From: Agrococcus beijingensis
GTDB lineage: Bacteria > Actinomycetota > Actinomycetes > Actinomycetales > Microbacteriaceae
Assembly: GCF_030758955.1 (NCBI RefSeq)
Contig: NZ_CP132360.1
Location: 2,123,099-2,159,676, forward strand
Length of the DNA stretch: 36,578 nt
Direction of reading: 5' to 3'
In this document: one piece after another, positions 1 to 36,578 of the stretch
How the letters are laid out: every line of letters starts with the position of its first letter
Numbering within the stretch: the first letter of the stretch is position 1
Program-made: the position numbers and the translations under genes
The notes under the pieces: model-generated
Told to the model about the DNA's origin: nothing
Database searches by the model: none
What the model saw: the letters and a program-made list of their open reading frames with translations, nothing else

Positions 1-400
1 GCGCTTCGCGACTCTAGAGTGGAGGCCCTTTCGGGCCTCCTCGTCGCGCCAGCGCCGAGGCCCGTCCCGGGCCGAGGTCCCGCTGCGACTCTAGAGGGGA
101 GGCCCTTTCGGGCCTCCCCGTCGCGCCAGCGCCGAGGCCCGTCCCGGGCCGAGGTCGCTTCGCGACTCTAGAGAGGAGGCCCTTTCGGGCCTCCTCGTCG
201 CGCCAGCGCCGAGGCCCGTCCCGGGCCGAGGTCCCGCTGCGACTCTAGAGGGGAGGCCCTTTCGGGCCTCCCCGTCGCGCCAGCGCCGAGGCCCGTCCCG
301 GGCCGAGGTCGCTTCGCGACTCTAGAGAGGAGGCCCTTTCGGGCCTCCTCGTCGCGCCAGCGCCGAGGCCCGTCCCGGGCCGAGGTCCCGCTGCGACTCC
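1..400. repeat. 77-bp tandem array of double-hairpin units (about five copies)
   Basis: The word GACTCTAGAG, or its decayed last copy, recurs at 10, 87, 164, 241, 318 and 395, an exact 77-bp period. Each unit holds the hairpin GGAGGCCCTTTCGGGCCTCC (21-40, 98-117, 175-194, 252-271, 329-348), a spacer, and a second inverted repeat built on GGCCCG-TCC-CGGGCC. Two unit types alternate, giving a 154-bp higher-order period: odd units have CTTCGCGACT before the hairpin and CCTCCTCG after it; even units have GCTGCGACT and CCTCCCCG. In the even units the stem has a G-C pair where odd units 3 and 5 have A-T, so the stem is kept by paired changes. Sequence identity decays at about 400. The array touches the window edge, so it may continue upstream. 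There are no unique spacers, so it is not CRISPR. Confidence 0.93.
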
Positions 401-500
401 AGGACCAGGGCTGCACGGCGAGAGGCCCCGCGCTCACGTTCGGCTGAAGACCGGCGCAACCGCCTTCCCCGACAGTCCGGCCGACTGCTAGGCAGGGCGC

Positions 501-1142
501 GTGACCATCGACCAGCTCGCGGCCGCCCCGATGTCCATGCGCTCCGATCGCTCCCGGCGGGCTCGCCTGCTGCTCGCGCTGGCGGGTGGTGCGTGGGCGC
601 TGTTCACGCTGCCGCTCACCGCCGCCGAATGGAGCTGGCCGTGGGTCGCGACGGTCAGCCGGCTCGAGCCGTGGCGCGCGCTGATCGGTGCGGTCGACGA
701 GCCCTACGTCGTCTACGGGGCGCTGACCGGCCTCTCGTTCCTGGCGATCGGGCTCGCACTCCTGCCCGATCTGCGTCGCGCAGGCTGGGGCGGTGCGTTG
801 CTGGCCTGGGCGGTCCTGGCGGGCACCATCGTCAGCCCGGTCAGCTACCTGAGCACGCCGCCCGGGTCGCCGCTGCATGCGCTCTGGGGCTCCGAAGGGC
901 CGCTGCTCGTCGTGATCGGCCTGGTCGGCGTGCTTGCGGCCGTCACGGCTCGGGGCTGGCCCCGCGGCGCTCGCATCCTCCTCGGCATGACCCTCGCCGT
1001 GCTGGTCGCCGGCATGCTCGCCTTCGGCTACTACCCCCACGGTCCGCTCATCGGCCTGGCGATCGAGGCTGCGGCTCTGATCGCCCTCGCGCCCAGCCAC
1101 ACCTCGTCGCGCCGCATGGCCGAGCCGGCGGATCGGCTCTAG
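501..1142 (+). CDS. Hypothetical multi-pass membrane protein
   Basis: This 213-residue protein has a short basic N-terminus (SDRSRRAR) followed by about six hydrophobic segments, roughly residues 21-41, 70-90, 96-116, 131-151, 158-176 and 180-197, so it should sit in the cytoplasmic membrane. I recognise no catalytic motif or family, and no function is assigned. The GTG start at 501 is chosen because TAGGCA (489-494), a near-match to a TANNNT -10, ends six bases before it, the spacing seen at many leaderless genes here. ATG codons at 531 and 537 are alternatives that would still keep the first membrane segment. It stands alone between the hairpin array and the convergent asparaginase-like gene. 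Confidence 0.7.
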   Translation: MTIDQLAAAPMSMRSDRSRRARLLLALAGGAWALFTLPLTAAEWSWPWVATVSRLEPWRALIGAVDEPYVVYGALTGLSFLAIGLALLPDLRRAGWGGALLAWAVLAGTIVSPVSYLSTPPGSPLHALWGSEGPLLVVIGLVGVLAAVTARGWPRGARILLGMTLAVLVAGMLAFGYYPHGPLIGLAIEAAALIALAPSHTSSRRMAEPADRL

Positions 1143-1173
1143 CCAGCGCGTTCAGCGCTTCCTGGCGAAGGCC

Positions 1174-2091
1174 TCAGACCACGACGCGCAGCATGCCGAC
1201 CGGCGCATCGGCGCTCCGCTGCACCATGCCCAGCGGCTCCGCGAGCCGCTCGAGCGTGCCAGCCGGGATCGCGCCCGCGCGCTCCAGCATGGCGAGCGCA
1301 ACGGGTGCGCCAGCGCGCCGCGCCCCGTCGGCAGTCTTCACGATCGCGGTGGTGCCATCGGGGGCGACCATCGCCTGGGTGCCCTCCGCGCCGAACTTGG
1401 TGACGCATCCGGTCTCACCGATCACGACCGCGTCGGGCCTGCCTGTCCCGTCGATGAGGGTCGGATGCGCGAGCATGGCCTGTCCGACCGAGCGGTGCGC
1501 CCCGGTGCCGTCGGGCGCGAGGCGGCGGAAGGCGCGGGCGAGGCCCACGGGGGTGGTCGGGAACACGAGCGCGCCGCAGCCGTCGTGCGCGACGCCGACG
1601 ATCGGCTCGCCGGTCGCCTCGACGAGCCCGTCGCGGAGCAGCGCGCCGAGCGGGTGGGCGTCGGCCCAGTAGTCGGCGCCCGCACCCATCGCGCGCGCCG
1701 CGGCGGCGAACGCGATGTGCTTGCCGACGCACATGTGCGCGAAGCGTCGCATCGTGCCGTCCGGCGCCTTCATCGGCGGGCAGCGCAGGGCGTCCTCGGC
1801 GACGCCGTGCAGCGCGGCCATGTGCTCGGCCGTCGAGAGGTGCTCGGGGTCGCCCCAGTGGCTCGCGCTCGCCAGCGCCGCGTGCGCGGGCTCGAGCTCG
1901 ATCAGGCCCGCGTCGATGAGCGCTGCGGCGAACAGCGGCTTCAGCGCGCTGCGGGCGAGGAAGGGGCGGTCGACATGGCCGTGGGCCTCGAGCAGGCGGC
2001 CGTCGGGGTCGACGAGCACGGCGACGCCGCGGTGCTCGGACTCCGCGAAGCCGTCGCGCTCGATCACGGCGAGGAGCTCGGTGGCAGGCAT
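1174..2091 (-). CDS. Asparaginase (L-asparaginase II family)
   Basis: The product (305 residues from the chosen start) matches the actinobacterial asparaginase II family (PF06089, the Rhizobium etli-type enzyme), which hydrolyses asparagine to aspartate and ammonia and is unrelated to the classic AnsA/AnsB fold. Supporting sequence includes the early RSALKP motif after a DPDGRLLEAHG segment, the SASHWGDPEH segment, the CPPMKAPDG segment and HDGCGALVFP in the second half. There is no signal peptide, so it should be cytoplasmic. In-frame starts are GTG 2100, ATG 2097 and ATG 2091. I chose 2091 because TAGCGT (2104-2099 on this strand) lies seven bases before it, which fits leaderless transcription, and no ribosome binding site is visible. 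It is convergent with the membrane protein gene at 501-1142. Confidence 0.85.
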   Translation of the reverse strand: MPATELLAVIERDGFAESEHRGVAVLVDPDGRLLEAHGHVDRPFLARSALKPLFAAALIDAGLIELEPAHAALASASHWGDPEHLSTAEHMAALHGVAEDALRCPPMKAPDGTMRRFAHMCVGKHIAFAAAARAMGAGADYWADAHPLGALLRDGLVEATGEPIVGVAHDGCGALVFPTTPVGLARAFRRLAPDGTGAHRSVGQAMLAHPTLIDGTGRPDAVVIGETGCVTKFGAEGTQAMVAPDGTTAIVKTADGARRAGAPVALAMLERAGAIPAGTLERLAEPLGMVQRSADAPVGMLRVVV

Positions 2092-2098
2092 GGGCATC

Positions 2099-2104
2099 AC
2101 GCTA
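2099..2104 (-). promoter_or_regulatory. -10 hexamer of the asparaginase-like gene (leaderless)
   Basis: TAGCGT read on the minus strand, seven bases before the ATG at 2091. No clear -35 is visible. Confidence 0.5.
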
Positions 2105-2139
2105 CCGGCGCGGTGGCCGGGCCGAGGCCGCGTCGGGGC

Positions 2140-2781
2140 TCAGCCGCGGCCCGAGCGCGGCTCCTGCTCGATCGTCGGGGCGTGCGCCTCGACGTCGAGC
2201 AGCAGGCGCTTCGCTTCGACGCCGCCGGCGTACTGGCCCATGCCGCCGTCGCTGCGCACCACTCGGTGGCAGGGGATGACGATCGGCAGCGGGTTCTTGC
2301 GGCACGCGGTGCCGACTGCCCGCACGGCCTTCGGCGAGCCGACGGCGGCCGCCACCTCGGCGTAGCTGCGGGTCTCGCCGTAAGGGATCTCGCGCAGCCG
2401 CTCGACCACCTGACGCCCGAAGCCGCGCGCGAGCGTCAGGTCGAGCGAGCCGTGGAAGGCGCGGGCACGCCCGGCGATGAGGTCGTCGAGGGCGTGCGCC
2501 GCGTCGTCGAGCACCGCGGGCGCCTCGAGCACGCGCGGGCTGAGCGCCTCGGCGAGCCGTGCGAGCGTCTCGTCGGGTCGGTCGCCGTCGAAGGTGACCG
2601 ACACGAGCCCGGTCGGCGTCGCCGCGAGCAACAGCCTGCCCAGCGGGGTGTCGAGCGTGCGGTACGCGACGTCGAGCAGTCCGCGCTCCGCGGCACGCGC
2701 CACGAGGCGGGCGCGCAGGCCGTCGAGCGGCGGCGCCGGCACCAGCCCTGCCAGGTCGCTCGCGTCCGTCAGGTCGCTCAT
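2140..2781 (-). CDS. Methylated-DNA--[protein]-cysteine S-methyltransferase, N-terminally extended
   Basis: This 213-residue protein is an O6-alkylguanine-DNA alkyltransferase, a suicide repair protein that moves the alkyl group from guanine O6 to its own cysteine. The acceptor motif IPCHR is present (Cys171), followed by the GYxGG-like segment GQYAGGVEAKRLLL. The DNA-binding part includes REIPYGETRSYAEVA and the RAVGTACRKNP segment. About 35 extra residues precede the usual start (DLAGLVPAPPLDGLRARLVARAAE), as seen in actinobacterial members that accompany sigma factors. Its ATG overlaps the stop of the upstream sigma gene (ATGA, 2778-2781), so the two are translationally coupled. This is the third gene of the operon that starts at 3739. 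Confidence 0.9.
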   Translation of the reverse strand: MSDLTDASDLAGLVPAPPLDGLRARLVARAAERGLLDVAYRTLDTPLGRLLLAATPTGLVSVTFDGDRPDETLARLAEALSPRVLEAPAVLDDAAHALDDLIAGRARAFHGSLDLTLARGFGRQVVERLREIPYGETRSYAEVAAAVGSPKAVRAVGTACRKNPLPIVIPCHRVVRSDGGMGQYAGGVEAKRLLLDVEAHAPTIEQEPRSGRG

Positions 2782-3239
2782 CGCGCGTCTTCCAGCAGCT
2801 CGCGCAAGCGACGCACGCCGTCGGACGAGGCGCGACGCACCGCATCCGCCGACGATCCGAGCACGATGGCCACCTCGGCGAACGGCAGCCCGCCGAGGTG
2901 GTGGAGCACGACCGCCTCGCGCTGCCGCGGCGGCAGCGCGGCGAGCGCGCGGGCGAGGTCGAGGTCGCGCCCGACGTCGGTGACGGCGCGCTCGGGCACC
3001 TCGCCCACCTCGAGCCGCGAGCGCCGCCGCAGCACGTCGATCGCCTTGCGGTGCGCGATGGTCACCAGCCAGCCCTCGATGCTGGCGTCGTGCGCGAGCC
3101 GGGGGTAGGCCTCGAGCGCCGCGAGGAAGGTCTCGCTCCACGCGTCGTCGGCGTCTTGGCTCTCGAGCAGCGCCCGGCACACCCGCCAGACCCGCGCGCC
3201 GTGCAGGTCGACGAGCGTCTCGAACGGCGCACGGCTCAC
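2778..3239 (-). CDS. ECF-type RNA polymerase sigma factor
   Basis: This 153-residue protein has a sigma-70 region 2-like segment (about residues 8-75, with [24 protein letters not shown] and [18 protein letters not shown]). A region 4-like helix-turn-helix follows at about 93-150 ([18 protein letters not shown], then [20 protein letters not shown]). That is the size and layout of an extracytoplasmic-function sigma factor without a long C-terminal extension. The start is GTG at 3239, overlapping the stop of the upstream alkyltransferase (GTGA), and its own stop overlaps the next start. No anti-sigma factor gene with a membrane segment is nearby. Position between two alkylation-repair genes suggests a role in a DNA-alkylation response, which is inference. 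Confidence 0.85.
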
Positions 3240-3739
3240 GCCACCGAATCTAGCCCGGAGGCGCCGATCGCCGCGCTCATCTCGTGCTCGAGCAGGAACC
3301 GCTTGCGGTCGACGCCGCCGGCGTAGCCGGTCAGCGCGCCGGTCGAGCCGACCACCCGGTGGCAGGGCACCACGATCGACAGCGGATTGCGGCTGTTCGC
3401 GAGGCCGACGGCGCGCACTGCCGTCGGCTGCCCCAGCTGCGCAGCGATCCAGCCGTACGTGCGGGTCTCGCCGAAGGGGATCGCCCGCAGCTGCGCCCAG
3501 ACTCGGCGTTGGAACTCGGTGCCGCGCGGGTCGAGCGGCAGGTCGAACGACGTGCGCGCCCCCGCCCAGTACTCGCCGAACTGCTGCACCGCATCCGCGA
3601 ACGCCGCGTCGTCGCGCTCGCCGAACCCCGCCTCGTCCGGTGCCGGGCGGTGGTCGAGCATGTAGATGCCGGTGAGCCCCTCGTCGCCCCGCACCAGCGT
3701 GAGCGGGCCGATCGGGCTGTCGATGATCGTGTGCGTCAT
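3236..3739 (-). CDS. Methylated-DNA--[protein]-cysteine S-methyltransferase (Ogt type)
   Basis: This 167-residue Ogt-type alkyltransferase repairs O6-alkylguanine by transfer to its active cysteine. It has the N-terminal SPIGPLTL segment, the helix-turn-helix part with [19 protein letters not shown], the VPCHRVV acceptor motif (Cys126) and the [16 protein letters not shown] tail. The reading frame is open back to a TTG at 3766. The ATG at 3739 fits the family start and has GAGAGG about nine bases upstream, so I use it. It is the first gene of a three-gene overlapping operon with the sigma factor and the second alkyltransferase. It is clearly diverged from that second copy, which has the longer N-terminus, so this is not a recent duplication. 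Confidence 0.92.
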
Positions 3740-3818
3740 GGCCGTATTCCTCTCATACCCTGCCAACGCGCGGGCGGTGCGGAATGTGAGGCTGTGGATG
3801 GAGAGCGCTCGCGCGGCC

Positions 3819-3824
3819 TACGCT
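3819..3824 (+). promoter_or_regulatory. -10 hexamer for the histidine phosphatase operon (leaderless)
   Basis: TACGCT followed by CGAGCC (six bases) and then the ATG at 3831. No ribosome binding site precedes the start. Confidence 0.6.
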
Positions 3825-3830
3825 CGAGCC

Positions 3831-4376
3831 ATGGAGATCGCGCTCGTACGCCACGGCCAGACCGACTTCAACCGCGACGGCAGGCTGCAGGGCTCGAGCG
3901 ACATCGAGCTCAACGAGACCGGCATCGCGCAGGCCCACGAGGCCGCTCGCCTGCTCGCCGACGAGTCGTGGGATGCGGTGGTGTCGTCGCCGCTGACGCG
4001 CGCGGCCGTCACCGCCGACATCATCGCGGCCACCCTCGACCTGACGGTCGCCGGCCGCCACGCGAGCCTCATCGAGCGCGCGTACGGCGAGGCGGAAGGC
4101 CTCACGAAGGAGGAGGCCGTCGCCCGGTTCGGCACCGACTGGCCGGGCGAGGAGGCGTTCGACGACCTGCAGCGGCGGGCCGTCGCAGCGGTCGACGAGG
4201 TCGCCGGCCTGCACCCGGTCGAGGGGCTCGTGATCGTCACGCACGGCACGTTCATCCGCGCCTTCGTCGATCACGTCACCGGGCTCGAGACGCGGACACC
4301 CGACAACGCCCACTCGGTGCGGTTCGCGGGGCGCCCGGGCGCGTGGCAGCTCGTCGGCGGGCTGGTGCGCAAGTGA
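3831..4376 (+). CDS. Histidine phosphatase family protein (phosphoglycerate mutase-like)
   Basis: This 181-residue protein has the branch-1 histidine phosphatase signature LVRHGQTDFN near the N-terminus (phospho-histidine His8), the SSPLTRAAVTA arginine segment, the ERAYGEAEG acidic segment and the second histidine in IVTHGTFIRAF. Such small members are cytosolic phosphatases with broad substrates rather than glycolytic mutases; the true GpmA is encoded at 20777. The open frame extends further upstream, but the ATG at 3831 is chosen because it begins right before the RHG motif and has TACGCT six bases upstream. Its stop overlaps the GTG of the FAD oxidase gene (GTGA), so the two form an operon. 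The substrate cannot be read from the sequence. Confidence 0.88.
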   Translation: MEIALVRHGQTDFNRDGRLQGSSDIELNETGIAQAHEAARLLADESWDAVVSSPLTRAAVTADIIAATLDLTVAGRHASLIERAYGEAEGLTKEEAVARFGTDWPGEEAFDDLQRRAVAAVDEVAGLHPVEGLVIVTHGTFIRAFVDHVTGLETRTPDNAHSVRFAGRPGAWQLVGGLVRK

Positions 4377-5731
4377 GCCTCGAGGCGCTGCGCGCGGCGC
4401 TCCCCGCCCACGTGCTCGTGACCGACCCGGCGGCGCTCGAGGTCGCGCGCGCCGACAAGTCGGGCCATCGCTCGCAGGGGCCGCCGCTCGCGATCGTCGC
4501 CGCCGAGACGGTCGAGCACGTGCAGCTCGCGATGCACTGGGCGAGCCAGCACGGCGTGCCGGTCGTGCCGCGAGCCGCCGGCACGGGCCTGGCCGGCGGC
4601 GCCATCGCCGGCGACGGCGAGCTGGTGATCTCGACCGACGCCATGCGCGAGCTGCGGCACGTCTCGCTCGTCGACCAGTCGTGCGTCGTCGAGCCGGGCA
4701 TCCGCAACGCCGAGCTCAACGACCTGCTCGCCGCGCACGGCCTCTGGTGGCCGCCCGACCCGGCCAGCCGGGCCATCTCGTCGGTCGGCGGCAACATCGC
4801 CACGAACGCCGGTGGCCTGCTCTGCGCGAAGTACGGCGTGACCCGCGAATGGGTGCTGGCGCTCGACGTGGTGCTGGCCGACGGCAGCCTCATCTCGACC
4901 GGCCACCGCACCGTGAAGGGCGTCACCGGCCTCGACCTCACGGCGCTCATGATCGGCTCCGAGGGCACCCTCGGCATCATCGTCGGCGCGACGCTGAAGC
5001 TGCGCCCGCTCGTCGAGGGCGGCATCTGGACGGTCGGCGCCTTCTTCGACGACGAGGCCCTCGCGGCCGCCGCGTGCACGGCCGTGACGGCCGCACGCAT
5101 CCGCCCCGCGATCATGGAGCTCGTGGGGCGCGACGCGGTCTCGATGCTCGCCGCGTACACCGGCCAGCCCATGGAGGGCGCGTTCGTGCTCGTGCAGACC
5201 GACGACCTGGGCGCCGAGGCGTCGTCGGAGCTGGTCGCGCAGATCCTCGCCGCGCACGGCGGCCGCGTCGAGCGCACCGACGACATGACGCGGTCGGATG
5301 CCCTGGTGCAGGTGCGCAGGCAGGTGCACTTCGCGCTCGAGTCGTTCGGGACGGTGCTGGTGGAGGACGTCTCGGTGCCGCGCTCGCGCCTGGCCGACAT
5401 GTTCCGCGCCTGCGACGAGGCGGCGGCGCGCCATGGCGTTCGGTTGGCGACCACCGCGCATGCGGGCGACGGCAACCTCCACCCGACGTTCGTGTTCGAC
5501 GGCACGGAGTCGGCCGATGGTGGGCCGTCGGAGGCGATCTGGGCGTGCGCGAACGAGGTGTTCGAGGCCGCGATCGCGATGGGCGGCACGCTCACGGGCG
5601 AGCACGGCGTCGGCATCCTGAAGCGCCGCTGGCTCGTCGACGAACTCGGCGAGCGGCAGCTGATGCTGCAGCGCGCGGTGAAGTCCGCATTCGACCCCGA
5701 CGGCATCCTGAACCCCGGCAAGGCGATCTGA
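4373..5731 (+). CDS. FAD-binding oxidase, GlcD / D-lactate dehydrogenase-like
   Basis: This 452-residue flavoprotein belongs to the FAD-linked oxidase (PCMH) family with a GlcD-type C-terminal domain, which oxidises D-2-hydroxyacids such as glycolate or D-lactate to 2-oxoacids. The FAD-binding half contains VPRAAGTGLAGG, VGGNIATNAGGLLCAKYGVT and IGSEGTLGIIV. The C-terminal half carries the HAGDGNLHP metal/substrate motif and TLTGEHGVGILKRRW. It has no signal peptide. No iron-sulfur partner (GlcF) is encoded beside it, so it may act alone and pass electrons to quinone, which is inference. The GTG start at 4373 overlaps the preceding stop. The exact substrate is unknown. Confidence 0.88.
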   Translation: MSLEALRAALPAHVLVTDPAALEVARADKSGHRSQGPPLAIVAAETVEHVQLAMHWASQHGVPVVPRAAGTGLAGGAIAGDGELVISTDAMRELRHVSLVDQSCVVEPGIRNAELNDLLAAHGLWWPPDPASRAISSVGGNIATNAGGLLCAKYGVTREWVLALDVVLADGSLISTGHRTVKGVTGLDLTALMIGSEGTLGIIVGATLKLRPLVEGGIWTVGAFFDDEALAAAACTAVTAARIRPAIMELVGRDAVSMLAAYTGQPMEGAFVLVQTDDLGAEASSELVAQILAAHGGRVERTDDMTRSDALVQVRRQVHFALESFGTVLVEDVSVPRSRLADMFRACDEAAARHGVRLATTAHAGDGNLHPTFVFDGTESADGGPSEAIWACANEVFEAAIAMGGTLTGEHGVGILKRRWLVDELGERQLMLQRAVKSAFDPDGILNPGKAI

Positions 5732-5748
5732 CGCCCGATGCAACGAAA

Positions 5749-5774
5749 AGAGGAGGCCCTTTCGGGCCTCCTCT
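5749..5774. terminator. Bidirectional intrinsic terminator between the FAD oxidase and FKBP genes
   Basis: A perfect 11-bp stem with TTTC loop: AGAGGAGGCCC / GGGCCTCCTCT. The AAAA before it (5746-5749) gives a T tract on the minus strand, so it best serves the FKBP gene. Its core (GGAGGCCCTTTCGGGCCTCC) is identical to the first hairpin of the array at 1-400. Confidence 0.85.
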
Positions 5775-5798
5775 GGTGAACCGGCTGGACGCGTGCAG

Positions 5799-6170
5799 CT
5801 ACTTGACGGCGATCAGGTCACACACGAAGATCAGCGTCTCGTTCGGGCCGATCACGCCGCCGGCGCCGCGCTCGCCGTAGGCCAGGTGCGGCGGGATCAC
5901 GAGCTTGCGGCGTCCACCGACGCGCATGCCCTCGATGCCCTGCTCCCAGCCCTTGATGACCATGCCGACGCCGAGCGGGAACTCGAGCGGTGCGCCACGG
6001 CCGTACGAGGCGTCGAACTCCTCGCCGCCGGAATGGGTCACGCCGACGTAGTGGACGCTGACCTGCTTGCCGGCCACCGCCTCCTCTCCGTCACCGATCG
6101 TGATGTCGGTGATCTCGAGCTCGGTGGGTGCGGGCCCCTCGGGGGCGTCGATCTCAGGCTTCTCAGTCAT
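5799..6170 (-). CDS. FKBP-type peptidyl-prolyl cis-trans isomerase
   Basis: This 123-residue cytosolic protein is a single-domain FKBP that isomerises Xaa-Pro bonds. Family residues are seen in VHYVGVTHSGGEEFDASY, the LEFPLGVGMVIKGWEQGIEGM core and the PPHLAYGERGAGG loop, ending in the final strand ETLIFVCDLIAVK. There is no signal peptide or tail, only a short acidic lead (residues 1-20). The frame is open further upstream, but the ATG at 6170 is the natural start. A GGAGG lies very close to it (one base), so the ribosome site is imperfect. It is divergent from the OsmC gene and convergent with the FAD oxidase, with a shared terminator between. Confidence 0.92.
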   Translation of the reverse strand: MTEKPEIDAPEGPAPTELEITDITIGDGEEAVAGKQVSVHYVGVTHSGGEEFDASYGRGAPLEFPLGVGMVIKGWEQGIEGMRVGGRRKLVIPPHLAYGERGAGGVIGPNETLIFVCDLIAVK

Positions 6171-6274
6171 GCCTCCATCCAAGCACTCTGTCGATGGTCG
6201 GATGCGGTGCGTAGCCTGGGCTGGTCCGGCCACCGTCGGTCGGACCGCGATATCGCACGACCGAGGAGCACCCG

Positions 6275-6697
6275 ATGGCCATCACTTCGAACGCAAGCAC
6301 CGCCTGGACCGGACCCCTGAGCACGGGTTCGGGCACGACCACGCTGGGCACTGGATCCACCTTCGACGTCAACTGGAAGGCGCGCGCGGAGGAGGGCGGC
6401 GCGACCACGCCCGAGGAGTTCCTCGCCGCCGCCCACGCCTCATGCTTCGCGATGGCGTTCTCGCACGCGCTCGACCAGGCCGGGCACGCTCCCGACTCGC
6501 TCGAGACGAGCGCCAAGGTCACGTTCGAGGCAGGCAAGGGCGTCACGACCAGCGTGCTCTCGGTCACCGGCTCGGTGCCCGGCATCGACCAGCAGCAGTT
6601 CGAGCAGATCGCCCAGCAGGCGAAGGCCGAGTGCCCCATCTCGCAGGCTCTGGCGGGCGTCGACATCCAGCTCGAGAGCGCGACGCTGAACGCCTGA
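6275..6697 (+). CDS. OsmC family peroxiredoxin
   Basis: This 140-residue protein is an OsmC/Ohr-fold peroxidase that reduces organic hydroperoxides with two cysteines. Both are present: Cys57 in AAAHASCFAM and Cys120 in AECPISQALAG. The lead-in PEEFLAAAHASC and the early WTGPLSTGSG segment match the OsmC subgroup rather than Ohr. A good ribosome site (GAGGAG) lies upstream of ATG 6275. TAGCCT at 6212-6217 is a possible -10, which would give a leader of about 55 bases. It is divergent from the FKBP gene. The reductant may be mycothiol- or lipoyl-based, but the sequence does not decide this. Confidence 0.9.
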   Translation: MAITSNASTAWTGPLSTGSGTTTLGTGSTFDVNWKARAEEGGATTPEEFLAAAHASCFAMAFSHALDQAGHAPDSLETSAKVTFEAGKGVTTSVLSVTGSVPGIDQQQFEQIAQQAKAECPISQALAGVDIQLESATLNA

Positions 6698-6816
6698 AAT
6701 CGCCTCTCGCGAAGATTGCGGTGATGCTCTACATTCGGCAGTAGCACGAAGCCTGGTCGAGTCACGACGACAGCATGAGCAGGTCCCACCCCACCCATAT
6801 CGAACGAGGAGCGCCC

Positions 6817-6930
6817 ATGCGTTTCAAGCAGCTTCCCACCCACCTCATGACGACGCTCCGCGGTGATGACGACTTCATCATCATGGGCGACGACGACGAC
6901 TTCATCATCATGGGCGGTGGCAGCCTCTAA
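6817..6930 (+). CDS. 37-residue peptide with duplicated DDDFIIMG motif (precursor-like)
   Basis: A short ORF with a good ribosome site (GAGGAG, seven bases before ATG 6817) and a TAA stop. It has a basic/hydrophobic lead (MRFKQLPTHLMTTLRG), then DDDFIIMG followed directly by DDDDFIIMG, ending in GGSL. The two motifs are nearly identical in DNA too (period 27 bp). A leader plus repeated core and a Gly-rich end is the layout of a ribosomal peptide precursor. However, I see no modifying enzyme, protease or exporter next to it; the neighbours are OsmC and an unknown membrane protein. The repeated core lacks Cys, Ser and Thr, so lanthionine or thiazole chemistry there is unlikely. TACATT at 6730-6735 is a weak -10 candidate. 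I recognise no family. Confidence 0.6.
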   Translation: MRFKQLPTHLMTTLRGDDDFIIMGDDDDFIIMGGGSL

Positions 6931-7035
6931 GCTGCTCCGCCCGCTCGCGGCCGCGTGCTGATCCTCGGATCGGCCCGCGGCCGCGGTGCGTCGGGGCCGG
7001 GTTGCGCTGCCGTCGTCACCGGATCGCGCGCAGCC
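6931..7035. other. Gap after the small peptide gene
   Basis: This GC-rich gap holds a perfect palindrome CCGCGGCCGCGG near 6980 and a related CGCGGCCGCG upstream. There is no T-tract terminator and no ORF I would support. Confidence 0.4.
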
Positions 7036-7527
7036 TCAGGCGCCGCGACCTGCCTGTGGGCGGACGCAGGCGCACCCTGGCTGTCCGAGCTCGGCACGGC
7101 GCGCGTCATAGGTCGCCAGCACCCGCTGGCGCACGCCGGCGACATCGAGGAACCACCAGGGGAGCCCCAGCGCTGCGGCGATGCGCTTGAGCGGCGAGCC
7201 GATGATCGTGCCGATGAACGCGAGGCCGACGACGATCTGCACGGCGATCCAGCCCGCATCGGTCTCGCCTGCGGCGATGCGACCGATCGCCGGGATCGCA
7301 ACGAGCACGAAGACGCCGGCGTTCACGGGCCGCTCCCAGCGCGGACGCCAGATCGCCTCGAACGCCGCATGCTCGGCGATCGCCAGGTGCGCGGTGTGCG
7401 CGGCGATCCGGTGCGCCTGCTCATGGTCAGCGCCCTCGTCGGCGGCGAGCCGTCCGATGCGCGCTGCCCGCTCGGCGAAGCCCTCGAGCAGCTCGACAAG
7501 CGCCTGGCTGGCGTTCTGGCGGTCCAT
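7036..7527 (-). CDS. Hypothetical membrane protein with long N-terminal helix
   Basis: This 163-residue protein starts with an amphipathic, His- and Ala-rich helical region of about 65 residues (LEGFAERAARIGRLAADEG, then HRIAAHTAHLAIAEHAAFEA). Two hydrophobic segments follow, about residues 72-87 and 93-112, and then a basic cytosolic tail. The ATG at 7527 has GAGGAA directly upstream and is preferred to upstream in-frame codons. I recognise no family and no function is assigned. It is convergent with the small peptide gene at 6817 and lies about 70 bases downstream of the lipoprotein gene on the same strand, so it could be co-transcribed with it. Confidence 0.7.
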   Translation of the reverse strand: MDRQNASQALVELLEGFAERAARIGRLAADEGADHEQAHRIAAHTAHLAIAEHAAFEAIWRPRWERPVNAGVFVLVAIPAIGRIAAGETDAGWIAVQIVVGLAFIGTIIGSPLKRIAAALGLPWWFLDVAGVRQRVLATYDARRAELGQPGCACVRPQAGRGA

Positions 7528-7598
7528 GCTTCCTCGTTCCGGTGCGTTGCTCCATCCATGGTGCAACATCCGCTGGCATGCAGACGACCGCGATGGGC

Positions 7599-8063
7599 TC
7601 AATACCCGCAGAGCGCCAGCTCGGCCTCCTCGGCGATGATGCGGTACTCCTCGGTCGACCAGCCGTATCGCTCGGCCATCTCGCCGTGCTCACCTTCGTC
7701 GCCCTCCCGGCTCTCGTCGACGTAGAGACGGTCGCACCACTCGTACCCGACGCCGACGACGAGGTGCCGGAACTGGTCGAGCGACTCGCCCTCGGCTGGC
7801 GGCACCTGCGAGCCTGCGGCGCGCAGCTCTTCGGCGACCTCCTCCGCGAAGTCGAGCTGCCACTGGCGGTTGTCCTCCTGCCACTGCTCTTCCTCGGCCG
7901 CGTCGAACTCGTAGTCCTGGTCGTATGCCGGGGCGAGGAAGGGGTCGTTGACGGGGCTGGACCCGGCGGAGTACCCGAATCCTGTGCCGGGAGGCATGAT
8001 CATGCAGCCGGTGAGAGCGAAGGCCGCGGCGGCGAGGGTGAGCGAGGCGAGGGTGCGGCGCAT
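7599..8063 (-). CDS. Putative secreted lipoprotein, acidic
   Basis: This 154-residue protein has a clear lipoprotein signal: MRRT, a hydrophobic run, then the lipobox ALTGC with Cys20. The mature part is very acidic and rich in Glu, Gln and Trp (EEEQWQEDNRQWQLDF). It ends with a Cys pair (EWCDRL and the C-terminal LALCGY) spaced like the small DUF732-type domain of actinobacterial exported proteins; that resemblance is tentative. The ATG at 8063 has GAAAGG upstream. It is divergent from pstS, with a 600-base gap between them. Confidence 0.75.
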   Translation of the reverse strand: MRRTLASLTLAAAAFALTGCMIMPPGTGFGYSAGSSPVNDPFLAPAYDQDYEFDAAEEEQWQEDNRQWQLDFAEEVAEELRAAGSQVPPAEGESLDQFRHLVVGVGYEWCDRLYVDESREGDEGEHGEMAERYGWSTEEYRIIAEEAELALCGY

Positions 8064-8662
8064 GGGCGGCCTTTCGTGCAGGCGGGCTCGGGCGGCCGCG
8101 CTGATGCTCGTCGCTCCGTCGGGAGTATCGCACGGCAGGCGTCCGTTGCACCATGCAAAGCGGGCTCGGTTGTTGTGCGCGTTGGCGGTGGAGCGAGCGG
8201 CGTCCGGAGAGACCGAGAAGGCCACCTGCTCTCGCAAGTGGCCTTCACTACTGTCTCAACACAGTGCGCGCCCGGAGGTGTCTCATGCGCCCCATTTCGC
8301 GAGCACCTTAGGTGAGTCTTGTCGTCCGCCTGCATGTCGCACGCGGATTGGCTACCCTGGACGAGCCGGGCCGCGGAACCCCGGGCGCCAATATTCGCCG
8401 CTGCGTGCGGCCATCCGCCGAGAGGCGTTCGCGGCCCGGCACTCTTCCTGCTGGCGCGCGCGTGCGCGCTCAGCGAGTATCGTTCCGACCCGGAATCTCT
8501 GCGCATTCTGCGCGTTCTTGGTCGCTCGTCCGTGTTCACCCTCTGTTCACCTGCGGGGTGGCTTCGCGCCACCCGCGGTGCCTACCGTTGACGGTGGCGT
8601 GCGAACGCGCGTCGACCAGGGCGCCATAGGCCCCTGCACCATTCATTCCGAAAGGGAACACC
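8064..8662. other. 600-base intergenic region upstream of pstS
   Basis: I see no full gene here. It holds a 9-bp inverted repeat (GAAGGCCAC 8217-8225 with GTGGCCTTC 8238-8246). It also holds an eight-codon ORF with a strong ribosome site (GGAGGTG 8274-8280, ATG 8285, stop 8309-8311), an isolated TTAGGTGAGTCT word at 8309-8320, and the Pho box and promoter region of pstS at the right end. Confidence 0.6.
8534..8555 (+). promoter_or_regulatory. Pho box upstream of pstS
   Basis: Two 11-bp direct repeats, GTTCACCCTCT and GTTCACCTGCG, match the actinobacterial PHO-box pattern of GTTCACC-type repeats bound by PhoP/RegX3 response regulators. A TACCGT at 8583-8588 fits a TANNNT -10 downstream of it. 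A small hairpin (GGTGGC-TTCGC-GCCACC) lies between. The RegX3 homologue is encoded at 23607. Confidence 0.8.
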
Positions 8663-9766
8663 GTGAAGTTCACGAAGCTCGGCCGCACTGCGGTCGTCGC
8701 TGCAGCGGGCGCACTCCTGCTCAGCTCCTGCGCTGCCAACGAGCCCGCCCCCAACGCGGCACCCGAGTCCGAGGGCCCCGCCTCGACCCTCTCCGGTGAC
8801 CTCGCCGGTGCCGGCGCCTCGTCGATGGGCGCAGCCCAGGAGGCCTGGATCGCCGGCTTCCAGACGGAGAACCCCGACGTCAACGTGACCTACGACCCCG
8901 CCGGCTCCGGCGCGGGCCGAGAGCAGTTCATCGCGGGCGGCGTCGCGTTCGCCGGCTCGGACTCGGCACTGAAGGACGAGGAGCTCGCGGGCGAGTTCGC
9001 CGCGTGCGTCGCCGACACCCTGCCGGTCGACCTGCCGGTCTACATCTCGCCGATCGCCGTCATCTTCAACGTCGAGGGCGTCGACTCGCTCAACCTCGAC
9101 TCGGCGACCATCGCGAAGATCTTCTCGGGCCAGATCACCAACTGGAACGACGAGGCCATCGTCTCGCAGAACCCCGACGCGACGCTGCCCGACGCGACCA
9201 TCACCGCCGTGCACCGCTCGGACGACTCGGGCACCACCGAGAACTTCACCGAGTACCTGGCCGCCACCGCGGAGACCGACTGGACCGAGGGCGTCTTCGA
9301 GACGTGGCCCGCCTCCTACGGCGGCGAGGGCGCGCAGGGCACCTCCGGTGTCGTTGACGCCGTCACCAACGGCGTCAACACCATCGGCTACGCCGACGCC
9401 TCGCGCGCCGGCGACCTGGGCACCGTCGCGCTGAAGGTCGGCGAGGAGTACGTGCCGTTCACGGCCGAGGCCGCCGCCGCCGCCGTCGACGCGTCGCCGC
9501 GCGTCGAGGGCCGCCACGAGGGCGACCTCGCCGTCGAGCTCGACCGCACGACCACCGAGGCGGGCGTCTACCCGCTCGTGCTCATCTCGTACGCGATCGC
9601 CTGCACCGAGTACCAGGACGCCGCAGCCGGCGAGCTGGTCAAGGCCTACCTGACCTACGTCGCCTCCGAGGAGGGCCAGGCCGCCGGCCAGGAGAACGCG
9701 GGTAACGCACCGATCTCCGACGACCTCCGCGAGGAGATCAACGCCGTCCTCGAGACGATCAAGTAG
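8663..9766 (+). CDS. pstS: Phosphate ABC transporter, substrate-binding lipoprotein PstS
   Basis: This 367-residue lipoprotein captures phosphate outside the membrane for the PstCAB importer. The signal sequence ends in the lipobox LLLSSC (Cys23). The mature part has the family motifs GAGASSMGAAQEAW, YDPAGSGAGREQF with the phosphate-binding serine, FAGSDSALKDEE, and HRSDDSGTTENFTEYL. The GTG start at 8663 is preceded by GAAAGGGA. It leads pstSCAB, downstream of a Pho box, so expression should rise on phosphate starvation. A strong hairpin follows it and separates it from pstC. Confidence 0.97.
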   Translation: MKFTKLGRTAVVAAAGALLLSSCAANEPAPNAAPESEGPASTLSGDLAGAGASSMGAAQEAWIAGFQTENPDVNVTYDPAGSGAGREQFIAGGVAFAGSDSALKDEELAGEFAACVADTLPVDLPVYISPIAVIFNVEGVDSLNLDSATIAKIFSGQITNWNDEAIVSQNPDATLPDATITAVHRSDDSGTTENFTEYLAATAETDWTEGVFETWPASYGGEGAQGTSGVVDAVTNGVNTIGYADASRAGDLGTVALKVGEEYVPFTAEAAAAAVDASPRVEGRHEGDLAVELDRTTTEAGVYPLVLISYAIACTEYQDAAAGELVKAYLTYVASEEGQAAGQENAGNAPISDDLREEINAVLETIK

Positions 9767-9807
9767 TCATACTGTTCTGAGCACCCCCGCAGCCTGACGG
9801 CTGCGAA

Positions 9808-9845
9808 CGTCCGGCCGGGGCCCCACCGCCCCGGCCGGACGCTTT
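9808..9845 (+). terminator. Attenuator-like hairpin between pstS and pstC
   Basis: A 13-bp perfect stem CGTCCGGCCGGGG (9808-9820) with CCCCGGCCGGACG (9829-9841), loop CCCCACCG, then CTTT. It probably stops part of transcription after pstS, giving more binding protein than permease, or protects the pstS 3' end. Confidence 0.75.
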
Positions 9846-9876
9846 CCGGTCCTTGTCCGACATCGCTGGGAGCCCG

Positions 9877-10812
9877 ATGACCACCGCAGCACCGCCCGCC
9901 GTTTCGCGAGCCGCGGCGCCGAACCGACCGGCAGACGTCGTCTTCAAGGCGATCTCGACGATCGCCGGCGTCCTCATCCTCGTCGCCCTCGCCGGTGTCG
10001 CCATCTTCCTGGTCGCGCAGGCCGTGCCCGCGATCATCGGCCCGCTGCCGGAGGACGACAGCTTCTGGGCGTGGGTCTGGCCGCTCACCTTCGGCACCCT
10101 CTGGTCGGCGTTCCTCGCGATGATCATGGCCGTGCCGGTCGCGATCGCCATCGCGCTGTTCATCACCCACTTCGCGCCCCGCCGGCTCGCCGCCGTCCTG
10201 GGCTCCGCGATCGACCTGCTCGCGGCCGTCCCCTCGGTCATCTACGGCCTGTGGGGCATCACGGTGCTCGCCCCGTTCATGCAGCCCGCCTACACGTGGC
10301 TCGCAGACAACCTCGGCTGGATCCCGCTCTTCACGCCGCCCGCATCGGGCACCGGCCGCACCATCCTCACCGCCTCGATCGTGCTCGCCGTGATGGTGCT
10401 GCCGATCATCACCGCGCTGACGCGCGAGATCTTCCTGCAGACGCCGCGCCTCAACGAGGAGGCCTCGCTGGCGCTCGGCGCGACCCGCTGGGAGATGATC
10501 ACGATGGCGGTGCTGCCGCACGGCCGCTCGGGCATCATCGCCTCGTCGATCCTGGGCCTCGGCCGCGCGCTCGGCGAGACGATGGCGGTCGCCATGGTGC
10601 TCGCCTCCGCCGGCGTCGTCTCGTTCGTGCTGGTCGGCTCGCAGAACCCCTCCACCATCGCGGCCAACATCGCGCTGCGCTTCCCCGAGGCGCACGGCAT
10701 CACGGTCAACATGCTCATCGGCTCCGGCCTCGTGCTCTTCGCGATCACGCTGCTGGTCAACGCCGTGTCGCGCTGGATCATCGCCCGGACCACCGTCGAC
10801 GGAGGCCGCTAG
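9877..10812 (+). CDS. pstC: Phosphate ABC transporter permease PstC
   Basis: This 311-residue permease subunit forms the phosphate channel with PstA. It has about six membrane segments: one near residues 25-48, then a periplasmic loop and the core block. The cytoplasmic EAA loop that contacts PstB is NEEASLALGATRWEMITMAVLPHGRSGI, followed by GLGRALGETMAVAMVLA, both typical of PstC. The open frame starts earlier (TTG 9853), but ATG 9877 has GGGAG at 9868-9872 and is preferred. Only three bases separate its stop from the pstA start. Confidence 0.95.
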   Translation: MTTAAPPAVSRAAAPNRPADVVFKAISTIAGVLILVALAGVAIFLVAQAVPAIIGPLPEDDSFWAWVWPLTFGTLWSAFLAMIMAVPVAIAIALFITHFAPRRLAAVLGSAIDLLAAVPSVIYGLWGITVLAPFMQPAYTWLADNLGWIPLFTPPASGTGRTILTASIVLAVMVLPIITALTREIFLQTPRLNEEASLALGATRWEMITMAVLPHGRSGIIASSILGLGRALGETMAVAMVLASAGVVSFVLVGSQNPSTIAANIALRFPEAHGITVNMLIGSGLVLFAITLLVNAVSRWIIARTTVDGGR

Positions 10813-10815
10813 ACC

Positions 10816-11898
10816 ATGACCACCGCAACCGCACCCCGTCGGCAGGCCGAGAACCCGCTGACCGCCGGCCAGCTGCCCGCGTGGAGCCCCTGGGCCCTGC
10901 TCGGCGCCGCCGTGCTGGTGGGCGCCGCGATCGCCGCGCTCATCGCCGGCGCCTCGGGCAGCCAGTTCAGCATCGTCACGACCGCCGTCATCGGCTTCAT
11001 CCTCTACCTGGTCGCGATCACCGTCGTCAGCCAGCTCATCGAGGGCGGCCGCAAGGCCACCGACCGCTTCGTCACCGGCCTCGTGGTCGGCGCGTTCCTG
11101 CTGGCGCTCATCCCACTCGTCTCGCTGATCTGGACCGTGCTCGTCAACGGCCTCGCGCGCTTCGACGTGGAGTTCTTCACCTTCACCATGCGCAACGTGG
11201 TGGGCGAGGGCGGCGGCGTGCTGCACGCCATCGTCGGCACGCTGCTGGTGACGCTCTGGGCCGCGATCATCTCGGTGCCGGTGGGCATCTTCACCGCCAT
11301 CTACCTCGTCGAGTACGGCAAGGGCGGCCTGTCGCGGGCGATCACCTTCTTCGTCGACGTCATGACCGGCATCCCCTCGATCGTGGCCGGCCTGTTCGCC
11401 TACGCGCTCTTCGCGCTCTTCGCCGGCGAGGGCGTGCGCAGCGGCATCGGCGGCGCCGTCGCCCTCAGCCTGCTGATGATCCCGACCGTCGTGCGCTCGA
11501 CGGAGGAGATGCTGAAGCTCGTGCCGAACGACCTGCGCGAGGCATCGCTCGCGCTCGGCGTGCCGAAGTGGCTGACGATCGCCAAGGTCGTGCTGCCCAC
11601 GGCGCTCGCGGGCATCGTCACCGGCATCACGCTCGCCATCGCCCGCGTCATCGGCGAGACGGCACCGCTGCTCATCATCGCCGGCTTCACGACGAACATG
11701 AACTACAACGTGTTCGACGGCCGCATGATGACCCTGCCGGTGTTCGCCTACAACCAGTACGTCAGCCCCGGCGTGCAGGAGCAGGCCTACTTCGACCGCG
11801 CCTGGACCGCGGCGCTCATCCTCATCCTGATCGTGCTCGTGCTCAACATCGGCGCGCGACTCATCGCCCACTTCTTCGCACCGAAGGCCGGAAGGTAA
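10816..11898 (+). CDS. pstA: Phosphate ABC transporter permease PstA
   Basis: This 360-residue partner permease of PstC has two membrane segments in an N-terminal extension (about residues 28-50 and 54-73), another near 90-115, and the conserved transport core from about residue 140. The PstA-type coupling loop reads [24 protein letters not shown], followed by [19 protein letters not shown]. Compared with the roughly 280-300 residues of E. coli PstA it is longer because of the N-terminal extension, which is common in Actinobacteria. It sits in the pstSCAB operon, seven bases before pstB. Confidence 0.95.
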
Positions 11899-11905
11899 TC
11901 CCCCC

Positions 11906-12685
11906 ATGTCCAAGCGCATCGAGATCAACGACCTCGACGTCTACTACGGCGCCTTCAAGGCCGTCGAGGGCGTCTCGCTCGAGATCGAGCCCCGCTCGGT
12001 CACGGCCTTCATCGGCCCGTCGGGTTGCGGCAAGTCGACCGTGCTCCGCACCATCAACCGCATGCACGAGGTGATCGCAGGCGCCTACGTCGACGGCGAG
12101 ATCCTGCTCGACGGCGCCAACCTCTACGGCCCCGGCGTCGACCCGGTGAACGTGCGCCGGCAGATCGGCATGGTCTTCCAGCGCCCGAACCCGTTCCCCA
12201 CCATGACGATCCGCGAGAACGTGCTGGCGGGCGTGCTGCTCAACAACCGCCGCATGTCGAAGAGCGACCAGGACGACCTGGTCGAGCGGTCGCTCCGCGG
12301 CGCCAACCTCTGGAACGAGGTCAAGGACCGCCTGGGCATCCCCGGCTCCGGCCTCTCCGGCGGCCAGCAGCAGCGCCTCTGCATCGCCCGCGCGATCGCC
12401 GTCAGCCCCGACGTGCTGCTGATGGATGAGCCCTGCTCCGCCCTCGACCCGATCTCGACGCTCGCGATCGAGGACCTCATCGAGGAGCTCAAGCAGGAGT
12501 ACACGATCGTGATCGTGACCCACAACATGCAGCAGGCGAGCCGCGTCTCCGACAAGACCGCCTTCTACAACATCGCCGGCACCGGCAAGCCGGGCAAGCT
12601 CATCGAGTTCGGCGAGACGACCAAGATCTTCTCGAACCCGACCGTGCAGGCCACGGAGGACTACGTCTCCGGAAGGTTCGGTTGA
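11906..12685 (+). CDS. pstB: Phosphate ABC transporter ATP-binding protein PstB
   Basis: This 259-residue ATPase energises phosphate import. It has Walker [10 protein letters not shown] (residues 37-45), the Q-loop in [11 protein letters not shown], the ABC signature LSGGQQQR, Walker [13 protein letters not shown] and the H-loop [10 protein letters not shown]. The PNPFPTMTI and DPVNVRR segments are typical of PstB. The operon ends with a strong terminator 14 bases downstream. Confidence 0.97.
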
Positions 12686-12697
12686 TCTGACGATCGA

Positions 12698-12727
12698 CGA
12701 ATGCCCCCGCGAGAGCGGGGGCATTCG
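12698..12727 (+). terminator. Terminator of the pst operon
   Basis: A 13-bp perfect stem CGAATGCCCCCGC / GCGGGGGCATTCG around a GAGA loop. There is no strong T tract, which is usual at this GC content. Confidence 0.8.
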
Positions 12728-12798
12728 CGTCTCCCGGTCGCGGAACGCGGATGGATCCGGCATCCGACCCGAAACGCGGACGAATCGTCCGCCTCCGG

Positions 12799-12922
12799 TG
12801 ACCGGTCCGCTTCTCGCAACTGGCCAGACCGCGAACGATCCGCTTCTCGCGACTGGCCACACCGCGAACGATCCGCAGCTCGCGACTGGCCACGCCGCGA
12901 ACGATCCGCCGCTCGCGGCCCG
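12799..12922. repeat. 33-bp tandem repeat, about four copies
   Basis: Units start at 12799, 12832, 12865 and 12898. The common part is CGAACGATCCG, then CTCGC, then ACTGGCCA. Copies 2 and 3 differ at only a few bases and the outer ones are more decayed. The array lies between the pstB terminator and the stop codon of the minus-strand NUDIX gene, and the last partial unit runs up to that stop. An 8-bp inverted repeat (GCGGACGA-A-TCGTCCGC) precedes it at about 12776-12792. The period is a multiple of three, but no supported gene covers it. Confidence 0.85.
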
Positions 12923-13878
12923 TCAGTCGGCGGGCGGCCCGTGCGTCTCGAGCGCGACCAGGTCGGGGCGCTCGCCGGCGCTCACGTGCAGCACGGTGAA
13001 CTCGGCCGTGTGGAGCATCGACGCGCGGTGCGTGCGCTCCGACTCCAGCGCATCCGTCGTGTGCACGACCGCGGTGACGATCTCGGGGATGATCGGCGCG
13101 TGCGAGCACAGCACGGTGCCGCGGCGCTTGCGCACCGCCTTGCCGATGCGCCGGCCGAGGGCCTCCCGCGGGTCGACCGTCGACTCCTGGCTGATGTCGG
13201 AGCGAGGCTTGACGGCCAAGCCCGTCAGCGCCGCGAGCGGCGCGACGGTCTGCACGCAGCGCACGGCGTCGGAGGTGAACAGGCGCGTCGGCCCGAACGC
13301 CGCGATGCCGCCCGCGATCGACGCCGACTGGCGCTCGCCGCGCTCGGTGAGCGGCCGATCCGCATCCGACCCCTCCCACGAGAACGCGCTCGCGGCCTTG
13401 CCGTGCCGCAGCGCGACGATCGGGAACGTGTGCTCGTGCCCGCGCGAGAGGCGCTCCTCGAAGCGCTCGATGATGGTGACGTCGTGCGTGTAGGTGCAGG
13501 CGGCCTTCGCCTCGGCGAAGGGCATCCAGTGCAGCGCGTGGATCTCGCCGTTCGCCTCGAAGGGCGCCCGCGCCACCTCGTCGGAGTCGACGAACGCCTG
13601 CCAGTAGTAGACGACCTTGTCGCGGTCGTCGGGCAGCCGGTACTCGCTCGTGCCCAGCGGCGCGCCGAGCGAGACGCGCAGCCCGGTCTCCTCCTCGATC
13701 TCGCGCGCCGCGCACTCGGGCAGCGTCTCGCCCGGGTCGAGCTTGCCCTTCGGCAGCGAGAGGTCGCGGTGCTGGGTGCGCTCGACGAGCAGCAGCTCGC
13801 GGCCGCCGTCGGTGTCGCGCCAGACGAGCGCGCCGGCGGCGAGCACCGGGGTTCCGGGCGTCACCGGGCTTTCGGGCG

Positions 13879-13882
<4 letters not shown>
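12923..13882 (-). CDS. NUDIX hydrolase fused to histidine phosphatase (MutT1-like)
   Basis: This 319-residue two-domain protein has an N-terminal NUDIX domain (about residues 12-140) with a full Nudix box, GKLDPGETLPECAAREIEEE followed by TGL. A histidine phosphatase domain follows from about 155 (ALRHGKA, FTSDAVRCVQTVAP, LCSHAPIIPE). The same fusion is known in mycobacterial MutT1, which cleaves 8-oxo-dGTP and diadenosine polyphosphates and then dephosphorylates the product. Its ATG overlaps the ppk stop (ATGA), so it is the last gene of a four-gene operon. The pairing with polyphosphate kinase suggests nucleotide or polyphosphate housekeeping, which is inference. Confidence 0.9.
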
Positions 13883-16146
<2,264 letters not shown>

Positions 16147-16158
16147 GCGCTCATCCTC

Positions 16159-17040
16159 TCAACCCGAGATGGACGGCGCATGCCTCCATCGCACATCGAT
16201 GGCCCACTGCGCGAAGCCCGCGCGCTCGTAGAGCGCGAGCGCCGGCGCGTTGTCGCCCTCGACGTAGAGGTGCGCGGTGGTCGCGCCCGACGCGCGCATC
16301 CGCACGAAGGCCGCCTCGAGCATCCGCCGACCGATGCCGGCGCCCTGCCGCGCGGGCGAGACGCCCAGCACGTAGAGCTCGGCGACGGCGCCGCCTGAGT
16401 CTGCGTCGGGCTTCACCCAGGCGAATCCGTCGAGCCCGCCGTCGCCCGGCAGCACCACCAGGTTGGCGGGGTCGTGCCACGGCTCGGCCATGCGCGCGGC
16501 GAGGTCGGCGGCCGACATGCGGCCCTGCTCGGGGTGGTCGGCGAACGCGGCGGCGTTCAGGGCGAGCAGGGCGGATGCGTCGTCGGGCTCGAACGCGCGC
16601 ACCCCGTCGGGCAGGCGGTCGCCTCGGGGTGCAGCTGGCACGGGCTCGGCTGGCAGGGGCGCCGCTGGCACGGGCGCGGCCGGCACCGGCATCCGCAGCT
16701 GCAGCAGCGTGCGCACCTGCGAGGCGCCCAGCCGTCGCGCGATGGCGCGGGCCGCCGGATGGTCGCCGTGCGCCCACGCCTCGAAGTCGCCCAGCTCGTC
16801 GGCGACCCGGGCGGCGAGCGCCGTGCCGAGGCCGCGCCTGCGGTGCTCGGGGTGCACGGCCAGCTCGACCTCGTGCTCGCCGTCGCTGACGACCGCCAGC
16901 GCGGTCGCGTCGCCGATCGCTCGGCGCTCGCCTCGGCGCAGCTCGATGAGCGCCTGGTCGTTGAAGGGCCGCGCGCCGTCGGCGGCGAGGCAGGCCGCGC
17001 CGATCCGCTCGGCGAGCTCGACCGCCATCGCCGTGCGCAT
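16159..17040 (-). CDS. mshD: Mycothiol synthase (MshD)
   Basis: This 293-residue protein has two GNAT acetyltransferase domains. It performs the last step of mycothiol synthesis, acetylating Cys-GlcN-Ins with acetyl-CoA. The N-terminal domain has the acetyl-CoA loop HPEHRRRGLGTALAARV. The C-terminal domain has VLGVSPARQGAGIGRRML and ends with LYVEGDNAPALALYERAGFA. A low-complexity Pro-Ala linker (about residues 115-135, repeats of VPAAP) joins them, longer than usual. The start overlaps the regulator stop (TGATG). In mycobacteria mshD also sits between a GlnR-type regulator and phosphate genes, which supports the call. Confidence 0.9.
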   Translation of the reverse strand: MRTAMAVELAERIGAACLAADGARPFNDQALIELRRGERRAIGDATALAVVSDGEHEVELAVHPEHRRRGLGTALAARVADELGDFEAWAHGDHPAARAIARRLGASQVRTLLQLRMPVPAAPVPAAPLPAEPVPAAPRGDRLPDGVRAFEPDDASALLALNAAAFADHPEQGRMSAADLAARMAEPWHDPANLVVLPGDGGLDGFAWVKPDADSGGAVAELYVLGVSPARQGAGIGRRMLEAAFVRMRASGATTAHLYVEGDNAPALALYERAGFAQWAIDVRWRHAPSISG

Positions 17041-17678
17041 CAGGAGTCCGCCAGCTCGAACCGGTAGCCGACGCCCCGCACCGTGCCGATGACGGTCTCG
17101 AGGTCGCCGAGCTTCGCGCGCAGGCGCCGCACGTGCACGTCGACCGTGCGGGTGCCGCCGAAGTAGTCGTAGCCCCAGACCTCGCTCAGCAGCTGCTCGC
17201 GGGTGAAGACGCGGGCGGGGTGCGAGGCGAGGAACCGCAGCAGCTCGAACTCCTTGTAGGTGAGGTCGATCGGGCGGCCGTCGACCTTCGCCTGGTAGCT
17301 GGTCTCATCGATGCTGAGGCCGCTGGCGACGATCGGCCCGCTGCGGCGGCTGCGGGTGATGGCGAGGCGGATGCGTGCCTCGAGCTCTGCAGGACCGGCG
17401 GAGTCGAGCACGATGTCGCTCGCGCCCCACTCGGCGGTGATGGCGGCGAAGCCTCCCTCGGTGAGCCCCAGCAGCACCGGCACGTCGCCTTCGAGCAGCC
17501 GGCAGAGCGCCTTGGCCGCGGCCAGCTCGGTCGCCCCGTCGACCACGAAGACGTCGGCCTCGGGGGCGTGCGCGACGGCTTCCGCTGTGCCGGGGAGGAT
17601 GGTCACGCGGTGCTCGAGCAGCTCGAGACCGGGCAGCACTCCTCGATCACGGCGGGTGAAGATCACGACGTGCGCCAT
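17040..17678 (-). CDS. Orphan OmpR-family response regulator with degenerate receiver (GlnR-like)
   Basis: This 212-residue protein has an N-terminal receiver-like domain (1-115) and a C-terminal winged helix (about 120-208: [23 protein letters not shown], then [22 protein letters not shown]). The Asp at the phosphorylation position is present (Asp47 in VVDGAT). The acidic pair near the N-terminus is replaced by Thr-Arg (IFTRRD), and the conserved switch Lys-Pro is missing, so it is probably not phosphorylated in the usual way. No kinase is adjacent. This and the mshD neighbour match the GlnR type of Actinobacteria (Rv0818-mshD order). ATG 17678 has GGAGG, and TAGGAT upstream (about 17704-17699) is a likely -10. 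It heads the mshD-ppk1-NUDIX operon. Confidence 0.82.
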
Positions 17679-17751
17679 CCAGCCTCCTGCCGCGCCAATC
17701 CTAGGGGAAGTCAGACCGGGCTCCGAGCCGTGCCCGGCCGGGTGTGCGGCG

Positions 17752-17780
17752 GTGACGGCGCCGACGATGTGCGCCATGAT
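17752..17780 (+). promoter_or_regulatory. Promoter of the 86-residue membrane protein gene (leaderless)
   Basis: GTGACG (17752-17757), a 17-base spacer and CATGAT (17775-17780), then GGGCGG and the GTG start at 17787. Confidence 0.45.
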
Positions 17781-17786
17781 GGGCGG

Positions 17787-18047
17787 GTGTCGTGGCGATG
17801 GGGAAGCGTGTGGCCGGTCTGGCTGCTGGCCGCCATCGGCGCGGTCGTCGTCGGCGTGCTGCAGCCGAGCGAGGGCATCGTGTGGATGCCGATCCTGCTC
17901 GGCATGTGCACCCTGGTGGCCTTCGGCATCCAGCTGGGCGGGCCGACCGAGCCCGGCCTCGTCGACCGGTTGGCGGCGGCGGTGTTCGGGTCGGTGGTGG
18001 TGCTGGCGGTGGCGAGCGCGATCATTGTGCCGTTGACCGCGCTGTAG
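17787..18047 (+). CDS. Small membrane protein, about three transmembrane segments
   Basis: This 86-residue hydrophobic protein begins [14 protein letters not shown] and has membrane segments near residues 9-26, 31-48 and 63-84, with a short acidic loop ([10 protein letters not shown]) before the last. The frame is open much further upstream, but that part overlaps the opposite-strand regulator gene. The GTG at 17787 is chosen because CATGAT lies six bases before it, with GTGACG 17 bases further up. I recognise no family. It lies just upstream of another small membrane protein gene. Confidence 0.65.
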
Positions 18048-18070
18048 CCGACGCCCCCGACGGCTGGCGA

Positions 18071-18076
18071 TAGGAT
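18071..18076 (+). promoter_or_regulatory. -10 hexamer of the 40-residue membrane peptide gene (leaderless)
   Basis: TAGGAT, then CGAGCC (six bases), then ATG 18083. The same CGAGCC spacer occurs at 3825-3830 before another leaderless start. Confidence 0.65.
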
Positions 18077-18082
18077 CGAGCC

Positions 18083-18205
18083 ATGGATGCCATCCCCGTC
18101 ATCGCCCTCGAGATCTTCTTCCTCGGCCTGCTCGGACTCGCCATGGTCGCGATCCTGGGCGTCTCGTTCGTCGTGGTCCGCAACCTCTTCAAGGGCCAGC
18201 GCTAG
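18083..18205 (+). CDS. 40-residue single-span membrane peptide
   Basis: This short protein has an N-terminal MDAIP, a long hydrophobic segment (about residues 6-32) and a basic end (VRNLFKGQR), so one membrane span with the C-terminus in the cytoplasm is predicted. TAGGAT lies six bases before the ATG, a typical leaderless start for this window. The stop is three bases before the nitrobindin-like GTG, so the two are probably one transcript. I recognise no named family and no function is assigned. Confidence 0.72.
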
Positions 18206-18208
18206 CCG

Positions 18209-18823
18209 GTGCTCGAGCTCGACCCGACGCTGCCCGCCGAGCTGGGCCCGCTGCAGTGGCTCATCGGCGACTGGGAGGGCACCGGTGTGCTCTCCTTCCC
18301 CGTCGGCGAGCGCACCGTCGAGCACGAGTTCGGCCAGCGGGTCTCGTTCGCCCACCACGGCCACCCCTACCTCTCGTACGAGGCCTACGCGTGGCTGCTC
18401 GACGACGAGCTGACGCCGCTCGCCGCCGAGACGGGCTTCTGGCGCCTGGCGCGCGAGTCGCACGAGGCCGACGCCGGCCCCGGCATGCTGCCGCCTGAGG
18501 GCGAGCCCGCCTACGGCACCGTCGACGCGGTCGAGGCCCTCCGCCGCCCCGACGGCGCCTTCGACCTGCAGGCGCTCATCGCGCACCCCGCGGGCGTCGC
18601 CGAGCTCTACCTGGGCACGATCGCCGGCCCGCGCATCGATCTCGCGACCGACGCGGTGCTGCGAGGTGCGGGCGCGAAGGAGCACACCGCATCCACTCGC
18701 ATGCTCGGGCTCGTCGACGACCACCTGCTGTGGGCGTGGGATCTCGCCGCGCTCGGCCGCGGCCTCGAGAGCCACGCCTCGGCGCGGCTCGCCCGGCAGA
18801 CGCCCAAGGGGCCGGAGTCCTGA
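18209..18823 (+). CDS. Nitrobindin-like heme/fatty-acid-binding beta-barrel protein
   Basis: This 204-residue protein matches the nitrobindin family (DUF1794 / THAP4-like, M. tuberculosis Rv2717c), ferric-heme beta-barrels implicated in peroxynitrite or NO chemistry. The signature GDWEGTG (a GxWxGxG motif) comes early, after LGPLQWLI. The final strands read TASTRMLGLVDDHLLWAWDLAA as in mycobacterial members. It has no signal peptide. The GTG at 18209 follows the small membrane peptide stop by three bases, and the gene's stop overlaps the next start (TGATG). I did not assign the axial histidine. Confidence 0.85.
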   Translation: MLELDPTLPAELGPLQWLIGDWEGTGVLSFPVGERTVEHEFGQRVSFAHHGHPYLSYEAYAWLLDDELTPLAAETGFWRLARESHEADAGPGMLPPEGEPAYGTVDAVEALRRPDGAFDLQALIAHPAGVAELYLGTIAGPRIDLATDAVLRGAGAKEHTASTRMLGLVDDHLLWAWDLAALGRGLESHASARLARQTPKGPES

Positions 18824-19869
18824 TGAACACGTTGCAGATCGAGGGCGCCGTGCTCGACGAGGCCACCGGCCTGCCGCTGCACGTCGGCAACCCGATCGCC
18901 GAGCAGCGCCGCCTGCGGCAGGGCGCGCTCGTGCTGCTGCCGCGCGACGTGCTGCTGCTCACCGGCCCCGACACGCTGCCCTGGCTCGACTCGATCACCA
19001 GCCAGGCGCTCGAGCAGCTCGCCGACGGCGCGTCGACCGAGTCGCTGGTGCTCTCGCCGGAGGGCCGCATCGAGCACGCGATGCGCCTGCACCGCGCGGG
19101 CGAGCAGCTCTGGATCGTCGTCGACGCCGGCACGGGCGACGCGCTCGAGGCGTGGTTGACGCGGATGCGCTTCTACAAGGAGGTCGAGATCGCTCGACCC
19201 GAGGTGGTCGTCGTGGGCACCGCCGGTGAGCCCGCCGCTCCGCTGGCGTGGATCGACGGCTGGCCCGACGTCGCGCCCGGCGGCGTGCGCTACGGCCAGC
19301 CGACGGGGGAGCCGTGGCGCTGGTCGGAGGCGATCCTGATGCCGGCCGAGGCCGAGGCGCTCGACGCGGCCCGCTTCGTCGGCACGATGGCCGCCGAGGC
19401 TCTGCGCATCGCCGCTGGGCGCCCCTCGATCGCCGAGGTCGACGACCGCTCGATCCCGCACGAGCTCGACTGGCTGACGACCGCGGTGCACCTGGCCAAG
19501 GGCTGCTACCGCGGGCAGGAGACGGTCGCGAAGGTGCACAACCTGGGCGCGCCGCCGCGCCGCGTGGTGCTGCTGCACCTCGACGGCTCGCAGAACCTGC
19601 CCGTCGCCCCGGGCGACGCGGTGCTCGCCGGCGAGGCCGAGGTGGGCGCCGTCACGTCATCGGCGATGCACGACGAGCTGGGCCCGATCGCACTGGCGGT
19701 CGTCAAGCGCGGCACGCCCGCCGACGTCGACCTGACGGTGCGCTCGGCCGAGGGTCCGCTCGTCGCCGCCGGGCAGCAGGTGCTGGTGCCGCCGAGCGCG
19801 GGCCACGCCCACCGGCCGCCGCGGCTGCCGCGGCTGGGCGCCGTGCAGCGCCCCGCACCGCCCGCCTGA
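18823..19869 (+). CDS. ygfZ: YgfZ/GcvT-fold folate-binding protein
   Basis: This 348-residue protein belongs to the YgfZ/IBA57 family, tetrahydrofolate-binding paralogues of GcvT that help assemble or repair certain Fe-S enzymes. The family's conserved cysteine motif is intact: KGCYRGQETVAKVHNLG. The earlier GPDTLPWLDSITSQ segment matches the N-terminal fold. The start overlaps the nitrobindin stop (TGATG), so the two are translationally coupled, a pairing that fits iron/redox homeostasis. The last 30 residues are Pro/Arg-rich and probably unstructured. It is convergent with the methyltransferase gene, only ten bases away. Confidence 0.9.
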   Translation: MNTLQIEGAVLDEATGLPLHVGNPIAEQRRLRQGALVLLPRDVLLLTGPDTLPWLDSITSQALEQLADGASTESLVLSPEGRIEHAMRLHRAGEQLWIVVDAGTGDALEAWLTRMRFYKEVEIARPEVVVVGTAGEPAAPLAWIDGWPDVAPGGVRYGQPTGEPWRWSEAILMPAEAEALDAARFVGTMAAEALRIAAGRPSIAEVDDRSIPHELDWLTTAVHLAKGCYRGQETVAKVHNLGAPPRRVVLLHLDGSQNLPVAPGDAVLAGEAEVGAVTSSAMHDELGPIALAVVKRGTPADVDLTVRSAEGPLVAAGQQVLVPPSAGHAHRPPRLPRLGAVQRPAPPA

Positions 19870-19879
19870 CCGTCCCGCG

Positions 19880-20728
19880 CTACGCCGGGTGCGCGCCCGG
19901 CGCCACCGCGGCCCACGCGACGGTCAGCTCGCCCAGCCGCCACCGCGCGGGGCCGTCAGCGACCGGCCAGCCGGCCGCACGCATCCGCCCCACCGTCGCC
20001 ACCCAGCGCTGCACCGCGCCGAAGCCGGCCAGCGGCGCCTCGATCGCCCAGGCCCGGTCGAGCTCGGCGAGCAGCGCGTGCACGCGCTCGCCCGCGACGT
20101 TGCGGTGGATGAGCGCCTTCGGCAGCCGTTCGGCGACGACCGAGGGGGCCTCCATCGGGCCGGAGCCGAGCTCGTCGACCTTCAGCGCGATGGTGAGCGA
20201 GCGGGGACCGGCGGCGTCGAGCGCCACCCACGAGCACACCCGCCCGACCTCGTTCGACGTGCCCTCGACGAGCAGCCCGCCCGGCGCGAGGCGGTCGAGC
20301 ATCGTCGCCCAGTGGCCCGCGACCTCGTGCTCGTCGTACTGCCGCAGCACGTTCATCGCCCGGATCACCTGCGGCGGGCGCGGCGCGGGCACCTCGAAGC
20401 CGCCGAGCGCGAACGACACCTTCGCCTCCGCGGCGATCGCCCTGCCGTAGCGCTCGGGCCCGGCCGCTCGGGCGGCGTGCAGCTCGGCGGTGGCGAGCGC
20501 GACCCGCTCCGGATCGATCTCGAGGCCCAGCACCTCGACGGTGGGGTTCTGCCGCGCGAGCCGCTCGTGCAGCTCGAGGCTGGTGGTCGCGCTGGCGCCG
20601 TAGCCGAGGTCGACGACGAGGGCGCCCGGCACGCGCGCGGCCGGCTGCGCGGCGATCCAGCGGTCGACGCGGCGCAGCCGGTTCACCCCGGTCGTGCCGC
20701 GCGTGATGCGCCCCGTCGGCTTGGCCAT
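19880..20728 (-). CDS. SAM-dependent methyltransferase, class I fold
   Basis: This 282-residue protein has a Rossmann-type SAM-binding start VVDLGYGASATTSLEL at about residues 38-53 (a VDLGxG motif I), an acidic ribose-binding motif VLGLEIDPER, and a later LDRLAPGGLLVEGTSNE segment like the post-motif of class I methyltransferases. The basic N-terminus (TGRITRGTTGVNRLRRVDRW) is typical of an actinobacterial group of unknown substrate. The frame is open upstream, but ATG 20728 is the best start (GGGAG upstream). It is divergent from gpmA, with 48 bases between. The substrate is unknown. Confidence 0.8.
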   Translation of the reverse strand: MAKPTGRITRGTTGVNRLRRVDRWIAAQPAARVPGALVVDLGYGASATTSLELHERLARQNPTVEVLGLEIDPERVALATAELHAARAAGPERYGRAIAAEAKVSFALGGFEVPAPRPPQVIRAMNVLRQYDEHEVAGHWATMLDRLAPGGLLVEGTSNEVGRVCSWVALDAAGPRSLTIALKVDELGSGPMEAPSVVAERLPKALIHRNVAGERVHALLAELDRAWAIEAPLAGFGAVQRWVATVGRMRAAGWPVADGPARWRLGELTVAWAAVAPGAHPA

Positions 20729-20764
20729 GCAGCCATTCTCCCGGGTGGGCACGCGGCCGCCGAC

Positions 20765-20770
20765 TAGGCT
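20765..20770 (+). promoter_or_regulatory. -10 hexamer of gpmA (leaderless)
   Basis: TAGGCT, then GGCGGC (six bases), then ATG 20777. Confidence 0.65.
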
Positions 20771-20776
20771 GGCGGC

Positions 20777-21526
20777 ATGACCGAGCGCACCCTCATCCTG
20801 CTCCGCCACGGCCAGTCCACCTGGAACGAGAAGAACCTCTTCACCGGTTGGGTCGACGTCCGTCTGACGCCGAAGGGCGAGGAGGAGGCGAAGCGCGGCG
20901 GCGAGCTGCTGCGCGAGCGCGACCTGCTGCCCGACGTGCTCTACACGTCGCTGCTCACGCGGGCGATCCAGACCGCCAACATCGCCCTCGACGCGGCCGA
21001 CCGCGGCTGGATCCCGGTCGAGCGCTCCTGGCGGCTCAACGAGCGCCACTACGGCGACCTGCAGGGCAAGGACAAGGCGGCGACCCTCGAGCAGTACGGC
21101 GAGGAGAAGTTCATGATCTGGCGTCGCTCGTTCGACACGCCGCCGCCGCCCATCGCGGCCGACAACGAGCACTCGCAGGCCGACGACCCGCGTTACGCCG
21201 GCATCGACGGCGAGGTGCCCCAGACGGAGTGCCTGAAGGACGTCATCGAGCGCTTCCTGCCCTACTGGGAGTCGACGATCACGAAGGATCTCGACGCAGG
21301 CAGGACGGTGCTCGTCACGGCGCACGGCAACTCGCTGCGGGCGCTCGTGAAGCACCTCGACGGCATCTCCGACGACGACATCGCGAGCCTCAACATCCCC
21401 ACCGGCATCCCGCTCGTCTACAAGCTGGGCGACGACAACATGCCGCTCGGCCCGGGCGAGTACCTCGACCCGGAGGCCGCGGCTGCGGGGGCGGCGGCGG
21501 TGGCGGCTCAGGGGCACAAGCAGTAG
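20777..21526 (+). CDS. gpmA: 2,3-bisphosphoglycerate-dependent phosphoglycerate mutase
   Basis: This 249-residue enzyme interconverts 3- and 2-phosphoglycerate in glycolysis. It has the full signature [20 protein letters not shown] (His11), [14 protein letters not shown], the [13 protein letters not shown] segment with the catalytic Glu, and [14 protein letters not shown] with the second His. Length and motifs fit a true GpmA. An Ala/Gly-rich tail of about 15 residues ends it. TAGGCT six bases before the ATG indicates a leaderless transcript. A strong terminator follows, shared with phoU. In mycobacteria gpm1 is likewise beside senX3-regX3. Confidence 0.97.
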
Positions 21527-21535
21527 TCATCCAGC

Positions 21536-21577
21536 ACGCAGAAGAGGGGCCCGCCTGAGCGGGCCCCTCTTCTGCGT
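21536..21577. terminator. Bidirectional terminator between gpmA and phoU
   Basis: A 19-bp perfect stem: ACGCAGAAGAGGGGCCCGC with its complement, around a CTGA loop. CCTCTTCTGCGT on either side gives moderately T-rich ends for both convergent genes. Confidence 0.9.
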
Positions 21578-21585
21578 GACGCGGC

Positions 21586-22317
21586 TCAGTCGGAGGTGGT
21601 GAGCGGGTGCTGCGGCTCTCCGGACGAGTGCGGCCGCACCGGCTCGGGCGCCATCTCGGCGTGCGCATCCTCGTCGCCGACCCAGTCGCCGGTCGCGAGG
21701 TACTTGACCTTCTTGGCGATGCCGACCGCGTGGTCGGCGAAGCGCTCGTGGTAGCGGCTCGCGAGCGTGGCGTCGACGGTGGTGTGCGCGGCGCCCTCCC
21801 ACTCGGTGCCGAGCACGTGCGCGAACACGTCGCGGTGCAGCTGGTCGACGTGGTTGTCGATCTCCTCGATGCGGTCGCCGATCGCGATGTCCTGCGTCTC
21901 GAGCAGGTCGCGGATCATCTTGGCGATCTCGATGTCGCGCGCGCCCATGTCGGCGAACGTCGGCTGCAGCGACTCGGGCACCACGTTCATCGGGAAGCGG
22001 TAGCGCGCGAGCAGCGCGATGTGCCGCGCGAGGTCGCCCATGCGCTCGAGCGACGCCGAGATGCGCAGCGCCGAGACGACGATGCGCAGGTCGCGGGCCA
22101 CCGGCGACTGGCGCGCGATGATGTCGATCGCGAGCTCGTCGAGGGCGGATGCCTTGTCGTCGATGATCGGGTCGGTCGCGATCACCTGCTCGGCGAGCTG
22201 CACGTTCGAGTCGCCGAACGCGCGCACCGCGTGCTCGATCGAGACCACCACGTGGTTGGCGATGTCGACGAGGCGCACCTGCACCTCGGCGAGCTCCTGC
22301 TGGAATACGTCGCGCAT
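21586..22317 (-). CDS. phoU: Phosphate signaling protein PhoU
   Basis: This 243-residue all-helical protein has two PhoU three-helix domains, with metal-binding-type motifs DEL (in ASALDELAIDI) and the ALRISASLERMGDLARHI segment in the first, and HERFADHAVGIAKKV in the second. PhoU links PstB activity to the histidine kinase and keeps the Pho response off when phosphate is plentiful. The ATG at 22317 has AGGAG upstream. It is divergent from senX3; the gap holds a Pho-box-like repeat. A disordered acidic tail of about 35 residues ends it. Confidence 0.95.
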   Translation of the reverse strand: MRDVFQQELAEVQVRLVDIANHVVVSIEHAVRAFGDSNVQLAEQVIATDPIIDDKASALDELAIDIIARQSPVARDLRIVVSALRISASLERMGDLARHIALLARYRFPMNVVPESLQPTFADMGARDIEIAKMIRDLLETQDIAIGDRIEEIDNHVDQLHRDVFAHVLGTEWEGAAHTTVDATLASRYHERFADHAVGIAKKVKYLATGDWVGDEDAHAEMAPEPVRPHSSGEPQHPLTTSD

Positions 22318-22395
22318 GGCTCCTGCTCCTCGGGTTGCCGATCAGTCTCGTCGTCGAGCACCGACACGGCTCGAATCATCAGTCTTCTGGCCTCA

Positions 22396-22417
22396 GGTTA
22401 CCGGCGGGTGACCGGAG
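22396..22417 (+). promoter_or_regulatory. Pho-box-like direct repeat upstream of senX3
   Basis: GGTTACCGGCG and GGTGACCGGAG are 11-bp direct repeats just upstream of the -35 region of senX3 (-10 at 22450). They resemble the GTTCACC repeats at pstS. CTGAACC at 22419 could be a third, weaker unit. This suggests autoregulation. Confidence 0.45.
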
Positions 22418-22449
22418 ACTGAACCGCCGGGGCGATCCGCGCGCCCCAC

Positions 22450-22455
22450 TACGCT
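22450..22455 (+). promoter_or_regulatory. -10 hexamer of senX3 (leaderless)
   Basis: TACGCT, then GGCAGG (six bases), then GTG 22462. Confidence 0.6.
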
Positions 22456-22461
22456 GGCAGG

Positions 22462-23610
22462 GTGGATGCGTCTTGGTACGTGCTCCTCGCGCTCCTGCTC
22501 GGATTCGCGATCGGAGCGGCCTCCGTGCACCTGCTCGGCATCGCCGCGCAGCGCGGCAGGCAGGTGATGGCCATCGCCAGCGAACCGGTGCCCGACGGCG
22601 TCGCCGCGATGGTCGGGGTGCTCGAGTCTGCGGGCATCGTGCTCGACGGGTCCAACCAGGTGCTGCTCGCCTCGCCCGGCGCCCACAACCTCGACATCGT
22701 CGACGGGCGAACGCTGCGCTCGCACGAGATCCTCGACGCGGTGCGGCGCGTCTGGCGCACCGGTGAGACCGAGGTGCTCGACCTGGTGCACCGGCGCGGT
22801 CGCATCGGCGCCGGCACCGAGCTGCACCTGCGCGTGCGCATCGCGCCGCTCGGCAACCGCTTCATGCTGGTGCTCGCCGCCGACCGCACCGAGGAGCTGC
22901 GCCTGGCCGGCGTGCGCCGCGACTTCGTCGCCAACGTCAGCCACGAGCTGAAGACGCCCATCGGCGCGGTGACCGTGCTCGCCGAGGCGATCGAGGCCGC
23001 AGCGGACGATCCCGACCGCGTGCGCTCCTTCGCCCAGCGCATGCAGGTCGAGGCCGACCGGCTCGCCCGCATGACGAAGGGCCTCATCGACCTGTCGCGC
23101 ATCCAGTCCGACGATCCGCTCGACCGGCCCGAACGGGTGTCGATCGCGGCCGTCGTCGACGTCGCGATCGACCGCAACCGGGTGCTCGCCGATGCGAAGC
23201 GGATGCGCATCATGCCCCGGGTGCTCGAGGACGCGGTGGTGCTGGGCTCGGAAGAGCTCATCACCATGGCCGTCCAGAACCTGGTCTCGAACGCCGTGCA
23301 GTACTCGCCGGAGGCCACGCACGTGGGCATCGGCGTGCGCGTGGTCGACGGGGTGATCGAGATCGCGGTGACCGACAAGGGCGTCGGCATCGCGGTGGAG
23401 GAGCGCGAGCGGATCTTCGAGCGCTTCTACCGCGTCGACCCCGCGCGCAGCCGCGTGACGGGCGGCACCGGCCTCGGCCTCAGTATCGTGAAGCATGTCG
23501 CCGTCAGCCACGGCGGCGAGGTCACGCTCTGGTCGCGCCCAGGTCAGGGCTCGACGTTCACCCTGCGACTCCCGGTCGCCCAACAGCCCGCCCGCAAGGA
23601 GATCGCATGA
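22462..23610 (+). CDS. senX3: Sensor histidine kinase, SenX3/PhoR type
   Basis: This 382-residue kinase has one clear membrane segment near residues 6-26, a PAS-like region (about 40-145), and a HisKA domain with FVANVSHELKTPIGAV (phospho-acceptor His161). A HATPase domain follows, with N-box AVQNLVSNAVQYS, G1 DKGVGI and G2 GGTGLGLSIVKHV. This is the layout of mycobacterial SenX3, which senses phosphate status through PstB/PhoU. Family SenX3 usually has two N-terminal spans; only one is obvious here. The GTG start is set by TACGCT six bases upstream. Its stop overlaps the regX3 start (ATGA). Confidence 0.93.
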   Translation: MDASWYVLLALLLGFAIGAASVHLLGIAAQRGRQVMAIASEPVPDGVAAMVGVLESAGIVLDGSNQVLLASPGAHNLDIVDGRTLRSHEILDAVRRVWRTGETEVLDLVHRRGRIGAGTELHLRVRIAPLGNRFMLVLAADRTEELRLAGVRRDFVANVSHELKTPIGAVTVLAEAIEAAADDPDRVRSFAQRMQVEADRLARMTKGLIDLSRIQSDDPLDRPERVSIAAVVDVAIDRNRVLADAKRMRIMPRVLEDAVVLGSEELITMAVQNLVSNAVQYSPEATHVGIGVRVVDGVIEIAVTDKGVGIAVEERERIFERFYRVDPARSRVTGGTGLGLSIVKHVAVSHGGEVTLWSRPGQGSTFTLRLPVAQQPARKEIA

Positions 23611-24290
23611 CGCGCATCCTGATCGTCGAGGACGAGATCGCTCTCGCTGAGCCGCTCGCCTACCTGCTCGAGATCGAGGGATACGAGACGGCGCACGCCG
23701 CCGACGGCGACGTCGCGGTCGAGCTGTTCGAGCGGGAGGGCGCCGACCTGATCCTGCTCGACCTGATGCTGCCCGGCCAGAGCGGCACCGAGGTGTGCAA
23801 GGCGATCCGCCGCACCTCGAAGGTGCCGATCATCATGGTCACCGCCAAGGACAGCGAGGTCGACACGATCGTGGGCCTCGAGCTGGGCGCCGACGACTAC
23901 GTGACCAAGCCGTACTCCTCGCGCGAGCTGGTGGCACGCATCCGCGCTGTCCTCCGCCGCCGCGCGGTCGAGGAGGAGGACGACGACGACTCGGTCGTCG
24001 AGATCGGCCGCGTGCGGCTCGACGCCGACAGCCACACGGTCACGGTGGCGGGCGAGGAGGTGGCGATGCCGCTGCGCGAGTTCGAGCTGCTGGAGTACCT
24101 CATGCGCAACGCCGGCCGCGTGCTCACGCGGGGCCAGCTGATCGACCGGGTGTGGGGCAGCGACTACTTCGGCGACACGAAGACGCTCGACGTGCACATC
24201 AAGCGCCTGCGGGCGAAGGTCGAGGAGGATCCCGGCAATCCGACGCGCGTGGTGACGCTGCGCGGGCTGGGGTACCGCTTCGAGCGGTAG
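23607..24290 (+). CDS. regX3: DNA-binding response regulator, RegX3/PhoP type
   Basis: This 227-residue OmpR-family regulator has an intact receiver: the acidic pair in VEDE, phospho-acceptor Asp52 in LILLDLMLPG, the conserved Thr in IIMVTAKDSE and the switch Lys in DDYVTKPYSSREL. A winged-helix domain follows (REFELLEYLMRNAGRVLTRG, TKTLDVHIKRLRAKVEE, RGLGYRFER). It is coupled by overlap to senX3 and should bind the Pho-box repeats near pstS and senX3. An acidic linker (EEEDDDDS) joins the domains. Confidence 0.95.
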   Translation: MTRILIVEDEIALAEPLAYLLEIEGYETAHAADGDVAVELFEREGADLILLDLMLPGQSGTEVCKAIRRTSKVPIIMVTAKDSEVDTIVGLELGADDYVTKPYSSRELVARIRAVLRRRAVEEEDDDDSVVEIGRVRLDADSHTVTVAGEEVAMPLREFELLEYLMRNAGRVLTRGQLIDRVWGSDYFGDTKTLDVHIKRLRAKVEEDPGNPTRVVTLRGLGYRFER

Positions 24291-24317
24291 CCGTCCGCTC
24301 CGACTTGGCGGGCGGCC

Positions 24318-24779
24318 TTACTCGGCCGGCCCGAGCTCCGCGTAGTCGGGGAACTCGGTCGAGAAGACCTGCACGCCCACGCCGGCCGGGTCGGGCTCGA
24401 CGCCGTCGGCCGTGAACGACACGTTGCGCTGCCCGCCGAACTCGACGTCGCTCACCTCGAAGACGAGCTGCTGCTCGGGGAAGCCGAAGGTCGTCACGCC
24501 GTTGGGCACGCGCACCTCCTGCGCCTCGTCGTCGACGCGCACCTCGACGAACGTCGCCTCGCCGGGGTTCGTGAAGGTGACGGCGAGGTTCAGCGCGTCG
24601 CCGTCGGGCTCGCCGATGAGCATCGCGTTGTGGAACTCCACGCCGCCGGTCTCGCCAGAGATGCCGTCGGAGGCGTCGTACTGGATGGTGGTCGCCTGCG
24701 GCGTGAGCATGTTGCATCCGGTCACGGCGAGCGCGACGACGACTGCGGCGGCTGCGGCGGCGAGGGGGCGAGGCTGCAC
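24318..24779 (-). CDS. Putative lipoprotein, exported
   Basis: This 153-residue protein has a lipoprotein signal from the chosen GTG 24779: basic start QPRP, an Ala/Val-rich run, then lipobox AVTGC (Cys22). The mature part looks like an all-beta domain with alternating hydrophobics (NLAVTFTNPGEATFVEVRV, TFGFPEQQLVFEV), resembling the DUF4352- or telomeric-repeat-like beta-sandwich lipoproteins, but I cannot name the family. AAAGGGA lies upstream of the GTG. It is convergent with regX3. Confidence 0.75.
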   Translation of the reverse strand: MQPRPLAAAAAAVVVALAVTGCNMLTPQATTIQYDASDGISGETGGVEFHNAMLIGEPDGDALNLAVTFTNPGEATFVEVRVDDEAQEVRVPNGVTTFGFPEQQLVFEVSDVEFGGQRNVSFTADGVEPDPAGVGVQVFSTEFPDYAELGPAE

Positions 24780-24900
24780 GGGATCCCTTTCGACGGTGGC
24801 CGCGGGCGCGAGACGGGTGTGCGCGCGGTCGCGTTCGACTCTACTACCGCTGTCAGGCCGGCGCCCGCGACCGCGGCGGGGGCTCGACGTGAGGCCGCAG

Positions 24901-24962
24901 ACCGACGCCCGGGACGGGCGTCGGCGCTGGGGTCGCGTCGGCGACCCGAAAGGGTCGCCGCC
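24901..24962 (-). repeat. Diverged single copy of the double-hairpin element
   Basis: Read on the minus strand this has a 9-bp stem CGGCGACCC-TTTC-GGGTCGCCG, a spacer, the shared word CCAGCGCCGA, then a perfect 10-bp inverted repeat CCGACGCCCG-TCC-CGGGCGTCGG. The order, the CCC-TTTC-GGG core, the CCAGCGCCGA word and the CCCG-TCC-CGGG core are identical to the 77-bp units at 1-400. The outer stem bases differ in pairs that keep pairing. It lies between the lipoprotein gene and carD. Confidence 0.8.
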
Positions 24963-25029
24963 TTTGCGCTCCACCGCGCGAGGGGGTGATCCTGGCACGG
25001 CGACCGATGCGGCCGCGAGCGACACGCTG

Positions 25030-25062
25030 TGATAAAATCAAGGTTCTGGCTATGACGAGGAG
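25030..25062 (+). promoter_or_regulatory. carD promoter (extended -10) and ribosome site
   Basis: TGATAAAAT (25030-25038) is an extended -10 (TG-N-TAAAAT), the only AT-rich -10 in this GC-rich stretch. GAGGAG at 25057-25062 lies six bases before ATG 25069. Confidence 0.75.
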
Positions 25063-25068
25063 CATTCG

Positions 25069-25557
25069 ATGAACTTTGAGGTCGGAGAGACGGTCGTCTA
25101 CCCCCACCACGGTGCCGCGACGATCACCGAGGTGAAGATCCGCAAGATCAAGGGCGTCGAGACCACCTACCTCAAGCTCAACGTCGCGCAGGGCGGGCTC
25201 ACGATCGAGGTCCCCGCGCAGAACGTCGACATGGTGGGCGTGCGCGACGTCATCGGCGAAGAGGGCCTCGGCCGCGTCTTCGAGGTGCTGAAGGCCGACT
25301 TCACCGAGGAGCCCACCAACTGGGCCCGCCGCTACAAGGCCAACGTCGAGAAGCTCGCCTCCGGCGACGTCATCAAGGTGAGCGAGGTCGTGCGCGACCT
25401 GAGCCGCCGCGACCAGGACCGCGGCCTCTCGGCCGGCGAGAAGCGCATGCTCGCGAAGGCCCGCCAGATCCTGGTCTCCGAGCTGGCGCTCGCCGAGCAC
25501 ACCGATGAGGATGCCGCCGCGGCGCGCCTCGACGAGGCGCTCGCCCCCGCGAGCTGA
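25069..25557 (+). CDS. carD: CarD family transcriptional regulator
   Basis: This 162-residue protein binds the RNA polymerase beta subunit and promoter DNA and stabilises open complexes. The N-terminal Tudor-like domain begins [18 protein letters not shown] and holds the RNA polymerase-contact strand region. The C-terminal helical part ([28 protein letters not shown]) contains the conserved Trp (in PTNWARR) that wedges into the upstream fork. Size and sequence match mycobacterial CarD. It starts the conserved carD-ispDF-cysS-rlmB order and has its own strong promoter and terminator. Confidence 0.95.
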
Positions 25558-25572
25558 TCGATCTCGAGAACC

Positions 25573-25610
25573 GAGGCGCCCTGTCCCCAAGGCAGGGCGC
25601 CTCTTCTGTC
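25573..25610 (+). terminator. carD terminator
   Basis: An 11-bp stem GAGGCGCCCTG / CAGGGCGCCTC with loop TCCCCAAGG, followed by TTCTGTC. The ispDF -10 (25611-25616) begins right after it. Confidence 0.85.
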
Positions 25611-25616
25611 TAGGCT
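25611..25616 (+). promoter_or_regulatory. -10 hexamer of ispDF (leaderless)
   Basis: TAGGCT, then seven bases, then GTG 25624, directly after the carD terminator. Confidence 0.6.
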
Positions 25617-25623
25617 CGACCCT

Positions 25624-26829
25624 GTGACCGACACCGCCCTCATCGTCGTCGCCGCGGGCAGCGGCACCCGGCTCGGCCGCACGCGTGCGGGCCGACCCGT
25701 GCCGAAGGCCTTCGCCGAGGTCGCCGGCGCGCCGATCCTGGAGCACGCGCTGCGCGGGGTCGCCGGGCTCGGCGCGAGCATCGTGCTGGTCGTGCCGAGC
25801 GGGTTCGAGGCGGATGCGTCGGCGATCGCCGCGCGCGCAGGCGTGCGCGCCGCCGTGGTCGCCGGGGGCGCCACGCGCGCCGACTCCGTGGCCGCCGGGC
25901 TGGCTGCGATCGGCCACGCCCGCCTCGTGCTGGTGCACGACGCGGCGCGCGCGCTCACACCGATGGCGTCGTTCGACCGGGTGCTCGCCGCGCTGCGGGC
26001 GGGGGCGGCGGCGGTGGTGCCGGTGCTGCCGGTGGTCGACACGATCCGCTCGGCGGGCGAGGAGGGGCTCGGCGCGATCGTCGACCGCTCGTCGCTGCGC
26101 GCGATGCAGACGCCGCAGGGCTTCGATGTGCCGACGCTGCGCCGGGCCTACGAGGCGGCTGGCGATGCGCGCGCCGCCTCGACCGACGATGCGCAGCTCG
26201 TGCAGGCGCTCGGCGAGCCGATCGTCGCGGTGCACGGCGACGAGCTCGCCTTCAAGATCACGACCCCTGCCGACGCCGCCCGGGCCGAGGCGCTGCTGGC
26301 GCAGGAGGCGGGCGTGGCGGAGCAGGCGACCCCGGCGGGGCAGACGACGGGTGGCGCTGCGCCCGAGCTGCGCACCGGCATCGGCGTCGACGTGCACGCG
26401 TTCGGCGGCGACGGCGCGCTCTGGCTCGCCGGGCTCGAATGGGAGGGGCAGGGCCTCGCAGGCCACTCCGACGGCGACGCCGCCTGCCATGCGATCGTCG
26501 ATGCCCTGCTGGGCGCCGCGGGCCTGGGCGACATCGGCGCGCTGGTCGGCGTCGACGACCCGCGCTTCGCGGGTGCTCGTGGCGAGGTGTTCGTGCGCGC
26601 GGCGGTCGCGCTCCTGGCCGAGCACGGCTGGGCGCCGGTGAACGTCGCCGTGCAGGTGCTCGGCGTGCGGCCGCGCATCGGCACCCGGCGCGACGAGGCG
26701 CAGCGGGTGCTCTCGGCGATGGTCGGCGCACCCGTGAGCGTCAGCGGCACCACGACCGACGGGCTCGGCGCCATCGGCCGCGGCGAGGGTGTGCAGGCGA
26801 TGGCGACGGCGCTCATCCGTCGCCCTTGA
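25624..26829 (+). CDS. ispDF: Bifunctional IspD/IspF isoprenoid enzyme
   Basis: This 401-residue fusion catalyses two steps of the MEP pathway. The N-terminal IspD domain (about 1-235) makes CDP-methylerythritol, with the nucleotide-binding AAGSGTRLG near the start, VPKAFAEVAG, HDAARAL and MQTPQGFDV. The C-terminal IspF domain (about 245-400) makes the cyclic diphosphate, with zinc motif GVDVHAF, GHSDGDAACHAI, the loop GALVGVDDPRF in place of the common HFPDTDP (seen in actinobacterial members) and TTTDGLGAIGRGEG. A short linker (QTTGGAAPE) joins them. GTG 25624 is fixed by TAGGCT seven bases upstream. Confidence 0.94.
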   Translation: MTDTALIVVAAGSGTRLGRTRAGRPVPKAFAEVAGAPILEHALRGVAGLGASIVLVVPSGFEADASAIAARAGVRAAVVAGGATRADSVAAGLAAIGHARLVLVHDAARALTPMASFDRVLAALRAGAAAVVPVLPVVDTIRSAGEEGLGAIVDRSSLRAMQTPQGFDVPTLRRAYEAAGDARAASTDDAQLVQALGEPIVAVHGDELAFKITTPADAARAEALLAQEAGVAEQATPAGQTTGGAAPELRTGIGVDVHAFGGDGALWLAGLEWEGQGLAGHSDGDAACHAIVDALLGAAGLGDIGALVGVDDPRFAGARGEVFVRAAVALLAEHGWAPVNVAVQVLGVRPRIGTRRDEAQRVLSAMVGAPVSVSGTTTDGLGAIGRGEGVQAMATALIRRP

Positions 26830-26868
26830 GCCGGTCAGCCCGGATCAGCCGCGAGACCGAAGCGCCAG

Positions 26869-26874
26869 TAGCCT
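26869..26874 (+). promoter_or_regulatory. -10 hexamer of cysS (leaderless)
   Basis: TAGCCT, then eight bases, then GTG 26883. Confidence 0.5.
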
Positions 26875-26882
26875 TGGGAACC

Positions 26883-28307
26883 GTGACCGTGCGCATCTAC
26901 GACTCGAAGCAGCAGACGATCGTCGACCTGCAGCCGCTCCGCGCGGGCGAGGTCTCGATGTACGTCTGCGGCCCGACCGTGCAGTCGTCGCCCCACATCG
27001 GCCACGTGCGCAGCGCCGTCGCCTACGACGTGTGGCGCCGCTGGCTCGAGCACCGCGGCAACCGCGTCGTGTTCGTGCGCAACGTCACCGACATCGACGA
27101 CAAGGTGCTCGTGAACGCGGTCGACGAGCCCTGGTGGGCGCTCGCCTACCGGGTCGAGCTCGAGTTCAGCGCCGCCTACCGGGGTGTCGGCGTGCTCGCA
27201 CCGACCTACGAGCCGCGCGCCACCGCATCCGTCATCGAGATGCACGAGATCATCGCGCTGCTCATCGAGCGCGGCCACGCCTACCCGGCGCTCGACGGCT
27301 CGGCCGACGTCTACTTCGACGTGCGCTCGTGGGAGGCCTACGGCGCGCTCACCCGGCAGTCGATCGACAAGATGGAGCCGGCCGCCGACGCCGACCCGCG
27401 CGGCAAGCGCGACCCGCGCGACTTCGCGCTCTGGAAGGCGAGCAAGGCCGACGAGCCCGACTCCGCCTCGTGGGCGTCGCCGTGGGGGCGGGGCCGCCCC
27501 GGCTGGCACATCGAGTGCTCGGCGATGGCGCGCCGCTACCTGGGCGACGCGTTCGACATCCACGGCGGCGGGCTCGACCTGCGGTTCCCGCACCACGAGA
27601 ACGAGCTGGCGCAGTCGACCGCCGCCGGCCTCGGCTTCGCACAGCTGTGGAGCCACAACGGGCTCGTGCACGTCGACGGCGAGAAGATGTCGAAGTCGCT
27701 CGGCAACTCGATCTTCGCCGCCGACCTGCTGCGCTCCGTACGGCCGATCGCGGTGCGCTACTTCCTCGTCGCGCCCCACTACCGCTCGACGATCGACCTG
27801 CGCACGGCCGGCGGCAGCCTCGAGGGCGGCTCGCTCGCCGAGGCCGAGTCGGCGTTCTCGCGCATCGAGGCGATGCTCGAGCGCGCGGCCAGGGCGGGCT
27901 CGCTGCCCGACGTCGGGGTGCCGGATGCGTTCGCGACGGCCATGGACGACGACCTCTCCACGCCCCAGGCGGTCGCGGTGCTGCACGAGACGACGCGCGC
28001 CGCGAACGTCGCGCTCGACGCGGGGGAGACGGATGCCGCGCTCGCCCGGGCGGGAGCGGTGCGGGCGATGCTGCGGGTGCTGGGGCTCGACCCGGAGGAC
28101 GCGGTGTGGCATTCTGGAACGTCGGCCGAGTCCGGCGCGGGCGAGCATGCCGCTTTGACCAGCCTGGTCGAGACGCTGCTCACCGAGCGCCGTGAGGCCC
28201 GCGCGGCGAAGGACTTCGCCGCCTCCGACCGCATCCGCGACGCGCTCGCGGCAGCCGGGATCCTCGTCGAGGACGGCCGAGACACCACCACTTGGAGCAT
28301 CACATGA
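26883..28307 (+). CDS. cysS: Cysteine--tRNA ligase
   Basis: This 474-residue class I aminoacyl-tRNA synthetase charges tRNA-Cys. It has the zinc cysteine in YVCGPTVQ (Cys29), the HIGH motif as PHIGHVRS, further zinc-site residues in WHIECSAM and HHENE, and the KMSKS motif as EKMSKSLGNS. The DALR-type anticodon region follows (DDDLSTPQAVAVL) with a tail DFAASDRIRDALAAAGI typical of CysS. It is not the shorter MshC ligase, which would lack this tail. The GTG start is supported by TAGCCT upstream. Its stop overlaps the rlmB start (ATGA). Confidence 0.96.
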   Translation: MTVRIYDSKQQTIVDLQPLRAGEVSMYVCGPTVQSSPHIGHVRSAVAYDVWRRWLEHRGNRVVFVRNVTDIDDKVLVNAVDEPWWALAYRVELEFSAAYRGVGVLAPTYEPRATASVIEMHEIIALLIERGHAYPALDGSADVYFDVRSWEAYGALTRQSIDKMEPAADADPRGKRDPRDFALWKASKADEPDSASWASPWGRGRPGWHIECSAMARRYLGDAFDIHGGGLDLRFPHHENELAQSTAAGLGFAQLWSHNGLVHVDGEKMSKSLGNSIFAADLLRSVRPIAVRYFLVAPHYRSTIDLRTAGGSLEGGSLAEAESAFSRIEAMLERAARAGSLPDVGVPDAFATAMDDDLSTPQAVAVLHETTRAANVALDAGETDAALARAGAVRAMLRVLGLDPEDAVWHSGTSAESGAGEHAALTSLVETLLTERREARAAKDFAASDRIRDALAAAGILVEDGRDTTTWSIT

Positions 28308-29275
28308 CGAAGCCGCAGCGCGCCCCGCGCAAGAAGGGCCCCCTGAAGGGCACCGGCGGTCACGGCCGCAAGTCGCTCGAGGGCAAGGGCCCGACGCCGA
28401 AGGCCGAGGATCGCTCCTGGCACGTCGCCGGCAAGCGGAAGGCTGCGCGCGAGCGCTTCGAGGCCGCCTCCTCGAAGGGCCGCAAGCCCGAGCCGCCCCG
28501 CCACCGCAAGCCCTCGTCGGCGAAGGACGACTCCGAGCTGGTCACCGGCCGCAACTCGGTGCTCGAGGCGCTGCGCACCAAGGTGCCGGCGACCACGCTG
28601 ATCCTCGCCGCCCGGCTCGAGATGGATGAGCGCGTCAAGGAGATCCTGCAGCTGGCCAACAAGCGCGGCCTGCCGGTGCTCGAGATGATGCGCCCCGAGC
28701 TCGATCGCATCACCGGTCACGACTCGGTGCACCAGGGCGTCGCGCTGAAGGTGCCGCCCTATCAGTACGCGCACCCGATCGACCTGCTCGAGCAGGTCGT
28801 CGACCGCCAGCAGACGCCGCTGTTCGTGGCCCTCGACGGCGTCACCGACCCGCGCAACCTGGGCGCGATCATCCGCTCGGCCGCCGCGTTCGGCGCGCAG
28901 GGCGTCATCGTGCCCCAGCGCCGCTCGGTGGGCGTGACCGCGAGCGCGTGGAAGACCAGCGCCGGCGCCGCCGCCCGCGTGCCGGTGGCGATGGCCGCCA
29001 ACCTGACGAGCACGCTCAAGGAGCTCAAGTCGCAGGGCGTGTTCGTGGTCGGCCTCGACGGCGGCGGCGACGTGCAGCTGCACGAGCTCGAGCTCGCCGA
29101 CCGGCCGCTCGTGATCGTCGTCGGCAGCGAGGGCAAGGGCCTGTCGCGGCTCGTCACCGAGACCTGCGACGCGATCGTCTCGATCCCGATCGAGTCGATG
29201 ACCGAGTCGCTGAACGCCGGCATCGCGGCATCCGTCACGCTCTACGAGGTCGCGAAGCGCCGCTCCTCTCGCTAG
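28304..29275 (+). CDS. rlmB: 23S rRNA (guanosine-2'-O)-methyltransferase RlmB
   Basis: This 323-residue SPOUT-family enzyme methylates the ribose of a 23S rRNA guanosine. A basic, Lys/Pro-rich extension (about residues 1-75) precedes the substrate-binding domain (VTGRNSVLEALRTK). The catalytic knot domain contains LDGVTDPRNLGAIIRSAAAFG, VIVVGSEGKGLSRLV and SLNAGIAASVTLYEV, the three SpoU/TrmH motifs. The long basic extension is usual in Actinobacteria. The ATG overlaps the cysS stop. It converges on the DUF4032 gene with only three bases between and no visible terminator. Confidence 0.94.
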   Translation: MTKPQRAPRKKGPLKGTGGHGRKSLEGKGPTPKAEDRSWHVAGKRKAARERFEAASSKGRKPEPPRHRKPSSAKDDSELVTGRNSVLEALRTKVPATTLILAARLEMDERVKEILQLANKRGLPVLEMMRPELDRITGHDSVHQGVALKVPPYQYAHPIDLLEQVVDRQQTPLFVALDGVTDPRNLGAIIRSAAAFGAQGVIVPQRRSVGVTASAWKTSAGAAARVPVAMAANLTSTLKELKSQGVFVVGLDGGGDVQLHELELADRPLVIVVGSEGKGLSRLVTETCDAIVSIPIESMTESLNAGIAASVTLYEVAKRRSSR

Positions 29276-29278
29276 CGC

Positions 29279-30583
29279 TCACACCAGGTCGCGCCAGTCG
29301 GCCGCGTCGTCGTCACCGGGCATGTCCTGCAGCGTGACGATCGGCATCGTCATGGTGACCGGCACGTCGAGCAGCGCCGCCTCGTCGCGCCGGAAGGCGA
29401 GCTGCGTCGCGATGTAGGCGGCCGCGGCCTCGCGCAGCGGCACCTCGCGCTGCTCGCGCTCGGAGAGGTACCAGCGGTGCTCGAGCACCTGGTGGAACAC
29501 CTCGGGCCCCTCCAGCTTGCCGCGCAGCTCGATCGGCACCAGCTCGACGATCGGCGCGAAGATCTGCTCGAACCACTCGTGCGCGAGCGTCTCCTCGTCG
29601 ATGCCCGGCCGGGCGTCGTGCTGGATCGCGACGTACTCGTCGAGGTCGTTCAGCATGCGGCGCGCCTGGTTCTCCTCGGCATCGATGCCGGTGAGCGACT
29701 GCAGGCGTCGGTGGTGGTGCCCGGGGTCGACCACCTTGGGCTGGATGCGCACGGTGGTGCCGCCGTCGCCGGTGGAGATCGAGAGCTCCTCGATGTCGTA
29801 GCCGAGCAGGTTGAGCCGCTCGATGCGGTCGCGGATGCGCCAGCGCTCGCTGAGCGGGATCACCTCCTGCTCGGTCAGCTCGGCCCACAGCGACCGGTAC
29901 TGCTCGACGATCGAGCCGGCCACCGCGACCGGGTCGATCGACTCGTCGAGCCGATCGCCGGCGGCGAGGTCGAGCAGCTCGCCGGCGATGTTGACGCGCG
30001 CGACCTCGAGGTCGTCGGCCCGCCGGCCGTCGGAGAGGCCGGAGGGCTCGATGCTGCCCGTCTCGGCGTCGACCAGGTAGGCGGCGAAGGCGCCGGCGTC
30101 GCGGCGGAAGAGGGTGTTCGACAGCGACACGTCGCCCCAGTAGAACCCGACCAGGTGCAGCCGCACGAGCAGGCCGGCGAGCGCATCGACGAGGCGCTCG
30201 GCGGTCGACTCCTTCATCGACGACGAGTACAGCGCCCGGTAGGGGAGCGAGAAGCGCAGGTGGCGGGTGACGAGCGCGGTCGGCAGCGGCTCGCCGTCGC
30301 CGTCGGTGCGGCCGGCGACGATCGCGAGCGGCTCGACGCACGGCACGTCGAGGCGCTGCAGGCGGCGCAGCATGGCGTACTCGCGCGCCGCCATCTCCTC
30401 GGTCGTCTCCTTGATGGCGACGACGCGGCTGCCGAGCCGGGCGAAGCGCACGAGGTGGCGCGAGATGCCCTTCGGCAGCTGCACGACGTCGGCCTCGGTC
30501 CACTCGTCGAGCGCGATGCCCCACGGCAGGTCGAGCAGGGTCGCGTCCATCACCGAGGAGGTGATCCGCAGATCGGAGCGCAT
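29279..30583 (-). CDS. DUF4032 protein with kinase-like domain
   Basis: This 434-residue protein has a lipopolysaccharide-kinase-like N-terminal half: the ATP-lysine in VVAIKET (Lys58), a helix glutamate (Glu68), a catalytic-loop equivalent GFYWGDVSLSNTLF (Asp151, Asn156; the usual His is replaced by Trp-Gly) and YLVDAETG (Asp172). The second half (about 200-434) is the actinobacterial DUF4032 region (PGHHHRRLQSLTGIDAEENQARRMLNDLDE). Catalytic residues look intact, so it may be an active atypical kinase, but the substrate is unknown. ATG 30583 has TACCAT six bases upstream, a leaderless start. Confidence 0.85.
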   Translation of the reverse strand: MRSDLRITSSVMDATLLDLPWGIALDEWTEADVVQLPKGISRHLVRFARLGSRVVAIKETTEEMAAREYAMLRRLQRLDVPCVEPLAIVAGRTDGDGEPLPTALVTRHLRFSLPYRALYSSSMKESTAERLVDALAGLLVRLHLVGFYWGDVSLSNTLFRRDAGAFAAYLVDAETGSIEPSGLSDGRRADDLEVARVNIAGELLDLAAGDRLDESIDPVAVAGSIVEQYRSLWAELTEQEVIPLSERWRIRDRIERLNLLGYDIEELSISTGDGGTTVRIQPKVVDPGHHHRRLQSLTGIDAEENQARRMLNDLDEYVAIQHDARPGIDEETLAHEWFEQIFAPIVELVPIELRGKLEGPEVFHQVLEHRWYLSEREQREVPLREAAAAYIATQLAFRRDEAALLDVPVTMTMPIVTLQDMPGDDDAADWRDLV

Positions 30584-30589
30584 GCCGCC

Positions 30590-30595
30590 ATGGTA
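30590..30595 (-). promoter_or_regulatory. -10 hexamer of the DUF4032 gene (leaderless)
   Basis: TACCAT on the minus strand, then GGCGGC, then ATG 30583. Confidence 0.6.
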
Positions 30596-30600
30596 GGCCG

Positions 30601-30628
30601 AAGGGCCCCTGCCGAGGCGGGGGCCCTT
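30601..30628 (-). terminator. Terminator of the ABC ATPase gene
   Basis: Inverted repeat AAGGGCCCC / GGGGCCCTT with a GC-rich loop (about 10 bases), 15 bases after the gene's stop. There is no long T tract. Confidence 0.7.
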
Positions 30629-30642
30629 GGTGCTGGCGCTGG

Positions 30643-31716
<1,074 letters not shown>

Positions 31717-31890
31717 TGTCGTCTTCCTTCCACCGGCAGGCACGTGCCGGACGATCCGTCGTGGAATGAGCGCGGGCGGCTCTGCCCGCGGGGACATCCT
31801 CGCACGAGTGACGGCCGGTACCCTAGAGATCGGTGCGCTTCTCGCGCGCGCCACCTCGCCGGACCTCCGGCCGACCCCAGGACAGGACGC
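31717..31890. other. Divergent promoter region between the ABC ATPase and DsbA-like genes
   Basis: This 174-base gap holds TACCCT at 31819-31824, a plausible -10 for the plus-strand operon with a leader of about 60 bases. I find no clear -35 or operator. Confidence 0.4.
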
Positions 31891-32793
31891 ATGACCGACA
31901 AGCTGACGAAGAACGAGCGTCGCGCGCAGGCTCGCGAGCAGGCGCGCAAGATGCAGGAAGAGCGCCGCAAGAAGGAGCAGCTCAAGAAGGGGCTGACCGT
32001 CGGCGGCATCATCGTGGCCGCGGTGGCGATCGTCGCGATCGTCGCGGTCGTCATCATCAACAGCATCCGCCCCCCGGGCCCGGGCCCGGAGAACATGGCC
32101 GCGAACGGCATCGTGATCGGCCAGGACTTCGTCGCCGAGCGCACCGCCGCGACCCCCGCCGAGGGCGAGCCCACGCCGACCGAGCCGCGCGAGGACATCG
32201 TGCAGATCGAGATCTACCAGGACTACATGTGCCCCGCGTGCGGCGCGTTCGACGAGGCCAACCGCGCCACGCTCGAGCAGCTGATGCAGAGCGGTGCAGC
32301 CACCCTCGAGGTGCACCCGATCTCGATCCTCGACCGCACGTCGCTGGGCACGAAGTACTCGACCCGCTCGGCCTCGGCCGCGGCGTGCGTCGCCGAGTAC
32401 GCGCCCGACCAGTTCTGGGCCTTCAACACCGGCATGTACGACAACCGGCCTCAGGAGGGCACGTCGGGCCTGACCAACCAGGAGATCGTCGGGGTGGCCG
32501 AGGCTGCCGGCATCGACGTCTCCGGCGGGCTCGCCGACTGCATCAACGAGGGCCGCTTCATGAGCTGGGCCGAGGACGCCACCGTGCGTGCGGGCAGCCA
32601 GCCGCTGCCCGGCACCGACGGCGTGGTCGCCGACCGCACTCCGACGGTGATCGTCAACGGCGAGCGCTTCCCGGGTGCGCCCGGTGACGCGGCCGGCTTC
32701 CAGGCGTTCGTGACCGCGACCGCGGGCTCGCTCACCGAGGCCCCGGCCGAGACCGAGGCTCCGGCGGAGTCGCCCGCCCCGAGCGACGGCTGA
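31891..32793 (+). CDS. DsbA-family thiol-disulfide protein, membrane-anchored
   Basis: This 300-residue protein has a basic, coiled N-terminus (residues 1-33, KNERRAQAREQARK), one membrane span (about 34-57), a Pro-rich linker and an extracytoplasmic thioredoxin-like domain. The domain has the active site CPAC (Cys114, Cys117) in YQDYMCPACGAF and the cis-Pro-type loop DRTPTVIVNG near the end. That layout is typical of actinobacterial membrane DsbA-like oxidoreductases. A Pro/Glu/Ala-rich tail ends it. Its stop overlaps the start of a related gene (TGATG). It probably oxidises or isomerises exported protein thiols; the partner is unknown. Confidence 0.9.
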   Translation: MTDKLTKNERRAQAREQARKMQEERRKKEQLKKGLTVGGIIVAAVAIVAIVAVVIINSIRPPGPGPENMAANGIVIGQDFVAERTAATPAEGEPTPTEPREDIVQIEIYQDYMCPACGAFDEANRATLEQLMQSGAATLEVHPISILDRTSLGTKYSTRSASAAACVAEYAPDQFWAFNTGMYDNRPQEGTSGLTNQEIVGVAEAAGIDVSGGLADCINEGRFMSWAEDATVRAGSQPLPGTDGVVADRTPTVIVNGERFPGAPGDAAGFQAFVTATAGSLTEAPAETEAPAESPAPSDG

Positions 32794-33788
32794 TGCGGCT
32801 GCGCACCCTGCTGGCGACGGGCGCGGTCGCCGCGCTGACGCTGCAGGCAGGGTGCGCCGCCACGCCACCGCCGCCGATCTCGACGATCGGTGAGCTCGGC
32901 GCCGCCTACCTCGACGCGGGCGGCGCCTGCGACGACCTGGTGGAGCAGTTCCGCGCGAGCGACGCGGAGCCCGTCGTCGCGGCCTGCGGCACCGACACCG
33001 AGCTGATCCTGGCGACCGATGCCGAGCAGGCGCAGGCGGTCGCGACGCAGCGCCAGCTGCAGGAGCAGACGGTGCTGGTCTTCGACCGCTGGGTGATCCG
33101 CGATCCTGAGCTCGAGACCATCCAGCAGTCGCTGGGCGGCCAGATCGTCACGCTGGCCCCCGCGGATGGCCCCGCGAACATGGCCGACGCGATCGCGTTC
33201 GACGCCGACGGCGTGGTGGAGGCCGACCCCGTGCCCGCCGACGGCGATCCCGCGGAGCTGCCGGAGGCATCCGGTGTGCCCGATGTGCTGGTGGCGGTCG
33301 ACGCGGGCTGCGAGTTCTGCGACCGGCTGCTCGGCTCGAGCGGCGAGCTGCTCACCGCGCTCGCCGACGACGGCGCGGCGCGGGTCGCGTACCTGCCCGT
33401 GTCGCTGGGCGACTCGATCGAGAACCGCTACGCGTCGACGCTCGGCGCCAACGCGCTCGCCTGCGTCGCCGACGGCGCCCCCGAGGGCTACCGCGGGTTC
33501 CAGACGGCGCTGCTCGCGCAGCTGCAGCAGCAGCCCTTCGACGCCGGTGCCGTCTCGGCGCTGGCGAGCGAGCACGTGCCCGACGACGGCGCCGCCGACA
33601 TCGGCGCGTGCATCGCCGACGCCCGCTTCGCGTGGTGGGTGCGCCAGGCGACCGTGCGCGCGATCGAGCAGCCGCTGCAGGGCGTCGAGCCGCTGCGCGG
33701 CGTGCCGAGCGTGCTCGTCGACGGCCGGCTCTACGCGGGCGACGTCACCGATGCGGCGGCCCTCGAGGCGTTCATCGCCGAGGGCTGA
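32793..33788 (+). CDS. Lipoprotein with degenerate-linker thioredoxin/DsbA-like domain
   Basis: This 331-residue protein has a lipoprotein signal (lipobox LQAGC, Cys21), an unassigned region of about 130 residues with two further cysteines (Cys46, Cys65), and a C-terminal DsbA-like domain with CEFC (Cys173, Cys176). The end segment (CIADARFAWWVRQATVRAIEQ, then VPSVLVDG) parallels the end of the upstream protein (CINEGRFMSWAEDATVRA, then TPTVIVNG), so the two are paralogues with different membrane anchors. It is translationally coupled to that gene. Its stop lies three bases from the 3' end of the opposite-strand tRNA gene. Confidence 0.85.
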   Translation: MRLRTLLATGAVAALTLQAGCAATPPPPISTIGELGAAYLDAGGACDDLVEQFRASDAEPVVAACGTDTELILATDAEQAQAVATQRQLQEQTVLVFDRWVIRDPELETIQQSLGGQIVTLAPADGPANMADAIAFDADGVVEADPVPADGDPAELPEASGVPDVLVAVDAGCEFCDRLLGSSGELLTALADDGAARVAYLPVSLGDSIENRYASTLGANALACVADGAPEGYRGFQTALLAQLQQQPFDAGAVSALASEHVPDDGAADIGACIADARFAWWVRQATVRAIEQPLQGVEPLRGVPSVLVDGRLYAGDVTDAAALEAFIAEG

Positions 33789-33791
33789 GGG

Positions 33792-33863
33792 AGCCCCCTG
33801 TCAGGATTGAACTGACGACCTACGCTTTACAAGAGCGTTGCTCTACCACTGAGCTAAGGAGGC
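33792..33863 (-). tRNA. tRNA-Thr (anticodon TGT)
   Basis: A 72-base cloverleaf on the minus strand: acceptor GCCTCCT pairs with AGGGGGC (one G-U), D-arm TAGCTCAGTGGTAGAGCA, anticodon loop CTTGTAA (TGT, threonine ACA), T-loop GTTCAATCC. CCA is not encoded. TAGAAT at 33903-33898 is the likely -10. Confidence 0.95.
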
Positions 33864-33897
33864 GTCGCGCCGACGTGGTCGGCGCTGCACGCCAGCC

Positions 33898-33907
33898 ATT
33901 CTAGGCT
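33898..33907. promoter_or_regulatory. Overlapping divergent -10 elements
   Basis: ATTCTAGGCT holds TAGAAT on the minus strand (for tRNA-Thr, 35 bases away) and TAGGCT on the plus strand (six bases before GTG 33914). The two hexamers share the central TA. Confidence 0.6.
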
Positions 33908-33913
33908 TGCCCG

Positions 33914-34063
33914 GTGAGTCGACTGCGCCCGTGGAGCCCCGAGCGCGACGCGGCGTCCGTGCTCGCCGCGTTCGACGCATCCGCCGAACTGCACCGGCAG
34001 GCGCCGCCGCTCGTCACCCTCGCCGAAGAGCACTCCGATCTCGAACCGATGGAGCTCGCATGA
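33914..34063 (+). CDS. 49-residue hypothetical protein, coupled to the transporter gene
   Basis: This small ORF starts with GTG 33914, six bases after TAGGCT, and its TGA stop overlaps the ATG of the transporter gene (ATGA). That gives both leaderless initiation and translational coupling, so I regard it as real. The sequence is soluble and mixed: a basic start (SRLRPWSPERDAAS), a helical middle (VLAAFDASAELHRQ) and an acidic end (EEHSDLEPMELA). I recognise no domain. It could act mainly as a leader that delivers ribosomes to the transporter start. Confidence 0.6.
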   Translation: MSRLRPWSPERDAASVLAAFDASAELHRQAPPLVTLAEEHSDLEPMELA

Positions 34064-34983
34064 CCGCCTTCCTCTGGCTGCTCGCCTCGATCGCCGCGGG
34101 CGTCGGCCTGGCGCTGCAGAGCCGCGTGAACGGCGAGCTCGGCGCGCGCCTCGACCACGGCATGCTCGCTGCGCTGATCTCGTTCGGCGTGGGGCTCGTG
34201 GTGCTGGCCGGCATCCTCGCCGTGTCGCCGGTCGCGCGGGCCGGGGTCCGTCGCCTCGTGGGGGTCATCCGCGACGGCTCGATGCCCTGGTGGTACGCCA
34301 CCACGGGCCTGTTCGGCGCGTTCCTGGTCGCGACTCAGGGCCTCGCCGTCGCCACGCTCGGGGTGGCGCTCTACACGGTCGGCGTGGTCGCCGGCCAGAC
34401 CATGAGCGGGCTCGCGGTCGACCGCATCGGCCTCGGTGGGCTCGCGCGCAAGGCGATCACCCCGCCGCGCGTCATCGGTGCGCTGCTGGCGCTCGTCGCC
34501 GTCGGCCTGGCGCTCGTCGGCACCGGGGAGCTCGAGGGCGTCTGGCTCATCCTGCTGCCGTTCGTCGCCGGCCTGCTGCAGTCGCTGCAGCAGGCGATGG
34601 GCGGGCTCGTGCAGCGGCACGCGCGCTCGGCGATGGCGCAGACCTTCTCGAACTTCCTGGTCGGCACGGTCGCGCTGGGGATCTTCGTGCTCGTGCAGAC
34701 GCTCGCGGGCGTGCGCTCGCAGCCACTGCCGACCGAGCCGTGGCTCTACATCGGCGGGGTGCTCGGCATCGTGTTCATCGCGCTGATGTCGGTCGCCGTG
34801 CACCACCTGGGCGTGCTGACGATGGGCCTCGGGGTGATCTGCGGGCAGGTCGTCGCCTCGGTGCTGCTCGACCTGGCGTTCCCGGCAGGCCATCCCGTCA
34901 CGGTGTGGTCGGTGCTCGGGGCGGCGCTGACGATCGCGGCGGTCGCCGTCTCGGCGATCCGCCCGCGTCGCGCCAAGGCGTGA
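34060..34983 (+). CDS. DMT-superfamily transporter, YdcZ (DUF606) type
   Basis: This 307-residue integral membrane protein has about ten spans in two similar halves. The first half begins FLWLLASIAAGVGLALQSRVNGELG and the second has LIGxx-like LPFVAGLLQSLQQAMGGLVQ, the paired motif of the YdcZ/DUF606 group, which resembles inner-membrane drug/metabolite transporters. The DMT_YdcZ family usually occurs as a single half or as fused halves; here both are fused. The substrate is unknown. Its ATG overlaps the stop of the 49-residue ORF. It is convergent with msrB. Confidence 0.85.
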   Translation: MTAFLWLLASIAAGVGLALQSRVNGELGARLDHGMLAALISFGVGLVVLAGILAVSPVARAGVRRLVGVIRDGSMPWWYATTGLFGAFLVATQGLAVATLGVALYTVGVVAGQTMSGLAVDRIGLGGLARKAITPPRVIGALLALVAVGLALVGTGELEGVWLILLPFVAGLLQSLQQAMGGLVQRHARSAMAQTFSNFLVGTVALGIFVLVQTLAGVRSQPLPTEPWLYIGGVLGIVFIALMSVAVHHLGVLTMGLGVICGQVVASVLLDLAFPAGHPVTVWSVLGAALTIAAVAVSAIRPRRAKA

Positions 34984-34989
34984 GACAAG

Positions 34990-35016
34990 TGAGGCTCAGC
35001 GCCTGAGGCTCAGCGC
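34990..35016. repeat. Short direct repeat after the transporter gene
   Basis: TGAGGCTCAGCGC occurs twice (34990-35002 and 35004-35016), and each copy contains a small palindrome. It may be a weak terminator region between convergent genes. Confidence 0.5.
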
Positions 35017-35032
35017 TCCGGCGTGGAGTGGC

Positions 35033-35434
35033 TCAGCTCTCGGGCGTGAAGTTCAGCGCGAGCGAGTTCATGCAGTAGCGGTCGCCGGTGGGCGTCTGCG
35101 GGGCGTCGTCGAAGATGTGGCCCAGATGGCTGCCGCACTTCGCGCAGCGCACCTCGGTGCGCACCATGCCCAGCGTGCGGTCCTCGATGAGCTCCACCGC
35201 GTCCTCGCGGACGGTCTCGTAGAAGCTCGGCCAGCCGCAGCCGGCGTCGAACTTCGTCTCGTCGCGGAACAGCTCGTTGCCGCACGCGCCGCAGGTGTAG
35301 ACGCCCTGGCGCGCCTCGTCGAGCAGCGCGCCCGTCCACGGGCGCTCGGTGCCCGCCTCGCGGAGCACGCGGAAGGCTTCGGGGGAGAGCGTCTCGCGCC
35401 ACTCGGCGTCGGAGCGCTGGATTCGATCGGTCAT
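35033..35434 (-). CDS. msrB: Peptide-methionine (R)-S-oxide reductase MsrB
   Basis: This 133-residue enzyme reduces methionine R-sulfoxide in proteins. The zinc cysteines are present (Cys48, Cys51 in YTCGACG; Cys97, Cys100 in VRCAKCG), as are the GCGWPSFY segment (Cys66), the HLGHIF motif and the catalytic Cys121 in [10 protein letters not shown]. Length and motifs are normal for a free-standing MsrB with cytosolic location. The ATG at 35434 has TACCCT six bases upstream on the same strand, so it is leaderless. It is divergent from the DUF3263 gene. Confidence 0.95.
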
Positions 35435-35440
35435 GCCCCC

Positions 35441-35446
35441 AGGGTA
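35441..35446 (-). promoter_or_regulatory. -10 hexamer of msrB (leaderless)
   Basis: TACCCT on the minus strand, then GGGGGC, then ATG 35434. Confidence 0.6.
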
Positions 35447-35492
35447 CGCCGCCCCACGCGCGTTTCGCGGCGGGCGGAACCGCGCCCGGTCG

Positions 35493-35498
35493 TAGGAT
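35493..35498 (+). promoter_or_regulatory. -10 hexamer of the DUF3263 gene (leaderless)
   Basis: TAGGAT, then CGAACCC (seven bases), then ATG 35506. Confidence 0.6.
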
Positions 35499-35505
35499 CG
35501 AACCC

Positions 35506-35865
35506 ATGCCCAGCCAGCCCCGACCCCGCAGCACGGCCGACGCGGCGCCGGCAGCGGACGACGCGGCGCTGGCGTTCGCGGCCGCCGGATCGTCGACCGA
35601 GGCGCTGCCCGCGGCACCCCAGACGACGGATGCGGTGGGTCACGACCTCGCCGCAGCCCGCGAGGAGCGCATCCGCCGCGTGCTCGACTTCGAGGCGGGC
35701 TGGAGCAGCCACGGGGGCGCGAAGGCGCGCGCGATCCGGGCGGAGTTCGGCTGGTCGACGACCCGCTACTACCAGGTGCTCGACGGCCTGCTCGAGGCGC
35801 CCGCGGCCGTGCGCCACGACCCGATGCTCGTGCGTCGCCTGCTGCGCCTGCGCGAGGCACGATGA
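35506..35865 (+). CDS. DUF3263 family protein
   Basis: This 119-residue protein has a low-complexity Ala-rich N-terminus (about residues 1-50) and then the DUF3263 region: [40 protein letters not shown] and [15 protein letters not shown]. The conserved RYYQ segment and compact helices suggest a helix-turn-helix DNA- or protein-binding fold, but the role is not established. In Actinobacteria it commonly sits beside a LytR_C gene and a heat-shock gene, as here. The ATG follows TAGGAT. Its stop overlaps the next start (ATGA). Confidence 0.88.
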
Positions 35866-36416
35866 GCCCCACGCGTCGCGTCGGGGCGCACCGCTCCGTC
35901 ACGCGGCAGCGGATGCCGCGCTGGGTGATCCTGCTCTGCGCGCTCGGCGCGGTCGTGCTGCTCACGGTCGCCGGGCTGTTCCTGCTCGACCGCCTGCGGC
36001 CGCAGGCGCAGACGCCTTCGCCGGCGGCGCAGGAGGTCATCACCGACCCGAGCCTCGTCGACCCCGCGCTCGACGCCACGATCACCGTGCTCGACCAGTC
36101 GGGGGAGCCGGGCCTGGCCGCCGGCGTGGGCCAGGCCGCGGCCGACGCGGGCTGGCGCGTCATCGCGACCGGCGACGCGACCGGCGGCGACGCCGCGACC
36201 ACCATCGTCTGGTACGACAGCGAAGCGCTCGCGCCGGTCGCCCGCGGTCTCGCGCAGGGGCTCGGCGTGGGCGAGGCGCGGCTCTCCGACGGTCGGCTCT
36301 CGGGCACGCCGATCACGATCGTGCTCGGCGCGGATGCGGTGGGCGTGGCACCCAGCGTCGCTCCCGACCCCGACGGCGGGCTCGAGAGCGCGACGCCGGA
36401 GGCGCCCGCGCCCTGA
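35862..36416 (+). CDS. LytR C-terminal domain protein, membrane-anchored
   Basis: This 184-residue protein has a basic N-terminus, one membrane span (about residues 20-42), a Pro/Gln-rich linker and an extracytoplasmic LytR_C domain (PF13399; about 68-160: [18 protein letters not shown], then [14 protein letters not shown], then TPITIVLG). It lacks the LytR-CpsA-Psr catalytic domain, so it is a stand-alone cell-envelope accessory rather than a ligase. It is coupled to the DUF3263 gene. Its last codons are part of a 33-bp direct duplication that continues past the stop. Function in wall assembly is inference. Confidence 0.85.
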
Positions 36417-36463
36417 GCGGCCGCGACGCCGGAGGCGCCCGCGCCCTGAGCGGCCGCGACGCC
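36391..36463. repeat. 33-bp tandem duplication across the LytR_C stop codon
   Basis: Two identical 33-bp units start at 36391 and 36424 (CGACGCCGGAGGCGCCCGCG and on), with a third partial start at 36457. The first copy encodes the last residues and TGA stop of the LytR_C gene; the second repeats both after it. This is a recent slippage or unequal-crossover event that did not change the protein. Confidence 0.9.
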
Positions 36464-36476
36464 CGGCGGGCAGCGG

Positions 36477-36503
36477 CTTGCACTCGCATGGGCAGAGTGC
36501 CAG
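36477..36503 (+). promoter_or_regulatory. CIRCE operator 1 (HrcA site)
   Basis: CTTGCACTC-N9-GAGTGCCAG matches the CIRCE form TTAGCACTC-N9-GAGTGCTAA in the GCACTC/GAGTGC core with the exact nine-base spacing. Confidence 0.85.
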
Positions 36504-36511
36504 ACTTGGGT

Positions 36512-36540
36512 ACTGGCACTCCCTTCGTCGGAGTGCCAGT
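36512..36540 (+). promoter_or_regulatory. CIRCE operator 2 (HrcA site)
   Basis: ACTGGCACTC-N9-GAGTGCCAGT is a perfect 10-bp inverted repeat with nine-base spacing, centred 36 bases after the first. The ribosome site AGGAGGGA at 36561-36568 points to a start at or just past the window edge, probably groEL. Confidence 0.9.
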
Positions 36541-36578
36541 TTGAACGTCCACAGACGTCCAGGAGGGACGAACTGCAA

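Follow-up and report, generated by a model that had tools for sequence, protein, structure and literature searches.

A dispersed two-hairpin repeat of the Microbacteriaceae is a probable small, REP/MITE-like mobile DNA element

Introduction

A 36,578-nucleotide stretch of the Agrococcus beijingensis genome (here, the window) begins with a tandem array of short units and, some 24 kb away, contains a single diverged copy of the same unit, lying between carD and a divergent ORF, i.e. upstream of carD. A preliminary description of this DNA, made from the letters alone, proposed a dispersed family of structured elements, with a MITE/REP-like repeat or a small RNA as the main options. The locus raises the question of what this element is, how widely it occurs, whether its pairing matters in DNA or in RNA, and how it comes to differ in position between related genomes.

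Organisation of the element

Sequence comparison agrees with the preliminary description that the single copy has the same parts in the same order as the array units (Table 1). The word CCAGCGCCGA is common to both, and outer stem bases have changed in pairs, hairpin 1 being GGAGGCCC-TTTC-GGGCCTCC in the array and GGCGACCC-TTTC-GGGTCGCC in the single copy; the second stem, which has a tandem G-A mismatch in the array, is here a perfect 10-bp repeat. That the likeness exceeds chance is borne out by a BLAST search of the host genome with this copy, which recovers others at E-values down to 6.7e-20. The segment originally singled out (24901–24962) does belong to the element, although the 5′ arm of an outer stem had been overlooked; this arm (GCGCGGTGGAGC) pairs with GCGACCCCAGCGC and encloses hairpin 1, so that the element is longer than that segment. 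Each copy of the family has this plan: an outer stem with fixed unpaired bases, a hairpin with a TTTC loop, and a second hairpin. An isolated covarying pair, as the outer stem was first read, was superseded by the RNAalifold structure. The covariance-model match to the single copy (24900–24981, including two flank bases per side) scores 91.9 bits, with an E-value of 1.4e-15 in the window, this copy being among those from which the model was built.

Table 1. Features of the element, the array and the flanking genes (window coordinates).
Feature	Position	Strand	Remarks
Tandem array, five diverged units of the same family	1–387	plus	units 1–79, 80–156, 158–233, 234–310, 312–387
Complete 78-nt element (GCGCGG...CGTCGG)	24902–24979	minus	edges conserved in 151 tabulated copies
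Left tetranucleotide GCGC	24976–24979	minus	putative target, retained host sequence; pairs with 24924–24927
Outer stem P0, 5′ strand GCGCGGTGGAGC	24968–24979	minus	unpaired T and GA
Hairpin P1, 9 bp in this copy	24939–24960	minus	TTTC loop 24948–24951
Outer stem P0, 3′ strand GCGACCCCAGCGC	24924–24936	minus	last four bases, 24924–24927, putative guide
Hairpin P2, 10 bp	24902–24924	minus	TCC loop 24912–24914; right end of element
ORF on other side of element	24318–24779	minus	context only
carD, downstream of insertion	25069–25557	plus	Pfam CarD_C 7.7e-36; context only

Upstream of the window, the array continues across 27 masked bases for one unit or more. Between its alternate units (1–399) a compensated stem pair differs, giving a 154-bp higher-order repeat. 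As the preliminary description had noted, the window holds no third full copy: the next match, at 5733–5819 (25.9 bits, E 0.0036), is a lone CCCTTTCGGG hairpin between convergent genes, and three further matches are weaker (E 0.13–0.29). Within the first of these, at 5755–5768, the GGCCCTTTCGGGCC hairpin has the same core as P1 and is probably an ordinary terminator-like hairpin. Elsewhere the window contains an msiK RNA (Rfam RF01747, 53.4 bits, 31717–31777, minus strand), a tRNA-Thr(tgt) (33790–33863, minus strand) and a 33-bp tandem repeat of 3.4 copies (12806–12917). No Pfam match was found for the ORF at 24318–24779.

Distribution

In the host genome, BLAST gave 25 matches at E ≤ 3.1e-5, counting the query itself and the array units, and a covariance model built from 16 host copies gave 33 at E ≤ 1 and 32 at E ≤ 0.01, nine of the host matches lying in two tandem arrays. 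The model also matched 20 of the 24 Agrococcus genomes in a 40-genome sample, and none of the other 16 (one Microbacteriaceae, 15 from other families). A covariance-model search of the Microbacteriaceae, which the preliminary description had proposed, found the element in 67 of 299 genomes and 31 of 85 sampled genera, and a sample of the order gave three matching genomes among 297, all three Microbacteriaceae, the share of the 297 outside the family not being stated; both searches used stricter filters, by which weak matches are lost. An exact-pattern scan of named genomes recovered copies in Pseudolysinimonas, Herbiconiux, Salinibacterium, Amnibacterium, Subtercola, Microcella, Homoserinibacter and a Cryobacterium metagenome-assembled genome (MAG). 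With copies across host, Agrococcus and Microbacteriaceae genomes, the idea of a dispersed structured family has held.

One apparent copy from another phylum, in a record labelled as an Acidobacteria MAG, was not counted, as the sequence around it is shared with a copy in a Microbacteriaceae genome (L211 and L330 of G103, respectively). No copy was found in viral contigs with one exact pattern, nor in plasmids and phages with one element copy as query. Gene predictions from our own script overlap 29 of 209 copies, and none of the remainder. Within the titles and beginnings of abstracts of the open-licence literature searched, no description of the family was found, and Rfam gave no family match for the element in the window or in searches of four loci.

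Covariation and probable pairing at the DNA level

Covariation is strong in copies that played no part in the model. Searches of relatives gave 80 matches, 76 of them distinct and none in the model, in which 98.4% of cells pair, 23 of 28 pairs have changed on both sides, and the covariation score is 0.350, against 0.087 in shuffled and at most 0.066 in slid alignments, which served as controls. A further set (A5), comprising 78 matches (66 distinct) mostly from other genera and including three from the host, behaves likewise, with 98.9% pairing, 19 of 28 pairs changed on both sides, and a score of 0.290, compared with 0.085 for shuffled and no more than 0.052 for slid controls. Fitting both sets to the covariance model favours the model's own structure. 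In a MAFFT alignment of the 16 host copies, 18 of 28 pairs have changed on both sides.

A functional RNA on either strand is expected to tolerate, or even favour, its wobble pairs. Among 5672 paired cells of 206 distinct copies, 5539 are Watson-Crick, 32 are G.T, 31 are A.C and 70 are other combinations. With G.T about as rare as A.C, it is apparently in DNA that pairing matters or is corrected, and this lack of a wobble surplus argues for pairing in DNA rather than in RNA. Of the two options raised at the outset, the mobile DNA element is accordingly the one favoured, insertions differing between relatives, and the small RNA has fared poorly, G.T being no commoner than A.C.

Insertions that differ between relatives

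Mobility of the element is read indirectly, from its presence and absence between relatives. Upstream of carD, two of 23 genomes have strong matches, in opposite orientations and at different positions, and one further genome has a 19.8-bit match (L090, E 0.11) that is read as chance. At another site (L056) three relatives share the gene ending AAG CGC TAG, one of them having no element there, and in genome G016 the element lies exactly between GCGC and TAG (the unfilled form AAGCGC^TAG occurring in one relative). At the same site, AAGCGCTAG is found in two relatives in which a reverse-strand copy or remnant follows a few bases downstream, and two more relatives have GCACTGA and CAAGCAGTAG instead. 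No clear target-site duplication was detected in 198 copies tested at k = 2–7 in six framings, where counts were near expectation, the largest departure being 3 observed against 0.7 at k = 4.

One genome, G315, contains near-identical copies that sit inside a different repeat, and some amplification may have occurred by hitch-hiking. The enclosing sequence (L331–L339) is a REP-like repeat, GGTTGAGTAG...ATCGAAACC, present in many copies, several with a nested element. A second dispersed repeat, with tandem units of ~40 bp (GAGTGGCGCTTCC(T/C)GCGGGT), occurs at G000:C1:1881831-1881980, the right flank of host copy L036, and in other Agrococcus genomes. Single long hairpins with arms resembling the left half of the element were also seen at L093 (near 1353(-) and 2084(+)), L297 and L291, as if copied by snap-back synthesis. 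A seemingly frequent class of remnants with the 5′ end only was set aside, the views in question having been aligned on the left flank; the bare motif occurs 295 times against 377 in reversed sequence, and no 5′ bias is claimed.

The left tetranucleotide and its complement

The left tetranucleotide, usually GCGC, complements the four bases adjoining hairpin 2. The two are exact complements in 182 of 197 copies and mismatched in 15; in 15 of the 182, both sides have changed (GAGC in seven, GCAC in three, GGGC in two, and GAAC, GTGC and GCGT in one each). Nine of ten GA-type copies, one array copy being left out, begin inside a predicted TGA stop codon; as gene ends often read TGAGC (166 of 924), such sites are weak evidence.

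Left junctions were compared at 19 sites in 120 relatives, from which a script rule removed 20 with same-strand elements or remnants. In 17 of the remaining 100 element-free relatives, which share ancestry and are not independent, the junction carries the tetranucleotide of the copy itself, at eight of the 19 sites: L033 (1/9), L036 (2/11), L082 (1/7), L118 (6/10), L127 (1/5), L111 (1/5), L108 (2/5) and L056 (3/5). Background frequencies are 2.3% for GCGC, 1.2% for GAGC, 0.8% for GTGC and 0.35% for GAAC. Two of the 17 may be element remnants, L401 (site L118) and L405 (site L036), the latter looking like a copy with an internal deletion. The own tetranucleotide is absent from the remaining 83, including every element-free relative at 11 sites (L075, L116, L078, L138, L061, L200, L132, L206, L216, L032 and L169). 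Some of the copies nested in G315 occupy positions at which the empty repeats have GTAGCC and GCGC is missing on the left side. Paired changes have also taken place in situ between orthologous copies, so that agreement between tetranucleotide and guide could also arise after insertion.

Discussion

The repeat is real and family-wide, and is best read as a small mobile DNA element, REP/MITE-like and with an unusual two-hairpin plan; it is dispersed and structured, is present in some relatives and absent from others, and lacks a clear target duplication. Its mechanism we infer from these features. The account to which we lean, with some reservation, is that of a small non-autonomous mobile DNA, folded as a single strand, inserted 3′ of a guide-paired target and mobilised in trans. 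The single-stranded form would fold into the outer stem and two hairpins and would enter immediately 3′ of a short target (GCGC in most cases) with no target bases duplicated; by base-pairing with an internal guide adjoining hairpin 2, this target would then supply the left strand of the outer stem, much as the cleavage site of an IS200/IS605 element pairs with its guide, and a trans-acting enzyme would probably recognise the fixed unpaired bases (T, GA/GA and CA). On this account the guide function, the single-stranded intermediate and the mobilisation in trans are all suggested by comparison. A broader proposal, that the repeats form a family-wide two-hairpin class with a reprogrammable, guide-read tetranucleotide target and are served by an undescribed, non-Y1 enzyme in the Microbacteriaceae, is offered tentatively and has the odds somewhat against it.

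Quasipalindrome template switching copies one arm of an imperfect palindrome onto the other, and could keep the arms of a mobile, or formerly mobile, repeat complementary without any guide, the covariation and the guide match being by-products. Paired changes in place at the orthologues L063/L134 (flanks 97–98%) and L082/L131 speak for this, as do the apparent deletion that turned GA into GC at L082/L131, the guide base then following, the self-complementary single-hairpin forms (L093, L297) and the equal rarity of G.T and A.C. Arm copying alone should, however, erase the unpaired bases of the outer stem, and these persist, TGGAGC in 174 and CGCGA in 188 of 206 copies; moreover, the deviant GTGC of copy L118 is already present in six of ten element-free relatives (one a possible remnant). 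Such a guide-free origin appears unlikely, if far from negligible. A transcribed structured RNA or 3′-end element, such as a terminator or mRNA stabiliser selected at each place, is improbable: 28 of 209 copies do overlap a predicted stop codon at their left edge, convergent spaces are preferred over divergent ones (49 against 22), and the TTTC loop reads GAAA on the opposite strand, which we take to be a GNRA tetraloop, yet neither strand shows a surplus of G.U over A.C (32 and 31, respectively, of the 5672 cells), the flank table has no T run after hairpin 2, one copy precedes carD, the element is patchily distributed among close relatives, and no Rfam family was found (one of the searches covering four loci).

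The guide-paired mobile DNA preferred here has hairpins, no clear target duplication and a guide-like tetranucleotide adjoining a hairpin, all of which would also suit a REP or an IS200/IS605 derivative moved by a classical Y1 transposase (RAYT/TnpA). That origin is nevertheless very improbable, PF01797 being absent at E ≤ 0.001 from all 33 genomes searched, 30 of them element-bearing, where a control was positive in five of 14. Y2_Tnp likewise matched none of the 33, in a search whose control also matched no genome. A reverse transcriptase as driver, or a retroelement copied by one, was rejected, RVT_1 occurring in four of 33 genomes. An autonomous parent, with genes flanked by inverted copies, was considered as well and not adopted; genes do lie between close element copies at L331, L332, L343, L344 and L363.

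Among the closest known systems, the element resembles REPs and REPtrons (TnpA-REP/RAYT), being a short, dispersed, extragenic palindrome with DNA hairpins and many copies, 32 in the host by covariance model. REPs are palindromes of 20–40 bp. According to one account, an unpaired tag near the hairpin acts in site choice, a likeness to the element, and the IS605 cleavage site pairs with a guide (PMC8266576). The element differs in its length of ~78 nt, in its two hairpins and outer stem, in a consensus without GTAG and with the conserved words TGGAGC, CGCGA and CCAG, and, from REPtrons, in the lack of a RAYT (Y1_Tnp) gene in the 33 genomes. CGTC REPs, as described in PMC3733652, are likewise dispersed palindromes without a dedicated transposase, and are there placed in five phyla other than that of this host; they have a CGTC tag, a CCA tail and a stem of 8–9 bp opening with two AT pairs, in contrast to the GC-rich stems of the element. 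Only the C-G subtype of the element reads CGTC on the reverse strand, the relevant pair being C-G in 141 and G-C in 55 of 206 copies. With IS200/IS605 derivatives it shares the lack of a clear duplication, and would share a target 5′ of the insertion and a target-complementary guide 5′ of a hairpin; it differs in that no Y1 transposase was found and in that an internal hairpin would separate its guide and target, joined by ordinary Watson-Crick pairing. MITEs of DDE transposons have terminal inverted repeats and a target-site duplication; the element is similarly small, non-autonomous and mostly intergenic, but its consensus ends, GCGCGSTGGAGC and CGG, are not mutual inverted repeats, and it lacks a clear duplication.

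REP-like repeats have usually been traced to RAYT or IS transposases. This family occurs in 31 of 85 sampled genera, with no Y1 transposase in the 33 genomes checked, yet its insertions differ between close relatives, and finding the mobiliser could yield a new enzyme. With the set of 206 copies, structure conservation can be tested cleanly against quasipalindrome correction, and if the guide reading holds, the element would be a further natural case in which a DNA guide pairs with a DNA target in target choice.
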